The notes under the pieces: model-generated
What the model was told of the DNA's origin: nothing
Databases searched by the model: none
The model's input: the letters and a program-made list of their open reading frames with translations, nothing else
Part shown: positions 1-64,000 of the stretch, one piece after another
Numbering within the stretch: position 1 is the first letter of the stretch
How the letters are laid out: every line of letters begins with the position of its first letter
Program-made: the position numbers and the translations under genes
Source of the DNA: Paraburkholderia flava
Lineage (GTDB): Bacteria; Pseudomonadota; Gammaproteobacteria; Burkholderiales; Burkholderiaceae
NCBI RefSeq assembly: GCF_004359985.1
Contig: NZ_SMRO01000002.1
Coordinates: 1,812,536-1,876,535, forward strand
Direction: 5' to 3'
DNA: 64,000 nucleotides

Positions 1-114
1 CCCCCTCAGCGCCGGCCAATCCCCCGCCCATCCCGATGACCCACACGACGACGCGGCACGCGAACGATTCGCCCGCGCCCGCGCATCATACGATGCTCAA
101 GACTACCTGGAAAA

Positions 115-1008
115 TTACGCAGCGGCCGCCGTAAGCTGTACCGGCAGAAAATTCTGCAAGTACTCCTCGAATTCCGCCTTCACCTCGGGATGACGCAGCG
201 CGAACTCGACGGTTGCCTTCAGGTAGCCAAGCTTGCTACCGCAGTCGAAACGCGTGCCGAAGTAGCGGTACGCGAGCACCTGTTCTTCGGCCAGCAGTGA
301 CTGCAGCGCGTCGGTGAGTTGCAGTTCGCCACCGGCGCCCGGCTTCAACGCGCGGATGTGATTGAAGATCGTCGGCATCAGCACATAGCGCCCGACCACG
401 CCGAGATTCGACGGCGCTTTTTCAGGTGCAGGCTTCTCGACGATACCCGACAGCTTGATCACGTCCTCTTCCCACTCGCGTCCATCGACGACACCGTACG
501 AACGGCTGTCTTCGCGCGCGATCGTTTCGACGCCCACCACCGAGCTGTGATAGTGGTTGAACACGTCGACCAGCTGTTTCATCACCGGCTGCGTGCTGTG
601 CAGCAGATCGTCCGCGAGAATCACGGCGAACGGGCTCTCTCCGACCAGCTTTTCGGCGCACAGCACCGCATGGCCAAGGCCAAGCGCAGTGGCCTGGCGC
701 ACGTAAAAACAATCGACGTTCGCGGGCTTGATGCTGCGCACGAGATCGAGCAGTTGCTCCTTGCCGCGTGCTTCGAGTTCGGCTTCGATTTCGTACGACT
801 TGTCGAAGTGATCTTCGATCGCGCGCTTGCTGCGCCCGGTCACGAAGATCATTTCGGTAATGCCTGCCGCGATCGCTTCTTCCACCGCGTACTGGATCAA
901 CGGCTTGTCGACGATGGGCAGCATTTCCTTCGGACTGGCCTTGGTGGCCGGCAGGAAGCGTGTTCCGAGGCCCGCCACGGGAAACACGGCTTTGGTGACT
1001 TTCAGCAT
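115..1008 (-). CDS. galU: UTP-glucose-1-phosphate uridylyltransferase (BceT-like)
   Basis: This 297-residue cytoplasmic enzyme makes UDP-glucose from UTP and glucose-1-phosphate. UDP-glucose is the precursor of the glucose, galactose and glucuronate units of the polysaccharide. The nucleotide-binding signature [11 protein letters not shown] sits at residues 13-23, followed by [10 protein letters not shown], as in bacterial GalU; the length is normal for the family. I chose the ATG at 1008 because the usual GalU start ([13 protein letters not shown]) begins there, with a GGGA element upstream; a GTG at 1023 would add five residues. It is the first gene of a block in the order T-S-R-Q-P-O-N, which matches the cepacian bce-II cluster, so it is probably BceT. 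A housekeeping galU elsewhere in the genome cannot be excluded. Confidence 0.95.
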
Positions 1009-1662
1009 GGTCTGCATTCCCACATCGGTTAATCAATCTTCTTGCGCCCGTTGCAGCAGCGCACACGTGCCGGAAACTCTTTCAGCCCGACATTCATCGG
1101 ATCGAGGTGAATCGGGCCTGTCGATCCGAGGCTGTCGCATGATGAAATTGAATCCGGAAACAATTACGCGGCACCAATAATGAACAAAAGTGAATCGCGC
1201 AATTGTTACGTATTAAATCCGCTTCGATAATCAAAAGCGTTATTCATTCTCATCGAACGATGGCAGCTTGCCGGGTGTCATCCGGAAACGTCCGATCGGT
1301 TCATTTCGCAGTGCCTCACGATAAGCTGACACCGCCACGAGAACCAGCAGGACCGCGATGCCTGCGAGCAGATGCATGTTCATGGCTTTACTCCTGGTCA
1401 AAGGATTCCGAGACTCAAACTATCACGAAAAAATCGATAAATAATTCTCGCCGATGTAACGAAATCTTTGATTCATTTCACGCAATTCATTCAACGGTCA
1501 TTTTCATCATTTCTTTTATCGAATGAATTTTTATTCATTTTTACCACTACCGATGCTCTACGATGGCCATACGAACCCGCGCGCGCGGGTATGACGCTAT
1601 GGCGCGGTACGGATCCAGCGCCGCGTATAAGCAAATTCCACAGTCCGATAAAAGGAGCATGC
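1009..1662. other. Intergenic region between galU and bceS
   Basis: This 654-base stretch separates galU from the divergent acyltransferase gene. Besides the small gene at 1240-1383, it contains an AT-rich tract at about 1430-1555 with repeated TTCATT/ATTCA words. Within that tract is the 15-mer TTTTATCGAATGAAT (1514-1528), which recurs in inverse orientation upstream of bceA. A GG-N10-GC arrangement (CGGTACG at 1605-1611, AGC at 1617-1619) 43 bases before the bceS start resembles a weak sigma-54 promoter. Confidence 0.5.
1240..1383 (-). CDS. 47-residue single-pass membrane protein, unrecognised
   Basis: A small gene not usually called. It encodes 47 residues with a hydrophobic segment at residues 5-20 (LLAGIAVLLVLVAVSA), then a polar tail rich in Arg and Pro that ends SFDENE. 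An AGGAG Shine-Dalgarno sequence lies 8 bases before the ATG, an almost ideal spacing. It lies 231 bases upstream of galU on the same strand, so it could be cotranscribed with it, and it is divergent from the bceS-like acyltransferase. The predicted topology is one inner-membrane helix with a cytoplasmic C-terminus, which is inference. I do not recognise a family. A role as a small accessory protein of the polysaccharide machinery is possible but only suggested by location. Confidence 0.6.
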   Translation of the reverse strand: MNMHLLAGIAVLLVLVAVSAYREALRNEPIGRFRMTPGKLPSFDENE

Positions 1663-2886
1663 ATGAGCCGTACGAGCACGATGGCCGTCGAGGCAACCGC
1701 CACTCCATTGCCCTTCCAGGCCCGCTCGCACGGTGAGGCCCGCGTGGACACCGCCGGCAAGGATCACATTGTCGACACGATGCGCGGCTTCGCGGCGCTG
1801 CTGGTCGCGTACTTCCATTGCCGGCAGGTCGAATGGGTCGGCATGCAGAGCTTCCATCAGACGATGGGCCATTCGCTCGACCTCAACGCGATCGTCGCGT
1901 ACCTCACGTTTCCGATCGCATGGGGATCGGCCGGCGTGCCGATCTTCTTCGTGATCAGCGGCTACTGCATTCATCGCGGCGCGGCACTGCGCATCGCACA
2001 GAACCCCAATTACCGGCTCGACGCGACGAATTTCTGGGCGCGCCGTTTTGCGCGCATCTATCCGGTGCTGCTGGCTGCGCTGCTGCTGACGTTCGCATTC
2101 GACTGGTTCAGTCTGCAACTGCCGCCGGTCAGCCACAAGGTGCGCGACATCGGCGTGCAGGCGTTCCTCGTCAATCTGTTCTCTCTGCAGGGCGTGGCCG
2201 GCAAGACCTACGGATCGAACGGTGCACTGTGGACGCTGTCGCTCGAAGTGCAGTTCTACGCGATCTATCCGCTGCTGTTTGCACTGCGCCGGCGTATTGG
2301 CATCGGTCCGGTGCTCGCGGGAGTCGCGCTCGTGAACGTCGTGTCGGCATTCGTGCTGGAACGGCATGACCTGCAGTTTTTCACGTCGTACTGGCTGTCG
2401 TGGACGCTCGGCGCGTGGATCGCCGACGTGAAGGCCCAACAGGGAGGTACCGCGAAGCAGCCGCCGTCGTCGCTGCTCTACGTCGCGGCGGCTGTTTTCA
2501 CGGCACTCGGCTGTATCGCGTTCCATTTCGGGCAGTACGGTGCGTTCCAGTTGTGGGCGTTGGGCTTCGCGTGCTATCTGTACCGCGCGCTCGACACGGT
2601 CCGCACGGCCGGCGGTATCGCGATGCGTGCGCTGGCGCGTGTCGGCGACTTCAGCTTTTCGCTGTACGTCGTGCATCTGCCTATATTCGTGCTGCTGTCG
2701 TCGCTGCTGTTCCGCTCCACGCTGCAGCTGACGATCTGGCCGACGTTCGGCTACATGCTGGTCGCAGTCGTCGTCGCGTACGTGTTCCATCGGCTGGTCG
2801 AACTGCCCGCGATGAAGTGGTCCGCGAGCCTCAAGCCGCGCAATCGCGGCGCGGCTGCATCCACAGGTGCAGCCGCACGGGTTTAA
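1663..2886 (+). CDS. bceS: Acyltransferase family 3 membrane protein (BceS-like)
   Basis: This 407-residue polytopic inner-membrane acyltransferase is predicted to add acetyl groups to the polysaccharide repeat unit. After a soluble leader of about 35 residues comes the family-3 opening (HIVDTMRGFAALLVAYFHCR), then about ten hydrophobic segments. Other family features are FFVISGYCIHRG near residue 100, the Arg-rich FWARRFARIYPV segment and WTLSLEVQFYAIYPLLF. The ATG at 1663 is preceded by AAAGGAG at good spacing; the reading frame is open further upstream to 1468, but that stretch lacks an acyltransferase-like sequence. It points away from its neighbours, so it has its own promoter. Position between galU and the tandem glycosyltransferase identifies it as BceS rather than BceO. 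Confidence 0.88.
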   Translation: MSRTSTMAVEATATPLPFQARSHGEARVDTAGKDHIVDTMRGFAALLVAYFHCRQVEWVGMQSFHQTMGHSLDLNAIVAYLTFPIAWGSAGVPIFFVISGYCIHRGAALRIAQNPNYRLDATNFWARRFARIYPVLLAALLLTFAFDWFSLQLPPVSHKVRDIGVQAFLVNLFSLQGVAGKTYGSNGALWTLSLEVQFYAIYPLLFALRRRIGIGPVLAGVALVNVVSAFVLERHDLQFFTSYWLSWTLGAWIADVKAQQGGTAKQPPSSLLYVAAAVFTALGCIAFHFGQYGAFQLWALGFACYLYRALDTVRTAGGIAMRALARVGDFSFSLYVVHLPIFVLLSSLLFRSTLQLTIWPTFGYMLVAVVVAYVFHRLVELPAMKWSASLKPRNRGAAASTGAAARV

Positions 2887-2891
2887 TAACG

Positions 2892-5360
2892 TCAGCGATC
2901 CGCGACGTCCTGCAGAATCCGCTCAACTGACGCGACATACGAGGCCGAACCGAAACGCTGCCGCGCGTCGCGTTCGCCGTTCGCGACGAGCCGCTCGCGC
3001 AGCCCCTCGTCGGCGCGCAGTTCGGCGAGCGTATCGGCGAGACCGTGCGCATCGCCCGGCGTGCACAGCATGCCGTTCACCCCGTCCTCGACGATCTCGA
3101 TCACACCGCCCGCGCGTGCAGCGACAACCGGCCGCCCCGCCAGCATCCCTTCGACGATCACGCGGCCAAACGGCTCCGGCGTGATCGACGTATGCACGAC
3201 GACGTCCACAGCATGCATGCAGGCCGCGATGTTGTTCTGGAAGCCGAGAAAATGCACACGATCGCCGATCCCGTGATTGACGACGAACGCACGCAATTCA
3301 GCTTCGTATTCGTCCTCGCCGAACAGCGGCGCACCCACCAGTACCGCATGCATGTGCGGATTGAGCACGACCGCTTCGAGCAGCACATGCTGGCCTTTCC
3401 AGCGTGCGAGACGGCTGAACGAACCGACGAGAAAGCCTTCCAGCGGCAGATCCAGCAGCGCGCGCAGCGTCTTCTGCGGCACATCGGCGAGCGCGTCGAA
3501 TGGCTCGGCATCGATGCCGTTGAACACGACGTCGACGCGCCGGCTGCCGAACTGCGTCAACTCGACGAACGCCTGCTTCGACGCACCCGAATTCGCGATC
3601 ACGTGCGCCAGCCCGAGCTTTGCGCACCACTTGATGATCGCCAGCTGACGCGGCCCGAAATGCTCCGCACTGACGATGTCGCGCAAATGCCAGACAGCGG
3701 GCTTCCCCACGAGGCGCCCGACGATCGCGCCGATCACCATCGCGCGCTGCGTGTTCGCGTAGATCACGTCGGCGTGCTTCGCGCGGCGCATCACGTTGCG
3801 CACCAGCGCGGCCATGTCCTTCAGCGCTCGCCATTTCGGCACGCTGCCGCCCTGCTTGCGAACCTGGCGCAGTGCGCCCGAATCGAATACGTTGACCGTG
3901 ACGCCGGCCTGATCGAGCGCGGTGCGGAACGGGCCATCGTCGAACAGCACGACTTCGACACGCTCGCGCAGGCCTTTCACGATTTCCAGCAGCGACAATT
4001 CAGCGCCACCGAGCACACCGCTTTGATCGACGGCGAGCACACGCGGTGCATGCTTCGCCGACGTCTTCGCACGCGGGACATCGCGCGGTGCATCGAACGC
4101 GGGTAACGTCGCCCCCTGCAATGCAGGCACTGCGGCACGCACGTGCGCGAAAAAGCGCTCGCGAAAATGGGTCGCTGAAAACCGCTCGGCATTGCGCCGG
4201 CAATCGGCAGCGACGAAGCGATATGCACCATCAGCAAACGTGCCGACAGCCGCGACGATCGACTCGATCGTCTGCTCGTCGAAGAACAGACCCGTGGGTT
4301 GCGACTGCGACGGGTCGCGCACGGTTTCGAGCGCCCCGCCCTTGCCATACGCGATCACCGGCGTGCCGCACGCCTGCGCTTCGACCACCGAAATGCCGAA
4401 GTCTTCTTCAGCAGCGAAAACGAACGCCTTCGCACGGCGCATATGATCGTGCAGCACCGCGAACGGCTGATAACCCATGATCTCGACGTTCGGGCCGGCC
4501 TTCGCGCGAATCTTCTGCATGTCGGGACCGTCGCCGATCACGACGAGCCTGCGCTCCGGCATCTTTGCAAAGGCCTCGACGATCAGATCGATCTTCTTGT
4601 ACGGCACCATCCGCGATGCGGTCAGATAAAAATCTTCCTTCTGCTCGCTCAGCTTGAACGCATCGACATCGACCGGCGGAAAGATCACGTCGGCTTCGCG
4701 CTGATACACCTTCTTGATACGGCGCGCGATGAACTCGGAATTGGCGACGAACGAATCGACCGAATTCGACGTGCGGATATCCCAGTTGCGGATGTAATGC
4801 AGGATCAGCCGCGCGAGCGCCGACTTCGGACCGCTCGTCAGCTTCGACTGCTGCAGGTATTGATGCTGCAGATCCCACGCATAACGGATCGGCGAATGCA
4901 CATAGCTGATGTGCACCTGGTCCGGCCCGGTCAGCACGCCCTTCGCGACTGCGTGGCTGCTTGAGATCACGACGTCGTATGCGGACACGTCGAGCTGTTC
5001 GATCGCGAGCGGCATCAACGGTAGCCATGCACGGTAGCGCTTGCGTGCGAACGGCAACCGCTGGATGAACGACGTGGTCACCGGTTTGCCGCGCACGAAC
5101 GTGCGGTCGTCGAGAAAATCGACGAGGCTGAACAGGTCCGCGTCCGGAAAGCACGCGATGATCTGTTCAAGCACACGTTCCGCGCCCGCATAGGTGACGA
5201 GCCAGTCGTGCACGATCGCGACGCGCACGTTGCCGCGTGCGCTACGTCGCCGCGCGGTCGTGCCGGGAGCCGTCGTGACAATCGGAGGAGAGACAGGATC
5301 GGCAAGCGCGCCACGCGTGACGGGACGCAGTGCTGCCTGTTCGACGAGATCGTGGTTCAT
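2892..5360 (-). CDS. bceR: Tandem two-domain GT4 glycosyltransferase (BceR-like)
   Basis: An 822-residue protein built of two GT-B, GT4-type glycosyltransferase domains joined head to tail. Domain 1 starts at about residue 45 (VRVAIVHDWLVTYAGAERVL) and has its E-x7-E donor motif near residue 320 (EDFGISVVEAQACGTPVIAY). Domain 2 starts at about residue 437 (APRVLAVDQSGVLGGAELSL) and has its motif near residue 728 (EPFGRVIVEGMLAGRPVVAA). It probably adds two sugars in the assembly of the lipid-linked repeat unit at the cytoplasmic membrane face. The ATG overlaps the flippase stop codon in an ATGA arrangement, implying translational coupling. The frame stays open upstream through the flippase gene, but that part is antisense-like shadow sequence, not protein. 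Which sugars it transfers cannot be read from the sequence. Confidence 0.9.
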   Translation of the reverse strand: MNHDLVEQAALRPVTRGALADPVSPPIVTTAPGTTARRRSARGNVRVAIVHDWLVTYAGAERVLEQIIACFPDADLFSLVDFLDDRTFVRGKPVTTSFIQRLPFARKRYRAWLPLMPLAIEQLDVSAYDVVISSSHAVAKGVLTGPDQVHISYVHSPIRYAWDLQHQYLQQSKLTSGPKSALARLILHYIRNWDIRTSNSVDSFVANSEFIARRIKKVYQREADVIFPPVDVDAFKLSEQKEDFYLTASRMVPYKKIDLIVEAFAKMPERRLVVIGDGPDMQKIRAKAGPNVEIMGYQPFAVLHDHMRRAKAFVFAAEEDFGISVVEAQACGTPVIAYGKGGALETVRDPSQSQPTGLFFDEQTIESIVAAVGTFADGAYRFVAADCRRNAERFSATHFRERFFAHVRAAVPALQGATLPAFDAPRDVPRAKTSAKHAPRVLAVDQSGVLGGAELSLLEIVKGLRERVEVVLFDDGPFRTALDQAGVTVNVFDSGALRQVRKQGGSVPKWRALKDMAALVRNVMRRAKHADVIYANTQRAMVIGAIVGRLVGKPAVWHLRDIVSAEHFGPRQLAIIKWCAKLGLAHVIANSGASKQAFVELTQFGSRRVDVVFNGIDAEPFDALADVPQKTLRALLDLPLEGFLVGSFSRLARWKGQHVLLEAVVLNPHMHAVLVGAPLFGEDEYEAELRAFVVNHGIGDRVHFLGFQNNIAACMHAVDVVVHTSITPEPFGRVIVEGMLAGRPVVAARAGGVIEIVEDGVNGMLCTPGDAHGLADTLAELRADEGLRERLVANGERDARQRFGSASYVASVERILQDVADR

Positions 5361-6823
5361 GCGCTTTTCCTCGGGTTCAGTCGCATCAGCACCATTCGCG
5401 CAAGGTCGCGCAGCGCCGGGGTCATCGTGATCGACCAGACCACGTTTGCGCCGACCACGAGCGCCACCGCGACGACGCTCGACGTGAGGCCAGACAGGAA
5501 GGTGGAAAGCCACAGCGTGCCGATCAGGAAGACCAGATGCGCGAGCATGTCGAGCACGATCGGCCGTGCGCGGATCGCGGACAGCCACAGCAGTACGCCG
5601 TAATCGAACAGCGCACGCGACGCGACGACTATCGCCGCGCCGGTCAAACCGAAGTGCGCGATGCCGAACCACAGCGCGCCGGCAAAGAACGGCAGTTCGA
5701 ACATGCCGACCCGCGCGGCCGCCGCGGGCGTCACCTGCGACTGCACGAGAATGCGCGTCACGTTCGCCTGCCCGACGAGCCACACGCCGACGATCAGAAT
5801 CCGTCCTACCGGTCCCGCTGCCGTCGCAATCTCGTTGCCGACCCACAGATGCAGGAACGGTTCGAGCACGATGATCGCGACGAGCGCGACCGGCGTGAAC
5901 ACGCCGTTCAGGAATTCGAGCGACTGCCGTGTGAGCACATCGGCATGGTCGCGTCCCACTGCGGAAAGACGCGGAAACAGCGTGCGTGTGAGTGCGGTCG
6001 GCACGATGTTCAGCCGCGTGACGAGATTCTGCGGCACGGTGTAGTACGTAACGAAGCGCGCACCAAGCGACGTGCCGAGCATCACGCGATCGAGCGATTC
6101 GGCGACCATGTTCGTCACGCTCGCGATCAGCATCCAGCCGCCGAAACTGAACAGCCCCTTCGCGACGCCGAATTGCGGCGGCTCGATGCGGCGGATGCCG
6201 AGCACCTTCAACGCCGAGTGACCGAGCAACGCCGCTGCGAGCAGCCGCGCGACGACCGCTGCGGCGAGCACGTACTGCAGCGTCGGCGCGAAATACCACG
6301 CAGCACCGAGCGGCAGCAGCTGGAACAGGAACGTGCCGAGCGTCTGGTTCGTGTTGTAGATACCGAAGCGCTCCGCGCCGTTGATCGCACCGGCGAATAC
6401 CCACGACACGTTGGCGATCGGCATCGCGATGGCGAGCCACGGCAGCGCCATGTACACCTCGTGCTGCAGTTCCGGCGATACCTTCGAGAAATACGCGGTG
6501 TACATGAACGCGCCGAAGTAGATCATCAGGCCGCCCGCGATACCGGTCGCGAGATTGAGCCACGTCGCGCTCCAGAACACGCGCGAACTCTCGCTGGCGT
6601 CGCCGCTCGCGCGCGCCTTCGAGATGTGGTTCTGCGCGGCCATGCTCATCCCGAGATCGAGGATGCCGAAGTAGCCGATCAGCGTCCACACGAGGCTGAT
6701 CACGCCATAGCGCTCGACGCCGAGCAGCTTGATGTAGGCCGGCACCGTGACGAGCGACACGAACGTGGGCAGTACTAGTCCGAAGAAATTGATCGCTACG
6801 TTCTTGAGGATGCCCTTGTCCAT
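5357..6823 (-). CDS. bceQ: Polysaccharide flippase, Wzx/MATE type (BceQ-like)
   Basis: A 488-residue integral membrane protein of the polysaccharide exporter (Wzx) superfamily, predicted to flip the undecaprenyl-linked repeat unit across the inner membrane. It opens with NVAINFFGLVLPTFVSLVTV and ILDLGMSMAAQNHISKA, typical of the first helices of the family, and has about 12-14 hydrophobic segments along its length. The ATG at 6823 follows GGAAGGGA at good spacing; the frame is open 23 codons further upstream, but that sequence lacks a ribosome site and does not look membrane-associated. Its stop overlaps the start of bceR. It is followed by the polymerase (BceI) and exporter (BceE/BceF) further right, so this locus uses the Wzx/Wzy route. 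Confidence 0.9.
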   Translation of the reverse strand: MDKGILKNVAINFFGLVLPTFVSLVTVPAYIKLLGVERYGVISLVWTLIGYFGILDLGMSMAAQNHISKARASGDASESSRVFWSATWLNLATGIAGGLMIYFGAFMYTAYFSKVSPELQHEVYMALPWLAIAMPIANVSWVFAGAINGAERFGIYNTNQTLGTFLFQLLPLGAAWYFAPTLQYVLAAAVVARLLAAALLGHSALKVLGIRRIEPPQFGVAKGLFSFGGWMLIASVTNMVAESLDRVMLGTSLGARFVTYYTVPQNLVTRLNIVPTALTRTLFPRLSAVGRDHADVLTRQSLEFLNGVFTPVALVAIIVLEPFLHLWVGNEIATAAGPVGRILIVGVWLVGQANVTRILVQSQVTPAAAARVGMFELPFFAGALWFGIAHFGLTGAAIVVASRALFDYGVLLWLSAIRARPIVLDMLAHLVFLIGTLWLSTFLSGLTSSVVAVALVVGANVVWSITMTPALRDLARMVLMRLNPRKSA

Positions 6824-6948
6824 CGATTCCCTTCCGGTTCGTTCATGCGTCTCGCTGCAATCACATCGAGTAGAGCACGTAAAAAAGCCCATTGATGCAG
6901 TGCGGAAAACGAAAATAAATCGCCTTCACGCGGCGATGCTGAAGCCGT

Positions 6949-9252
6949 TCAGGCCGGTTTCCAGCGGTACATCATCACTTTGCCGCGCGCGTCTTCTTCG
7001 ACGAAGATCAGGTACTCGCCGTCGCTGCGACGCGACGCGCTGATGCCGTTCGGCACATCGACCCAGCCGGACGCCCGACCCACTTCCGGTCCCGGCCGGA
7101 TCACGCCGACTTCCTTGCCCGAATCGCGGTCGTACACGTGCACCGCGCCGACGGCTTCGACCGTGAACACGTACTGCCCTTCGACGGTCAGCCCGATCGT
7201 CGTGACGACCGGCTTCGCTTTCGTGTTCCAGGGCAGCGTGACTGCATAGCGCTGCACCGGCTTGCCGGTCGACCAGTGGTCGTAGCGCACCAGCTCGCGG
7301 CCGACCTCCTTCCAGAAACCCGGCTCGAACGGCAGATCGGCGGTATAGCCGGTCGCGTACATGGAATCGGTGGCCGGGTCGTACACCGCGCGACGCAGCT
7401 CGGTGAACGGCTGCGGCACCGGGTACGCGGTGATGTCCGCATACGAGTAGATCGGATTGCCGTGCGCATCGAGGCCGCCGAAGCGAAACCGGAACACGCC
7501 CTTCGAATCGCGCGCGCGCCAGATATCGCCGTTCGTATCGATCCACCAGCCCCAGCCGCCGACAAGCTTCGGGCCCGTTGTGTTCGGCGTGAATTCGTTC
7601 GCATCGAAGCGGCCGTCGCCGTTCGCGTCGCGCCAGATCCAGTCGCCGCCCGCGGGCGCGTTCGGGATGTTCGCGACGCCGCGCGGACGTCCCGCGATGA
7701 AGCCCGACGGAATCGCCGTCTCGCCTTCGCGTGCCGGATCGAATCGATAGATCTTCAACTGATCCGCATACATGTCCGTCAGAAACAGAAACGTGTGCCC
7801 CTTCAGCTTGCGAGCGACCGGCAGACCAGGCCACTGACCGGTGTGGAACACGGGATCCTGCGGATAACGAAAACGGTTCGACAGAAAGCCCGCATAACGC
7901 CACTCCTGTCCCACCGGCTTCGACAGATCCAGCTCGAAGCGCTTGTTGCCCGTATAGACGCTGTCCGGCCGCGACGGATCGATCCACGCACCGTCGACGA
8001 ACAGCAACCCTTGCACCTGCCATAACCGCTTGCCGTCGGGCGTATAGCTTTCGAGCGTCGCACCGAGCCCTGCACCGAGCGGTGCGAAACGCGGACCGAT
8101 ACCGTTGGTCGACACGTACACGTTGCCCTGCGCATCGACACCGACACCGGTCAGTCCGTTGAAGCGCTGCGGTCCCGGCTTGCCCTCCGAACTCGCACCA
8201 CCCGAAAAAATGCCGCCTCGTTCGCCGAGCGTGCCGCTCAATGCATAGCGTCCGTTCGTCTTGCTGAAGAACAGCACCTGCTGACGCGGCCCGTTGTCCG
8301 CGATCAGCACTCGGCCGCGTCCGTCGACAGCGATGTCGACCGCGACGGTGTCGGCGGGAAGCGGCAACGTGTCGTCGAGAGGCTTGCCGCTTGCGCTGAA
8401 ATGCGCGACATGCGGCACAGCGTTGCTAGCTTTTTTGTCCGATGCAATGTCCGGGACCGGGTTCGATCCGTCGCCGAGCGTGTCCGTCAACGCCCATACC
8501 GAGCCGTCCGGTGCGAGCGCGAGGCGGCCCGGCTGCGGGACCGTCCACTCCGATTTCTTCAGCATCGATTCCGCGTCGTACACCTCGATGCGATCGCGCG
8601 TCGTGTTCGCTGCGTACAGCGTCGTGTCGTTTGCCGCGAGACCGCCTATATCACCGGCCGCTACCGTGCGTTTAGCGTTCGCGTCGCTGGCCGATGGCGG
8701 CGGCTGCGTCGGCACGTCGTTCATCATCAGGAAGCTTGCTGCGAGCTTCGCGCGTGGGTCCGCCGGATTCACGGCAGGCTGGAACGGCGCGCTCTGCTTG
8801 ATGTCGCCGATCTCGCGCCGCGAGATGCCGTACCACTGACGTCCCTTCTGCGGCCAGATCCCCTGCGCGACCAGATGCCCCTTCTCGTTGCCGACCGATA
8901 CCGCGACGAACGCGTAACGCCGGTTCACTGCGACCGCGTTGCCGCCGCCGTTACCCCAGCCATGTGTGCCGCCTGCGAAGCCGAGCATCTTGCCGTTCTG
9001 ATAGACACTCGCTTCGGCGCCGCTCTCGTCCCATGGCGCATTCGTGTAGACCTTGCCGTCCTGCGCGACTGCGATCGCAGTGATGTTGATCTGCGTCCAT
9101 GTACCGTCGCCGTAGCCGAACGTATTGCCGATCCACGACGTCCGCGCATTCAGCGCGGTCTCGGCACTCGCAGCCGATGCGCCAACGAGACAGACTCCCG
9201 CCAGGCTCGCGCAGACGAGTCGTGCAAATGTGGAACGCAGCGAACGCGGCAA
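6949..9252 (-). CDS. bceP: Secreted beta-propeller protein (BceP-like), TTG start
   Basis: A 767-residue exported protein. The first 30 residues form a classical signal peptide (SLAGVCLVGASAASAE). The rest is rich in repeated propeller-blade words such as GVGVDAQGNVYVSTNG and VDIAVDGRGRVLIADNG, typical of NHL/SMP-30-like beta-propellers. A calcium-loop-like segment DANGDGRFDANEF lies near residue 545. It begins with TTG, with AGGAG 8 bases upstream; no ATG fits. In cepacian clusters the gene in this place, bceP, is annotated as a beta-xylosidase-like protein; I do not see a canonical glycosidase active-site motif, so hydrolase activity is only inherited from the name. Periplasmic or surface polysaccharide binding or cleavage is a reasonable inference. 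It lies 125 bases upstream of bceQ on the same strand. Confidence 0.8.
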   Translation of the reverse strand: MPRSLRSTFARLVCASLAGVCLVGASAASAETALNARTSWIGNTFGYGDGTWTQINITAIAVAQDGKVYTNAPWDESGAEASVYQNGKMLGFAGGTHGWGNGGGNAVAVNRRYAFVAVSVGNEKGHLVAQGIWPQKGRQWYGISRREIGDIKQSAPFQPAVNPADPRAKLAASFLMMNDVPTQPPPSASDANAKRTVAAGDIGGLAANDTTLYAANTTRDRIEVYDAESMLKKSEWTVPQPGRLALAPDGSVWALTDTLGDGSNPVPDIASDKKASNAVPHVAHFSASGKPLDDTLPLPADTVAVDIAVDGRGRVLIADNGPRQQVLFFSKTNGRYALSGTLGERGGIFSGGASSEGKPGPQRFNGLTGVGVDAQGNVYVSTNGIGPRFAPLGAGLGATLESYTPDGKRLWQVQGLLFVDGAWIDPSRPDSVYTGNKRFELDLSKPVGQEWRYAGFLSNRFRYPQDPVFHTGQWPGLPVARKLKGHTFLFLTDMYADQLKIYRFDPAREGETAIPSGFIAGRPRGVANIPNAPAGGDWIWRDANGDGRFDANEFTPNTTGPKLVGGWGWWIDTNGDIWRARDSKGVFRFRFGGLDAHGNPIYSYADITAYPVPQPFTELRRAVYDPATDSMYATGYTADLPFEPGFWKEVGRELVRYDHWSTGKPVQRYAVTLPWNTKAKPVVTTIGLTVEGQYVFTVEAVGAVHVYDRDSGKEVGVIRPGPEVGRASGWVDVPNGISASRRSDGEYLIFVEEDARGKVMMYRWKPA

Positions 9253-9759
9253 ATGGGGTACTCCTGTAGCGAAGGCGGCAATATGGACAACCCGTCGACT
9301 GCCCTGCGAACGTCGTTGGAAAAACGTGCGGGCACGGCTGAACGCAGGACGAAAATCTCCTGACTGCGCCTAACGATACGCGGGAGATCCGACGTGAAGA
9401 AAATCTAAAATAATTCAAAAAAATTCAAACGCGGTCGATTGGAAGAAAGAAATGAATTGAAATGAAACGATGACCGCTCGCACTGCACACCGACGCAGCA
9501 GTCGATCGTTTTTACCGCCATGCGCGGCGCGGGTTTGCAGTTTTTACGGATTCACGTTGTGGAATATCGAAATAATCACGACCGTTCATTTGATGACGTC
9601 GCGATGTCATTCAAAACATTCAGTCGTTTCATTACGGTTTTTTCGCAATTTCTTTTCCTTAGAATGGATTCGCTTCCGTGAGCACGCGGAGGGTCGTCGC
9701 GTGCGCGCACGATCTACGCTGCTTCAAGCAACACCCTTCAAGGATTACTCAGGACGCTC
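9253..9759. other. Divergent regulatory region between bceP and bceO
   Basis: This 507-base stretch separates divergent bceP and bceO. Two AT-rich tracts (about 9400-9470 and 9545-9665) carry several ATTCA/TTCATT words like those upstream of bceS and bceA. I see no gene in it. A GG-N10-GC arrangement occurs in each direction (minus strand, 9645-9658; plus strand, 9691-9704), but both are poor sigma-54 matches. Confidence 0.4.
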
Positions 9760-10881
9760 ATGACTGTCAGCGCATTGCCTGCCGCGCCCTCTCACCGACA
9801 TCGCATCGTGCAGCTCGACGGCCTGCGCGCGATCGCCGTACTTGCCGTGTTTGCGCAACACGCGCTGAAAGCGCCGCTGTGGATGGGTGTCGATCTGTTC
9901 TTCGTGCTGAGCGGATTTCTGATCACCGGCATCCTGCTCGAACGCAAGGAGCGAGGCGTCAGCTATTTCAGCTACTTCTACGCGCGCCGCGCACGCCGCA
10001 TCCTGCCGCCGTATGTGTTGCTGATGATCGTGTCGTCGCTGCTGTTCGGTCTCGGCTGGGCGCAACACTGGGAGTGGTACGCGTTCTTCGCGACGAATAT
10101 CGGCGATGCGCTGAACCAGAGCGGACACGACAGCCTGAACGTGCTGTGGTCGCTTGCCGTCGAAGAGCAGTTCTATATTTTCTGGCCGTTCGTGATCCTG
10201 CTCGTGCCGCGACGCGCGCTCGGGTATGTCGCGCTTGCGCTGATCGTCGGTGTGCCGTTTCTGCGTGCGCTCGCAACGCCATGGTTCGACTCGTTCTGGC
10301 CGATCTACTACCTGACGCCGTTCCGGATGGATCTGCTTGCCGCGGGCGCGCTGCTCGCGGTCGCGGTGCGCAAGAATCCCGATGCGCTCGAGCCGTTCAA
10401 GCCGGTCGCCGTGCTTGGCGCGATTGCAGCGCTGGCGGTGCTCGCGTGGCTGCATCTGCACTTCCCGCGTTTTCGGGCGGCTAATACGCCGTTGTCGAAT
10501 GCGGGGCTGTATAGCGTATCGCTCGTACTGTGCACGTCGCTTGTCGTGATCGCGCTGCAAAGCAAGGGCATCGTGAAGCGCGTGCTGTGCAATCCGGTGC
10601 TCGTCTACATCGGCACGATCAGCTACACGATCTATCTGATTCACCTGACCGTGCTGTACACGCTGTGGCCGCTGCATTACAGCCGTATCGTGACCGCTGC
10701 ACTCGCGCTTGCGATCACGCTCGTCTACGCGAGCATCAGCTGGTTCGGGTTCGAGCGGCGGCTGATTCATGGGCCACGTCGTGCGTCGTCCGCGCATTCG
10801 ATGATGCACCCTGCCCGTGCTGCGGTTGCGCTGCCGGTTGAGTCCGCGGGCACCAGCGATGTGTCGAGGACGCGCGCATGA
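9760..10881 (+). CDS. bceO: Acyltransferase family 3 membrane protein (BceO-like)
   Basis: A 373-residue inner-membrane O-acyltransferase of the OafA/family-3 type, predicted to acetylate the polysaccharide repeat unit. It has the family opening QLDGLRAIAVLAVFAQHA, then MGVDLFFVLSGFLITGILL, the Arg-rich ARRARRILPPYVLL segment near residue 75 and VLWSLAVEEQFYIFWPFVIL. About ten hydrophobic segments follow each other to residue 335. The ATG at 9760 has an AGGA element upstream. Its stop codon overlaps the start of the next gene (ATGA), an SGNH hydrolase. In many OafA-type enzymes an SGNH domain is fused to the membrane domain, so the two genes here look like the split form of such an enzyme and probably act as a pair. 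Confidence 0.9.
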   Translation: MTVSALPAAPSHRHRIVQLDGLRAIAVLAVFAQHALKAPLWMGVDLFFVLSGFLITGILLERKERGVSYFSYFYARRARRILPPYVLLMIVSSLLFGLGWAQHWEWYAFFATNIGDALNQSGHDSLNVLWSLAVEEQFYIFWPFVILLVPRRALGYVALALIVGVPFLRALATPWFDSFWPIYYLTPFRMDLLAAGALLAVAVRKNPDALEPFKPVAVLGAIAALAVLAWLHLHFPRFRAANTPLSNAGLYSVSLVLCTSLVVIALQSKGIVKRVLCNPVLVYIGTISYTIYLIHLTVLYTLWPLHYSRIVTAALALAITLVYASISWFGFERRLIHGPRRASSAHSMMHPARAAVALPVESAGTSDVSRTRA

Positions 10882-11804
10882 GACGCGTCGCGACGTTCGC
10901 GATGCGTCGGGCCGCGATGTGTTGCGCTCGAATGATTGAGTCTCCGGCGCGTCGACATGGTGCGATGCCTGGGCGGACAATGTCCGAAGTCGCGCCACGA
11001 TTGCAACGTGTTGCGTTTGGTTCGATTTCCACCGCCTTTGCGTTGACGGCAGTGACGACTGCAACGCGAGCCCCGGGCGCGCCACGACTGCGACGCATCG
11101 CATTCGGCCTGATTTCCGCAGCGTTCGCGTTGACGGCAATCACAACCGCCACGCGAAGCGAAGCCGCCGGCACACAGCAAGTGCTGATCGAAGCCTACGG
11201 CGACTCGACGACGCTCGGCATCACGTGCCGTAACGGAGGCTGCGGACCGCAACCCGACAACGCGGTGACGTTCCTGCAAGACGAACTGCGCGACGCATAC
11301 GGTGACCGCGTGAGCGTGACGAACCTCGGCATCGGCGGAACGATGGCGACGCAGTTGCGCGACGGCAGCGGAAAACGCGGTGGCCAGTCGTGGAGCGAGC
11401 GCCTGGCGGCATCGCGTGCGCAGATCGTGACGATCAACTACGGCATCAACGAAGTGATGCAGAACCAGACGCCCGAGCAGTTCTACGAAGCGGAAACCGC
11501 GCTCGTGAAAACCGCACGTGCGCAGGGCAAGCTGCCGGTGCTCGAAACATCGAACCCGATGCCCGACCGCCGCCGCAACGCACAGCTCGCCGACATGGCC
11601 GCGATGACACGGCGCGTCGCCGCCGAGCAGCATGTCCCGCTCGTCGACCAGTTCGCGTACATCCTCACACTGCCCGCCTGGCAGACGATGATGTCCGACG
11701 GTGCGCATCCGAAGCCCGAACTGTATCGGCTGAAAGCGCAACAGGATTTTCGCGTGATCGACCCGCTCGTGAAGCGCCTGCTCGACGGTAATTCGCAGGA
11801 TTAG
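10878..11804 (+). CDS. SGNH/GDSL hydrolase with duplicated export signal
   Basis: A 308-residue exported esterase or acetyltransferase of the SGNH fold. The nucleophile block is YGDSTTLGI (Ser near residue 108), an NYGINEV block follows, and DGAHPK near residue 273 gives the catalytic Asp and His. The N-terminus is unusual: two near-identical 29-residue units (residues 39-67 and 68-96), each starting APRL and holding a hydrophobic FALTA core, come from an 87-bp tandem duplication. The first ATG overlaps the bceO stop (ATGA), supporting coupling; an internal ATG at 10980 would give a shorter leader. Its place between bceO and bceN corresponds, as I recall, to bceV of cepacian clusters. Probable role: periplasmic acetyl transfer to, or removal from, the polysaccharide together with BceO. 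Confidence 0.8.
10992..11165 (+). repeat. 87-bp imperfect tandem duplication inside the SGNH gene
   Basis: Unit 1 is 10992-11078 and unit 2 is 11079-11165. They are exactly in frame and 21 of 29 encoded residues are identical. Most changes are conservative (Val/Ile, Gln/Arg), so the duplication is not recent. Unit 2 keeps the apparent signal-peptidase site (SEAAG) that leads into the catalytic domain. Confidence 0.85.
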
Positions 11805-11961
11805 CACGCTACGTGCGATGGCTCGCAGACAGCAATCGCAGCACGTTGCATATTGCCTGCGGCCTTGGCCGCATCGCTCAGCGCTCGTTGACGCGACAGA
11901 GTCCGGGACAGCGCGAGGAGACCCGTATTTCCATCATTCCATTACGCAAAGGCACACAACC

Positions 11962-13005
11962 ATGACCAATCAGCGCAAGGCGATCATTACCGGTGTGTCC
12001 GGCCAGGACGGCGCCTACCTGACGAAACTGCTGCTCGGCAAGGGCTATCAGGTGACGGGCACGTATCGCCGCACGAGTTCCGTGAATTTCTGGCGGATGG
12101 AAGAACTCGGCGTGATGGATCATCCGAATCTGCGGCTCGTCGAGCACGACCTGACCGATCTCGGTTCGACGCTGCGGCTGATTGAACAGGCGCAGGCCGA
12201 CGAGTTGTATAACCTCGCGGCGCAGAGTTTCGTCGGCGTGTCGTTTGATCAACCGGTGACGACTGCGGAGGTGACCGGGATCGGCGCGCTGAATCTGCTC
12301 GAAGGGATTCGCATCCTGAATCCGAAGATTCGTTTTTATCAGGCGTCGACGTCGGAGATGTTCGGCAAGGTGCAGGCGGTGCCGCAGCGCGAGGACACGC
12401 CGTTTTATCCGCGTAGTCCGTACGGTGTTGCGAAGCTGTTCGCGCACTGGACGACGATCAATTATCGCGAGTCGTACGGCATTTTCGGCACGAGCGGCAT
12501 TCTGTTCAATCACGAGTCGCCGTTGCGCGGGCGCGAGTTCGTCACGCGCAAGATCACCGACACGGTCGCGAAGATCAAGCTCGGCAAGCAGGACGTACTC
12601 GAGCTTGGCAATCTCGATGCGAAGCGTGATTGGGGTTTTGCGCAGGAATACGTCGACGGGATGTGGCGGATGCTGCAGGCCGATGAGCCTGACACGTACG
12701 TGCTGGCGACGAATCGCACGGAGACGGTGCGGGATTTTGTGCGGATGGCGTTTAGCTCTGCTGGTTATCAGTTGGAGTGGTCCGGCAAGGCCGAAAGTGA
12801 AACGGGTATCGATGTGGCGACTGGGAAGGTGCTGGTGCGGGTGAATCCGCGGTTTTATCGGCCGGCTGAGGTGGAGTTGCTAATTGGGTGTGCGGATAAG
12901 GCTCGAGACAAGCTCGGTTGGGTGCCTGAGACTACGCTTGAGCAGTTGTGCAGCATGATGGTTGCTGCGGATCTGGCTCGGAATCAGAACGCGGAAACTT
13001 TTTAG
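11962..13005 (+). CDS. bceN: GDP-mannose 4,6-dehydratase (BceN-like)
   Basis: A 347-residue short-chain dehydrogenase/reductase-fold enzyme that converts GDP-D-mannose to GDP-4-keto-6-deoxy-D-mannose, the precursor of GDP-rhamnose. The NAD(P)-binding motif [10 protein letters not shown] is at residues 10-19, a GMD-typical [12 protein letters not shown] stretch follows, and the catalytic pair is in YGVAK, preceded by QASTSEMFG. The length is normal for the family. The ATG at 11962 is chosen because the Rossmann strand [12 protein letters not shown] starts right after it; the frame is open back to 11818 without recognisable sequence. The reductase that would complete GDP-rhamnose synthesis (BceM/RMD) is not in the window. 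The last 300 bases drift towards G and T in third codon positions, unlike the rest of the gene. Confidence 0.93.
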
Positions 13006-13010
13006 GTATT

Positions 13011-13050
13011 GGTTTGGTTTTGATTTCGGTTTGGTTTTGATTTCGGTTTG
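13011..13050 (+). repeat. 17-bp tandem repeat after bceN
   Basis: GGTTTGGTTTTGATTTC is present twice without mismatch (13011-13027, 13028-13044), followed by the first six bases of a third copy. It lies five bases after the bceN stop, between the gene and the inverted-repeat element. Confidence 0.9.
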
Positions 13051-13071
13051 CCCTTGCAGGCGGCTGCGATC

Positions 13072-13686
13072 TCGCGCCTCGCGGCGCAGGCGTTGCCCCT
13101 GTGCGGGGCGGCACCTACTTTCTTTGCCGCGGCAAAGAAAGTAGGCAAAGAAAGCCGCTCGAAACGTTACCTTGTCTTTTCCGCGTGCTGCCTCGGTGGC
13201 ACTCGCCTAAGTGGGCCCCACGCTCACTCTGCCTGGTGGTCCGAGACGAGATCAGCCCTCGCACCACTTGCCTTCGTGACAAGGCAGTCATTCGTTCCGG
13301 CGGGCTTCGCCGCCGAAGGGCATAACCCTCGGTCAATCACAGTCAGTGGCTCCGCTTGATCACGCTCTGTACTTCAACATCGTGGCCGTTCTACGTGGTG
13401 ACCGCTCTTCCCGATGGTTTCCCAAGCAGACCGGTCCGCGCGCACGCAAGTGCGCCGCGGGATGTGCCGGCCCCTTGTCACTCCGTTTTGCGATCAGGGA
13501 GATGGTCTCGTCTCGGACCACTATCCTGGGTGAACGTGGTGTCCACTTAGGCGAGTGCCACCGAGGTCGCACACGGAAAGGAGAAGCTTCGTTTCAGCGG
13601 CTTTCTTTTGCCTACTTTTCTTTGCCGCGGCAAAGAAAAGTAGGTGCCGCCCCGCACAGGGGCAACGCGCGCGCCGCGAGGCGCAA
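13072..13686. repeat. Imperfect inverted-repeat element between bceN and bceK
   Basis: Two arms of about 180 bp (roughly 13072-13250 and 13504-13686) are imperfect reverse complements and enclose about 250 bp of unrelated sequence. Each arm contains a perfect palindrome centred on CCGCGG: 32 bp at 13114-13145 and 34 bp at 13611-13644. Other matched words are TTGCCCCTGTGCGGGGCGGC, CTCGGTGGCACTCGCCTAAG and GTGGTCCGAGACGAGA. No transposase gene is present. I recall such palindromic blocks as dispersed repeats in Burkholderia-type genomes. The element occupies the convergent gap between bceN and bceK, where its strong hairpins could also stop transcription from both sides. Open frames inside it are by-products of its symmetry, not genes. 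The rest of the 13006-13718 gap holds nothing else recognisable. Confidence 0.85.
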
Positions 13687-13718
13687 CTAAGTACCGCCGC
13701 ACGGAAAGTTAGAAAACC

Positions 13719-14957
13719 TTACCCCAAAGCAATAGCCTCCCCATAAACCTTAGCCACCCTCTCCGCGATAACCGAATTATCAAAATTCGCCCGAGCATAA
13801 GCCTTACATGCATGCTCATCCGGCAACTTCATCGACCCGTTCAGCGCCCGCGACAACCCATCGGCAATCGCGTCAGCACCAGTAGTCGGCAGCACGAGAT
13901 CCTGCGACAACCCAGCGACCGCTTCCGGCAATCCCCCCACCGGCGTAACAAGCACCGGCGTACCCGAAGCAAGCGACTCAACAGTAATCAACCCAAAGCC
14001 CTCAAGCGCAACCGTAGGCACAACACTAATCGTCGCAGCACGATACAAAGCAGCAAGATGATTGTCCGGCACGAAACCGAGTAACTTCACGTTGTCTGCA
14101 AGCCCCGCTTCATCGATACGCGTTTGCAGTTCGCCTTCGAGCCGCCCCTTGCCGGCGATCAGCAGCAACACATCCGGCTCGCGACGCTTCAACTGCGCGA
14201 TCGCATCGATCAGATCTTCGAGTCCCATGCGTCGCACGAGACGCCGCACCGCCAGCACGATCGGTCGGCCGAGCGGCAGTTGCAGTTTCAGACGCGCTTC
14301 GTTCTGCGACATCGGCAGATCGAACTGATCGACGTTCACGCAGCCCGGCACCACACGGATGCGATCCTGCGGAATACCATAGCGCGTCGTCAGAATATTG
14401 CCGAACGCTTCGGACAGCACGATCAATCGCGACGAGCGCGCGTAGACGGTCTGTTCGAGGTAACGCTTCGCACGCTGACCAAGCGAGTCCGCGCCTTCGA
14501 CATGACTCTCGTCGGCCCACGGTCCCTGAAAATGCGACACCTGCGGAATGCCGCGCATCACGTCGAGTCCCGGAAACGTGTACAACGCGAAGTGCGACGA
14601 AATCACGTCGGGCCGTTGCGCGCGAATCTGCCGACGTAACGCGCGACGCGCAGCCATCAACCGCAACGGCAGCGATTGCGCGGCCGATCCGAAACCTTCG
14701 ATCGCTCCACCGGTGTCGGCGGCGACCTTCGCCGATCCCGCGACCACGCCGCGCACTGCAACGCCCGCTGCCGGCAATGCGCCGACGAGCGAGTAGTACA
14801 TCCGGTCGAGTCCACCGGCACGCTCGGGAAACCAGTGCATTCCGATCTGCAGCGAGTCGATCGAACGCCCGACCGGTCCGGCGCCGCCACCACCTCCCCC
14901 GTTCCCCGTTCTGAGCGTCGGTGCCTCAGCGAAATTCTCTACGATGGCCTGCATCAT
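13719..14957 (-). CDS. bceK: GT4 family glycosyltransferase (BceK-like)
   Basis: A 412-residue GT-B glycosyltransferase, last gene of the long bceB-K transcription unit. A Gly-rich stretch (GNGGGGGGAGPVG) near residue 20 precedes the first Rossmann domain, which starts with SIDSLQIGMHWFPERAGGLD. The donor domain carries RPIVLAVRRLVRRMGLEDLI and the E-x7-E region EGFGLITVESLASGTPVLVT, typical of GT4. It starts ATGATG; the first ATG overlaps the bceJ stop, so the two are translationally coupled. Predicted job: addition of one sugar to the lipid-linked repeat unit; the donor cannot be told. The 3' third of the gene (about 13719-14060) has an unusual base skew next to the inverted-repeat element, but the frame is intact. 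Confidence 0.9.
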   Translation of the reverse strand: MMQAIVENFAEAPTLRTGNGGGGGGAGPVGRSIDSLQIGMHWFPERAGGLDRMYYSLVGALPAAGVAVRGVVAGSAKVAADTGGAIEGFGSAAQSLPLRLMAARRALRRQIRAQRPDVISSHFALYTFPGLDVMRGIPQVSHFQGPWADESHVEGADSLGQRAKRYLEQTVYARSSRLIVLSEAFGNILTTRYGIPQDRIRVVPGCVNVDQFDLPMSQNEARLKLQLPLGRPIVLAVRRLVRRMGLEDLIDAIAQLKRREPDVLLLIAGKGRLEGELQTRIDEAGLADNVKLLGFVPDNHLAALYRAATISVVPTVALEGFGLITVESLASGTPVLVTPVGGLPEAVAGLSQDLVLPTTGADAIADGLSRALNGSMKLPDEHACKAYARANFDNSVIAERVAKVYGEAIALG

Positions 14958-16189
14958 TCAGCTCCCTGTTCGACGCGTTTATGACCCGCGTGGCCCGCGA
15001 GCACATTCGCTGCGAGCGGTTCGTTATCGGCGGCACTCACGCTGCGAGCCGCATGACGACGCTCCCCAAGCTGGCGATATAGTGCGATGTACTGCGCGGC
15101 CATCCGCGCCCAGCCGAAACCGGTCGCGAGTTCATGCGCGGCCACACCCATCGCGCGACGCGTATCGTCCGCGTCGGCGAGTCGCGCGATCGCAGCGGCA
15201 AGTGCATGAGGATCGTCCGGATCGTCGAGCACGATCCCGCATTCGGGTGTGATGATCTCCGCACCGCCCGCAGTACGCGCGGTGACGACTGGCAGTCCCG
15301 CCGCCATCGCTTCGAGCAGCGACAGACTCATCGCTTCGTAGCGCGACGGGAATACGAATGCGTCGACGGAATGCATCAGCACCGGCATCTCTTTCACGAG
15401 ACCGAGAAAATGCACGCGGTCCGCGATGCCGAGCGCACGCGCCTGCTCCGGATAAGGACTGCCCGGCAGATAGCCCGCCACCGCGATCTGCACATGCGCC
15501 GGCAAATGACGCAGCGCTTCGAGCACGGTGCCGAGGTTCTTGCGCGGCGTGCGCAGATCGCCGACGAACAGCAGCAGAAATGCATCGGCCGGCAGGTTGA
15601 ATTTCGCGCGATCGCCGTGCGCTGCCGCAAAGCCCTGCGTATCGACGCCGTTGTAGATCACGTCGAGCCGGTTGTCCGGCGTGAGGCCGATCGCGTCGAT
15701 CTCGGCTGCGACCTTCTGCGACACGGCGGTAATCACACGCGAGCGACGATACGCCCAGCGTTCGAGCCACGAGTTGACCCGCGTGTAGACGGCCTGGTAC
15801 GCGGACCACAGTCCCTTCGTCAGGCCGAACGGGTAATAGCGGCTTTTCAGCCAGCCGCTATGCACAAAGTGTGCTGTGTTGACGTCGGCGGCGGCCCACG
15901 TGATGAAGCCGTTCACGTGCAGCACGTCGTATTCGTCGCGATGGCGTCGCAGCCACAGCGCGCTGCGCAGCGCGAACACCTGCTGGCGCAGCAGATTGGT
16001 CGGCCACCAGCGGCCGATTTTCACCGGCACCCAGCGCACCAGCGGATGCGCGAGCAGATCCGGCGCGACATGCGACGCGACGAGCGTCACGCCGATGTTG
16101 TCGGCGAGCGCCGCGCTCGCGATCTCGTGATTGACGCGTCCCTGGCCGTCGTTGTGGCGGACGACGTGCGTGACGATGGCGACTCTCAA
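14954..16189 (-). CDS. bceJ: GT4 family glycosyltransferase (BceJ-like), TTG start
   Basis: A 411-residue GT-B glycosyltransferase for repeat-unit assembly. The canonical opening RVAIVTHVVRHNDGQGRVN is followed by VDTAHF-like acceptor-domain sequence, the hinge VIYNGVD near residue 180, and the donor motif ExxSLSLLEAMAAGLPVV near residue 297. The start codon is TTG at 16189, which directly follows the bceI stop codon in the same frame, so no longer form is possible. A GGAGG sequence inside the end of bceI is placed seven bases upstream. Translation therefore relies on ribosomes finishing bceI, and the weak start may hold the level of this enzyme below that of the polymerase. It overlaps bceK at its 3' end. 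Confidence 0.9.
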   Translation of the reverse strand: MRVAIVTHVVRHNDGQGRVNHEIASAALADNIGVTLVASHVAPDLLAHPLVRWVPVKIGRWWPTNLLRQQVFALRSALWLRRHRDEYDVLHVNGFITWAAADVNTAHFVHSGWLKSRYYPFGLTKGLWSAYQAVYTRVNSWLERWAYRRSRVITAVSQKVAAEIDAIGLTPDNRLDVIYNGVDTQGFAAAHGDRAKFNLPADAFLLLFVGDLRTPRKNLGTVLEALRHLPAHVQIAVAGYLPGSPYPEQARALGIADRVHFLGLVKEMPVLMHSVDAFVFPSRYEAMSLSLLEAMAAGLPVVTARTAGGAEIITPECGIVLDDPDDPHALAAAIARLADADDTRRAMGVAAHELATGFGWARMAAQYIALYRQLGERRHAARSVSAADNEPLAANVLAGHAGHKRVEQGAE

Positions 16190-17641
16190 TCAGGTGCCTC
16201 CATGGAGTATGAGATTGCGTCTGCGGACGAGTTTTTGATGGTGTGCCGCGGACAGGATCGAAAACACGCTCATGAAGAGCAGCAGCCCGCCGGTGCCGAC
16301 GAGCGAATTGGTGAACACGAGCATCGCGAAGATCGCGATGCTCAGACTCAGACATGCCGACGCGAATTTGTCGTCGCGCAACCGGAACGAGGCGCGGAGC
16401 GCGCGCGCGAGCAGCCAGAGAATCCCCGACATGTACAGCAGCGTGCCGGGCCAGCCGAGCACGAACGGAATGTTCATCACGCCGCTGTCGAAGTTGCCGT
16501 ACTTGCCGAGTTCGCCGCCGTCGTTCGACAGTTTCGTCGACGTGCCGGTCGCGCCGAGTCCTTCGCCGGACACGTCGGTGAATGCGGTCTTTGCGAACGA
16601 CGCATAGAACTCGTTACGTGCCGCGTAGCTGGTGTCGTCACTGAGGTTCGTCAGCGTTTCCAGCCGCGCCTGCATCCGGTCCGCGACCGGGCCGAACGCG
16701 AGCAGCGGCACCGACAATCCTGCAAGCAGGATCGCGCTCGCGATGATCCGCACGCGCACGCGGTTGCTCGACTTCACGAGCTGGATCAGCAGTGCGATCA
16801 CCCAGCCGCCCCACGTCGAACGCACGAGGCTCAGACAGAACGACAGGAAGCCGAGCGCGCCCGCGATCCAGCGCACACGATGCTGCGCCGCCATCACGTA
16901 GACCATCGCGCCCATCATCGCGAACGCAAACGGTCCCGACGAATTCATCGTGCTGAACACGCGCACGCCGAACGGTACGGGATCGCCCTGCGAATTCATC
17001 TGCGAGCCGATCATCCACAACGCGTCCCACTGCGGCATGATGAAGAACTGGATCAGCCCGTAGCCGCCCATCGCGAGCATGCCCCAGATGAACGTATTGA
17101 CGATCGTGTCGCGGTACTCGGGGTACTGGCGCGTGTTCGCCATGATGTGAAAGCCGATCAGGATCGGATAGATCCAGTTCGCGAGGTCGTAGGTCGCAGC
17201 GAGCGGCCCGCTCGCGACGACGCCGATCAAAAAGCCATACGCGAGCCCGAGCAGGATAAGCAGCACCGGCAGGCCACGCCGCTGCGCGAGCACCGGGTAA
17301 TAGCGCAGTAGCGACAGTCCGCTGATCATCGTGACCGCGAGCGGCGCGATCTGGATCAGGCTCGTCGGCGTGAAGCCGCCGCGTGTCCAGTCCGCGAGGC
17401 GGCGCACTTCCGGGCTCAGGAACCACAGCCACCACATGAAGCCGATGTAGCGCGCCGGGCTTTTGAAGTACAGCCACAGGCCCGTCAGGATCGACAGCAC
17501 CGGGAACGCGAGCGTGAGCACCGAGCCCTGATGCGCGACGATCAGCGCGGCGGTGACGACCCATAGCAGGACCGGCGGCAGCCATTCCTGCGGGCTACCG
17601 CTGGGTCGTGCCGCGCCGGCGGCTCGTAGGAGCGTCGACAT
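16190..17641 (-). CDS. bceI: Wzy-type polysaccharide polymerase (BceI-like)
   Basis: A 483-residue polytopic inner-membrane protein predicted to polymerise flipped repeat units in the periplasm. It has about eleven hydrophobic segments, starting with PPVLLWVVTAALIVAHQGSV, and a large loop between residues about 330 and 400 (ETLTNLSDDTSYAARNEFYA, then GEGLGATGTSTKLSNDG), as in the O-antigen ligase/polymerase family, whose members are hard to tell apart by sequence. Genetic context (flippase, exporter, kinase, glycosyltransferases) favours polymerase over ligase. The ATG has GGAGG ten bases upstream and lies three bases after the bceH stop. Confidence 0.85.
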   Translation of the reverse strand: MSTLLRAAGAARPSGSPQEWLPPVLLWVVTAALIVAHQGSVLTLAFPVLSILTGLWLYFKSPARYIGFMWWLWFLSPEVRRLADWTRGGFTPTSLIQIAPLAVTMISGLSLLRYYPVLAQRRGLPVLLILLGLAYGFLIGVVASGPLAATYDLANWIYPILIGFHIMANTRQYPEYRDTIVNTFIWGMLAMGGYGLIQFFIMPQWDALWMIGSQMNSQGDPVPFGVRVFSTMNSSGPFAFAMMGAMVYVMAAQHRVRWIAGALGFLSFCLSLVRSTWGGWVIALLIQLVKSSNRVRVRIIASAILLAGLSVPLLAFGPVADRMQARLETLTNLSDDTSYAARNEFYASFAKTAFTDVSGEGLGATGTSTKLSNDGGELGKYGNFDSGVMNIPFVLGWPGTLLYMSGILWLLARALRASFRLRDDKFASACLSLSIAIFAMLVFTNSLVGTGGLLLFMSVFSILSAAHHQKLVRRRNLILHGGT

Positions 17642-17644
17642 CGG

Positions 17645-18802
17645 CTACAGGCCTCCGCGAGCTTCGGCCGCGGCTTCGGTTGCTGCTTTGGTTGCTTGAG
17701 ATGCAGTGGTTCGCGTGCGCGTGGCCGGTGCTCGCCGTTGCAGCAACTCCTGCGTGATGCGCACGTGCTGCTGCGCGAAGTGCTGCGTCGTGAGGTCGCG
17801 CGAGATCAATTGCATGGCTGCCGTCTGTGCCTGGCGCAGTGCTTCGGCGGGATGCTCGACGAGGCGGTCCGCCGCAGCGCGCAATACGGCTGCGTCGAAC
17901 GGCGGCACGTACATGGCGGCTTGCGGCGAGAAGTAATCGTCGAGTGCGCCGACCTGCGTGACGATCATCGGCTTGCCGAGCGCGGCCGCTTCGAGCATCA
18001 CGGTGATACCGGATGCATGCGTGTTCGGCCGCAGCGGCACGACGACGACGTCGGCCCAGTCGTACAGTTCGTGCTGTTTGCGCAGACCCGATGCGGGCGC
18101 GATCTCGACATTCGACGCACGCAGCGACTTTGGAATGCGACGGCGAGTCGCGAGGCGCACGGCGTAGCGCGGATCGTTACCGAACGCGCCGATCAATGTC
18201 TCCCAGTCGCGATCTCGATCGTTGCCGATCGCCGCGATGCGCAGCGGCGTGTGCGGCTTCCATTCGGCCGGCGTTTGTACCGGGAAGTCCTGTGTGTTGA
18301 GGCCGTAGTACACATGCGTCGCCTCGCGATCGAAATACGTGCGGCACAGTTCCGCGTTTTCGCTGGCAAGCGTCGTCAGCACATCCGCGCGCGCGATCAA
18401 CTTGCGATACAGCCAGCGCCGCAGCATGCCGTAGTTCGGCCACTTGTCGAGCAGCCACACGCTTTGCGCGAGCAACAGCGGCGGCGCCTTGCGGCGCCCC
18501 GCCAGCAGCAGCACCAGCGCAACCGACAGATGCTCCTGCTCGGTATGCGTCCAGATCACGTCGGAACGCAGGATCTCCGCGCGGTTGCGCAGCGTGTGGA
18601 TCAGATCGAAGCCAAGCGTCGCCTTCAATGCACGGCGCAGCAGCCGCATCGGCGCGCGCTCGCGTGTGTCCTGCGAATAGGTCAACGCGAAGTCATCGGA
18701 CTCCGCATGGTGATAGCCGTACAGGCAGCCGATGTTCTCGCCTTTTCGGTAGTAGCGCGGATCGGCGCCGTAAAACAGGTGAACGTGAATGTTCGTCGTC
18801 AT
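17645..18802 (-). CDS. bceH: Glycosyltransferase, GT4-like (BceH-like)
   Basis: A 385-residue GT-B type glycosyltransferase. The N-terminus (NIHVHLFYGADPRYYRKGEN) is less typical of GT4, but the C-terminal half has the donor-binding layout: LRIAAIGNDRDRDWETLIGA, then ADVVVVPLRPNTHASGITVM and LEAAALGKPMIVTQVGA. The C-terminal tail (about residues 360-385) is a low-complexity run of Ala, Thr and Glu. I chose the ATG at 18802, with GGAG seven bases upstream; the frame is open for 17 more codons without a ribosome site. The gene follows bceG by about 75 bases. Likely role: one transfer step in repeat-unit assembly on the cytoplasmic membrane face; the sugar is unknown. Confidence 0.87.
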   Translation of the reverse strand: MTTNIHVHLFYGADPRYYRKGENIGCLYGYHHAESDDFALTYSQDTRERAPMRLLRRALKATLGFDLIHTLRNRAEILRSDVIWTHTEQEHLSVALVLLLAGRRKAPPLLLAQSVWLLDKWPNYGMLRRWLYRKLIARADVLTTLASENAELCRTYFDREATHVYYGLNTQDFPVQTPAEWKPHTPLRIAAIGNDRDRDWETLIGAFGNDPRYAVRLATRRRIPKSLRASNVEIAPASGLRKQHELYDWADVVVVPLRPNTHASGITVMLEAAALGKPMIVTQVGALDDYFSPQAAMYVPPFDAAVLRAAADRLVEHPAEALRQAQTAAMQLISRDLTTQHFAQQHVRITQELLQRRAPATRTRTTASQATKAATEAAAEARGGL

Positions 18803-18877
18803 GCAGGGACTCCGGACCGTCGTTGCTGCGGTGAATGGCTGCGATTGGTGCACATCGATGCGGCGATCACGTCGACA

Positions 18878-19807
18878 TCACGTCGACGACAGCGCGCGCC
18901 GCGCTTCATGCGCACCGCCGCGCACCGCACGCCAGCGCGACCATTGCGTGCGGCCACGTTTCGACGTCAGCGCGAGCAGCGCATGCGCGAACCCCGGATA
19001 GACCCGCGTGCCGACCAGCGCATACCACCACCACGCGGTCTCGCGACGCATCGGCGGCAACTGGTCGCGCAGGATCAGATGCAGGTTGTACGCGGCGTTA
19101 CGCACGGCCGCGAGCGTCTGCGCATCGCGGCGGTCGTCGTCGAAGCGTTCGGCCGGATAGTGGTCGACGGCGACGCGCGGGTCGTAGACGAGCTTCCAGC
19201 CCGCATTCCTCACGCTCAGGCTGAACGCCATGTCGTTGTGCACCTGGGCACCCGCGCCGCGCAGCCGCGAATCGAAACGGATCGCGCCGATCGCCGCGCG
19301 CCGGTAGCTCATGTTGGCGCCCTTCAGCAGATCGACTTCGCGTGCTTCGCCGACACCCAGATGATGATTGCCGATGATCTTGCCCGACGGCGTCAGCTTG
19401 CCGACCAGCGCGCGCGAGCCGTCGAGAATCGTGCCTTTTTCATGCACCCAGTCGCGGCCGCCGAGCGCGCCGAGACGCGGGTCGAACGCGAACGCGGCGG
19501 CGATCCGTTGCAGCCAGTCGGGATGCGGAGCGGCGTCGTCGTCGGTGATCGAGATCACGTCGCCGGTCGCGGCGTCGAGTCCGCAATTCAGCGCGGCGAC
19601 CTGGCCCGGCTGCGTGACCGATGCGATGCGCAACGGCAGCGTGCCGGTCACCGACGCATCGCGGAGGCACGCATGTGTCGCGTCGTCGTCGGGTCGCGCG
19701 ACCACGACGACTTCGTCGGGCGCGCGCAGTTGCCGTTGCAACGCCGCGAGGCAGCGCGCGAGATCCGCGGGGCGGCGGAAGGTCGGAACCAGAACCGTCA
19801 CTTTCAT
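18878..19807 (-). CDS. bceG: GT2 family glycosyltransferase (BceG-like)
   Basis: A 309-residue GT-A, family-2 inverting glycosyltransferase. It opens with MKVTVLVPTFRRPADLARCL and has the nucleotide-sugar/metal motif ITDDDAAPHPDWLQRI near residue 93, followed by an acceptor region containing LLKGANMSYRR. This is the only GT2-type enzyme in the locus; the others are GT4-like. The ATG at 19807 is selected because it has GGAG at good spacing and starts the GT2 fold directly. A GTG/ATG pair at 19843/19840 overlapping the bceF stop would add 11-12 residues. It is coexpressed with bceF through close spacing. Substrate not deducible from sequence. Confidence 0.88.
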   Translation of the reverse strand: MKVTVLVPTFRRPADLARCLAALQRQLRAPDEVVVVARPDDDATHACLRDASVTGTLPLRIASVTQPGQVAALNCGLDAATGDVISITDDDAAPHPDWLQRIAAAFAFDPRLGALGGRDWVHEKGTILDGSRALVGKLTPSGKIIGNHHLGVGEAREVDLLKGANMSYRRAAIGAIRFDSRLRGAGAQVHNDMAFSLSVRNAGWKLVYDPRVAVDHYPAERFDDDRRDAQTLAAVRNAAYNLHLILRDQLPPMRRETAWWWYALVGTRVYPGFAHALLALTSKRGRTQWSRWRAVRGGAHEARRALSST

Positions 19808-19839
19808 CGGATGTTCTCCAGTAGCAGAAGCGTTGCGCA

Positions 19840-22062
19840 TCACGTGCTCAGGTACTCCTGTACTGCTGCGTAGCTGCGGTCGTAGCCGCCGCGCGCACGC
19901 GCCGGCATCGCGTTGAAGATGCCGCCCTGCACGTGCACGCCGGCCACCTTCAGACGCTTCAGCGCATCGCCGATCTCGCCTTCGCTATGCATGCCCGAGC
20001 GCATTACGAAGAACGTCGAGCCTGCGTAGCCGCCGATGATCGACGCATCGGTCACCGCGAGCACCGGCGGCGTATCGATCAGCACGACGTCGTAGCGCTT
20101 CGCGAGCCCTTCGAGGTACTGCGGTAGACGCGGCGACATCAGCAGCTCGGACGGATTCGGCGGACGCCGTCCGCACGAAATGAAGTTCAGGCCGTCGACG
20201 TCGGTCGGACGAATGGCCTCTTCAAGCGAGATCTGTCCGGACAGCAGTTCCGACAAGCCGTTTTCCTGCGGCCCGCCGATATGCCGTTCGAGCGCGCCGC
20301 GCCGCATGTCGCCGTCGATCATCAGCATGCGTTTGCCCGAATGCGCGAGCAGCACGCCGAGATTCACCGTGAGGAAGCTCTTGCCGACGCCAGGCATCGG
20401 GCCGGTCAGCACGATCACGCGATTGCGCGCATCGAGCAGCGTGAACTGGATCGACGTGCGCAGGCTGCGCAGACTTTCGATGCAGACGTCCTTCGGCCGC
20501 GCGGTGGCCAGCACCGCGCGCTGACGATCGCCGCCGCGTTCGACCGCCTGTTCGAGCACCGCCTGCTGCGCACTCATCGGCACGAGGCCGTACACCGGCA
20601 GATGGAACGTGCGTTCGATGTGCTCCGGATCGTCGATGCCCTTGAACATGTTCCGGCGCAGGAACACGAAGCCCGTGCCGACGATCAACCCGAGAATCGC
20701 CGCCGCCGACACGATCAGCGTCTTCTTCGGCTTGATCGGCGCGCCCGGACGCAGCGCTGCGTCGACGATGTGCACGTTGCCGCCGGTCCCGGCCTTCTGC
20801 ACCGACAGTTCCTGCACGCGGTTCAGCAGCAGCACGTAGATGTCTTCGGCGACCTTCGCGTCGCGTTGCAGCTGCACGGCCTTCACTTCGGTTGCCGGCA
20901 GATCGCGGAAACGGTCGCTGTATTTCGTGCGCTGCGCCTCGAGTTCGGCGAGCTGTTCGCGTGCGGCCTTCAGCATCGGATGGTCTTCGCCGTAGCGCTG
21001 CTGCAGCGAGGCGATCTGCAAACGAGTCGCGGAAATCTGCTGTTCGTACTGGACGCTGCCTTCGAGGTAGACCTTCGCTTCGTCGCTCGCGTTGATCGAA
21101 CCGGACTTGCTTTGATACGCGGTCAGCGCGGCCTCCGCGCGTTCGAGATCGCTCTTCAGGCGCGGCTCTTCGCTTTGCAGGAAGTCGAGCATCTTGCTCG
21201 CGTCGGCCTGCTTCGTCGCGACGTGTTCGCGCAGGTACGACTGCGCGAGCGCGTTCGCGATCATCGCGGCGCGCGCCGGGTCGCCGTTTTCCAGCGAGAT
21301 CTGGATCACGCCGGTTGACTTGCCCTGCTCCGTCACCTGGATCGCGGACTGAAACGCGGTGATCGCATCGAGATCGTTCGCGCGCATCACGTTGAACTGC
21401 GTGCCCGGCCGCGCGACCAGCTTGTTCACGAGGATCGACACGCCACCGCCTTGCGCGGGCTGGCCGACTTCGCCGGTCAGCAGCTCGGTGCCGTTCGGTG
21501 CCTGCAACCGGTAGCGATCGTTGCCGAGCGCGGTCATCGTCATCTTCTGGCCTTCGAGTGCCGGTGCGACTTCGACCGAATCGACGTCGGCGACTTCGCC
21601 GCCCCACGCATACGAGCCGAGGCCGAACCACGGACGCGCCGGTTCCCCCGGTTTCGCGAGACGCGCGGCGAGGCTGCCGAGCAGCGGCAGCGTTTTCGGC
21701 GACACCGAGAAGTTCAGCTTGCACTGCTGAACCACTGGAGCGACGACGCCGCGACTCTTGATGATTTCGATTTCCGCGTCGGTCGGCAGCGACGTCGAGC
21801 CGCTGGTGATCGCCGCGCCCGTCTGCGTCTGCGTGAGCGCCTGCGACGTGCTGTCGGACTGCTCGACGCGCACATGCGCGTCGGCGGAATAGACCGGCTT
21901 CGCGATGTAGCAGTAGAAGACGGCCATCGCGACGATCGCCGCTGCGATCGCGATCAACCACCAGATGTCGTCGATGATGACCTGCAGCAGCTGACCGAGG
22001 ACGACGTCTTCCTCTTCGGTCTTCGCCATCAGGTTGAGATGCGGATTTGCCTGGTTGCTCAT
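19840..22062 (-). CDS. bceF: BY-kinase and chain-length regulator (BceF/Wzc-like)
   Basis: A 740-residue bacterial tyrosine autokinase that controls polymerisation and export with the outer-membrane channel BceE. The N-terminal half is a Wzz domain: a first transmembrane helix near residue 35 (IIDDIWWLIAIAAAIVAMAV), a long periplasmic coiled-coil-rich part, then PGAPIKPKKTLIVSAAAILG as the second helix near residue 440. The C-terminal cytoplasmic kinase has Walker A GPMPGVGKS near residue 555, Walker A' MLMIDGDMRRG and Walker B DVVLIDTPPVL. The tail has three clustered tyrosines (GYDRSYAAVQEYLST) that serve as autophosphorylation sites. The phosphatase BceD, two genes upstream, is the expected antagonist. 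The ATG at 22062 has a GGGA element upstream; an upstream in-frame start at 22089 is less likely. Confidence 0.94.
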   Translation of the reverse strand: MSNQANPHLNLMAKTEEEDVVLGQLLQVIIDDIWWLIAIAAAIVAMAVFYCYIAKPVYSADAHVRVEQSDSTSQALTQTQTGAAITSGSTSLPTDAEIEIIKSRGVVAPVVQQCKLNFSVSPKTLPLLGSLAARLAKPGEPARPWFGLGSYAWGGEVADVDSVEVAPALEGQKMTMTALGNDRYRLQAPNGTELLTGEVGQPAQGGGVSILVNKLVARPGTQFNVMRANDLDAITAFQSAIQVTEQGKSTGVIQISLENGDPARAAMIANALAQSYLREHVATKQADASKMLDFLQSEEPRLKSDLERAEAALTAYQSKSGSINASDEAKVYLEGSVQYEQQISATRLQIASLQQRYGEDHPMLKAAREQLAELEAQRTKYSDRFRDLPATEVKAVQLQRDAKVAEDIYVLLLNRVQELSVQKAGTGGNVHIVDAALRPGAPIKPKKTLIVSAAAILGLIVGTGFVFLRRNMFKGIDDPEHIERTFHLPVYGLVPMSAQQAVLEQAVERGGDRQRAVLATARPKDVCIESLRSLRTSIQFTLLDARNRVIVLTGPMPGVGKSFLTVNLGVLLAHSGKRMLMIDGDMRRGALERHIGGPQENGLSELLSGQISLEEAIRPTDVDGLNFISCGRRPPNPSELLMSPRLPQYLEGLAKRYDVVLIDTPPVLAVTDASIIGGYAGSTFFVMRSGMHSEGEIGDALKRLKVAGVHVQGGIFNAMPARARGGYDRSYAAVQEYLST

Positions 22063-22134
22063 GATTCGGTCCCGTGTGGGTCGCCGCACGCGCGAGGCAC
22101 CGGGCGGTGCTCGCGCTGTGCGGCGGTTCAGGGT

Positions 22135-23325
22135 CTAGCGGGTCAGCTGCTTCACGTAGAACATGGTTTCGATCGTCGGCAGCACCTGCTGCAGCACGCG
22201 GTTGAACGTCGCCGACGCTGCGGTGCCGACGTACACGACGTCGAGCGGATGCAGCTGGAACTGCGTGGACAGCATGATCGAGTCGGGCTGCGTCATGTCG
22301 AGCCGGAAGACTTCGGGCTGCGTCGGCTTGTCCTTCATGCCGCGCATCACGTAGATCTGCCGCGGGTTCGCATCGGTGTCGAGAATGCCGCCGGCCTGCG
22401 AGAGCGCATCGGCGATCGTCAGACGCCCCTTCAGCATGTTCAGCGGCATCGGGTTCTTCACTTCGCCGAGCACGAACACGCGACTATCGGTGCGGTCCGG
22501 CACGTTGATGATGTCGCCGCCCTGGAGCATCACGTTCTGCGACGTGTCGCCGCGATCGAGCAGCCGGTTCGCGTCGAGCACATACAGCTGGTTATTACGC
22601 GTGAGGCGTACGCGTTGCAGATCGGCATCGCTGGTCGTGCCGCCCGAGCGCGTGATCGCGTCGACGAGCGAGATCGGCACATCGCTGATCGCGAGCGGCC
22701 CGGGCGTCTTCACTTCGCCGGTGACCTGCACTTTCTGGCCGCGATACGACAGCACGCGCACGTCGACCTGCGGGTTCTTGATGTACGGCGCGAGGCCCGC
22801 GGCGAGTTGATCGCGCAGTTCGCCGACGGTCTTGCCCGCCGCGTGAATGCGCCCGACGAACGGGAAATAGATCGTGCCGTCGGCCGCGACGGTCTGCCCG
22901 AACGGGTCGGCCTGGCCCGGCAGCGCGGTCGTGTACGGCTGCTGCATCACGCCGGCAACCGACTGCGTCGTGTTGCCGCCGGCGGACAGCGACGTGCCGT
23001 TCGGTGTCGTCAGTTCGGGGTGATCCCAGACGGTCACACCGAGAATGTCCTGCGGCGAAAGCCGGTACACGTAGTGCTCCGGATCCGCGAAACGCGACTT
23101 CGGCAGCAGTTGCGGCGCGGCGGCGGCCTGCGCTTCCGAGAGCACGAGGTTCGCGTCGATCAGTTTCACCGGATAGGTTTCGGCCGGTGTCTGGCTTGGC
23201 TCTTCCTTCAGCCGCGATGTGTCGAGGTAATTGCCGGGCGCGGTCGCGCAGGCCGACAGCAACGTCGTCAGCAGTGCAAGCAGCGTCGGCAGTGTTGCCA
23301 GAGAGGGGAACGAGAGTTTGCGCAT
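22135..23325 (-). CDS. bceE: Outer-membrane polysaccharide export lipoprotein (BceE/Wza-like)
   Basis: A 396-residue lipoprotein of the Wza/OMA family that forms the export channel through the outer membrane. The signal peptide ends in the lipobox LLSAC with the acylated Cys at residue 26. The Poly_export domain starts near residue 95 (YVYRLSPQDILGVTVWDHPE) and two SLBB-type domains follow (GQKVQVTGEVKTPGPLAISD and SRVFVLGEVKNPMPLNM). The start is placed at the ATG that overlaps the bceD stop (TAATG); an ATG two codons earlier (23331) is also possible, and no strong ribosome site separates them. It acts with BceF, encoded directly downstream, in a Wza-Wzc style complex. Confidence 0.93.
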   Translation of the reverse strand: MRKLSFPSLATLPTLLALLTTLLSACATAPGNYLDTSRLKEEPSQTPAETYPVKLIDANLVLSEAQAAAAPQLLPKSRFADPEHYVYRLSPQDILGVTVWDHPELTTPNGTSLSAGGNTTQSVAGVMQQPYTTALPGQADPFGQTVAADGTIYFPFVGRIHAAGKTVGELRDQLAAGLAPYIKNPQVDVRVLSYRGQKVQVTGEVKTPGPLAISDVPISLVDAITRSGGTTSDADLQRVRLTRNNQLYVLDANRLLDRGDTSQNVMLQGGDIINVPDRTDSRVFVLGEVKNPMPLNMLKGRLTIADALSQAGGILDTDANPRQIYVMRGMKDKPTQPEVFRLDMTQPDSIMLSTQFQLHPLDVVYVGTAASATFNRVLQQVLPTIETMFYVKQLTR

Positions 23326-23768
23326 TAGCATATTTTTTTCAGCCATCCCATGACCAGACGTTCGATGAATACGAGGCTTTCGCGGTAGTCCGATTCGGTG
23401 CGGCCGTGCGGATCGGCGACGTCGGAGTCTTCCCATTTGCCGAGCGTGTGGACCTTGCCGCGCGCGGTCGGGTCGAGCGCTTCGACGTCCCTCACCTGAC
23501 GCCGCTCGGTCACGAGTACGAGATCGGCGTCGCGAATGAGCCGGCGCGTGAGGCGCCGTGCTCGATGAAATCCAGCGGTGATGCCGCGCTCGGCCAGCAG
23601 GCGCAGCATCACCGGGTCGATGCTGTCGCCGTCGAGCGCGCGCAGCCCCGCCGACCGGAACGCGATCGGCGCATCGTTGCTGTCACGCTGGCGGGCGTTG
23701 AACAGCGCCTCCGCGGCGGGCGAGCGGCACACGTTCGCATGGCAGACGATCAGGACATTGGCAAACAT
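23325..23768 (-). CDS. bceD: Low-molecular-weight protein tyrosine phosphatase (BceD-like)
   Basis: A 147-residue cytoplasmic phosphatase predicted to remove phosphate from the C-terminal tyrosines of BceF and so allow cycles of polymer export. The active-site loop CHANVCRSP has the nucleophile Cys9 and Arg15 (C-x5-R-S), and the conserved general-acid loop is in DVADPHG near residue 115. The length is typical of the family. The ATG has AGGAG six bases upstream. The end of the gene overlaps bceE by one base, giving a TAATG junction. Confidence 0.95.
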   Translation of the reverse strand: MFANVLIVCHANVCRSPAAEALFNARQRDSNDAPIAFRSAGLRALDGDSIDPVMLRLLAERGITAGFHRARRLTRRLIRDADLVLVTERRQVRDVEALDPTARGKVHTLGKWEDSDVADPHGRTESDYRESLVFIERLVMGWLKKIC

Positions 23769-23789
23769 CGGCGACTCCTTTGCGGCGCG

Positions 23790-25217
23790 TTATAGCGCAA
23801 CCGTGGTGTGCGCGGCCGGCGCTTCATGCACGGCCTGACGCGAAGAACCCGTCGACGTCGGCCGACGACCGATCGCGTGATACTCGATGCCGAGTTCGGC
23901 GAGCGCATCCGGTTCGTACAGGTTGCGGCCGTCGAAGATCAGCGCGGTCTTCAGATGACGCTTCAGCGCGTCGAAATCGGGGCTCTTGAACACCTTCCAT
24001 TCGGTGAGGATCACGAGCGCGTCGGCACCGTCCGCGACTTCCATCTCTTCGTTCGCGAACGTGAGGCGTGCGTGCTGCTGCGGCACGTGCTGCAGATCGA
24101 GCGCGAATACACGCTTCGCTTCGTCGATCGCGACCGGGTCGTATGCCTTGACGGTCGCGCCGCGTGCGAGCAGCGCGGCGATCAGCGGACGGCTCGGGGC
24201 TTCGCGCATGTCGTCGGTGTTCGGCTTGAATGCGAGGCCCCAGACGCCGAACGTGCGGCCCGTCAGGTCGTCGCCGAGCCGCTCGACGATCTTGTGCGCG
24301 AGGATTTTCTTCTGCGTTTCGTTGACGGCCTCGACGGCCTGCAGGATGCGCAGGCCCGCGTCGTATTCGTCGGCGGTGCGGATCAGCGCCTGCACGTCCT
24401 TCGGAAAACACGAGCCGCCGTAGCCGCAACCCGCGTACAGGAAGTCGTAGCCGATGCGCGGATCTGAACCGATGCCGCGACGTACCGCTTCGATGTCGGC
24501 GCCGACGCGGTCGGCGAGATTCGCGAGTTCGTTCATGAACGAGATGCGCGTCGCGAGCATTGCGTTGGCCGCGTACTTCGTGAATTCGGCGGAATGCACG
24601 TCCATGTACAGCGTGCGTTCGCGATTGCGGTTGAACGGTGCATACACGCGCTTCATCAGTTCGCGGGCTTTTTCGCCGGGCATGTCGTCGTCGCAGCCGA
24701 GCACGATGCGGTCCGGGCGCGTGAAGTCTTCGACGGCCGCGCCTTCCTTCAGGAACTCGGGATTCGACACGACCGAGAACAGATGCTGTTCGCCGCGCGC
24801 GGCGAGTTCTTCGGCGATCGCTTCGCGCACGCGCAGTGCGGTGCCGACCGGTACCGTCGATTTATCGACGATCACCTTGAAGCCGTTCATGTGCCGGCCG
24901 ATGTTGCGCGCGGCCGCGAGCACGTATTGCAGATCGGCGGAACCGTCTTCGTCGGACGGCGTGCCGACCGCGATGAATTGCACGTCGCCGTGCGCGACGG
25001 CCGCTTCCACGTCGGTCGAAAACTTGAGCCGGCCGGCCTTGCGATTGCGCGCGATGATCTCCTGCAAGCCAGGCTCGTGAATCGGTACGCCGCCGTTGTT
25101 CAGCACGTCGATCTTGCGTTCGTCGACGTCGAGGCAGAACACATCGTTGCCGATGTCCGCCAGGCAGGCGCCCGTCACAAGTCCTACGTAGCCGCTACCG
25201 ATGATCGTCAGATTCAT
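23790..25217 (-). CDS. bceC: UDP-glucose 6-dehydrogenase (BceC-like)
   Basis: A 475-residue cytoplasmic enzyme that oxidises UDP-glucose twice to UDP-glucuronate, the donor of the acidic sugar of the polymer. The NAD motif is [20 protein letters not shown] at the N-terminus. The catalytic Cys lies in [12 protein letters not shown] near residue 270, and the central-domain helix [18 protein letters not shown] is present. The C-terminal UDP-binding domain ends by residue 455, followed by a short Thr/Ala tail. GAGG is spaced eight bases before the ATG. It uses the product of galU at the other end of the locus. Confidence 0.95.
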
Positions 25218-25315
25218 GAATTACACCTCGGAGATTGAACGTGTTCAAAGCTAAAAATGCGGATGCGCGATGTGCGGAACATCGCGCAGCGTGACCGGTG
25301 CTGCTCATCAGCAGC

Positions 25316-26713
25316 TCAATACGCGTTGCGGCCGGCGAATCCTTTCCACAGCGTCAGCACGACGATCTTGATGTCGAGCCAGAAGGTCCAGTGCTGCATG
25401 TAGTACAGATCGAGCTTCACGCGGCCCATCATCTTTTCGATGCGATCGGTTTCGCCGCGATAGCCGTTGATCTGCGCCCAGCCGGTGATGCCCGGCTTGA
25501 TCCGGTAGCGATGCATGTAGCCCTTCACCAGATCCTTGTAGATGTCGTCGTGTTCGAGTGCATGGGGCCGTGGTCCAACCACCGACATCTCGCCCTTCAG
25601 CACGTTGATGAACTGCGGCAGTTCATCGAGGCTCGTGCGTCGCAGGAACGCACCGACCGGCGTGATGCGCGGATCGTGGCGCGTCGCCTGGGTCACCTTG
25701 CCTGCCGTCTCCGCATGAACCTTCATCGAGCGGAACTTGTAGATCTCGAACTGATGCCCGTCGATGCCCTTGCGCTTCTGCCGGAAAAACACCGGACCAC
25801 GCGACGTCGTCTTGACCAGCACCGCGATCACGAGCATCAGCGGCGCCAGTGCCGTCAACGCGCCGAGCGCGAACAGCCGGTCGAACACACGCTTCGGCAG
25901 CACCCGCAGATCGGTGATCGGCGACGCGGCGAGATTGATCGCGGGCACGCCGAGCAGATCGACCATCGGCTGACTGAACAGCGTCAGGCTGCGCACATCC
26001 GGGATGAAGCGGATGTTCACGAAGTCGTTGCGCAGTTCCATCACGAAGCGGTGAATCGTGCGCTCCTTCGAAATCGGCAACGCGAGCCACAATTCGCGGA
26101 TCGCCTGAGCCCTCACGAGCCGGATCATTTCCGCGTAGTCGCGTTCCACCGGCACGCCTTCGATCGATTCGGCCTCGTCCGGGTCTTCGTGATGGCTGCG
26201 CGGACTGTCTTCGTCGAACACCACCACGGGACTGAAACCCGCCTCCGGCCGGCTGCGGATCTGCTCGATCAGAAACTTCCCGTACGGCGCACCGCCGACG
26301 ATCGCCACCGCCTTCTGGTTGAAACCCTCGCGACGCAAACCCTTCAGCACCGAGTAGACGATCGCCTTCGTCGCGACCAGCAGCAGCACCGTCGCCAGCG
26401 CCCAGTAGCCGAGCCACAGCCGCGACAGCAGCTCTGAGCGGTGCAGGCTGAAGCTCATCAGGACACCGGTGCCCTCCACCATCACCCAGCCACCCGTCAC
26501 GCGCCACAGCAGGTCGTACAGCGGCTTGCCGCGCCACGACTGATAGATCCCCAGCGCCGGAAAGAACACGACCACCAGCAGGCAGTTGAACGCGAGCGTG
26601 ACGCTCTGCATGTCGTTCAGCCAGCTGAACTCGCCGTTGTGGATCGCCGCAGCAATCCATGCGCCCAGCGCCACCATCGCAATGTCGATGATTCTCGATA
26701 AAACGCTCAGCAT
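25316..26713 (-). CDS. bceB: Undecaprenyl-phosphate glucose-1-phosphate transferase (BceB-like)
   Basis: A 465-residue polyisoprenyl-phosphate hexose-1-phosphate transferase that starts the repeat unit by moving glucose-1-phosphate onto undecaprenyl phosphate. Four to five N-terminal helices (residues 5-130) precede a CoA-binding-like Rossmann region ([19 protein letters not shown]). The C-terminal catalytic domain starts at about residue 270 with [20 protein letters not shown] and carries [19 protein letters not shown] and [11 protein letters not shown], diagnostic of the family. The ATG at 26713 follows GAGGTG; the frame is open 44 more codons upstream without family sequence. It is the first gene of the bceB-to-K unit, about 200 bases downstream of a sigma-54-type promoter. 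Confidence 0.94.
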
Positions 26714-26920
26714 GTGCCGCACCTCAGTTCGCCATTCAAGTTCCGTCACCTGTTCGCGTCGTACGGGAATCGTTGTCCGAATGAGTGAATACCCTTGTAC
26801 AGGGTTAGATAAAGCGGCATTAAAATTCGCGCTGCAAGGCCGCAAAATATCTCAAAATGTATCGGCAATTCTTGCGCTATTTTTGTTGAATTTTGTTCGG
26901 CAAGATTTACCATTTCTGGG

Positions 26921-26936
26921 TGCAATCGGCGTGCCA
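26921..26936 (-). promoter_or_regulatory. Sigma-54 (RpoN) -24/-12 promoter for the bceB-K operon
   Basis: Read on the minus strand the site is TGGCACGCCGATTGCA, which matches the RpoN consensus TGGCACG-N4-TTGC(A/T) at every defined position. It faces bceB, with transcription expected to start near 26910 and leave a leader of about 200 bases. Cepacian genes in Burkholderia are known to need RpoN and a c-di-GMP-linked enhancer-binding protein (BerB), which agrees with this reading. Confidence 0.8.
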
Positions 26937-27136
26937 TATGGCCATTTCACGCATGTTGCATGTCGATCTGACGTATGAATTGGTATGAGCTGCAAGCGCT
27001 TCCGTCTCTGATGATGCGCCGCCGCAAATGTTGCAGAAAATTTCAGTGCTTGATTTAATTTTTAATTTTCGTGTTTTTCACAAAAGTTGAAATAAAAGCG
27101 TCGTACGTTTACTCGTCGTCGCTATTTGCTTATTCC

Positions 27137-27151
27137 ATTCATTCGATAAAA
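27137..27151 (-). promoter_or_regulatory. 15-mer shared with the bceS upstream region
   Basis: TTTTATCGAATGAAT on the minus strand here is identical to the plus-strand copy at 1514-1528. Both lie in AT-rich non-coding DNA upstream of polysaccharide genes (about 75 bases before bceA and 135 before bceS). A regulator site is possible; no protein is known to me for it. Confidence 0.35.
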
Positions 27152-27225
27152 ATTCCCCGATTTTTTATTGACTATTTACGACGTGATACAACTCGACGCA
27201 TTGACCCAGCCTCGAGGAGTACATC

Positions 27226-28749
27226 ATGACTGCTCCGGTAACGGCGCCCAACGCCGACACCCGGTTTTCGACCGCCGCGTCACAGAACGTCAAGCTGAAG
27301 ATACATCCGGTGATTCTCGCCGGCGGCTCCGGCACACGACTGTGGCCGATGTCCCGCGAGCAGTACCCGAAACAGCTGATCGGCCTGCTCGGCGACGACT
27401 CACTGCTTCAGTCCACGACACACAGACTCGACGGTCTCGAGGCGGGCCATCCGCTCGCGGAACGACTCGTTGTCGTCAGCAATGAAGAACATCGCTTCAC
27501 GACCGCCGAACAACTGCGCACGAGCGGCAAGGCGAGCCGCCTGATCCTCGAGCCGGCCGGTCGCGATACGGCGCCGGCACTGACGGTGGCGGCGCTGTCG
27601 GTGGTCGCGGAGGACGGCGACGGCATCATGGTCGTGATGCCCGCGGATCACGCCGTGACCGACACCGCCGGTTTCCACGCGGCCGTCGCGGCCGGCGTGC
27701 AGCACGCATCGAACGGCCACATCGCGACGATGGGCATCGTGCCGACGCATGCGGAAACGGGCTATGGCTATATCCGCATCGGCGAAGCGCTCGACAAGAG
27801 TACGTCTGAGATCGGTGCGCACCGGCTCGATCGCTTCGTCGAGAAACCGCATCTCGAGCTCGCGCAGCGCTACGTTGCGTCAGGCGAATACTGGTGGAAC
27901 AGCGGCATTTTCATCATGCGTGCGTCGACGTGGCTCGCCGCGATTGCCCACTTCCAGCCGGCGATTCACGAAGCGTGCAAGACCGCATTCGCGGGTGGTA
28001 CGTCGGACGGCGACTTCTTCCGGCTGCAGCGCGATGCGTTCGTCGCGTCGCCGTCGAATTCGATCGACTACGCGGTGATGGAGAAACTCGGCAGCGATAC
28101 GTCGGTGTGCAGTGGCGTCGTCGTGCCGTTGCAGGCGGGCTGGTCGGACGTCGGTTCGTGGGACGCGATCTGGCAGATCCTGCCGAAGGACAGCAACGAC
28201 AACGTGGGCCGCGGCCGCGTGATGTTCGAAGGCGCCGACTCGACGTTCGCGCATTCGGAAGGCCGGTTGATTGCCTGCGTCGGCACGCGTGATCTCGTGA
28301 TCGTCGAGACCGACGACGCGGTGCTCGTTGCGGACAAGGCGCACGTGCAGGACGTGAAGAAGATCGTCGGCCGGATTCGCAGCGAAGCGGGTCCGGAGGC
28401 GGTGAATCATCGCAAGGTCCACCGCCCTTGGGGCTACTACGATTCCGTCGACACGGGCGACCGCTTCCAGGTGAAGCGCATCGTCGTGAAGCCGGGCGCG
28501 CGCCTGTCGCTGCAGATGCATCATCACCGCGCCGAACACTGGATCGTCGTGCGCGGCACAGCGCTCGTCACGCGCGGCGAAGAGCGCTTCATCGTCTCCG
28601 AAAACGAATCGGCGTACATCCCGCTCGGCGTGACTCACCGGCTCGAAAACCCCGGCAAGATGCCGCTGGAAATTATCGAAGTGCAGTCCGGCTCGTATCT
28701 CGGCGAAGACGACATCGTGCGCTTCGAGGATACCTACGGAAGGCAATGA
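27226..28749 (+). CDS. bceA: Bifunctional mannose-6-P isomerase/GDP-mannose pyrophosphorylase (BceA-like)
   Basis: A 507-residue type II PMI/GMP enzyme that makes mannose-6-phosphate from fructose-6-phosphate and GDP-mannose from mannose-1-phosphate and GTP. The N-terminal pyrophosphorylase has the signature GGSGTRLWPMSREQYPKQ near residue 35 and FVEKPHLELAQRY near residue 205. The C-terminal cupin isomerase domain has RPWGYYDSVDTGDRFQVKRI and the metal-binding QMHHHRAEHW. The ATG is preceded by GAGGAG. It is transcribed away from bceB-K, so precursor supply can be set separately from polymer assembly. Phosphomannomutase, needed between its two steps, is not in the window. Confidence 0.95.
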   Translation: MTAPVTAPNADTRFSTAASQNVKLKIHPVILAGGSGTRLWPMSREQYPKQLIGLLGDDSLLQSTTHRLDGLEAGHPLAERLVVVSNEEHRFTTAEQLRTSGKASRLILEPAGRDTAPALTVAALSVVAEDGDGIMVVMPADHAVTDTAGFHAAVAAGVQHASNGHIATMGIVPTHAETGYGYIRIGEALDKSTSEIGAHRLDRFVEKPHLELAQRYVASGEYWWNSGIFIMRASTWLAAIAHFQPAIHEACKTAFAGGTSDGDFFRLQRDAFVASPSNSIDYAVMEKLGSDTSVCSGVVVPLQAGWSDVGSWDAIWQILPKDSNDNVGRGRVMFEGADSTFAHSEGRLIACVGTRDLVIVETDDAVLVADKAHVQDVKKIVGRIRSEAGPEAVNHRKVHRPWGYYDSVDTGDRFQVKRIVVKPGARLSLQMHHHRAEHWIVVRGTALVTRGEERFIVSENESAYIPLGVTHRLENPGKMPLEIIEVQSGSYLGEDDIVRFEDTYGRQ

Positions 28750-28848
28750 GTCGGAGTGCTGCTGCCGCGGTTGCTGTGTAATTGCGGTGCTGGTGCAAAC
28801 ACCCTGCGGCGGCGTCTCCAGCCGTCCGCGGGCTGTTGCTATATGACG

Positions 28849-30030
28849 TCAGCCCACGACGTGGGAGACGAGTTGCGAGGTCTTCGGAAAACGATCGGCC
28901 GCGTTGTTGTCTGCTGCTTCTTCGGCCGCGTTCGTCGGGTAGCGGCGCAGCGCGACCCTGCATGCATTGGTGTAGGCGGCGACGTGAGCGTTGGCCGGAT
29001 GATTCACTTCCGGCACGGTGCGCACTGGCGGCAGCGTACGCGGAGCGTGTTGCACTGAAGGCAGCGTTTCGTCGTTTGCCGGCTCCATGCCTGCCCCTGC
29101 CAATACCGCGACCGGTGCTGCCGGCACTGCGCTGAAAGAGCCGTTTGCGTTCGCTGCTGCATCGGACATCGCTTCAGCTTCAACGACACCCGGTACTGCC
29201 GCAAGCGTCTTGCAGTTGCGCTCGATCCACTCGCCGGCCCACTCCATCGCGAACTCGCGTGCTGCATCGGCCTGCGCAAAGCGCGGACCGATCAGCCCCG
29301 ACCGTTCGACACGGTGACCATCCTTCATGATCTCGGCCCATGCGCGGAACATCGCGTTCGGCACCTGCTCGACTGCTACATAGATCACGTAGCCGCGTTG
29401 ATCGGCAATCTGCGTGCCGCGCGACGTCATGTTCATCCACACCGGACGACGCTCGCAATCGATTGCGAGCGTGTTGACGATATGCTCGCGATCTTCGCGC
29501 AGCTCCGCATCGGCCGATTCATGCGCTTCGTCCGCGGGTTCGCCCGACAGTTGTCGCGTGATATCGGCCATCGGATCGAGCGAGCGCCATACGTGCTCGC
29601 GATGCGACATACCCGAAGCCGTTTGCCATGATTCAGGGCTTTTCCAGAACACACCACGCATGCCGTCGTCGCGCGGCGCGGGGGTATGCGGCTGCGCTTC
29701 GACAACAGGCTTCGGAGTAGACACGGGGGCGCCCGGCTCGGGGACATACGCGAACGTGCGACCACCTTGCGACAGCTGACGAACCATCTCCGTCAGTGTG
29801 CCGTTTAGCTGCCACTCTTCGAAACGTCGCCGGCAGGTTGGCCCGGACGGATAGCGGCCTGGTAGCTTCGACCAGGGCTCGCCGGTAGTCAGAATCCAGA
29901 GAACCGCATTTGCCACGATGCGTGGTTCGGCGCGGGGTCGGCCACGTCTGTTCAGACGGACAGCCGGCTCATCGGAAACGAGCGCGGATAGCTGCGCCCA
30001 TTCATCATTGCTTAGCTCATCGAAAAACAT
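28849..30030 (-). CDS. Protein with IS5-transposase-like N-terminus and unknown C-terminus
   Basis: A 393-residue protein. Residues 1-90 (DELSNDEWAQLSALVSDEP, RRGRPRAEPRIVANAVLWIL, then GRYPSGPTCRRRFEEWQ) match the N-terminal helix-turn-helix region of IS5/IS4-type transposases (DUF4096). The DDE catalytic domain that should follow is absent. The remainder has a conserved-looking core (LAIDCERRPVWMNMTSRG to FAMEWAGEWIERN) flanked by Pro/Ala-rich linkers. Codon usage is like the host's and no terminal inverted repeats or target duplications are evident, so this looks like a domesticated transposase DNA-binding domain used in a regulator, not an insertion sequence. The ATG at 30030 has GGAG six bases upstream. 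It is convergent with bceA. Confidence 0.6.
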   Translation of the reverse strand: MFFDELSNDEWAQLSALVSDEPAVRLNRRGRPRAEPRIVANAVLWILTTGEPWSKLPGRYPSGPTCRRRFEEWQLNGTLTEMVRQLSQGGRTFAYVPEPGAPVSTPKPVVEAQPHTPAPRDDGMRGVFWKSPESWQTASGMSHREHVWRSLDPMADITRQLSGEPADEAHESADAELREDREHIVNTLAIDCERRPVWMNMTSRGTQIADQRGYVIYVAVEQVPNAMFRAWAEIMKDGHRVERSGLIGPRFAQADAAREFAMEWAGEWIERNCKTLAAVPGVVEAEAMSDAAANANGSFSAVPAAPVAVLAGAGMEPANDETLPSVQHAPRTLPPVRTVPEVNHPANAHVAAYTNACRVALRRYPTNAAEEAADNNAADRFPKTSQLVSHVVG

Positions 30031-30618
30031 GCATTTCTCCACACAGCCTGGCCTGGCTGCGGCGAGGGGCAGTCGCGAGTCTCGATGCTGCATGGATTCG
30101 CGTAGTGCCCCAGGTTGCACAATATGCTTATACGTTCTGGTCGCTTTGCGAAATTCGGCACTGCGTTAGTGCGGATTTTCCCTACTACAAAGCACAAAAC
30201 GTGGTCTCACTCGTGCATAGGAGAATTTGTGCACGAAGCATACCATCACCAGGGTTTGCATGAATATGACAGAGACAAGTGTTACTGAAAGAAACAAACT
30301 TGTCCGTTTCGCTGCGTCGCGTTGCGTTGATTAACGCGTGGCGATAGCAGCGATCGTGTCAGTTGAGACGCCTGGAACGATGGTTTTGCAGTGCATCTGA
30401 TCGACGACAGCCCGAATCCGGCAAGATCGCCGTTGGGCCGGTACAACGGTACTTATTAAAGACTACAGCGATGTGTCCGATGGACTTTTTCACACGGCTG
30501 ACGCAATTGTGTGAACCGCTTCCTCGTACATGCCCGCCGCATAATCGTTGGGATTCCTTGTGATTCTCGTCGGCGCACGTGTCGCAGGAAGTATAGGCGT
30601 TCCGTCGGCGAAGTGAAG
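30031..30618. other. Intergenic region without a recognisable gene
   Basis: This 588-base stretch between two minus-strand genes is less GC-rich than its neighbours around 30160-30330. A 24-codon open frame at 30259 (+) lacks a ribosome site. I see no RNA gene, strong hairpin or repeat in it; it presumably holds the promoter of the gene ending at 28849. Confidence 0.4.
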
Positions 30619-30915
30619 TCAGCGTACAGGTGTCGCAGCTTCGTCGCCGACTACTGTCGTCCATGGTCGCACGTACCATCGTTTGACGAGCCCGGCCTGC
30701 ACATAGGGATCGGCCTTTGCGAACGCTTCCGCGACGGCGGGCGAGTCACCGCTGAAGAGCAATACGGCGTGGTCGACCGGATCGGCCATCGCGCCGGCAA
30801 GCACAATCTCGCCGCGCTCCTGCGCTGCCCATGCGAGTTTCAAATGCTCGGCGCGGTAGGTCGCGCGACGCTCGAGGTAGTCGTCGGCGAGTTCGTAGAA
30901 CATCAGATAGTGCAT
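30619..30915 (-). CDS. YciI family protein
   Basis: A 98-residue ferredoxin-like-fold protein of the YciI family. It begins MHYLMFYELADDYLERRATY, has the family His-Asp pattern (AEHLKLAWAAQERGEIVLAG), and ends with the AxxFAxxDPYVQAGLVKRWYV segment seen in YciI proteins. Members are thought to act in small-molecule turnover; no substrate can be named here. The ATG at 30915 has AGGAG six bases upstream, better than the longer open frame. It is a single-gene unit with no functional link to its neighbours. Confidence 0.82.
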   Translation of the reverse strand: MHYLMFYELADDYLERRATYRAEHLKLAWAAQERGEIVLAGAMADPVDHAVLLFSGDSPAVAEAFAKADPYVQAGLVKRWYVRPWTTVVGDEAATPVR

Positions 30916-31183
30916 CGTCGTCTCCTTGACTGGATGACGGCAAGACCCGCTGCGTGGTCTGCCCGCGCGGCGTTGCCGCCAGAGGTTCACGCCAGTTTAG
31001 AGCGCGGCGGTGCCGGACGGGGAATACCCTGCTAACCGCACTGTCAACCAATACAACTATTTAGCCGTTCTGGCAGACAGCTTTGCCATAATGGTCATCG
31101 CGATGGGCTGGGGTTGCCCCGGGTTACCTGGGACGCCGGTCGCAACGACTACCAATAATTTTCAACATTCGTGGGAGTGTCAA

Positions 31184-31483
31184 ATGAAAATCCAATCCGC
31201 AATCGTTGCCCTCGCGCTCGGTGGTTTGCTGACCAGCGCCCCCGTCTTCGCCCAGAACACCCAGCAAACGAAAATGGCCACCTGCAACACGCAGGCGTCC
31301 GGCAAGAAAGGCGACGACCGCAAGGCGTTCATGAAGAACTGTCTGTCCGCTTCGCCGGCGGCAGCGGCGTCCGGCCCGATGAGCCAGCAGGACAAGATGA
31401 AGATGTGCAACACGCAGGCGACCGGCAAGAAAGGCGACGATCGCAAGGCGTTCATGAAGACCTGCCTCAGCAACAAGGGTTGA
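31184..31483 (+). CDS. Periplasmic PsiF-repeat protein
   Basis: A 99-residue secreted protein. The signal peptide (residues 1-23, ending PVFA) is followed by two near-identical PsiF repeats of about 24 residues (from residue 33 and from residue 73), each with CNTQAxGKKGDDRKAFMKxCL and two cysteines that could form a disulfide. E. coli PsiF is phosphate-starvation induced; no biochemical role is known. GGGAG stands before the ATG at 31184. A strong hairpin follows at 31504-31547. Confidence 0.85.
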   Translation: MKIQSAIVALALGGLLTSAPVFAQNTQQTKMATCNTQASGKKGDDRKAFMKNCLSASPAAAASGPMSQQDKMKMCNTQATGKKGDDRKAFMKTCLSNKG

Positions 31484-31503
31484 TCGAAGTTTGACGACTC
31501 AAG

Positions 31504-31547
31504 ACGGGCCCGCATGGCGGTGCGATTGCACTGGCATGCGGGCCCGT
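31504..31547 (+). terminator. Hairpin after the PsiF-repeat gene
   Basis: A perfect 13-bp stem (ACGGGCCCGCATG at 31504-31516 with CATGCGGGCCCGT at 31535-31547) encloses an 18-base loop that contains a further small hairpin. No T-run follows, so if it stops transcription it is not a standard intrinsic terminator. The rest of the 31484-31798 gap shows nothing else. Confidence 0.45.
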
Positions 31548-31798
31548 GTCGCATCTGGCGTTGATCGTTGTTGTCCGTTTGACCACCACGTGCACAGCCT
31601 CACATGTACTCGGGGCCGCACAACCATCCAGCCGGCATCGACCTCTGCGCTTTTTGCTTCGCGGCCCCGCCCGTCTTGCCCGCCGCGGCTGGTTTTCTTC
31701 TATGATGGCTGCGAAGACGGCCCACCCCACAAAAAGATCATGCGCCATCGGGCCGCCGTCTTGTCGTTGATGCCAAAGAGCATTGAACGGAGGCAAGA

Positions 31799-32239
31799 AT
31801 GGCATGGAGACAAAACCGCTGGTTCAGACGATGGCTCGTCGTTATCGTCTTCTGGGCGGTGCCGGTATTGATCGTCGCGGTTCGCGAGATTCACGAGGAG
31901 ATGAGCTATAACGCCGTCGATCTCGAGAACGCGCTCACCACATGGAATTTCACCGATGCGCAGCGCGCCGCCGGTGCCGCTGAACGCTGTCGCGGCAACC
32001 CGGACGAAGCGCGTGCGTTCGGCTGTCCCGCCGAGGTCCTCGCCGCCAACGCGGCGCGTCAGCAGGATGCGATCAACGAGTACTCGGTCCGCCGCAGTAC
32101 CCTCGCCGCTTACCTGTGGCACGCGTTCGTCGGTTACTGGGTGGTACCGGCCGCGGTGCTGTTCGGCATCGGTCTCGTGATCGCCGGAATTCGCCGCGCG
32201 CTGCGGCGGCCGCCGGTCAAGAGCGGTGCGCCGCATTGA
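31799..32239 (+). CDS. Two-helix inner-membrane protein, unknown function
   Basis: A 146-residue protein. A first helix at residues 12-28 (WLVVIVFWAVPVLIVAV) and a second at about 112-130 (YWVVPAAVLFGIGLVIAGI) flank a hydrophilic, probably periplasmic domain with two cysteines (ERCRGNPDEARAFGCP). The C-terminus is basic (RRALRRPPVKSG), consistent with a cytoplasmic end. GGAGG is five bases before the ATG. I do not recognise a family; it looks like a small conserved Burkholderia membrane protein. Confidence 0.75.
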   Translation: MAWRQNRWFRRWLVVIVFWAVPVLIVAVREIHEEMSYNAVDLENALTTWNFTDAQRAAGAAERCRGNPDEARAFGCPAEVLAANAARQQDAINEYSVRRSTLAAYLWHAFVGYWVVPAAVLFGIGLVIAGIRRALRRPPVKSGAPH

Positions 32240-32684
32240 TCAGCAGCGCGCGGTCTTTGGGACGCATCCTGGAGACCGCCTCCTCTTCGAAAGCACGTTG
32301 CAAAAATCACACGCGCATGATCGGCGGCGTGTATTTTTAGCCTTGATACAACGCTTTCAGAATTGTTTCAATTGGCGCCAGCAAGCTATTTCCCCGGTAA
32401 AAAAACCCGATTTCCCACCGTTTCACAGCGAGTCAGACGCGGCGCTAAAAGCCGGTCAGCGGGACTCAAAATTGCGTATGACCGTTAGCTCTCTGACGAT
32501 TCTGGTCCGGCCCGACATCGGTCAAAGTTACGTCACAGGATCTTTCTGTCAGCCGCAAACGCCCGCCAGATAAGGCTTTTCGCGATACGTGCCGGAACGC
32601 TGTTTTAGCTTCCGTGTGTTATAACTAATGGAACAACCCGTCAAATCAGATCAGGTTGCCCTGGAACCACGATGGAGAAAAAAG
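32240..32684. other. Intergenic region upstream of the SYLF lipoprotein gene
   Basis: This 445-base stretch is AT-richer around 32320-32420 and has a TATAAC element near 32617 that could be a -10 box for the downstream gene, without a convincing -35. No gene, repeat or structured RNA was recognised. Confidence 0.35.
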
Positions 32685-33272
32685 ATGCAAAGACGAAACT
32701 TCATACTGAAGACGACCGCCGCACTTGCTTTCGGAGGCCTTGCACTCGCGGGCTGTACCACGACAACCGGGGATCAGACGTCGTCGTCCACTGACGCGTC
32801 GAAGCGCCAGTCGATCAACGCCAGCGTCGACGGCACGATTTCGCGCCTCTACTCGACCGTTCCGGGCTCCCGCGAACTGGTATCGAAGGCGCGCGGCGTG
32901 CTCGTGTTCCCGTCGGTGCTGCAGGCCGGCTTCATCGTCGGTGGACAGTACGGCGAAGGCTCGCTGCGCGTAGGCGGCGGCACGGTCGGCTACTACAGCA
33001 CCGTGTCGGGCTCGTTCGGTCTGCAGGCCGGCGCGCAATCGAAGGCGATCATCTTCCTGTTCATGACGCAGGATGCGCTCGACAAATTCCGCAATTCGGA
33101 TGGCTGGGCAGTCGGCGGCGATGCGTCGGTGGCGCTCGTGAAGATGGGCGCGAACGGCGCGATCGACACCAACACCGCGACGGCTCCCGTCGAAGTGTTC
33201 GTGATGACGAACGCCGGCCTGATGGGCGACCTGTCGCTCGCGGGCACGAAGGTATCGCGTCTGAAGATCTGA
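32685..33272 (+). CDS. SYLF-domain (YSC84-like) lipoprotein
   Basis: A 195-residue exported lipoprotein. The signal (MQRRNFILKTTAALAFGG) ends in the lipobox LALAGC with Cys24. The two Arg followed by xFILK resemble a twin-arginine motif, so Tat export is possible. The SYLF lipid-binding domain covers residues about 55-195 (ARGVLVFPSVLQAGFIVGGQYG, cut here at the first block, and FFxMTQDALDKFRNSDGW-like sequence), as in Ysc84-related bacterial proteins. GGAGA precedes the ATG at 32685. An intrinsic terminator follows. Likely location: periplasmic face of a membrane; function unknown. Confidence 0.85.
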   Translation: MQRRNFILKTTAALAFGGLALAGCTTTTGDQTSSSTDASKRQSINASVDGTISRLYSTVPGSRELVSKARGVLVFPSVLQAGFIVGGQYGEGSLRVGGGTVGYYSTVSGSFGLQAGAQSKAIIFLFMTQDALDKFRNSDGWAVGGDASVALVKMGANGAIDTNTATAPVEVFVMTNAGLMGDLSLAGTKVSRLKI

Positions 33273-33378
33273 AGATCTGACGCGGCGTCCGCTCCTGGCG
33301 CCAGGTGGCTTGGGGCGGACTGTCGGCAGGTGGATGCGGACACGGCCGTTCGTACCGCATGAGATTCAGCTGCAAAGC

Positions 33379-33414
33379 AAAGCGGCGCTACCGGAAGGCA
33401 GCGCCGCTTTTTTT
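33379..33414 (+). terminator. Rho-independent terminator
   Basis: An 11-bp perfect stem (AAAGCGGCGCT at 33379-33389 with AGCGCCGCTTT at 33400-33410) with a 10-base loop runs into seven T in a row. It ends the SYLF lipoprotein transcript, about 110 bases after its stop codon, and faces the end of the convergent glycosyltransferase gene. Confidence 0.9.
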
Positions 33415-33476
33415 ATCCCTGCTGAATGCATACGTCGCGAGCCGCTACGACGCACTCCCCGCGCCTGCCGCTCCGC

Positions 33477-34541
33477 TCAGTTCGACGAGTCGATCACCTT
33501 GAAGCGTGAACGCTTCTGCGCACGAATCACCGACTGATACGCCTCGACGTATTGCTGTGCCATCCGGTGCGACGTGAAGCGTTCTTCGAAGCGCTTGCGC
33601 ACACCCTCACGCGGCAGCTTGTTCAGCCGGTTCACCGCGGCCACCGCGCCGATTTCATCCTCGACGATGAAACCCGACACCCCGTCGTCGAGCACTTCCG
33701 GCACCGACCCGCGATTGAACGCGATCACCGGCGTCCCGCATGCCATCGACTCGATCATCACCAGACCGAACGGCTCCGGCCAGTCGATCGGGAACAGCAG
33801 CGCATGCGCGCCCGACAGGAACTCAGCCTTCTGGTTGTCCGCGATCTCGCCGATGTACTCGACGTACGGCAAGCTCAGCAACGGCTTGATGTCGCGTTCG
33901 AAGTACTCGCGATCGGCGGCATCGACCTTCGCGGCGATGCGGATCGGCATCCCGCAGCGGCCCGCAATGCGGATCGCGGTATCGACGCGCTTTTCCGGCG
34001 AGATCCGGCCAAGAAACGCGAGGTACTTCTGCTCGACCGGCTGCGGCGTGTACAGCGATTCGGGCAAGCCGTGATAGACGGTGGTGAGCCACTTCGCCTG
34101 CGGCAGCGGATGACGCTGCGCATTCGAGATCGAGATCACCGGCGCGGTGTTGAACGTGTCGAACACCGGCTGCTGTTCGGGCAGATCGAGCCGGCCGTGC
34201 AGCGTCGTCACGAACGGCGTCTCCTGGCGCTTGAACACCGAAAACGAGTAGTAGTCCATGTGGAAATGCAGCACGTCGAATTCGTCGGCGCGACGGCGGA
34301 CGAGTTCCATCAGCAGCATGTGCGGTGCGACGCGATCGCGAATGCCCGGATCGAGCCGCAGCGCGCGCGGCCACACGGCTTCGAGTTTCGCGCTGGTGAC
34401 CGAGTCGCCGCTCGCGAACAGCGTCACGTCATGGCCGAGTTCGACGAGCGCTTCGGTGATGTAGGACACGACGCGTTCGGTGCCGCCATACAGCTTCGGC
34501 GGGACCGATTCGGTCAGCGGGGCGATCTGGGCAATTCTCAT
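33477..34541 (-). CDS. GT4 family glycosyltransferase
   Basis: A 354-residue GT-B glycosyltransferase standing outside the exopolysaccharide locus. It has the N-terminal glycine-rich MRIAQIAPLTESVPPKLYGG with GGTERVVSYITEALVELGH, and a donor domain with YLAFLGRISPEKRVDTAIRI and the E-x7-E motif EPFGLVMIESMACGTPVIAF. Its closest remembered relatives are stand-alone GT4 enzymes of unknown acceptor, often near stress or glycogen/trehalose genes. It lies 300 bases downstream of the otsA-ATPase pair on the same strand, which may hint at a link to trehalose or osmotic response. Substrates cannot be deduced. Confidence 0.85.
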   Translation of the reverse strand: MRIAQIAPLTESVPPKLYGGTERVVSYITEALVELGHDVTLFASGDSVTSAKLEAVWPRALRLDPGIRDRVAPHMLLMELVRRRADEFDVLHFHMDYYSFSVFKRQETPFVTTLHGRLDLPEQQPVFDTFNTAPVISISNAQRHPLPQAKWLTTVYHGLPESLYTPQPVEQKYLAFLGRISPEKRVDTAIRIAGRCGMPIRIAAKVDAADREYFERDIKPLLSLPYVEYIGEIADNQKAEFLSGAHALLFPIDWPEPFGLVMIESMACGTPVIAFNRGSVPEVLDDGVSGFIVEDEIGAVAAVNRLNKLPREGVRKRFEERFTSHRMAQQYVEAYQSVIRAQKRSRFKVIDSSN

Positions 34542-34839
34542 TGAGCGTCTCCATGAATCCGGCGTCGCGGCCTGTGCGGTCCCATGGCAAGTGCTGCTGC
34601 GTCAGGGGACCGTCAGAGCGACGCTTCGGCCACCTTGAAGCGGCGGCTTACGGCGCACGAGTATGACAGCGCGACGACAGGCGGGCAATGCGGCTATACC
34701 GCATAAGTCCGCGGGACACACACGTCCATGCGATGCCGCGCGCTGCGAGGATATGAGCCGATTATTGTCGAATGCCCCTGAAAAAGCCCGTCCGATTGCA
34801 CTTCCTGTGTGCTGTTACAGACGGGAAACATCCTCGCGC

Positions 34840-36045
34840 TCAGCGCGAAGGCCACTTCCATGCGGGAATATCGAAGTCGTCGGCATCGACGAGACGCGTC
34901 TCGCCGAAGTGCTTTTCAAGCACGATCGGCTGTCCGCCCGCCTCGCGCTCGAGCGCCGCGATGAGCCGCGTTGCGTGCGAGACGACGAGCAACTGCGAGT
35001 ATTGCGACGCCTGCGCGATCAGCCGCGCGAGCGCCGGCAGCAGGTCCGGATGGAGGCTCGTCTCCGGTTCGTTCAGCACCAGCAGTTGCGGCGGCCGCGG
35101 CGTCAGCAGCGCGGCGACCAGCAGCAGATAACGCAGCGTGCCGTCCGACAGCTCCGCGCCGCTCAACGGCCGCAGCAGACCATGCTGATACATCGTCACT
35201 TCGAAGCGGCCGCTCTGGTTCGTCATCTCGATCCGCGAGCCGGGAAACGCGTCGTCGATCGCGGCGCTGAGCGCGGCTGCATTGCCGATCTGGACAATCG
35301 TCTGCAATGCCGCCGCGAGGTCGGTGCCGTCGTCGCTGAGCACCGGCGTATGCGTGCCGATCTGCGGCAGCCGCACCGGCGAATCGGCGTCGGTGCGAAA
35401 GTGATCGTAGAAGCGCCACGAGCGGATCTGCTCGCGCATCGAAATCATCTCGGGTGCGCTGCGCGGATCGGCGTACTCGGTCAGCATGCTGTCGAAGCTC
35501 GCGATCGGTTGCGAGATGGTCTGCCATTCGCCGGCGTCGTCGCGCGTGCGCAACTGCACGCCATGCCGGTCGACGAGCAGCGCCGACGGACGCAGCACCG
35601 GACCGCTCCAGATACATTCGCGCTTGATCACCGGGTCGAGCGAGAACTGCGACGCCTCATTCGGAATCGGCAGACCGAGATCGATCGCATAGCCGAACGT
35701 ATCGCCGGCAAAGCCGAGCCGCAGGCTCACCGGATCGTTGCGACGCGTGCCCTGCACGGGCGCCTCGCCCGTGAGCATCGCGCGCGAGAAACGCTCCGGG
35801 CCGGCCCATAGCGTGGACTGCAAGCCACCCTCGCGTGCGAGCGATGGAATCAAACCACCACGCGCCGTTGCCGCGAGCAGCCGCAACGCGCGATAGACGC
35901 TCGATTTGCCGCTGCCGTTCGCACCCGTGATCACGTTGAGCCGGCTCAGCGGCACGATCAGATTGCGCAGCGACCGGTAGCCGGAGATAGCAAGTGTTGT
36001 CAGTTGCGGCGGCTCGCGGTCCGCGTCGTTGTTCGGGGCACTCAT
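34840..36045 (-). CDS. AAA/ABC-type ATPase, RecF/OLD-like
   Basis: A 401-residue predicted ATPase of the AAA_21/OLD-like group. Walker A is GANGSGKSS near residue 40, after the typical strand LAISGYRSLRNLIVPLSRLN. An ABC-signature-like segment is LSGAELSDGTLRY, Walker B is LLVLNEPETSLHP, and a His switch is in VVSHATRL. There is no nuclease (TOPRIM) domain, and no partner nuclease gene is next to it, so a standard OLD or Septu-like defence role is not supported. Its ATG overlaps the otsA stop codon (ATGA), implying coupled translation with trehalose-6-phosphate synthase. Function unknown. Confidence 0.8.
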   Translation of the reverse strand: MSAPNNDADREPPQLTTLAISGYRSLRNLIVPLSRLNVITGANGSGKSSVYRALRLLAATARGGLIPSLAREGGLQSTLWAGPERFSRAMLTGEAPVQGTRRNDPVSLRLGFAGDTFGYAIDLGLPIPNEASQFSLDPVIKRECIWSGPVLRPSALLVDRHGVQLRTRDDAGEWQTISQPIASFDSMLTEYADPRSAPEMISMREQIRSWRFYDHFRTDADSPVRLPQIGTHTPVLSDDGTDLAAALQTIVQIGNAAALSAAIDDAFPGSRIEMTNQSGRFEVTMYQHGLLRPLSGAELSDGTLRYLLLVAALLTPRPPQLLVLNEPETSLHPDLLPALARLIAQASQYSQLLVVSHATRLIAALEREAGGQPIVLEKHFGETRLVDADDFDIPAWKWPSR

Positions 36046-37454
36046 TGGAACGGGCGAACACTACCGACGTCTCTGACCGGCACGCTGCGCAGATCGCGCA
36101 GGAACGAGTCGCGCCATTTACCGAGATCGTTTCTGCGCAGCGCGTCCATGTTGATCCGGTAGCGCCGTTGACGTTCGGCGAGCGGCATCGACAGCGCGAG
36201 CTGCAGCGCCTCGCACATGCCGAGCGCGTCGTGCGGATTGACGAGCAGCGAGCCGGTCAGCTCGGCCGCTGCCCCGGCGAATGTCGACAGCACGAGCACG
36301 CCGGGATCGTCCGGATCCTGTGCAGCGACATACTCTTTCGCGACCAGGTTCATGCCGTCGTGCAGCGGCGTCACGAAACCGATCTGCGACTCGCGAAACA
36401 GCGACATCAGTTTCCAGCGGTCGTAGCGTTGATTCAGGTAGCGGATCGGCGTGTAGTCGAGCCCCGAGTAACGCCCGTTGATGCGCCCTGCCTCGCCTTC
36501 GAGCTCCTGACGGATCTGCTGATACGTCTCGACGTCGGAGCGCGTCGGCGGCGCGATCTGCACGAGCGTCACGTTGCCGCGCCATTCCGGCGAGCGCTCC
36601 AGCAACTGCTCGAACGCGCGGAAACGTTCGACGAGCCCCTTCGAATAATCGAGCCGGTCGACGCTCATGATCAGCTTGCGTCCCTCGAGACTCTGCTTCA
36701 GGTCGAGCACGTGCTGACGACTTTCGTAGCGCTTTGCCTGCTCGGCGATCTCGTCGGGGAACACGCCGATCCGATAGACGCCGGTACGCAACGTGCGGCC
36801 GAACGCAGTGACGTGCGCGTCGGGCGTCACCGCGCCGCGCCCATGACGCGTCACGTAATCGTGGAACGCGAGTTGATCGGTGGCCGTCTGGAAGCCCAGC
36901 AGATCGAAGCAGCACAGCGACTTCACCAGCTCTTCATGTGGCGGAATGCTGAACAGAATCTGCGGCGCGGGAAACGGGATGTGCAGGAAAAAGCCGATGC
37001 GGTTGGTCACGCCTTCCGCGCGCAACGCTTCGGCAAACGGGATCAGGTGATAGTCGTGGACCCAGATGACGTCGTCGGGTTCGAGCAGCTTGACGAGCTT
37101 GTGCGCGAGCCATGCATTGACGCGTCGATAGCCCGCGTATTCGTCGCGCTCGTAGCGCGACAGGTCGTTGCGATAGTGGAAGACCGGCCATAGCGTCGCG
37201 TTCGAGAAGCCGCGATAGTACTGGTCGTAGTCCTTGCGCGTGAGGCCGACCGTCGCGAACGTCACGCTGCCTTCCTGTTCGATGGTGGGGCCCGCGTTCG
37301 CGACCGTTTCGCTGACCACGTCGCCGCTCCAGCCGAACCACACGCCTCCGGTGTCTTTCAGCGCACCGAACACGCCGACCGCGAGGCCGCCGGCGGAGCC
37401 TTTGGTCTCAGTGGGCGTGGCAACGCGGTTCGATACGACGATCAGTCGACCCAT
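36042..37454 (-). CDS. otsA: Trehalose-6-phosphate synthase
   Basis: A 470-residue GT20 retaining glycosyltransferase that joins UDP-glucose and glucose-6-phosphate into trehalose-6-phosphate for osmotic and stress protection. Diagnostic segments are [11 protein letters not shown] at the N-terminus, then [10 protein letters not shown], the [15 protein letters not shown] acceptor block, [29 protein letters not shown] and the donor-domain [15 protein letters not shown]. The ATG at 37454 has GGAGG upstream; a GTG two codons earlier is possible. The phosphatase partner otsB is not adjacent; instead an ATPase gene overlaps the 3' end. Confidence 0.95.
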
Positions 37455-37521
37455 GGGCACTCTCCTCCGGATTCGTTCGGATGCAGCGCGTCACATCACG
37501 GCTGCATCGATAAAGTTCGAA

Positions 37522-38748
37522 TCAGTTCGACCGTCGGGTGGCCGGATCGGTTGCACCGTCGGATGCCGCGCGCGGTCCACCGCGGCTCGCAACCGGATCG
37601 GCTTCCGTATGCGCGGCCGTGCTCGACGCGGGTTTTTGCGCGCGCGACGGTAGCCAGTCGAGCGTGCCCGGCACGTTCTCCAGTTCCGCCGACACTTCGG
37701 CGCGCGCCCTCGGCAGATACTGCGGATAGTGCGTCTGCACGAACGTCAGCAGCCCTTCGCGCACGCGACAGCGCAGATCCCAGTTGAGCCCCGAATCCGC
37801 CGAGCTGACGAGCACGCGCAACTGCATCGCGCGATCGGTTGCATCAGTGACCTGCAGCACCTGCACGCGCCGGTCCCATTCGGGCGCGGCCTCGACGATG
37901 CGCCCCAGTTCCTCGCGCAGCGGCCCGAGCGGCATCCGGTAATCGAGGTATAGAAACACCGTACCGATGATCTGCGAATCGTGGCGGGTCCAATTCGCGA
38001 ACGGATTCTCGATGAACCATTGCAGCGGCACGATCAGCCGGCGCAAATCCCACAGACGCACCGACACATACGTCCCGGTGATCTCTTCGATACGCCCCCA
38101 CTCGCCCTGGATCACGACGACGTCGTCGAGACGGATCGGTTGCGACAGCGCGATCTGCAGTCCGGCGATCAGGTTGCCGAGCACCGGCCGCGCGGCGATA
38201 CCGGCGACCAGACCGGCCACGCCCGCCGACGCCAGCAGGCTCGCGCCGATCTGCCGGACGTTCGGAAACGTCATCAACGCACCGCCGATCCCTACGATCA
38301 CGATCACCACCATCACCGAGCGCGCCAGCACGCGCGCCTGCGTGTGGATGCGGCGGGCTTGCAGGTTGTCGGCGGTATCGAGTGGATGGGCCTGGATGAT
38401 CGCCTCGCCGATCGCCGCGGCCGAGCGCACGGACAGCCACGTCAGCACGCCGATCAACGCAATAGCTGCGGCGTCGCGCAGCGGGCCGATGACGGGCAGC
38501 GTGTCGGGCGCCTCCCACCAGACGAACTCGAGCCCGAGAATCATCAGCACCGCGAGCGCGGGCTTGTCGATGTAGCGCAGGATCAGCGTCGTCAGCGGAT
38601 AAGGCCGCGCGATGCGCGTGAGAATGCGCGCGCCGATGCGATGCAGCGCAACGGCAAACGCGAGCACCAGGACGGACACGGCGATCGCGCCCGGCCACGT
38701 ATGAAGCGGCGCGTCGGCAATGCGTGCGAGGTCGTCGGTGGTCAGCAT
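37522..38748 (-). CDS. MscS-type mechanosensitive ion channel
   Basis: A 408-residue inner-membrane channel that releases solutes on hypo-osmotic shock. Four to five helices span residues 15-190. The pore-lining helix 3 is GASLLASAGVAGLVAGIAAR, followed directly by the conserved VLGNLIAGLQIALSQPIRLDD and the beta-domain segment VVIQGEWGRIEEITGTYVSV. The C-terminal 60 residues are a disordered Ala/Arg/Ser tail. The ATG at 38748 has GAGGA 11 bases upstream; an upstream in-frame ATG-like start adds a basic, non-family stretch. It lies upstream of otsA on the same strand, a sensible osmotic-stress pairing. Confidence 0.9.
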   Translation of the reverse strand: MLTTDDLARIADAPLHTWPGAIAVSVLVLAFAVALHRIGARILTRIARPYPLTTLILRYIDKPALAVLMILGLEFVWWEAPDTLPVIGPLRDAAAIALIGVLTWLSVRSAAAIGEAIIQAHPLDTADNLQARRIHTQARVLARSVMVVIVIVGIGGALMTFPNVRQIGASLLASAGVAGLVAGIAARPVLGNLIAGLQIALSQPIRLDDVVVIQGEWGRIEEITGTYVSVRLWDLRRLIVPLQWFIENPFANWTRHDSQIIGTVFLYLDYRMPLGPLREELGRIVEAAPEWDRRVQVLQVTDATDRAMQLRVLVSSADSGLNWDLRCRVREGLLTFVQTHYPQYLPRARAEVSAELENVPGTLDWLPSRAQKPASSTAAHTEADPVASRGGPRAASDGATDPATRRSN

Positions 38749-38957
38749 AACTGGCGTTTTCCTCGTGAATGGCAGGAAACGAAACGGCCCGCGGGGGCCG
38801 GGAATGGCGATGCCCGGAGCTGCTGCGTAGGTGGATCGGTAGGAGCAACGATGCGACGCGGACAGACTCACGCGTCCCGATGAGCGACCAGGTGGATCGA
38901 GCCGACCGGTTGTCGGCTCAGACCCAGACTCCCCGGTCGATCAAAGTCAGATCGCGA

Positions 38958-39314
38958 TCAGTTGCCCGTCCGGCAAGGGAACGCCTTGCCGAGGCCCAGC
39001 GAAATCGCGGTGCTCGCGTTATAGCCGGCGACGTTCGGATTCTCCGCGATGTAGCGGCGCACCGCGTCGGTCAGTTGCTGCGAGCGGGCATCGGCAGGCA
39101 GGCAGAAGTACTGCCCGACGCGCGGCCCCGTCGTTCCGCCGATCGCGTCGATCGTGTTGAAGACGCCGTCGGCCGCGCCTTCGATGTACGCCGCGCACGC
39201 GCTCCGCGATGCCACGTCGGTCTTCGTGCACAGCTTGTTGAGGTCGCTCGCGGTAAACGCGGACGCCGACAATGGGATGGCCAGCGCGCTCGCGCAAATC
39301 AAAACCCGCAGCAT
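38958..39314 (-). CDS. Rap1a/Tai-like secreted protein
   Basis: A 118-residue exported protein with a signal peptide (residues 1-19, ending LSASA). The mature part has the Rap1a/Tai pattern: CAAYIEGAADGVFNTIDAIG, then YFCLPADARSQQLTDAVRRY and a final Cys near the C-terminus, giving four cysteines for two disulfides. Founding members of this family are immunity proteins for type VI amidase toxins, but many proteobacterial members stand alone, and no toxin or T6SS gene is in view. An immunity role is therefore only a family-based possibility. Confidence 0.72.
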   Translation of the reverse strand: MLRVLICASALAIPLSASAFTASDLNKLCTKTDVASRSACAAYIEGAADGVFNTIDAIGGTTGPRVGQYFCLPADARSQQLTDAVRRYIAENPNVAGYNASTAISLGLGKAFPCRTGN

Positions 39315-39404
39315 GGTGTTCCTTTCATGTTAGCAAGCGGTTGTCGGGCGGTCTGGTGCCGCATCCGGCAGCGCGGCCGGCGGAACACCGGCGCGCTGCA
39401 GCCG

Positions 39405-40178
39405 CTATTTTGCACTGTTTTGCGGCGCCGCCGGTGGCTGGCTCTGCATCTGCTTGATACGCGCGGTGAGCCCTTCGACGACGTCCGGCGCCTTGTAATG
39501 CTTCGCGAAATCGAGCGCCGTGAGGCCGATCTGATTCTTCACGGTCAGGTCCGCGCCGTTGTCGAGCAGCAGCTTCACCGTCGACACGTGATTGCCGCGC
39601 GCGGCCATCATCAGCGGCGTCGTGCCGTTCGGCGAACCGGCGTCGACATAGGCCGAATGGTCGAGCAGCACCTTCACGATGTTGTCGTTACCGTTCGCGG
39701 CCGCGTAGTGCAGCGGCGCCCAGCCCTTCTTGTTGACCTCGGCGTCCTTCGAGATCAGCAGGTTGACCAGTTCGAGATCGCCGTTAAGCGCGGCCAGCAT
39801 CATCGCGTTTTCGCCGGACTTGTCCTGGATCTCGATGTCGGTCTTCGGATTGGTGATCAGCAGCGCAGCGACCTTGTCGGATTTTTCGCGGGCGGCGAGC
39901 ACGAGGAGCGGCATGCCCTGATCGTCGGTCATGTTCGGATTCATGCCGTTCGCCAGTTGCTTGCTCACTTCCTTCACGTCGTCGAACTTCACGGCCTTGA
40001 TCATCGTGTCCGTGGGCGCGGCGTGCGCCGGCAGCGCGCCGAGCGCAGCGCACGCGAGTCCACCGGCGAGCGCCAGATGGACCGTACGCGCCGCGCGGCG
40101 CCGGAACGCCGTGAGCCTGGAGATCGAAAGCATCGAAACGGGACGGGACGTTGACATCTGACTGGAATAGTTTCGCAT
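39405..40178 (-). CDS. Exported ankyrin-repeat protein
   Basis: A 257-residue protein with a signal peptide (hydrophobic core LALAGGLACAALGAL, cleavage after PAHA near residue 54 from the first ATG). It carries about five ankyrin repeats, for example GWAPLHYAAANGNDNIVKVL and GTTPLMMAARGNHVSTVKLL, which mediate protein binding in the periplasm. Start choice is uncertain: ATG at 40178, 40157 or 40133 are all in frame and none has a strong ribosome site. It follows the TatD gene on the same strand by 50 bases and is probably cotranscribed with it. Confidence 0.85.
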   Translation of the reverse strand: MRNYSSQMSTSRPVSMLSISRLTAFRRRAARTVHLALAGGLACAALGALPAHAAPTDTMIKAVKFDDVKEVSKQLANGMNPNMTDDQGMPLLVLAAREKSDKVAALLITNPKTDIEIQDKSGENAMMLAALNGDLELVNLLISKDAEVNKKGWAPLHYAAANGNDNIVKVLLDHSAYVDAGSPNGTTPLMMAARGNHVSTVKLLLDNGADLTVKNQIGLTALDFAKHYKAPDVVEGLTARIKQMQSQPPAAPQNSAK

Positions 40179-40231
40179 ATTTTACTTTAGGTTTATTCCC
40201 TATCCTGTTGAATATTAATATTAAAAATCCG

Positions 40232-41017
40232 TCAACCGGGTTGCGGAATCTTGAAGAGCCGGAAGAAGTTCTGCGTCGTTACGGCGCCGAGGTCCGCTTC
40301 CGGCATCTCGCGCTGCTGCGCGATGAAGCGTCCGACATGGCTAACGTACGCAGGTTCATTCGGCTTGCCTCGATACGGCACCGGCGCGAGGTACGGCGAG
40401 TCGGTTTCGATCAGCAGCCGGTCGAGCGGCACACGGCGCGCGACGTCCTGCACGTCGGTCGCGCTCTTGAAGGTGACGATGCCCGACAGCGAGATATGGA
40501 AGTTCTGCGCGAGCGCCCGTTCGGCGACCGGCCACGCCTCGGTGAAGCAATGCATCACGCCGCCCGGCACGCTCGCATGCTCCTCGTCCATGATCCGCAG
40601 CGTGTCGTCCGCCGACGAGCGCGTGTGGATGATCAGCGGCTTGCCCGTCGCGTGCGCGGCGCGGATGTGCGTGCGAAAGCGCTCACGCTGCCATTCCATG
40701 TCGGCGATCGTCCGGCCTTCGAGGCGGTAGTAGTCGAGCCCGGTCTCGCCGATCGCGACCACCTTCGGATGCTGCGCCAGCTCGACCAGTTCCGCGACGC
40801 TCGGCTCGCGTGCCTCTTCGTGGTCCGGATGCACGCCGACCGACGCATACACGTTGTCGTACGTGCGCGCGACGTCGAGCACCGACGGCAGCGTCTCCAG
40901 ATCGACCGACACGCACAGCGCGTGCGTGACCGCGTGGCTGCGCATGTTGTCGAGTATCTGCGGCAGGCGCTCGGCGAGTCCTTCGAAATTGATGTGGCAG
41001 TGCGAGTCGACAAACAT
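40232..41017 (-). CDS. TatD family metal-dependent hydrolase (YcfH-like)
   Basis: A 261-residue TIM-barrel metallo-hydrolase of the TatD DNase group. Metal ligands are visible in FVDSHCHINF (His6 and His8), the Glu in AIGETGLDYY near residue 90, His in LIIHTRSS, His in GVMHCFTE and the Asp in LIETDSPYLAPVP. Related enzymes have 3'-5' DNase activity and act in DNA repair; the paralogue encoded with holB is usually YcfH. The gene is the downstream part of the mltG-tmk-holB-GNAT-TatD cluster. Confidence 0.93.
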   Translation of the reverse strand: MFVDSHCHINFEGLAERLPQILDNMRSHAVTHALCVSVDLETLPSVLDVARTYDNVYASVGVHPDHEEAREPSVAELVELAQHPKVVAIGETGLDYYRLEGRTIADMEWQRERFRTHIRAAHATGKPLIIHTRSSADDTLRIMDEEHASVPGGVMHCFTEAWPVAERALAQNFHISLSGIVTFKSATDVQDVARRVPLDRLLIETDSPYLAPVPYRGKPNEPAYVSHVGRFIAQQREMPEADLGAVTTQNFFRLFKIPQPG

Positions 41018-41051
41018 AAGGGTGTTGAGCAGTAGTTGGGGAACGGCAGGG

Positions 41052-41552
41052 TCAGGCCGGGAGCCGCAGCCCGAGAATCACGAGATCGCGCTCGATGTCA
41101 TCCAGCACGGCGACGCGCGGCAGCGTACCCCACACGTCGAAGCCGAAGCCGCGAAAGAGGCGCAGGCTCGCTTCGTTGTGGCCGAAGATGAAGCCTAGCA
41201 CTGTGTCGATGCCGAGCTTCGGCGCGGCCGCCAGCGATGCCGCCAGCAACTGCCGCCCGAGTCCTTTGCCGCGCGCGATCTCGCCCAGATAGATGCTGAC
41301 TTCGGCCGTTCGTCGATACGCCGGACGGCCGTAGAAATCCGAGAAGCTGAGCCACCCCGCAATCTGTCCGTCCTGCTCGACCACCCACAGCGGCCGTGTG
41401 TCCGGCCCGTGTGCATGAAACCACGCGACCCGGCTGTCGACGCTTACCGGCTCGAGATCGGCGGTCACGCTGCGCGACGGCACCGTCGAGTTGTAGATGG
41501 CGACGATCGCGGGAAGATCGTCGAGGGTCGCGTCGCGGTAGGAAAAGCTCAT
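41052..41552 (-). CDS. GNAT N-acetyltransferase (phosphinothricin acetyltransferase-like)
   Basis: A 166-residue GNAT-fold acetyltransferase. The opening FSYRDATLDDLPAIVAIYNS and the acetyl-CoA-binding loop ARGKGLGRQLLAA are diagnostic, and the C-terminal GFDVWGTLPRVAVLDDIERD is typical of the phosphinothricin/methionine-sulfoximine acetyltransferase subgroup. Its real substrate is probably a small amine or amino-acid analogue. It stands between holB and the TatD gene, a place held by a pilZ gene in Pseudomonas; the same strand and short gaps suggest cotranscription. Confidence 0.87.
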   Translation of the reverse strand: MSFSYRDATLDDLPAIVAIYNSTVPSRSVTADLEPVSVDSRVAWFHAHGPDTRPLWVVEQDGQIAGWLSFSDFYGRPAYRRTAEVSIYLGEIARGKGLGRQLLAASLAAAPKLGIDTVLGFIFGHNEASLRLFRGFGFDVWGTLPRVAVLDDIERDLVILGLRLPA

Positions 41553-41602
41553 GGTCGCAGATGAAATGAATGATGCGGGAAACCGGCTGGGATCCGAACC
41601 GC

Positions 41603-42658
41603 TCAGCCGAACAGCGCCCGATAAGCGAGAAACAGCTCCTCGAACACGAGCCGCGCGTTAAGCGGATGATTCTCGACCGCTCGCTGACGCGTCACGGTGC
41701 GCATGAAACGCGCGAACGCACTTGCGTCGACCTGCGCGGCACAACGCGTGAGCGCAGCCGACGCATCCGGAAAATAGCGCGGCGTGCCGGCCGTGCGCTG
41801 CGCGAGCAGATCGTACAGCCAGCGCTGCAGCCAGCCCAGCACGAGCGGCACCGGCAGCTTTTGCAGCGCCTCGCCGCACGCGAACGCGTCACAGTCGCCG
41901 CCGGCCGCGAGTTGTCCGAGGGTCCAGTCGCGCAGCGTGCGATTGTCGTCGGCGGCGAGCGCAAGTGCGGCGAGCGGTGCGCCTCCGGCCTGCGCGAGCA
42001 GTGCCGGCGCGTCGTCGACGCCCTGTTCCGCGAGCCACGCGGCAGCGGCCTCGGGCGCGGGGGTCGAGAGCGGCCATTGTCGGCAGCGGCTGATGATCGT
42101 CGGCAGCAACCGGTCGATCCGCGCGGACACCATCAGGAACACGACGCCTGCGGGTGGTTCCTCGAGCGTCTTCAACAGCGCATTGGCCGCCGCGACGTTC
42201 AGCGCCTCGGCCGGATACAGCACCACCACGCGAGCGCCGCCGCGATGCGAACCGACGCCGCAGAAGTCCAGCAGCGCGCGGACCTGCTCGATCTTGATTT
42301 CCTTGCTCGGTGCGCGGCTCTTCTTCGCATCGTCGCCATCGGAGGCACGATCTGCCTTGCCGTTCGTCTCGGCTTTGTCGTCGGTGCTCGCGACGAAGCC
42401 GGACTCGGCAGCGAGCGCCTCCGGCAGCACGATCCGGTAGTCCGGATGGTTGCCCTGAACAAACCACTTGCAGGCCGCACACTCGCCGCACGGCTCGCCG
42501 TTGTCCTGTGGCGACTCGCACAGCATCCCCTGCGCGAGATGCTGCGCGAGGCGCAGCTTGCCGATGCCGGCCTGGCCGTGCAGCAGCAGCGCATGCGGCC
42601 AGTGCGCACGCAGTTGCTGCAGCCGGTTCCAGTCGTCGATCTGCCACGGATAAATCAT
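41603..42658 (-). CDS. holB: DNA polymerase III subunit delta'
   Basis: A 351-residue clamp-loader subunit. It has the AAA+ P-loop-like segment LLLHGQAGIGKLRLAQHLAQ, a zinc-binding CxxCxxC cluster (CGECAACKW), the KIEQVRAL-type helix and VFLMVSARIDRLLPTIISRC with the SRC motif. A low-complexity insert (about residues 95-125, KAETNGKADRASDGDDAKKS) is longer than in E. coli. It lies 95 bases downstream of tmk on the same strand. Confidence 0.94.
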   Translation of the reverse strand: MIYPWQIDDWNRLQQLRAHWPHALLLHGQAGIGKLRLAQHLAQGMLCESPQDNGEPCGECAACKWFVQGNHPDYRIVLPEALAAESGFVASTDDKAETNGKADRASDGDDAKKSRAPSKEIKIEQVRALLDFCGVGSHRGGARVVVLYPAEALNVAAANALLKTLEEPPAGVVFLMVSARIDRLLPTIISRCRQWPLSTPAPEAAAAWLAEQGVDDAPALLAQAGGAPLAALALAADDNRTLRDWTLGQLAAGGDCDAFACGEALQKLPVPLVLGWLQRWLYDLLAQRTAGTPRYFPDASAALTRCAAQVDASAFARFMRTVTRQRAVENHPLNARLVFEELFLAYRALFG

Positions 42659-42753
42659 CGCTTCTCTTTTTAGATCAGTGAGTTAACGGTACTACTTCGT
42701 GTATCGGCCGAGCTTTTTCAATACCTTTGAATCTCTCTTATATGATAGAAAAA

Positions 42754-43377
42754 TCAAAGGGTTGAAATGATTTCCTCTAGTTGATTCTGAATAACAACGA
42801 TGCTCTGCGTCGAGTCGACGATCGCGAAACGGTACGGTGCCTCTTCCGCGCGTCGCAGATACTCGGCCCGCGTGCGCGTGAAAAACGCATCCGACTCGCT
42901 TTCGAAACGATCCGGATCGCGCGCGTTGCTGCGCCGCTCGCTCGCGGTGGCCGGCGGCACGTCGAACAGGATCGTCAGATCGGGCTGGAAACCGCCCTGC
43001 ACCCAGCGCTCGAGGGTTTCCAGCTTGTCGCGCGGCAACCCACGGCCGCCGCCCTGATACGCGAACGTCGCGTCGCTGAACCGGTCGGATACGACCCAGT
43101 CGCCGCGCGTGAGCGCCGGCTCGATGATCTCGGCCAGATGCTCGCGGCGCGCGGCGAACATCAGCAGCGCTTCCGTTTCGAGATCCATTGACCGGTGCAG
43201 CAGGATCTCGCGCAACGCCTCGCCGAGCGCGGTGCCGCCCGGCTCGCGCGTCATGACGACGCCGCGCCCGGTCGTGCCGACCTTCGCTTCGAGACGCTCG
43301 CGAAACCACGCGAGGTGCGTCGTCTTGCCCGCTCCGTCGATGCCCTCGAATGTGATGAATTTGCCCCGCGCCATCAT
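42754..43377 (-). CDS. tmk: Thymidylate kinase
   Basis: A 207-residue P-loop kinase that converts dTMP to dTDP. The P-loop is [20 protein letters not shown], the DRx motif is in [20 protein letters not shown], and [16 protein letters not shown] is the DR/REPGG region. It starts ATGATG; the first ATG overlaps the mltG stop codon (ATGA), so translation is coupled to mltG. Confidence 0.96.
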
Positions 43378-44390
43378 TGACCTCGGATGTACTTGTCGAC
43401 GGCCTTGTTGTGATCGCCGAGCGTGTCAGAAAAAATGCTGCTGCCGTCGCCACGCGACACGAAATACAGTGCCGCCGTCTGTGCCGGATTCAGCGCCGCC
43501 TGCAGCGACGCGGTTCCGGGCAACGAGATCGGCGTGGGCGGCAGGCCGGTACGGGTGTACGTATTGTAAGGAGTGTCGGTCTGCAGGTCGCGTTTGTGCA
43601 AACGGCCCGTGTAGCTTTCGCCCATCCCGTAAATGACTGTCGGATCGGTCTGCAGCGGCATGCCCATGCGCAGCCGGTTCGCGAACACCGCGGCGACGAG
43701 AGAACGGTCGGACGCCTTGCCGGTTTCCTTTTCGATGATCGACGCCATCGTCAACGCCTCGTACGGCGTCTTGTACGGCAGCCCCTGCGCGCGCGACGCC
43801 CATGCCTCGTCGATGCGCAGCTTCATCAGCCGGTACGCGCGACGGTAGACGTCGAGATCGCTGGTGTTCTTGTCGAACAGATAGGTATCCGGAAAAAACA
43901 GCCCTTCGCCGTTGCCGGTCGTGACCTCGGCGTCGGACGCGCCGATCGCCTTCAGCAGATCGGCATCGGTCATGCCGGCCGTGTCGTGACGCAGCGCCGG
44001 GTTCGCGTCGAGTTCCGCGCGCATCCGGCGGAACGTCCAGCCTTCGATGATCGTCGTCACGTACTCGTTGACGTCGCCGCGCGCGATCTTCTGCAGTACG
44101 TCGTACGGCGTGACGCCGCTCTTGAACTCGTAGTTGCCGGATTTCAGCTGGCTCTGCAGGCCGAGCAGACGCGTCATCAGCACGAACAGCTCGGACCGGA
44201 CCGGCACGCCGCCACGGTTCAACTGCAGCGTGACGCTGCGCAGGCTGCTGTGCGGCTTGATCGTCACGTCGAGGTCGGGAGGGGAAAGCACCAGCGGCGT
44301 CGTGGCCCAGTGATATCCGCCGCCGGCTGCGGCAGCGGCCAGCACGACGAGCGCCGTGCCGGCGATGAGACATTTCTTCAGGAGGGACAT
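43374..44390 (-). CDS. mltG: Endolytic murein transglycosylase MltG (YceG)
   Basis: A 338-residue single-pass inner-membrane lytic transglycosylase that cuts nascent glycan strands. An N-terminal anchor ([20 protein letters not shown]) is followed by a LysM-like domain and the YceG catalytic domain with [11 protein letters not shown], whose Glu is catalytic, and [29 protein letters not shown]. The start is placed at the ATG before [10 protein letters not shown]; an ATG at 44399 adds three residues, and neither has a strong ribosome site. Divergent from ygfZ across 78 bases. Confidence 0.94.
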
Positions 44391-44468
44391 GCGAAACATG
44401 GCTGGGGTGGACCCCATATAATACTTGCTTGCCTCAGCTAAAGTCAGAATTGACTGTTCCGCAAATCC

Positions 44469-45515
44469 ATGACAGCCCCGCTCGCTCCCACTCCTGGCGC
44501 CGTCGCTGCGCCTTCCACGCTACCGGTTCCTCCGCGCCCCGCCGATACCCAGTTCGATGCCGTCCGCACGCGCGGTGCGTACGCGCTGCTCGACCAGTTC
44601 GGCGTGATCGATACGACGGGTGACGACGCGGCGTCGTTCCTGCACGCGCAGCTCACCAACGACACCCAGCACCTCGACGCGGCAGGCGCCCGCCTCGCCG
44701 GCTACTGTTCGGCGAAGGGCCGGCTGCTTGCGTCGTTCCTCGTGTGGCGCAGCGGCGAAGCGATCCGCCTGCTGGTGTCGAAGGACGTGCAGGCTGTGGT
44801 GCAGAAGCGGCTGTCGATGTTCGTGCTCCGCGCAAAGGCAAAGCTCGTCGATGCAACCGGTGAACTGCTCGCCGTGGGTCTCGCCGGTGACGTGCGTGCT
44901 GCGCTGTCGTCCGTGTTCGACGCGCTGCCCGACGGCGTGCACGTGAAGGTCGACGGTCCCGCTGGTTCGCTGATCCGCGTGCCCGATGCCGAAGGTCGGC
45001 TGCGCTATCTGTGGATCGGACCGAAGGCCGAAGTCGAAGCGCGGCTGCCCTCGCTCGAAGGCAAGCTCGAACAGGTATCGCCGGCCGTGTGGGACTGGCT
45101 CGACATTCGCGCAGGCGAACCGCGCATTACGCAGTCGGTCGTCGAGCAGTTCGTGCCGCAGATGGTTAACTTCGACGTGCTCGGCGGCGTGAATTTCCGC
45201 AAGGGTTGCTATCCGGGGCAGGAGATCGTCGCGCGCAGCCAGTATCGCGGCACGATCAAGCGGCGCACCTCACTCGCGAATATCGCCACCGACCTCTCCA
45301 CCGTCGCGCCCGGCACCGAGCTGTTCCATTCGGACGATCCGGGTCAGCCGTGCGGGATGGTCGTGAATGCGGCGTGGGCGCCGGGGGGCGGCGTCGACGT
45401 GCTGGTCGAGATCAAGCTCGCCGCGCTCGAAGGCGGCTCGGTACACGTCGCTGCAGCCGACGGTCCGGCGCTGTCGTTCCTGCCGCTGCCGTACGCGCTG
45501 CCCACGGAAGTCTGA
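44469..45515 (+). CDS. ygfZ: Folate-binding Fe-S cluster protein YgfZ
   Basis: A 348-residue folate-binding protein of the GcvT-like fold that helps assemble or repair Fe-S clusters. The signature KGCYPGQEIVAR, with the redox-active Cys near residue 247, is present, and the N-terminal part contains DDAASFLHAQLTNDTQHL. A Pro/Ala-rich leader of 25 residues precedes the fold. Neighbouring NRDE gene follows after 47 bases in the same direction, so cotranscription is likely. Confidence 0.93.
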   Translation: MTAPLAPTPGAVAAPSTLPVPPRPADTQFDAVRTRGAYALLDQFGVIDTTGDDAASFLHAQLTNDTQHLDAAGARLAGYCSAKGRLLASFLVWRSGEAIRLLVSKDVQAVVQKRLSMFVLRAKAKLVDATGELLAVGLAGDVRAALSSVFDALPDGVHVKVDGPAGSLIRVPDAEGRLRYLWIGPKAEVEARLPSLEGKLEQVSPAVWDWLDIRAGEPRITQSVVEQFVPQMVNFDVLGGVNFRKGCYPGQEIVARSQYRGTIKRRTSLANIATDLSTVAPGTELFHSDDPGQPCGMVVNAAWAPGGGVDVLVEIKLAALEGGSVHVAAADGPALSFLPLPYALPTEV

Positions 45516-45562
45516 GACCGTGCTTCGGTTTGCTCGCGTGAGGACATGAGGAGCCCCCGCCG

Positions 45563-46393
45563 ATGTGCCTGATCGTATTCGACTGGCGACCTGACGCGGA
45601 TGACGGCCGCGCGCTCTTCACGCTCGCCGCGAACCGCGACGAATTCTTGCGCCGCACGGCCGATCCGCTGCAATGGTGGGCGGACGCGCCGGATCTGCTC
45701 GCGGGTCGCGATCTTGTCGGCGGCGGCACGTGGCTCGGCATGACGCGCGACGGTCGCTTCGCTGCGTTGACCAACTACCGCGCGCCGCACGAAACGCGCG
45801 CGGATGCGCCCACGCGCGGCACACTCGTCAGTAACTATCTGAGCGGACCGGCTCGCGCGCCACTCGACTATCTGGCCGACGTCGCGCGCACCGGCGATCT
45901 GTACAACGGCTTCAACCTGCTGATCGGCGACTGGACCCAGCACGAACTCGCGTGGTACTGCAATCGTGGGGACGTCGTCCCGGCATTGTTGCCGCCCGGC
46001 ACGCACGGCATCTCGAACGCAGTGCTCGACACGCCGTGGCCGAAACTCGTACGCAAGCGCGCCGAACTCGATGCGCTGCTCGTCGGCGAGCCCGACGCGC
46101 CGCTCGACCGGTTGATCGAATTAATGCGCGACCCGCGCACCGCACGCGACGACCAGTTGCCTGCCACCGGGCTTCCGCTCGAACGCGAGCGGGCGTTGTC
46201 GGCGGCATTCATCGAGACGCCGGAATACGGCACGCGCGGCACGACCGCGCTGCGAGTCGTCGTGCAACCGGGCGAACCCGCGAACACCCCTCTCAACGTG
46301 AACGTCGTCGAGCGCAGCGACGACGACGGTTCGCACCGCATCACCCGACCGGGCAACTTGGAACGGCGTTTCACGTTCGACGTCGAGCGCTAA
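45563..46393 (+). CDS. NRDE family protein (TANGO2-like)
   Basis: A 276-residue protein of the NRDE/TANGO2 family, starting with the conserved Cys2 (MCLIVFDWRP) and the family name motif in LAANRDEFLRR. The block GGGTWLGMTRDGRFAALTNY is also conserved. Eukaryotic TANGO2 is linked to haem/lipid metabolism; the bacterial role is unsettled. GGAG stands before the ATG. Its last four bases overlap those of the convergent hydrolase gene. Confidence 0.9.
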   Translation: MCLIVFDWRPDADDGRALFTLAANRDEFLRRTADPLQWWADAPDLLAGRDLVGGGTWLGMTRDGRFAALTNYRAPHETRADAPTRGTLVSNYLSGPARAPLDYLADVARTGDLYNGFNLLIGDWTQHELAWYCNRGDVVPALLPPGTHGISNAVLDTPWPKLVRKRAELDALLVGEPDAPLDRLIELMRDPRTARDDQLPATGLPLERERALSAAFIETPEYGTRGTTALRVVVQPGEPANTPLNVNVVERSDDDGSHRITRPGNLERRFTFDVER

Positions 46394-47361
46394 CCTTCGA
46401 CATCCACACGCGCGAACGCGTCACGCAATGCACCGGCCGCATCCGCATGCGCACCGGCGACCTCGGGCACATAGCCGCCCATCTTGAAGAACTCGTGGAT
46501 CATCCCGTCATAGCGCACGTGCACGACCGCGTTGCCTGCGGCGCGTAGTTTCTCCGCGTAGGCCGCACCTTCGTCGACGAGCGGATCGAATTCGGCGGTC
46601 GCGATCCATGCGGGCGCGACGCCGTGAAAATCCGGCGCGCCGCGTGTGCCGTCGAGCGGCGCGAAACGCCAGTCTTCTCGATCGTGTGTATCGCGCACGT
46701 ACTGGTCGAAGAACCACTGGATCGTTTCGGCGCTCAGCAGATAGCCTTCCGCTAATCGCGCGTGAGACTCGGTCTGCTGATACGCGCTCGTCCCCGGATA
46801 GATCAGCAACTGCAGTGCGAGCGCGATGCCCGCGTCGCGTGCGAGTACCGCGCAGACGGTCGCGAGCGTGCCGCCCGCGCTATCGCCTGCAACTGCTAGT
46901 CGCGCCGGATCGATACCGTACAGCGCGGCGTTCGCGTGCAGCCACGAGAGTGCATCGAACGCATCGTCGACGGCAGTGGGAAAACGATGCTCGGGCGCGA
47001 GCCGGTAATCGACCGACAGCACCGCGCAGCCCGCATCACGCGCAAACATCCGGCACAACGCATCGTGCGTATCGACGCTGCCGACCGTGAAGCCCCCACC
47101 ATGAAAATAGACTAGTGCGGGCAACGGTTCGGCCCAGCTCGGTTCGGTCGGCTGATAGAGCCGCGCGCGGATCGTCGCGCCGTCGCGCACCGGCACCGCG
47201 AGGTCTTCGACGCCGTGCATCGGCGCACTCGCGATCTCGAGAATCGGCGCGCTCTTTTCATACGACGCGCGCGCCTGCTGCGGAGTCCGTGTGTGATACG
47301 GGGGACGTTCGGCACGCTCGACCATGTCGAGTATCTGGGCAATCTTCGGATTCAGCGGCAT
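46390..47361 (-). CDS. Alpha/beta hydrolase, hormone-sensitive lipase family
   Basis: A 323-residue esterase of the HSL (family IV) group. The oxyanion motif is VYFHGGGFTVGS, the nucleophile elbow is VAGDSAGGTLA, and the acid and base are in TAEFDPLVDEG and YDGMIHEFF. No signal peptide is seen, so it is cytoplasmic and acts on short-chain esters. The ATG at 47361 starts the family sequence; the frame is open 28 codons upstream. It follows the SDR gene by 93 bases on the same strand. Confidence 0.92.
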   Translation of the reverse strand: MPLNPKIAQILDMVERAERPPYHTRTPQQARASYEKSAPILEIASAPMHGVEDLAVPVRDGATIRARLYQPTEPSWAEPLPALVYFHGGGFTVGSVDTHDALCRMFARDAGCAVLSVDYRLAPEHRFPTAVDDAFDALSWLHANAALYGIDPARLAVAGDSAGGTLATVCAVLARDAGIALALQLLIYPGTSAYQQTESHARLAEGYLLSAETIQWFFDQYVRDTHDREDWRFAPLDGTRGAPDFHGVAPAWIATAEFDPLVDEGAAYAEKLRAAGNAVVHVRYDGMIHEFFKMGGYVPEVAGAHADAAGALRDAFARVDVEG

Positions 47362-47454
47362 CGGCGTTCGGTGCGACGCATTGAGCGCCGCACGATGAAA
47401 GAAGCGGAAAAAAGCAGCGCCGTATGATGCCACGCCACAGAGCAAATGCAGTCG

Positions 47455-48324
47455 CTACGCCGACGTCTTCACATCCGGTTTCAGCGACATCGGATCGGTC
47501 GGGTCGCGCAGTTGCTCGATGTCTTCGTGACGCAGCCGGACCGTCTCCATGATCGGCGGATGCGTGACGATGTAGAAGCGCCGTTCGCGGATCGCGTCGA
47601 ATGTGAGATCCGCGACATCGGCGGCACTCAGCTTGCCGGACTGCACCGCACGATGCAGTTGCTTGCCCGCGGTGATCTGCGAGTGCGTCGGCGCGGCGTC
47701 GTTGCGGAGCGACTCGGGACGACTGCGCTCTGCATTCGAGATGCCGGTCGGCACGAACGCCGGACACAGCAGCGAGCAGCCGACTGGACCGCCCGCGAGC
47801 TTGAGGTCGTGATACAGCGTCTCGGTCAGCGACACGACCGCATGTTTCGACGCGTTGTAGACGCCCATCGCCGGCGGCGACAGCAGCCCGGCGACCGACG
47901 CCGTGTTAATGATGTGCGCGGGCTCGTCCTGTCGCAGCATGATCGGCGTGAAGATTCGCACGCCGTGCGCGACGCCCATCACGTTGACGCCGAACACCCA
48001 CGCCCAGTCGTTCGCGCTGCTTTCCCATATGAACCCACCCGAGCCGACGCCCGCGTTGTTGAACAGCAGATGGACCTTGCCGAACGCATCGAGTGCGGCG
48101 AGCGCGAGCGCTTCGACCTGGGTGGGATCGGAGACGTCAGTGGGCACGCCGATCGCATCGGCGCCTGACGTGCGCAGTGCATCGACGGTTTGTGCGAGCG
48201 CGGCGGCGTCGACATCGGCGAGCACGAGCTTCATGCCGAGCGACGCGCCCTTCTCCGCGAACGCACGACCGAAGCCGCTGGCCGCGCCAGTTATTACGGC
48301 GACTTTGCCGGGGAAATCGAACAT
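47455..48324 (-). CDS. Short-chain dehydrogenase/reductase
   Basis: A 289-residue classical SDR. The cofactor motif is TGAASGFGRAFA, NNAG is present, the catalytic Ser lies in NTASVAGLLSP and the Tyr-Lys pair in YNASKHAVVSL. The Asp after strand 2 (LVLADVD) suggests NAD preference. AGGAG is five bases before the ATG. It probably forms a two-gene unit with the HSL-type esterase downstream; substrate unknown. Confidence 0.92.
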   Translation of the reverse strand: MFDFPGKVAVITGAASGFGRAFAEKGASLGMKLVLADVDAAALAQTVDALRTSGADAIGVPTDVSDPTQVEALALAALDAFGKVHLLFNNAGVGSGGFIWESSANDWAWVFGVNVMGVAHGVRIFTPIMLRQDEPAHIINTASVAGLLSPPAMGVYNASKHAVVSLTETLYHDLKLAGGPVGCSLLCPAFVPTGISNAERSRPESLRNDAAPTHSQITAGKQLHRAVQSGKLSAADVADLTFDAIRERRFYIVTHPPIMETVRLRHEDIEQLRDPTDPMSLKPDVKTSA

Positions 48325-48343
48325 GGTGTCTCCTTGTCGACCC

Positions 48344-48440
48344 GAGTTAGCGCTTTAGCGCTTACTCGGGTCCCATGCCGGAGTTGGCGTTTTAGCTGTC
48401 GAACAGAGTTAGCGCTTCAGCGCTTACTCTGATCCCATGC
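48344..48440. repeat. Paired 35-bp hairpin repeats
   Basis: Two copies (48344-48378 and 48406-48440) share GAGTTAGCGCTT(T/C)AGCG and then CTTACTC followed by TCCCATGC. Each can fold into a stem (GAGT, AGCGC with GCGCT, ACTC). A degenerate third copy (GGAGTTGGCGTTTTAGCT) lies between them. The pattern resembles a dispersed REP-like element; it sits upstream of the SDR gene and downstream of the CurA-like gene. Confidence 0.75.
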
Positions 48441-48531
48441 AGAGCACCGTACTCCGGCGTCGATGCCTGTTGGCGCGAAGCGCCTACTGCGCGTCCACCC
48501 CAGATGATTGCCGTGTGACTCAGAAGATCAA

Positions 48532-49530
48532 TCAAACCAGCTTAACCAGCTGCTTCCCGAAATTCTTCCCCTTCAACAACCCCAGAAACGCCTCCGGCGC
48601 AGCATCAAGCCCCTGAGCAACCGTCTCGCGATACTGCAGCTTGCGTTGTGCGACCAGCGTACCGAGCTGCGTCAGCGCTTCGGGCCACACCTCCATGTGT
48701 TCGCTGACGATAAAGCCCTGGACAAGCAAGCGCTGCGTGAGCATCAGCGCCGGATGCTTGAGCGGTAACGGCGCACCATCGTAGTTCGCGATCATCCCGC
48801 ACAGCGCGATGCGCCCGAACGCATTCATCCGTGCGAGTACCGCATCGAGCACCTCACCGCCGACGTTCTCGAAGTACCCGTCGACGCCATTCGGCGTCAC
48901 CGCCTTCAGGTCCTTATAAAGATTGCCCGCCTTGTAGTCGACGCACGCGTCGAAGCCGAGTGTCTCGACCACATAGCGGCATTTGTCGGCGCCGCCCGCG
49001 ATGCCGACCGCGTGGCAACCGGCCAGCTTTGCCAGTTGACCGACCACGCTGCCGACCGCGCCGCTCGCCGCACTGACGACCACCGTTTCGCCGGCCTTCG
49101 GCGCGATGATCCGGTTTAGCCCGTACCACCCGGTGACGCCCGGCATGCCGACCGCACCGAGGTACGCGGACAGCGGCACGTGCGTATCGTCAATCTTGTG
49201 CAGTTCCTTGCCGTTCGACGTGCCGTACTCCTGCCAGCCGAACATGCCGACCACCTTGTCGCCGGCTGCGAATTTCGGATTTTTCGATTCGACCACTTCG
49301 CCGACCGTACCGCCGATCATCACTTCGTTCAGCGGCTGCGGCACCGCATACGATTTGGCGTCGTTCATCCGGCCGCGCATATACGGGTCGAGCGACAGGT
49401 AGTGATTGCGCACGCGCACCTCGCCATCCGCGAGGGAACCAAGCGGCGTTTCGACGAGCTTGAAGTTATCGGTCGTCGCGGCACCTTGCGGGCGCGAAAC
49501 GAGCAGGACCTGCCGGTTGATCTGGGTCAT
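48532..49530 (-). CDS. NADP-dependent MDR oxidoreductase (CurA-like)
   Basis: A 332-residue zinc-independent medium-chain reductase of the CurA/leukotriene-B4-dehydrogenase group, reducing activated double bonds with NADPH. Family marks are NHYLSLDPYMRGRMND, the VVVSAASGAVGSVVGQLAKL cofactor loop and GYFENVGGEVLDAVL. The ATG at 49530 has GGAG at suitable distance; two earlier in-frame ATGs lack one. The last 90 bases have G/T-rich third positions next to the hairpin repeats. Confidence 0.92.
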   Translation of the reverse strand: MTQINRQVLLVSRPQGAATTDNFKLVETPLGSLADGEVRVRNHYLSLDPYMRGRMNDAKSYAVPQPLNEVMIGGTVGEVVESKNPKFAAGDKVVGMFGWQEYGTSNGKELHKIDDTHVPLSAYLGAVGMPGVTGWYGLNRIIAPKAGETVVVSAASGAVGSVVGQLAKLAGCHAVGIAGGADKCRYVVETLGFDACVDYKAGNLYKDLKAVTPNGVDGYFENVGGEVLDAVLARMNAFGRIALCGMIANYDGAPLPLKHPALMLTQRLLVQGFIVSEHMEVWPEALTQLGTLVAQRKLQYRETVAQGLDAAPEAFLGLLKGKNFGKQLVKLV

Positions 49531-49623
49531 CGCGGGTGTCTCCGTGGATTGATCGCTCATTGATCGTTTAATCAAGGCACTAATGAAAACAGCAACCGTG
49601 CTGCGCGAATTACTGCACGAAAC

Positions 49624-50133
49624 TTAGCCGTCGCTCGGTCCGGGCGTCGCCGACGGATCGCTGCGCAGCCGCTGATGCGTGACGTCGCGGCCCACCGCGA
49701 GCCGTCGCATGTACTTGAACGTGCCGAGCGCCTTCGCGACGAAGTGCCCTTCGCTGTCGCGGATCTCGCCTTCGCAATAGGCCATCGTCGTCGAGCGGTG
49801 CAGCACGCGCGCATACGCGCGCAGTTCGCCGCGACCGGGCTGCATGAAGTTGACCTTCATCTCGACGGTGACGACGCCGACACCGTCGGCGGCGAGACTG
49901 CGGGCCGCCATCGCGAGCGCGACGTCGGCGAGCGTCATCGTCACGCCACCGTGCGCGACGTCCCACGTGTTCATGTGATCGGGTGCGAGCGGCAGCACGA
50001 CTTCGCTCGACCCATCGACCGCGCGCACCAGACGCACGCCGAGATGATCGACGAACGGGCTTTCGATCGCGGGCGGCGATGTGCGCTTGCCTTCACCGGC
50101 GGATGAAGGTGTGTCGCGAGGGGTATCAGTCAT
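49624..50133 (-). CDS. PaaI family hotdog thioesterase
   Basis: A 169-residue hotdog-fold acyl-CoA thioesterase. The core signature is NTWDVAHGGVTMTLADVALA, with the HGG motif and catalytic-type Asp, followed by VEMKVNFMQPGRGELRAYAR. N- and C-terminal extensions of about 25 residues are low complexity. It lies upstream of the CurA-like gene on the same strand. Confidence 0.9.
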   Translation of the reverse strand: MTDTPRDTPSSAGEGKRTSPPAIESPFVDHLGVRLVRAVDGSSEVVLPLAPDHMNTWDVAHGGVTMTLADVALAMAARSLAADGVGVVTVEMKVNFMQPGRGELRAYARVLHRSTTMAYCEGEIRDSEGHFVAKALGTFKYMRRLAVGRDVTHQRLRSDPSATPGPSDG

Positions 50134-50152
50134 TGCGTGTTATTGCTGCGGA

Positions 50153-50455
50153 TCACACTTCGAAATCGACAGCCTGACGCGCCTCGCGCACCGCGCCGAC
50201 GAACCCTTTGATCGCTTCGTGCGTCGGGTGAACCTGATACGCATCGAGCGCGGCCTTGTCGGCGAAATCGGAAATCAGCACGACGTCGTAGCTCGATTCG
50301 AGACCGGGTGTCGCGACGCCGACTTCGAGATGAAGAATGCCCGGCACGATGTCGCGGCAGCCTTCGAGTTTTTCTTTCAGCTTGAGCGCGTTCTGTTCGC
50401 GCGTCGCGCCTTCGGCGTTGTCCTTCAACTTCCACATCACGATATGACGGATCAC
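50153..50455 (-). CDS. Dabb (stress-responsive A/B barrel) protein, GTG start
   Basis: A 100-residue dimeric alpha+beta barrel protein. IRHIVMWKLKD at the start and YDVVLISDFADKAALDAYQV-HPTHEAI later are the family pattern. The start codon is GTG at 50455, with an AAGG element upstream; no ATG is suitable. Function in bacteria is unknown; it is next to, and 19 bases upstream of, the PaaI thioesterase gene, so the two are probably cotranscribed. Confidence 0.88.
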   Translation of the reverse strand: MIRHIVMWKLKDNAEGATREQNALKLKEKLEGCRDIVPGILHLEVGVATPGLESSYDVVLISDFADKAALDAYQVHPTHEAIKGFVGAVREARQAVDFEV

Positions 50456-50576
50456 GGTATGACCTTCGTTCAGATTTCGAAATACCCAGGGAACACACAG
50501 GGAGGCTAACGAGGATACCCGATCGCGACGCTCTTTTCACCGAGGCGGTACTCGACCAGAACGGCACCGGAACAAC

Positions 50577-52058
50577 TCAGGCGTCGACTCCAGCCATCCG
50601 CACCGCGAGCGCGCCGAGCGTCGCGACCGCATCGTGCATCGTATCGAGATCGACTGCGCGGCAACTCAGGCGCACGAAGTGATCGAAGCGCCCCGCGTTC
50701 GAGAAAACCGTCCCGGGCATCACGCGAATGCCGGCGGCGAGCGCCGCATCGAACAGCGCTTCCGACGACACCGTCTGCGGCAATTCGATCCAGAAGCACA
50801 TGCCGCCGCGCGGCGGCGTGAAGCGCGTCCCGTGCGGAAACGACTGCGCAACGGCCAGCGCCATCCGGTCGCGCTGCACGGCAAGCCGTTCGCGCAAGCG
50901 GCGCAGATGCCGCTCATACGCACCCGTCTCGAGGAACCCGGCAAGCACCGCCTGCGAGAACGGTTCGTTGGGCCGTGTCTGCGCAAACTTCAGCATCGCG
51001 ATCCGCGAACGCCAGCGTCCGCCGTCCATCCAGCCGACCCGCATACCCGGCGCGAGTGTCTTGTTGAACGACGTGCTGTAGATCACCGTGCCGTCGATGT
51101 CCCAGGCCTTCAATGGCTTAAGCGGCGTAGCACGCTCGCCAGGCAGCGGATCGACCAGATCGCGGTACGGGTCGTCCTCGATCAGCGCGACACCTGCCTG
51201 CGCGCACAGCGCGACCACCCTCGCCTTGTGCGCGTCGGGCATCACGCTGCCGAGCGGATTCTGCAGATGCGGCACGACCACGATCGCCTTGATGTCCGGA
51301 TGCGTCTGCAACGCGAATTCGAATGCCTCGACGACGAGGCCCGTCGTCGGGCTCGCAGGGATTTCGAGCGCGCGCAGGCCGAGCGTCTCGAGTACCTGCA
51401 GCAGACCGAAGAAGCACGGCGATTCGACCGCCACCGTATCGCCGGGCTGCGTAACCGCGCGCAGTGCGAGATTGATCGCCTCGATGCCGCCATGCGTGAC
51501 GATGATCTCGTCGGCGGTCGTTTCGATGCCCGCCTCGAGCGCGCGCCGCGCGACGACCGCGCGCAGTTCGGGGTCGCCGCGATCGTGGCCGGGCGTCGTC
51601 AGCAGCGAAGGCCGTTGACGCAGCACGCGCTGTGCCGCCTTCTGCAATGCGTCTGTCGGATAGAGGTCCGGCGCGGCGGTTGCTCCACCGAGATTCAACG
51701 CGTCCGGAAAGCGCTGATACCGCGCGACGATCGACGACACGGCCGTATGAATGCCGACGAACTGCGCGTCGCCGGGCACGCTGTCCGCATCGGGTTCGAG
51801 CGCAGCGGGCAGCGCGGTGGTCCGCTGCGGCTGCACGTAGTAGCCGGCGCGTGGCCGCGCGTGAATCAGCGCCGCGCGTTCGAGCGCGCGATAGCTCTCG
51901 GTCGCGGTCGACAGGCTTACGCCGTGCCGCTGCATGAACGCGCGCATCGACGGCATGCGGTCGCCTGGTCGCAGGATGCCGCTGTCGATCGCTCGACGGT
52001 ACTGGTCAGCCAGTTGTTGATAGAGCGGCGCGGCGTGTAGCGAAGTCTTGTCGGTCAT
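50577..52058 (-). CDS. MocR-type GntR/aminotransferase regulator
   Basis: A 493-residue transcription factor with an N-terminal GntR winged helix (residues about 10-75, LYQQLADQYRRAIDSGILRP and GVSLSTATESYRALERAAL) and a class I aminotransferase-like domain. The PLP-binding Lys is in YSTSFNKTLAPGMRVGW. Relatives sense PLP or amino-acid derivatives and often control the divergent gene. Here that gene encodes a DUF2917 protein 180 bases away. An ATG at 52058 starts the GntR domain; the frame is open further upstream. Confidence 0.9.
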   Translation of the reverse strand: MTDKTSLHAAPLYQQLADQYRRAIDSGILRPGDRMPSMRAFMQRHGVSLSTATESYRALERAALIHARPRAGYYVQPQRTTALPAALEPDADSVPGDAQFVGIHTAVSSIVARYQRFPDALNLGGATAAPDLYPTDALQKAAQRVLRQRPSLLTTPGHDRGDPELRAVVARRALEAGIETTADEIIVTHGGIEAINLALRAVTQPGDTVAVESPCFFGLLQVLETLGLRALEIPASPTTGLVVEAFEFALQTHPDIKAIVVVPHLQNPLGSVMPDAHKARVVALCAQAGVALIEDDPYRDLVDPLPGERATPLKPLKAWDIDGTVIYSTSFNKTLAPGMRVGWMDGGRWRSRIAMLKFAQTRPNEPFSQAVLAGFLETGAYERHLRRLRERLAVQRDRMALAVAQSFPHGTRFTPPRGGMCFWIELPQTVSSEALFDAALAAGIRVMPGTVFSNAGRFDHFVRLSCRAVDLDTMHDAVATLGALAVRMAGVDA

Positions 52059-52237
52059 GGGGCGATGGTGCGCATCGACGACCCGATGCGACAGATACAG
52101 GTCGCGTGTTTTCGGACCGGTACAGCGCATCGCCGGGCTGGTCTGCACCGGTGCAGACCACTTGCCACTGTGGCTGTTTCGCGCGCGACGAGGGTCATAA
52201 GCTGGAGGCGTTCTGTTTCCGTTGCCGAGGCTCCATC

Positions 52238-52630
52238 ATGTCCGCACTGTCGTTGTTCGATCGCCCCACTTCCTGCGCTTCTTTCGAGCGATGGCAACTC
52301 GAACCCGGACAGACCGCGATGCACGATGTCGCCGCGCACACGTCGATCGTCGCGGTGGCCGGCGATATCGATCTGACGTTTCGCGATCACTCGCTCGCGT
52401 GGCTCGGCGCCGACATGCCGGTCGTTTGCGTGACGGTGCGCGAAGGCGAACGCTACTGGATCGAACAGCGCGGCGCGATCTGGCTCGCTGCATCGGCACG
52501 CACTCACAGCAAGCAGCACAACCGCTGCATCGTTCACGCGGAATCCGCCCGCACTGCATCGCGGTACGCGTTCGCGGCGCGACTGCAAGTGTGGACGCGA
52601 ATGTGGACGCGAATGTGGCTGAGAACGTAG
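52238..52630 (+). CDS. DUF2917 family protein
   Basis: A 130-residue protein with one small beta-rich domain (residues about 15-90, WQLEPGQTAMHDVAAHTSIV and the block ending IEQRGAIWLAAS), matching DUF2917 proteins, common in Burkholderia and often divergent from GntR/MocR regulators as here. The C-terminus contains a 12-bp tandem repeat (GTGGACGCGAAT at 52591-52602 and 52603-52614) giving WTRMWTRMW. Function unknown; regulation by the neighbouring MocR protein is inferred from the arrangement. Confidence 0.75.
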   Translation: MSALSLFDRPTSCASFERWQLEPGQTAMHDVAAHTSIVAVAGDIDLTFRDHSLAWLGADMPVVCVTVREGERYWIEQRGAIWLAASARTHSKQHNRCIVHAESARTASRYAFAARLQVWTRMWTRMWLRT

Positions 52631-52704
52631 GCGCGAGTCACGGATCTCCGCGCCCATCTGCGCAACGTCACGCGCAGCGACATACGAAGCTGAACCCCAC
52701 CCCA

Positions 52705-54666
52705 TCACGGACGCGGCGTAGCCGCGATGAACTCGTCGAGCAGCGCGATATCGACCGGCTTCACCAGGTGCAGATCGAAGCCCGCCTCGGTCGTGCGCTC
52801 GCGATCGCTGCGCTGACCAAAGCCGGTCATTGCGATGAACCGCGTGCTCGCCAGTTCAGGCAGCGCGCGCAGCAGTTTCAGCACCGCGAAGCCGTCGATG
52901 CCCGGCATCGCAAGATCGATCAGCGCGACGTGCGGCAGCAGGCGTCGCGCGGCATCGGCCGCGCCGCTGCCGTGATAGACGACCTGCGCCTGATGGCCCT
53001 TCATCTCGAACAGCATCGCGAGGCTATCGGCGGAATCGCGGTTGTCGTCGACGATCAGCACACGCAGCGGCAGCACGTGATCGCCGGCCGGCACATCAGC
53101 ACCGGCGACGGTCCGAAGATCGATACCGATACGCGCCGGCAACCGCACCGTGAACGTGCTGCCCCGACCAGGCCCTTCGCTTGCCGCGGAGATCGTGCCG
53201 CGATGCATCTCGATCAGCGACCGGCACAGCGTCAGGCCGATGCCCAGCCCGCTCTCGACCAGGCTCTCCTGCGTATGCGCCTGCGAGAACAGCCCGAAGA
53301 TCGACTCCAGCGCGTCCGCTGGAATGCCGCTGCCGGTATCGGACACGCGCAGCACCGCGGTGTGGTCTTCGAGCGTCGCGTGGATCCGGATGACCGTGCC
53401 CGCCGGTGAGAATTTCGACGCGTTGTGCAGCAGGTTCTGCACGATCTGCACGAGACGCGTCACGTCGCCGTTCACGCTGATCGGCGCGTTTTCGATGAGC
53501 AGGTCGATTGTCTGGTCGCGTGCGTCGACGAACGGCTGCGCAGCCTCGACGCTGCGCGTCAGTACGTCGAGCAGATCGACCGGCGCGAGCCGCAGTCCGA
53601 TCTTGCCGGACGTGATCCTGCCGACGTCGAGCAGATCGTCGACGAGCCGCGATAGATGCGTGACCTGCCGGTCCATCATGTCGCGGCAGCGGGCCACCGT
53701 TTCGCTGACGTCCGGTTCGAGCTGCATCGCGGCGAGCGCGTTGCGGATCGGCGCAAGCGGATTGCGCAGTTCGTGTGCGAGCGTCGCGAGGAACTTCTTC
53801 ATGTGCTGGCTCGCGCGCTCGACTTCCTCGAGCCGTTTGCGCTCGCTCATGTCGCGCGTGACCTTCGAGAAGCCGCGCAACTCGCGCTTCTCGTCGTAGA
53901 CCGCAGTGATCGTCACGTTGGCCCAGAACGTCGTGCCGTCCTTGCGCACACGCCAGCCTTCGTCCTCGACGCGGCCCACCTCGCGGGCCAGCGCAAGTTC
54001 GCGCTGCGGCTTGCCCGCTGCAATGTCTTCGGGACCATAAAACACCGAGAAATGCCGCCCGAGGATTTCGTCGCGCCGGTAGCCCTTGATGTGCGTCGCG
54101 CCCATGTTCCAACTCATCACGTGGCCGTCCGGGTCGAGCATGAAGATCGCGTAATCGCGCACGCTCTCGACCAGCAGACGGAAACGTTCTTCGCTCTGCC
54201 GCAGCGCTTCCATCGACTGGCGTTGCGCGGTCAGATCGCGCGTCACTTTCGAGAAGCCGCGCAACTCGCCGTGACCATCGCGCAGCGCGGTGATGATCAC
54301 GTTGGCCCAGAACAGCGAGCCGTCCTTGCGCACGCGCCAGCCCTCGTCTTCGAAGCGGCCGTGCTGCGCAGCCTGCTGCAGTTCATAGTCGGGCCAGCCG
54401 CGTTCGACCGCTTCGCGCATGTAGAAGCGCGAGAAATGCGAGCCGAGGATTTCCTGTTCCGTATATCCCTTGAGTTTCGCCGCGCCCGAGTTCCAGCTCA
54501 TCACGTGGCCGGTCGCGTCGAGCATGAAGACCGCGTAATCCTCGATCGACTGGACCAGTGCGCGGAAGCTCTCCTCGGTCGGCACGGGGAGGTCTGCGGC
54601 GGGCACGTCGGCAGGACCAACGGGGTCGGAAGAATGTCGTGGGGACGGACGATCGGACTCGCTCAT
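52705..54666 (-). CDS. Soluble hybrid histidine kinase: PAS-PAS-HisKA-HATPase-REC
   Basis: A 653-residue cytoplasmic sensor kinase without membrane segments. Two PAS domains (about residues 35-150 and 160-275) share most of their sequence, including GHVMSWN, EDEGWRVRKDG and GFSKVTRD, so they arose by duplication; their form suggests small-molecule or light/redox sensing, but no flavin Cys motif is seen. The phosphoacceptor His is in LAHELRNPLAP near residue 298, the ATPase has NLLHNASKFSP and GIPADALESIFGLFSQ, and the receiver Asp is in VALIDLAMPGID near residue 584. Output goes to an unknown phosphotransfer partner. Start is uncertain among ATG 54678, 54666 and an earlier frame opening. Confidence 0.9.
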   Translation of the reverse strand: MSESDRPSPRHSSDPVGPADVPAADLPVPTEESFRALVQSIEDYAVFMLDATGHVMSWNSGAAKLKGYTEQEILGSHFSRFYMREAVERGWPDYELQQAAQHGRFEDEGWRVRKDGSLFWANVIITALRDGHGELRGFSKVTRDLTAQRQSMEALRQSEERFRLLVESVRDYAIFMLDPDGHVMSWNMGATHIKGYRRDEILGRHFSVFYGPEDIAAGKPQRELALAREVGRVEDEGWRVRKDGTTFWANVTITAVYDEKRELRGFSKVTRDMSERKRLEEVERASQHMKKFLATLAHELRNPLAPIRNALAAMQLEPDVSETVARCRDMMDRQVTHLSRLVDDLLDVGRITSGKIGLRLAPVDLLDVLTRSVEAAQPFVDARDQTIDLLIENAPISVNGDVTRLVQIVQNLLHNASKFSPAGTVIRIHATLEDHTAVLRVSDTGSGIPADALESIFGLFSQAHTQESLVESGLGIGLTLCRSLIEMHRGTISAASEGPGRGSTFTVRLPARIGIDLRTVAGADVPAGDHVLPLRVLIVDDNRDSADSLAMLFEMKGHQAQVVYHGSGAADAARRLLPHVALIDLAMPGIDGFAVLKLLRALPELASTRFIAMTGFGQRSDRERTTEAGFDLHLVKPVDIALLDEFIAATPRP

Positions 54667-54866
54667 GGAAGCGGGCATCGAGGGAAAGTGGACAGGGTTG
54701 TAAGGGACCAAGCATACACCGGCCACCCCGTCGCGCGCACGCCTTTGGGGGCGTGCCTGGCAATCCTATACGGGTACTTACCAGGAAGCAGGCACGGGGC
54801 ATGGGGCATGCACTGCTCGTGCGTACAATGATTGGTCGTACCGTGTATTTCAGGAGATCTGCGTCG

Positions 54867-55382
54867 ATGCCGTTAGCTCACACCGTGATATTTCGCGCGC
54901 AACGCATGCGTACCTTCGCTGCCCTCGTGTTCGCTGCGCTAGCGTTATCGATTCTCAGCGGCTGCGCCGGGATGCTCGGCCGCGATCCGCTGCGGATCGC
55001 CGTTGCCGGAATCGAACCGTTGCAGGGTCAGGGCCTGGAAATGCGCTTCAATCTGAAGCTGCGTGTGCAGAATCCGAACGACACGCCGATCGACTACGAC
55101 GGCATCTCGCTCGACCTCGCGCTGAACGGCAAGCCGTTCGCGAGCGGGGTCAGCGATCAGCGCGGCGTGGTGCCGCGTTTCGGCGAGACGACGGTGAGCG
55201 TGCCGGTCACCGTGTCGGCTTTCTCGGCGGTGAGGCAGGCGTTTGCGTTCGCCGGCCAGGCGCAGAGCGGCGAGTTTCCGTACGAACTGCACGGCCGCCT
55301 TGCGGGCGGCCTGCTTGGCGGAACCCGCTTCACCGACCAGGGCACGCTGTCGTTGCCCGCAACCGGCGCCGGCTACTGGTAG
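54867..55382 (+). CDS. LEA14-like (WHy domain) lipoprotein
   Basis: A 171-residue exported lipoprotein. The lipobox SILSGC puts the acylated Cys at residue 33 from the first ATG, or 20 from an internal ATG at 54906. The mature part is a LEA14/WHy domain (GQGLEMRFNLKLRVQNPNDT, then YDGISLDLALNGKPFASG), a fold associated with water stress. AGGAG lies ten bases before the first ATG. Divergent from the hybrid kinase gene and convergent with the thiolase. Confidence 0.88.
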   Translation: MPLAHTVIFRAQRMRTFAALVFAALALSILSGCAGMLGRDPLRIAVAGIEPLQGQGLEMRFNLKLRVQNPNDTPIDYDGISLDLALNGKPFASGVSDQRGVVPRFGETTVSVPVTVSAFSAVRQAFAFAGQAQSGEFPYELHGRLAGGLLGGTRFTDQGTLSLPATGAGYW

Positions 55383-55399
55383 CGATCGTTTGGTAGCAC

Positions 55400-56578
55400 T
55401 CAGACGATTTCGAACAACCCGGCGGCGCCCTGACCGCCGCCGATGCACATCGTCACGACGACGAACTTCGCGCCGCGGCGTTTGCCTTCGATCAGTGCAT
55501 GGCCGGTCAGCCGCGCGCCCGACACACCGTACGGATGGCCGACCGCGATCGCGCCGCCGTTCACGTTCAGGCGCTCGTTCGGGATGCCGAGCTTGTCGCG
55601 GCAATACAGCACCTGTACCGCGAACGCCTCGTTCAGTTCCCACAGGCCGATGTCGTCGACCTTCAGGCCCGCTTTCTTCAGCAGCTTCGGCACCGCGAAC
55701 ACCGGACCGATGCCCATCTCGTCGGGCTCGCAACCCGCGACCGCGAAGCCCCGGAAGATACCGAGCGGTTGCAGCCCTTCGCGTTCCGCGACGGTTGCGT
55801 TCATCACGACACACGCCGACGCACCATCGGAAAACTGGCTCGCGTTGCCGGCAGTGATCACGCCGCCCGGCAGCGCGGTGCGAATTTTCGACACGCCTTC
55901 GAGCGTCGTGTCGGCGCGAATGCCTTCATCCGAATCGATCGTTACTTCTTTCGTGAAGAGCCGGCCGCTTGCCTTGTCCGCGACGCCGGCGAGCACCGTC
56001 ATCGGCACGATCTCGTCGTTGAACTTGCCGGCTTCGCGTGCGGCGGCCGCGCGCTGCTGCGACTGCACGCCGTATTCGTCCTGACGCTCTTTCGCGATCG
56101 AATAGCGCTTCGCGACGTTCTCGGCGGTCTGCAACATCGACCAGTAGATCTCGGGCTTGTTCTTGTTGAGCCAGCCCTCGGCGAGCATGTGGCGGTTCAT
56201 CTCGTTCTGCACGCACGAGATCGACTCGACGCCGCCCGCGACGTACACGTCACCCTCGCCCGCGATCACGCGTTGCGCGGCGAGCGCAATGGTCTGCAGA
56301 CCCGACGAACAGAAGCGGTTCACCGTCATGCCGGCCACGCTGACCGGCAGGCCCGCGCGCAGCGCGATCTGCCGCGCGATGTTCGCGCCGGTCGCGCCTT
56401 CCGGATTCGCACAGCCCATGATCACGTCTTCGACGCGCGCCGGGTCGATTTTCGCGCGCTCGACCGCGGCCTGCGTGACGTGACCGCCGAGCGTCGCGCC
56501 GTGCGTCATGTTGAAGGCGCCGCGCCACGATTTGGCGAGGCCCGTGCGGGCAGTCGATACGATTACGGCGTCGGTCAT
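55400..56578 (-). CDS. Acetyl-CoA acyltransferase (thiolase)
   Basis: A 392-residue thiolase that cleaves 3-ketoacyl-CoA in beta-oxidation (FadA-like). The nucleophile Cys is in [11 protein letters not shown], the His in [16 protein letters not shown], and the second Cys in [13 protein letters not shown], in the right order and spacing. It is the last gene of a minus-strand fatty-acid cluster. Confidence 0.94.
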
Positions 56579-56656
56579 GGTGTCTCCACTTTCGCTTTCG
56601 ATGATGTCTGGGAATAAGGTTCGGGGCGCGCTTCTCTTGATTGCACTCAGCTTCGT

Positions 56657-57283
56657 TCAGCGCAGCACGTCGGCCGACTGCACGCGCGCGACGCCGGCAG
56701 CTTCGAGCTGGCGCCACGCGGCATCGAGCGAGCCGTTGAGGTCGATCGCGCGCGACGCGTCTTCGATCAGCGCGACGTCGAAACCGGCCGCACGCGCATC
56801 GAGCGCGGACCAGCCGACGCAGTAATCGGTCGCGAGTCCGCAGCACCACACGCGTTTCGCGCCGATGTCGCGCAGATAGCCGGCAAGTCCCGTTGACGTC
56901 GTGCGGTCCGCTTCGACGAACGCGGAGTAGCTGTCGACTTCGGCGCGCAAGCCTTTGCGGATCACGAGACGCGCGTGCGGCACATCGAGTTCGGGATGGA
57001 ACTCGGCACCCGGCGTGTCCTGCACGCAGTGCACCGGCCACAGCACCTGGTTGCCGTACCGCATCTCGATCGTCTCGAACGGCTGACGCCCCGGATGATT
57101 CGCGGCAAACGAGCGATGCGCGGCCGGATGCCAGTCCTGCGTCAGCACGACCTGGCTGAATTCACGCGCAAGCCGGTTCACGACCGGCACGATCTCGTCG
57201 CCATGCGCGACGGCCAGCGCCCCGCCCGGCATGAAATCGTTCTGCACGTCGACGACGAGCAATACTTCGTCGGCACCCTTCAT
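56657..57283 (-). CDS. pncA: Nicotinamidase
   Basis: A 208-residue isochorismatase-fold amidase that converts nicotinamide to nicotinate for NAD salvage. The catalytic Asp is in LLVVDVQNDFMPGGAL, metal ligands are in TQDWHPAAHRSF (Asp, His, His), and the nucleophile Cys is in GLATDYCVGWSALDA. It is inserted between the thiolase and the multifunctional beta-oxidation gene, with gaps of 78 and 39 bases. Confidence 0.95.
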   Translation of the reverse strand: MKGADEVLLVVDVQNDFMPGGALAVAHGDEIVPVVNRLAREFSQVVLTQDWHPAAHRSFAANHPGRQPFETIEMRYGNQVLWPVHCVQDTPGAEFHPELDVPHARLVIRKGLRAEVDSYSAFVEADRTTSTGLAGYLRDIGAKRVWCCGLATDYCVGWSALDARAAGFDVALIEDASRAIDLNGSLDAAWRQLEAAGVARVQSADVLR

Positions 57284-57322
57284 CGCGTCACCTCGCTCAT
57301 ACGCTCACACCCATGCAGCGTT

Positions 57323-59407
57323 TCAGCCGTTGAAGCCGCGGCCCTGCGCGGCCAGTTCTGGAATGCTCGTCGCGATCTGCCATCCGTCGCCGTTCGGCTG
57401 CGCCGCATACCGACGAATCGCCCGCTCGACGTTGTAGAGCCCGACGGTGTCCGCATACAGCATCGGACCGCCGCGCCACAGCGGAAAGCCGTAGCCGGTC
57501 AGATAGACCATGTCGATGTCCGACGCCTTCGACGCGATGCCTTCTTCGAGAATCTTCGCGCCTTCGTTGACGAGCGCGAACACGAGGCGTTCGACGATCT
57601 CGTCGTCGGCGATCTTGCGGCGCGTCGCGCCGGCTTCCTTCGAGTACGCGACGATCATGTCGTCGACAAGTTGCGACGGATGCGCGGTGCGGTCGCCGGG
57701 TTTGTAGTCGTACCAGCCGCCGCCGGTCTTCTGACCAAAGCGGCCCGTTTCGCAAAGACGGTCGGCGATCTTCGAGTAATGCAGGTCAGGATGTTCCTGA
57801 TAACGACGCTTGCGGATCGCCCAGCCGATGTCGTTGCCGGCGAGATCGCTCATCCGGAACGGGCCCATCGCGAAGCCGAATTTCTCGATCGCGCGATCGA
57901 CCTGCGCGGGCAACGCGCCTTCTTCGAGCATGAACAGCGCCTGACGGATGTACTGCTCGATCATCCGGTTGCCGATGAAGCCATCGCACACGCCCGACAC
58001 CACCGCCGTTTTGCGGATCTTCTTCGCGATCTGCATCACGGTGGCGAGCACGTCTTTCGCCGTGTCCTTGCCGCGCACGACTTCGAGCAGCTTCATCACG
58101 TTGGCCGGGCTGAAAAAGTGCATACCGACCACGTCCTGCGGACGCTTCGTGAATGCGGCGATCTTGTTCAGATCGAGCGTCGATGTGTTGGACGCGAGGA
58201 TCGCGCCGGGCTTCGCCACTTCATCGAGCCGCTTGAACACCTGCTCCTTCACGCCGAGTTCTTCGAACACCGCTTCGATGATCAGGTCGGCGTCTTTCAG
58301 ATCGTCGTAGGACAGCGTCGGGGTGAGCAGCGCCATCCGTTCTTCAAGCGCTTCGGGTTTCAGCTTGCCCTTCTTCACCGTGCCTTCGTAGTTCTTGCGG
58401 ATCGTCGCGAGGCCACGATCGAGCGCGTCCTGTTTCGTTTCAAGTAGCGTTACCGGCACGCCCGCGTTGACGAAGTTCATCGCGATGCCGCCGCCCATCG
58501 TGCCCGCACCGATCACGGCGACGCGTCGGATGTCGCGCGCCGGCGTATCGGACGGCACATCGGGAATCTTGCTGGCCGCGCGTTCGCCAAAGAATGCGTG
58601 ACGCAGCGCGCGGCTTTCCGGCGTCTGCACGAGCGCGATGAAGCAGTCGCGTTCGAACGCGAGGCCCTTGTCGAAGCCGTTCTTCACGCCGGCTTCGACC
58701 GCGTCGATGCACTTGTGCGGCGCCGGGAAATTCTTCGCGATCGCCGCGACGCTGTTGCGCGCGTACTGGATGAAGCCTTCCGCATTCGGATGCTCGATCT
58801 TGCGATCGCGCACGCGCGGATGCGGGCCGCTCTGTGCGCCGACCTTGCGGGCGAACGCGAGCGCCGCGTCGGCCAGATCGCCTTGCGCGATTTCATCGAA
58901 CAGGCCGCTGCCGGCGAGTTTCTCCGACAGCACCGGCGCGCCGGACACGATCATGTTGAGAGCCGCTTCGAGACCGATCGCGCGTGGCAGACGCTGCGTG
59001 CCGCCGGCACCCGGCAGGATGCCGAGCTTCACTTCGGGCAGTGCGATCTGCGCGCCGGGTGCGGCGATCCGGTAATGCGCGCCGAGCGCGAGCTCGAGGC
59101 CGCCGCCCATCGCGACGCTGTGGATTGCGGCGACCACCGGCTTCGCGCTGCTTTCGACCGCCTTGATGACGGTCGCGAGCGTCGGCTCCTGGGTGGCCTT
59201 CGGGGTGTTGAATTCGGTGATGTCGGCGCCGCCGGAGAACGCCTTGCCGGCGCCCGTCAGCACGATGGCCGTGATGGCCGGATCGGCGAGCGCCTGGGTC
59301 AGCCCGTCGACGATGCCGGCCCGGGTCAACAGACCGAGGCCGTTGACCGGCGGATTGTTGAGCGTAATGACGGCGACGCCGTCACGAGTCGTGTAGTCCA
59401 CTGCCAT
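57323..59407 (-). CDS. Enoyl-CoA hydratase/3-hydroxyacyl-CoA dehydrogenase (FadB/FadJ-like)
   Basis: A 694-residue two-function enzyme of beta-oxidation. Residues 1-190 form the hydratase/isomerase domain ([11 protein letters not shown] and [20 protein letters not shown] as oxyanion elements). The dehydrogenase domain starts near residue 295 with [20 protein letters not shown], followed by [12 protein letters not shown] and [18 protein letters not shown], and a C-terminal repeat. The ATG at 59407 follows GGAGG at seven bases. Upstream of pncA and thiolase on the same strand. Confidence 0.93.
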
Positions 59408-59587
59408 CTGTCTGCCTCCATGCCTCGGTGCGAACCGGAGAGGACGCGGCGCAACGCCGCATCCGGCCCGAATCATTGTCCGTCATTCGCGGACCAGAAG
59501 GCAGGATACACAGAAAAGCACGCTCGTTCAATTCGAGATTTTGTTTTGTTCCGGCGCGGGTCGGTTCGACTGGTCCTGCGCGCTGGT

Positions 59588-61297
59588 TCAGTTGGCCCCG
59601 TCCCTTCTCTCTGCATCCCCGGCGGCGGTTTCATCGAGCGGGCAGTCGACGCCCAGTGCCGACGGCAACACATAATCGCGGAACCGCTCGCGCAGTTTCA
59701 GCTTCTGCAGCTTGCCGGTCGCGGTGTGCGGCAGTTCGTCGACGAACGCAACGTCGTCCGGAATCCACCACTTCGCGACCTTGCCTTCGTAAAACGCGAT
59801 CAGCTCGTCGCGCGTCACGTCGACGCCCGGCCGACGCACGATGACGAGCAGCGGCCGTTCGGTCCATTTCGGATGCGAGCACGCGATGCATGCGGCCTCC
59901 GCGACGCCGGGATGCGCGATCGCGATGTTCTCGATATCGATCGAACTGATCCATTCGCCGCCGGACTTGATCACGTCCTTGCTGCGATCGGTGATGTGCA
60001 GGAAGCCGTCGGCATCGATCGTCGCGACGTCGCCGGTCGGAAACCAGCCGTCGACGAGCGGCGATTCGTCCTTGCGGAAATATCGGTCGATGACCCACGG
60101 ACCGCGCACATGCAGATCGCCGAACGCGACGCCGTCCCACGGCAGATCGCGGCCGTCGTCGCCGACGATCTTCATGTCGACGCCATAGATCACATGGCCC
60201 TGCTTCTCGCGCAATTTGCGCTGCTCATCGGGCGAACGCTGCGACTGTTCCCACGTGAGCTTCGCGAGCGTGCCGAGCGGCGACATCTCCGTCATCCCCC
60301 ACGCGTGAATCACCTCGACGTTGTACACGTCCTCGAACGTGCGGAGCATCGCGGGCGGACACGCGGAGCCGCCGATCACGGTCCGCTCCAGCGACGAAAA
60401 CCGCACGCCGGCTTCCTTCATGTAATTGAGCAAACCGAGCCACACAGTCGGCACGCCCGCCGAAAACGTGACCCGCTCGGTCTCCATCAGTTCATACAGC
60501 GACTTGCCGTCGAGATCCTTGCCCGGCAGCGCCAGCTTCGCGCCGGTGAGCGCGGCCGCATGCGGAATGCCCCACGCGTTGACGTGGAACATCGGCACGA
60601 CGGGCAGCACCGAATCGCGCGCGGACAGACCCATCGCATCGGGCAACGCGGCGCCGAACGCGTGCAGCACGGTCGAGCGATGCGAGTACAGCGCGCCTTT
60701 CGGATTGCCGGTCGTGCCCGACGTGTAGCAGAGAAACGATGCGCTGCGCTCGTCGAGCAACGGCCAGTCGAACGCGCCGTTCTGTGCGGCGAGCAAGGTC
60801 TCGTAACTGAGCACGGGGGTTTCCATCGACGGCAGATGCGCTTCGTCGCACAGCGCAATCCAGCCGCGCACTTTCGGACAGCTCGACGCGAGGCAGTCGA
60901 TCAGCGGTGCAAACGTCGTGTCGAATAGCACGTAGCTGTCGTCCGCGTGATTGACGATGAATGCGATCTGGTCGGGAAAGAGCCGCGGATTGATCGTGTG
61001 GCACACCGCGCCGAAGCCGGCAGTGCCGTAGTACGCCTCGACGTGCCGGTAGCCGTTCCATGCGAGCGTCGCGACGCGTTCGCCGGGCTCGACACCGAGC
61101 GCGATCAGCGCCTGCGCGAGTTGCTTCGAACGCTGCTCGCAGTCGCGCCACGTGTAGCGATGCAGATCGCCTTCGATCCGCCGCGACACGATCTCCGTGC
61201 TGCCGAAATGCCGGGCGGCATGCGCGATCAGCGAAGACACGGTAAGCGGCGCGTCCATCATCTGGCCGAGCATGGGTGTCAACTGCGGCGTCGTCAT
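59588..61297 (-). CDS. Long-chain fatty-acid-CoA ligase
   Basis: A 569-residue AMP-forming acyl-CoA synthetase that activates fatty acids for the enzymes encoded downstream. The P-loop [16 protein letters not shown] is near residue 195, the adenine motif [13 protein letters not shown] block is [16 protein letters not shown], and the hinge and FACS-type region contains [20 protein letters not shown] and [26 protein letters not shown] precedes the ATG. Divergent from selO. Confidence 0.93.
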
Positions 61298-61455
61298 ATG
61301 AAGGCCTCTCCCTCGCGATGCATTTTTTGAGATGAATCTGGCGTGAAACTGAATGGTTCCGAGGGCCGAACGGCACGCCGTATGCGCGGCGAATCGGTGT
61401 CCTGCGGGGCGGCGGGCGCCGTCTTACAATATCGGCTAAACCAGAGGCGCTCAAC

Positions 61456-63012
<1,557 letters not shown>

Positions 63013-63115
63013 CGTATTGCCCCCCGCTCCCGATCCTTGCTCGACGCCGGCTGCCCTCAACCGGCACGGCGTTGATTCCCCCACACTCATTCGTCCCTAC
63101 AGACAGGACCCGACC

Positions 63116-63568
63116 ATGAACTCCGACGATCAGAAAGCCGCTTCTCCCGCTTCACAATCCGATGCTTCGCGCGACGATTACCCCGTGCAGAAAGACGATG
63201 CCGAATGGCGCAAGCAACTGTCCGGCATGGAATACGAAGTGACGCGCAACGCCGCGACCGAGCGGCCGTTCACCGGGCAGTACTGGGACCACTGGGATCG
63301 CGGCATCTACGACTGCGTGGCCTGCGGCACGCCGCTGTTCGAATCCGACACGAAGTTCGACGCCGGTTGCGGCTGGCCGAGCTACTTCAAACCGCTTAAC
63401 GGCGAAGTGATCGAAGAAAAGACCGACCGCGCGCACGGCATGCTGCGCATCGAAGTGCGCTGCAAGAACTGCGGCTCGCATCTCGGTCACGTTTTCGAGG
63501 ACGGCCCGGCGCCGACCGGGCTGCGGTACTGCATCAACTCGGCTGCGCTACAATTCGAGCCCAAGTGA
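63116..63568 (+). CDS. msrB: Peptide-methionine (R)-S-oxide reductase
   Basis: A 150-residue repair enzyme that reduces methionine-R-sulfoxide in proteins. The zinc site is made by CVAC (about residue 67) and CKNC (about residue 116), and the catalytic Cys is in RYCINSAAL near residue 138. The N-terminal 30 residues are low complexity ([16 protein letters not shown]). The ATG at 63116 has AGGA upstream; the frame stays open to 63017 without recognisable sequence. Position after selO fits a redox-stress unit. Confidence 0.94.
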
Positions 63569-63848
63569 CGGTCGGGCCTGCCTGGACAAGCCGCCTGCCG
63601 ATGCACGACGCGGCTCGCGGCAGGTGTCTGGATGGGCCTGCGGTGCGGGTTGTGCGGATGATGCGGATCGTTCAGGTTGCGCTGGCGAATGCGGCTCGAT
63701 GGCCGTATCACGCGGCGACTCTGAACCGCGACGCGAACCCGCTGTGGCGCCTGACATCCACCCGCGACCCTCACCGGTACGACGTCCGACGGCCCTGCGC
63801 GACGCACCCGCCTTCGACGTCCTTCATTTTTCGATTCCCGGCCCGACA

Positions 63849-64000
63849 ATGAAATTTCTGTTCGATCTGTTCCCGATCATCCTGTTCTTCGTTGCGTTCA
63901 AGATCTGGGACATCTACACCGCGACCGCGGTGGCGATCGTCGCGACGCTCGTGCAGATCGCGTGGGTGGCATTCCGCCATCGCAAGGTGGATACGATGTT
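63849..64000 (+). CDS. yciB: YciB/IspZ septation-associated membrane protein, cut by window end
   Basis: The first 50 residues of a polytopic inner-membrane protein ([20 protein letters not shown], then [20 protein letters not shown]), matching the start of YciB/IspZ, which affects cell-envelope and septum synthesis. The ATG begins the family sequence exactly. The 280-base gap before it, from 63569, shows no gene. Confidence 0.88.

Follow-up and report, generated by a model that had tools for sequence, protein, structure and literature searches.

In the 64,000-nt stretch of Paraburkholderia flava DNA analyzed here (the window), the gene run bceB-K is preceded by a perfect sigma-54 box that, by comparison with orthologous loci, is private to this lineage and sits at the upstream edge of a block of about 120 bp conserved across genera. 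This block is best read from its conservation as the ancestral promoter/operator, a better candidate than the box for the main control of bceB, and the box may be a lineage-specific extra promoter beside it, which is the preferred reading and is held tentatively.

The box, TGGCACGCCGATTGCA, has no mismatch to TGGCACN5TTGCA and agrees with the TGGCACG-N4-TTGCW consensus at 12/12 defined sigma-54 positions, including the GG-N10-GC core, and it is the sole match in the window at one mismatch or less. It is oriented toward bceB (ATG at 26713), and the predicted +1 lies near 26910, so that the initial annotation, which had described a perfect minus-strand site aimed at bceB with a start near 26910 and a leader of about 200 bases, agrees with what is found at 26921-26936 and with a predicted leader of about 197 nt. 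The same annotation had noted that bceA has no comparable site; the best plus-strand GG-N10-GC candidate in 26714-27225 reaches 7/12.

Features of the bceA-bceB locus in window coordinates (bce gene letters follow Pfam and the gene order in the available part of PMC7378592)
Feature	Position	Strand	Remarks
bceB-K gene run: export, kinase, glycosyltransferase and Wzy-like genes	13719-26713	minus	Pfam
bceB, priming sugar transferase, first gene of bceB-K	25316-26713	minus	Pfam Bac_transf and CoA_binding_3
Leader of the putative sigma-54 transcript	26714-26910	minus	about 197 nt; predicted from the box
Conserved block, about 120 bp, read as ancestral bceB promoter/operator	26779-26910	minus	profile match
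Candidate core promoter in the block	26786-26814	minus	CTTTAT (26814-26809), 17 nt, TATTCA (26791-26786); sequence reading
Sigma-54 -24/-12 box, TGGCACGCCGATTGCA	26921-26936	minus	exact match; GG 26935-26934, GC 26923-26922
Separate conserved element over the bceA start region	27163-27239	plus	matches at query ~464-540 in many genus genomes
bceA, mannose-1-phosphate guanylyltransferase/isomerase, divergent	27226-28749	plus	Pfam

The orthologs, gathered by protein search, comprise 77 named loci, mostly of Paraburkholderia with Caballeronia and Trinickia in addition, and in 77/77 of them bceA and bceB are divergent with 436-708 nt between the genes (one locus, L103, is shorter and its bceB start is uncertain). 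Scanned in full, none of these 77 intergenic regions contains a sigma-54 site above 10/12 toward bceB; the best scores are 10/12 in two regions, 9 in four and 8 or less in 71, and they lie elsewhere than the box position. The segment 26776-27100, used as a query, is matched by 107 of 144 genus genomes, the own genome included (the other 37 have no match to it, irrespective of bce gene content); among the alignments listed, those of the other genomes end at query base 144 or earlier, with the box at query bases 146-161, and none of the 106 other genus genomes shows the box within its aligned part, the sequence at its position having been inspected in 27 of them. In particular, the two closest genomes (G093 and G055), 94-95% identical over the block, carry a different sequence where the box lies, and the box is also absent in Paraburkholderia acidicola (L034). 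Four Burkholderia loci, to which bceB is 71-72% identical, and the locus of Caballeronia insecticola have, in either orientation, no site of at least 9/12 in the bceA-bceB interval. The positive control was the glnK gene, which in the own genome has a box of the same type, TGGCATGCGAGTTGCT, that scores 11/12; in contrast to the bceB box, retained in 0/77 orthologous regions, the glnK box is kept at 10/12 or better in 28/30 loci, own included. Retention in orthologs is not strictly defining of a sigma-54 promoter, since promoters can arise in one lineage.

The claim that the box drives the main exopolysaccharide operon, being the principal promoter of bceB-K worked by RpoN and an enhancer-binding activator (NtrC, or BerB as originally proposed), is favored by the perfect match; nevertheless it is unlikely, because the box, missing from the 77 orthologous regions and, as far as the alignments reach, from 106 genomes, is lineage-private and adjoins a block found in 78/78 upstream regions across genera, and because the second cluster, bce-II, has no sigma-54 box of at least 8/12 in its intergenic region (9256-9759) although both clusters are needed. 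A perfect consensus match thus needs an ortholog check before being named a driver.

The block was delimited by an iterated profile of 122 positions (26779-26900) that matches 78/78 upstream regions from Paraburkholderia, Caballeronia and Trinickia and ends 47-259 nt before the bceB ATG. Weaker matches stand at the same place in five of six further named loci, those of the four Burkholderia and Caballeronia insecticola (E 2e-4 to 2e-2), the Mycetohabitans locus giving no match; in the own genome, the search for second copies yielded nothing longer than words of 15-20 bases, the best at E 0.26. The initial annotation allowed for additional control within the leader, which fits the fact that the conserved block occupies most of it. 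The block could be supposed to act as RNA rather than as DNA, as a leader element (riboswitch or attenuator) of a sigma-54 transcript, since it fills the leader and begins at the predicted +1; however, this is highly improbable, as the block is present where no sigma-54 box precedes it and no conserved, covarying fold was detected: RNAalifold gives a consensus of 0.0 kcal/mol for 52 sequences on both strands (mean of column shuffles -0.08), the own leader has a folding z-score of -0.78 with 47/200 shuffles folding equally well, and Rfam holds no family matching the leader.

Since the block has no predicted structure, it is read as DNA, namely a promoter with regulator sites, and its variable distance from the ATG fits a promoter region with a free leader. 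Judging from this conservation, bceB-K would be controlled mainly by the block (26779-26910), with a core promoter near its downstream end and regulator sites in the remainder. CTTTAT-17-TATTCA is a candidate for this core promoter, weak by the sigma-70 consensus, and GTATTCACTCATTC (26779-26792) ranks within the top decile of conservation in the block; a sigma-70 consensus scan of 26700-27240 returned no sigma-70-like promoter, with 1.1 expected. A motif (TTTAA..CGCTTT, ATTCAC.CA) that the block would have in common with the sequence upstream of bceA was suggestive but was discarded, being equaled in 2-4 of 40 shuffles in the same sense and in 7-11 of 40 in reverse. According to the preferred reading, the sigma-54 box would have arisen in this lineage at the upstream edge of the block to serve as an extra promoter, where the RpoN holoenzyme would bind at 26921-26936 and initiate near 26910, yielding a transcript that carries the whole block as leader.

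The number of matches to the consensus does not distinguish a functional box from a fortuitous one. At one mismatch or less, the chance expectation is 1.0 per window and 68/100 shuffles contain at least one match, so a single match in the window at that threshold is unremarkable, an exact one being rarer. Over the 6.97-Mb genome, the 16-mer pattern has 3 exact occurrences versus one for the reversed pattern, and the 15-mer TGGCACN5TTGC gives 12 matches versus 16 for the reversed control in the own genome, 14 versus 20 and 9 versus 20 in the two closest ones; the counts of the 15-mer do not exceed the control and by themselves are not above chance, and match counts were therefore rejected as evidence for the box. 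On the contrary, the placement of matches is informative in this genome: 10/12 exact matches, the bceB box included, lie upstream of a gene on the same strand versus 4/16 of the reversed control (Fisher p = 0.003), as classified by a simple codon-score gene caller trained on 18 genes of the window with an upstream limit of 400 nt (one match is at 380). Among these 10 promoter-placed matches, four (L111, L113, L117 and L121) still have a box scoring 10/12 or more in each of the two closest genomes, three (L112, L122 and bceB) have an ortholog without a box in the closest genomes, and the remaining three (L114, L116 and L120) have no ortholog found in those two genomes. The chance matches expected at promoters range from about 0.7, if the control is scaled by coding hits (2 x 4/11), to 4 if it is unscaled, and the comparison of this range with three unretained matches gives near-even odds between an extra promoter and an inert box; these three could all be due to chance, or some of them could be recent gains.

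The preferred reading of an extra promoter is suggested by an exact and well-placed box, by the skewed placement of matches, by the four other boxes kept in both closest genomes, and by relatives in which cepacian or exopolysaccharide depends on RpoN; the occurrence of the box in 0/77 orthologous regions argues against it, and the boxless orthologs of L112 and L122, together with the four promoter-placed matches of the reversed control, indicate that chance promoter matches do occur. A serious possibility is therefore that the match is fortuitous and the box inert, with the conserved block as the sole source of bceB transcription, as in relatives, and RpoN acting indirectly. This would explain why the box is missing from 77/77 named orthologous regions and from the genus alignments when the glnK box is kept in 28/30 loci, and why total counts do not rise above the reversed control. 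In addition, RpoN affects exopolysaccharide in Paraburkholderia phymatum and cepacian in Burkholderia cenocepacia H111, as far as the available parts of the reports go, while the 77 regions, like the five bce loci of Burkholderia and C. insecticola, have no box above 10/12 toward bceB; this combination makes indirect action plausible. Conversely, a fortuitous origin has to account for a 12/12 match in the correct place and on the correct strand, before an operon group known to need RpoN, in a genome whose exact matches favor promoter positions.

The genome encodes RpoN, a protein with the sigma-54 AID, CBD and DBD domains, and 18 matches to the activator domain PF00158, 14 of them above 160 bits and none in the window. 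In the available sections of the literature, the cepacian clusters of B. cenocepacia H111 require RpoN and NtrC (PMC5491218) and a sigma-54 consensus is reported for the promoters of both bce clusters (PMC7378592), which bears out the earlier statement that cepacian synthesis depends on RpoN; an rpoN mutant of P. phymatum likewise forms less exopolysaccharide under nitrogen limitation (PMC5748707). The H111 system resembles the present one in having the same genes and the same sigma factor, and the B. cenocepacia strain compared shares the divergent arrangement of bceA and bceB; that strain, CMCC(B)23006 (L131), differs in having no GG-N10-GC site of at least 7/12 between the two genes. BerB, which had been put forward as the activator, is tied in the excerpted papers to berA and the Bep polysaccharide (PMC5552954, PMC9684580): the berA promoter likewise combines an RpoN box with an activator before an exopolysaccharide control gene, but there RpoN and the c-di-GMP-responsive BerB control berA and thereby Bep, another polysaccharide (PMC5552954), and RpfR, an upstream regulator, has no apparent effect on cepacian in the accessible text (PMC9684580). 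This link of BerB to berA and Bep rather than to cepacian also speaks against the box as main promoter in the form first proposed and, because cepacian in H111 needs NtrC (PMC5491218), NtrC is a better guess than BerB. By analogy with B. cenocepacia, NtrC, acting under nitrogen shortage, would be the most likely activator of the bceB box. The suggestion that bceA is set separately is at odds with the NtrC dependence of H111 I35_4767, read as bceA from its place in the portion of the published table available. The accessible parts of a B. cenocepacia J2315 transcript-start map (PMC4603805) hold no mention of BCAM085x, RpoN or cepacian, and those of a study of P. phymatum sigma-54 in nodules (PMC5979394) none of cepacian, Bphy_105 or Bphy_106.

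The search for enhancers upstream of the box, which the initial annotation had proposed, gave nothing of the glnK/NtrC type that stands out. No NtrC-like match within 3 mismatches is present in 26714-27225, and in the 289 nt scanned upstream of the box the best match to the enteric-type TGCACCN5GGTGCA has 5 mismatches, whereas 28/30 glnK upstream regions, scanned over 450 nt, contain one at 2-3 mismatches; a single loose GCAC-N9-GTGC half-site pair with 1 mismatch is present upstream of the box. The lack, upstream of the box, of any convincing site of NtrC-like or IHF-like type, as well as the weakness of the core promoter in the block by consensus, weighs against the explanation preferred here, that is, a box added as extra promoter to a block in main control.

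RpoN control of cepacian is already known, and what is new is the comparison of boxed and boxless relatives. RpoN and NtrC are needed for cepacian, and whether they act directly on the bceB promoter is the question that this comparison addresses: with one lineage carrying a perfect box and 77 relatives without any above 10/12, all of them having the block, it would separate direct from indirect control. It is conceivable, although somewhat doubtful, that in most of the genus RpoN governs cepacian indirectly, a control that this lineage made direct by a recent gain of the box; if true, this would be a promoter caught soon after its birth.

Other features were observed in the same genome. An exact TGGCACN5TTGC (L111, G000:C1:790915-790929) stands before the gene carrying the sigma-54 domains (rpoN) and persists in the two closest genomes, which suggests that rpoN is under its own control; another exact match, whose box likewise persists there at 10/12 or better, precedes a FAD/NAD oxidoreductase that is read as nirB-like, and a 12/12 box (L121, G000:C2:2218138-2218152), also kept in both closest genomes, lies before a bacterial-collagen gene (PF15984). 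The palindromic word GGAAGCGCTT, at window positions 26987-27008 about 100 nt upstream of the block, recurs with 1 mismatch in P. acidicola; considered as a general upstream element it was rejected, being found at one mismatch or less in 6/78 regions versus 5/390 shuffles. Ahead of bceP and bceO, the intergenic region of bce-II contains two conserved islands (9377-9427 and 9624-9679). Finally, an IS4/5-type transposase gene (DUF4096; 28849-30120) is located directly downstream of bceA, and in the available part of the published H111 table a transposase, BCAM0853, likewise adjoins bce-I.
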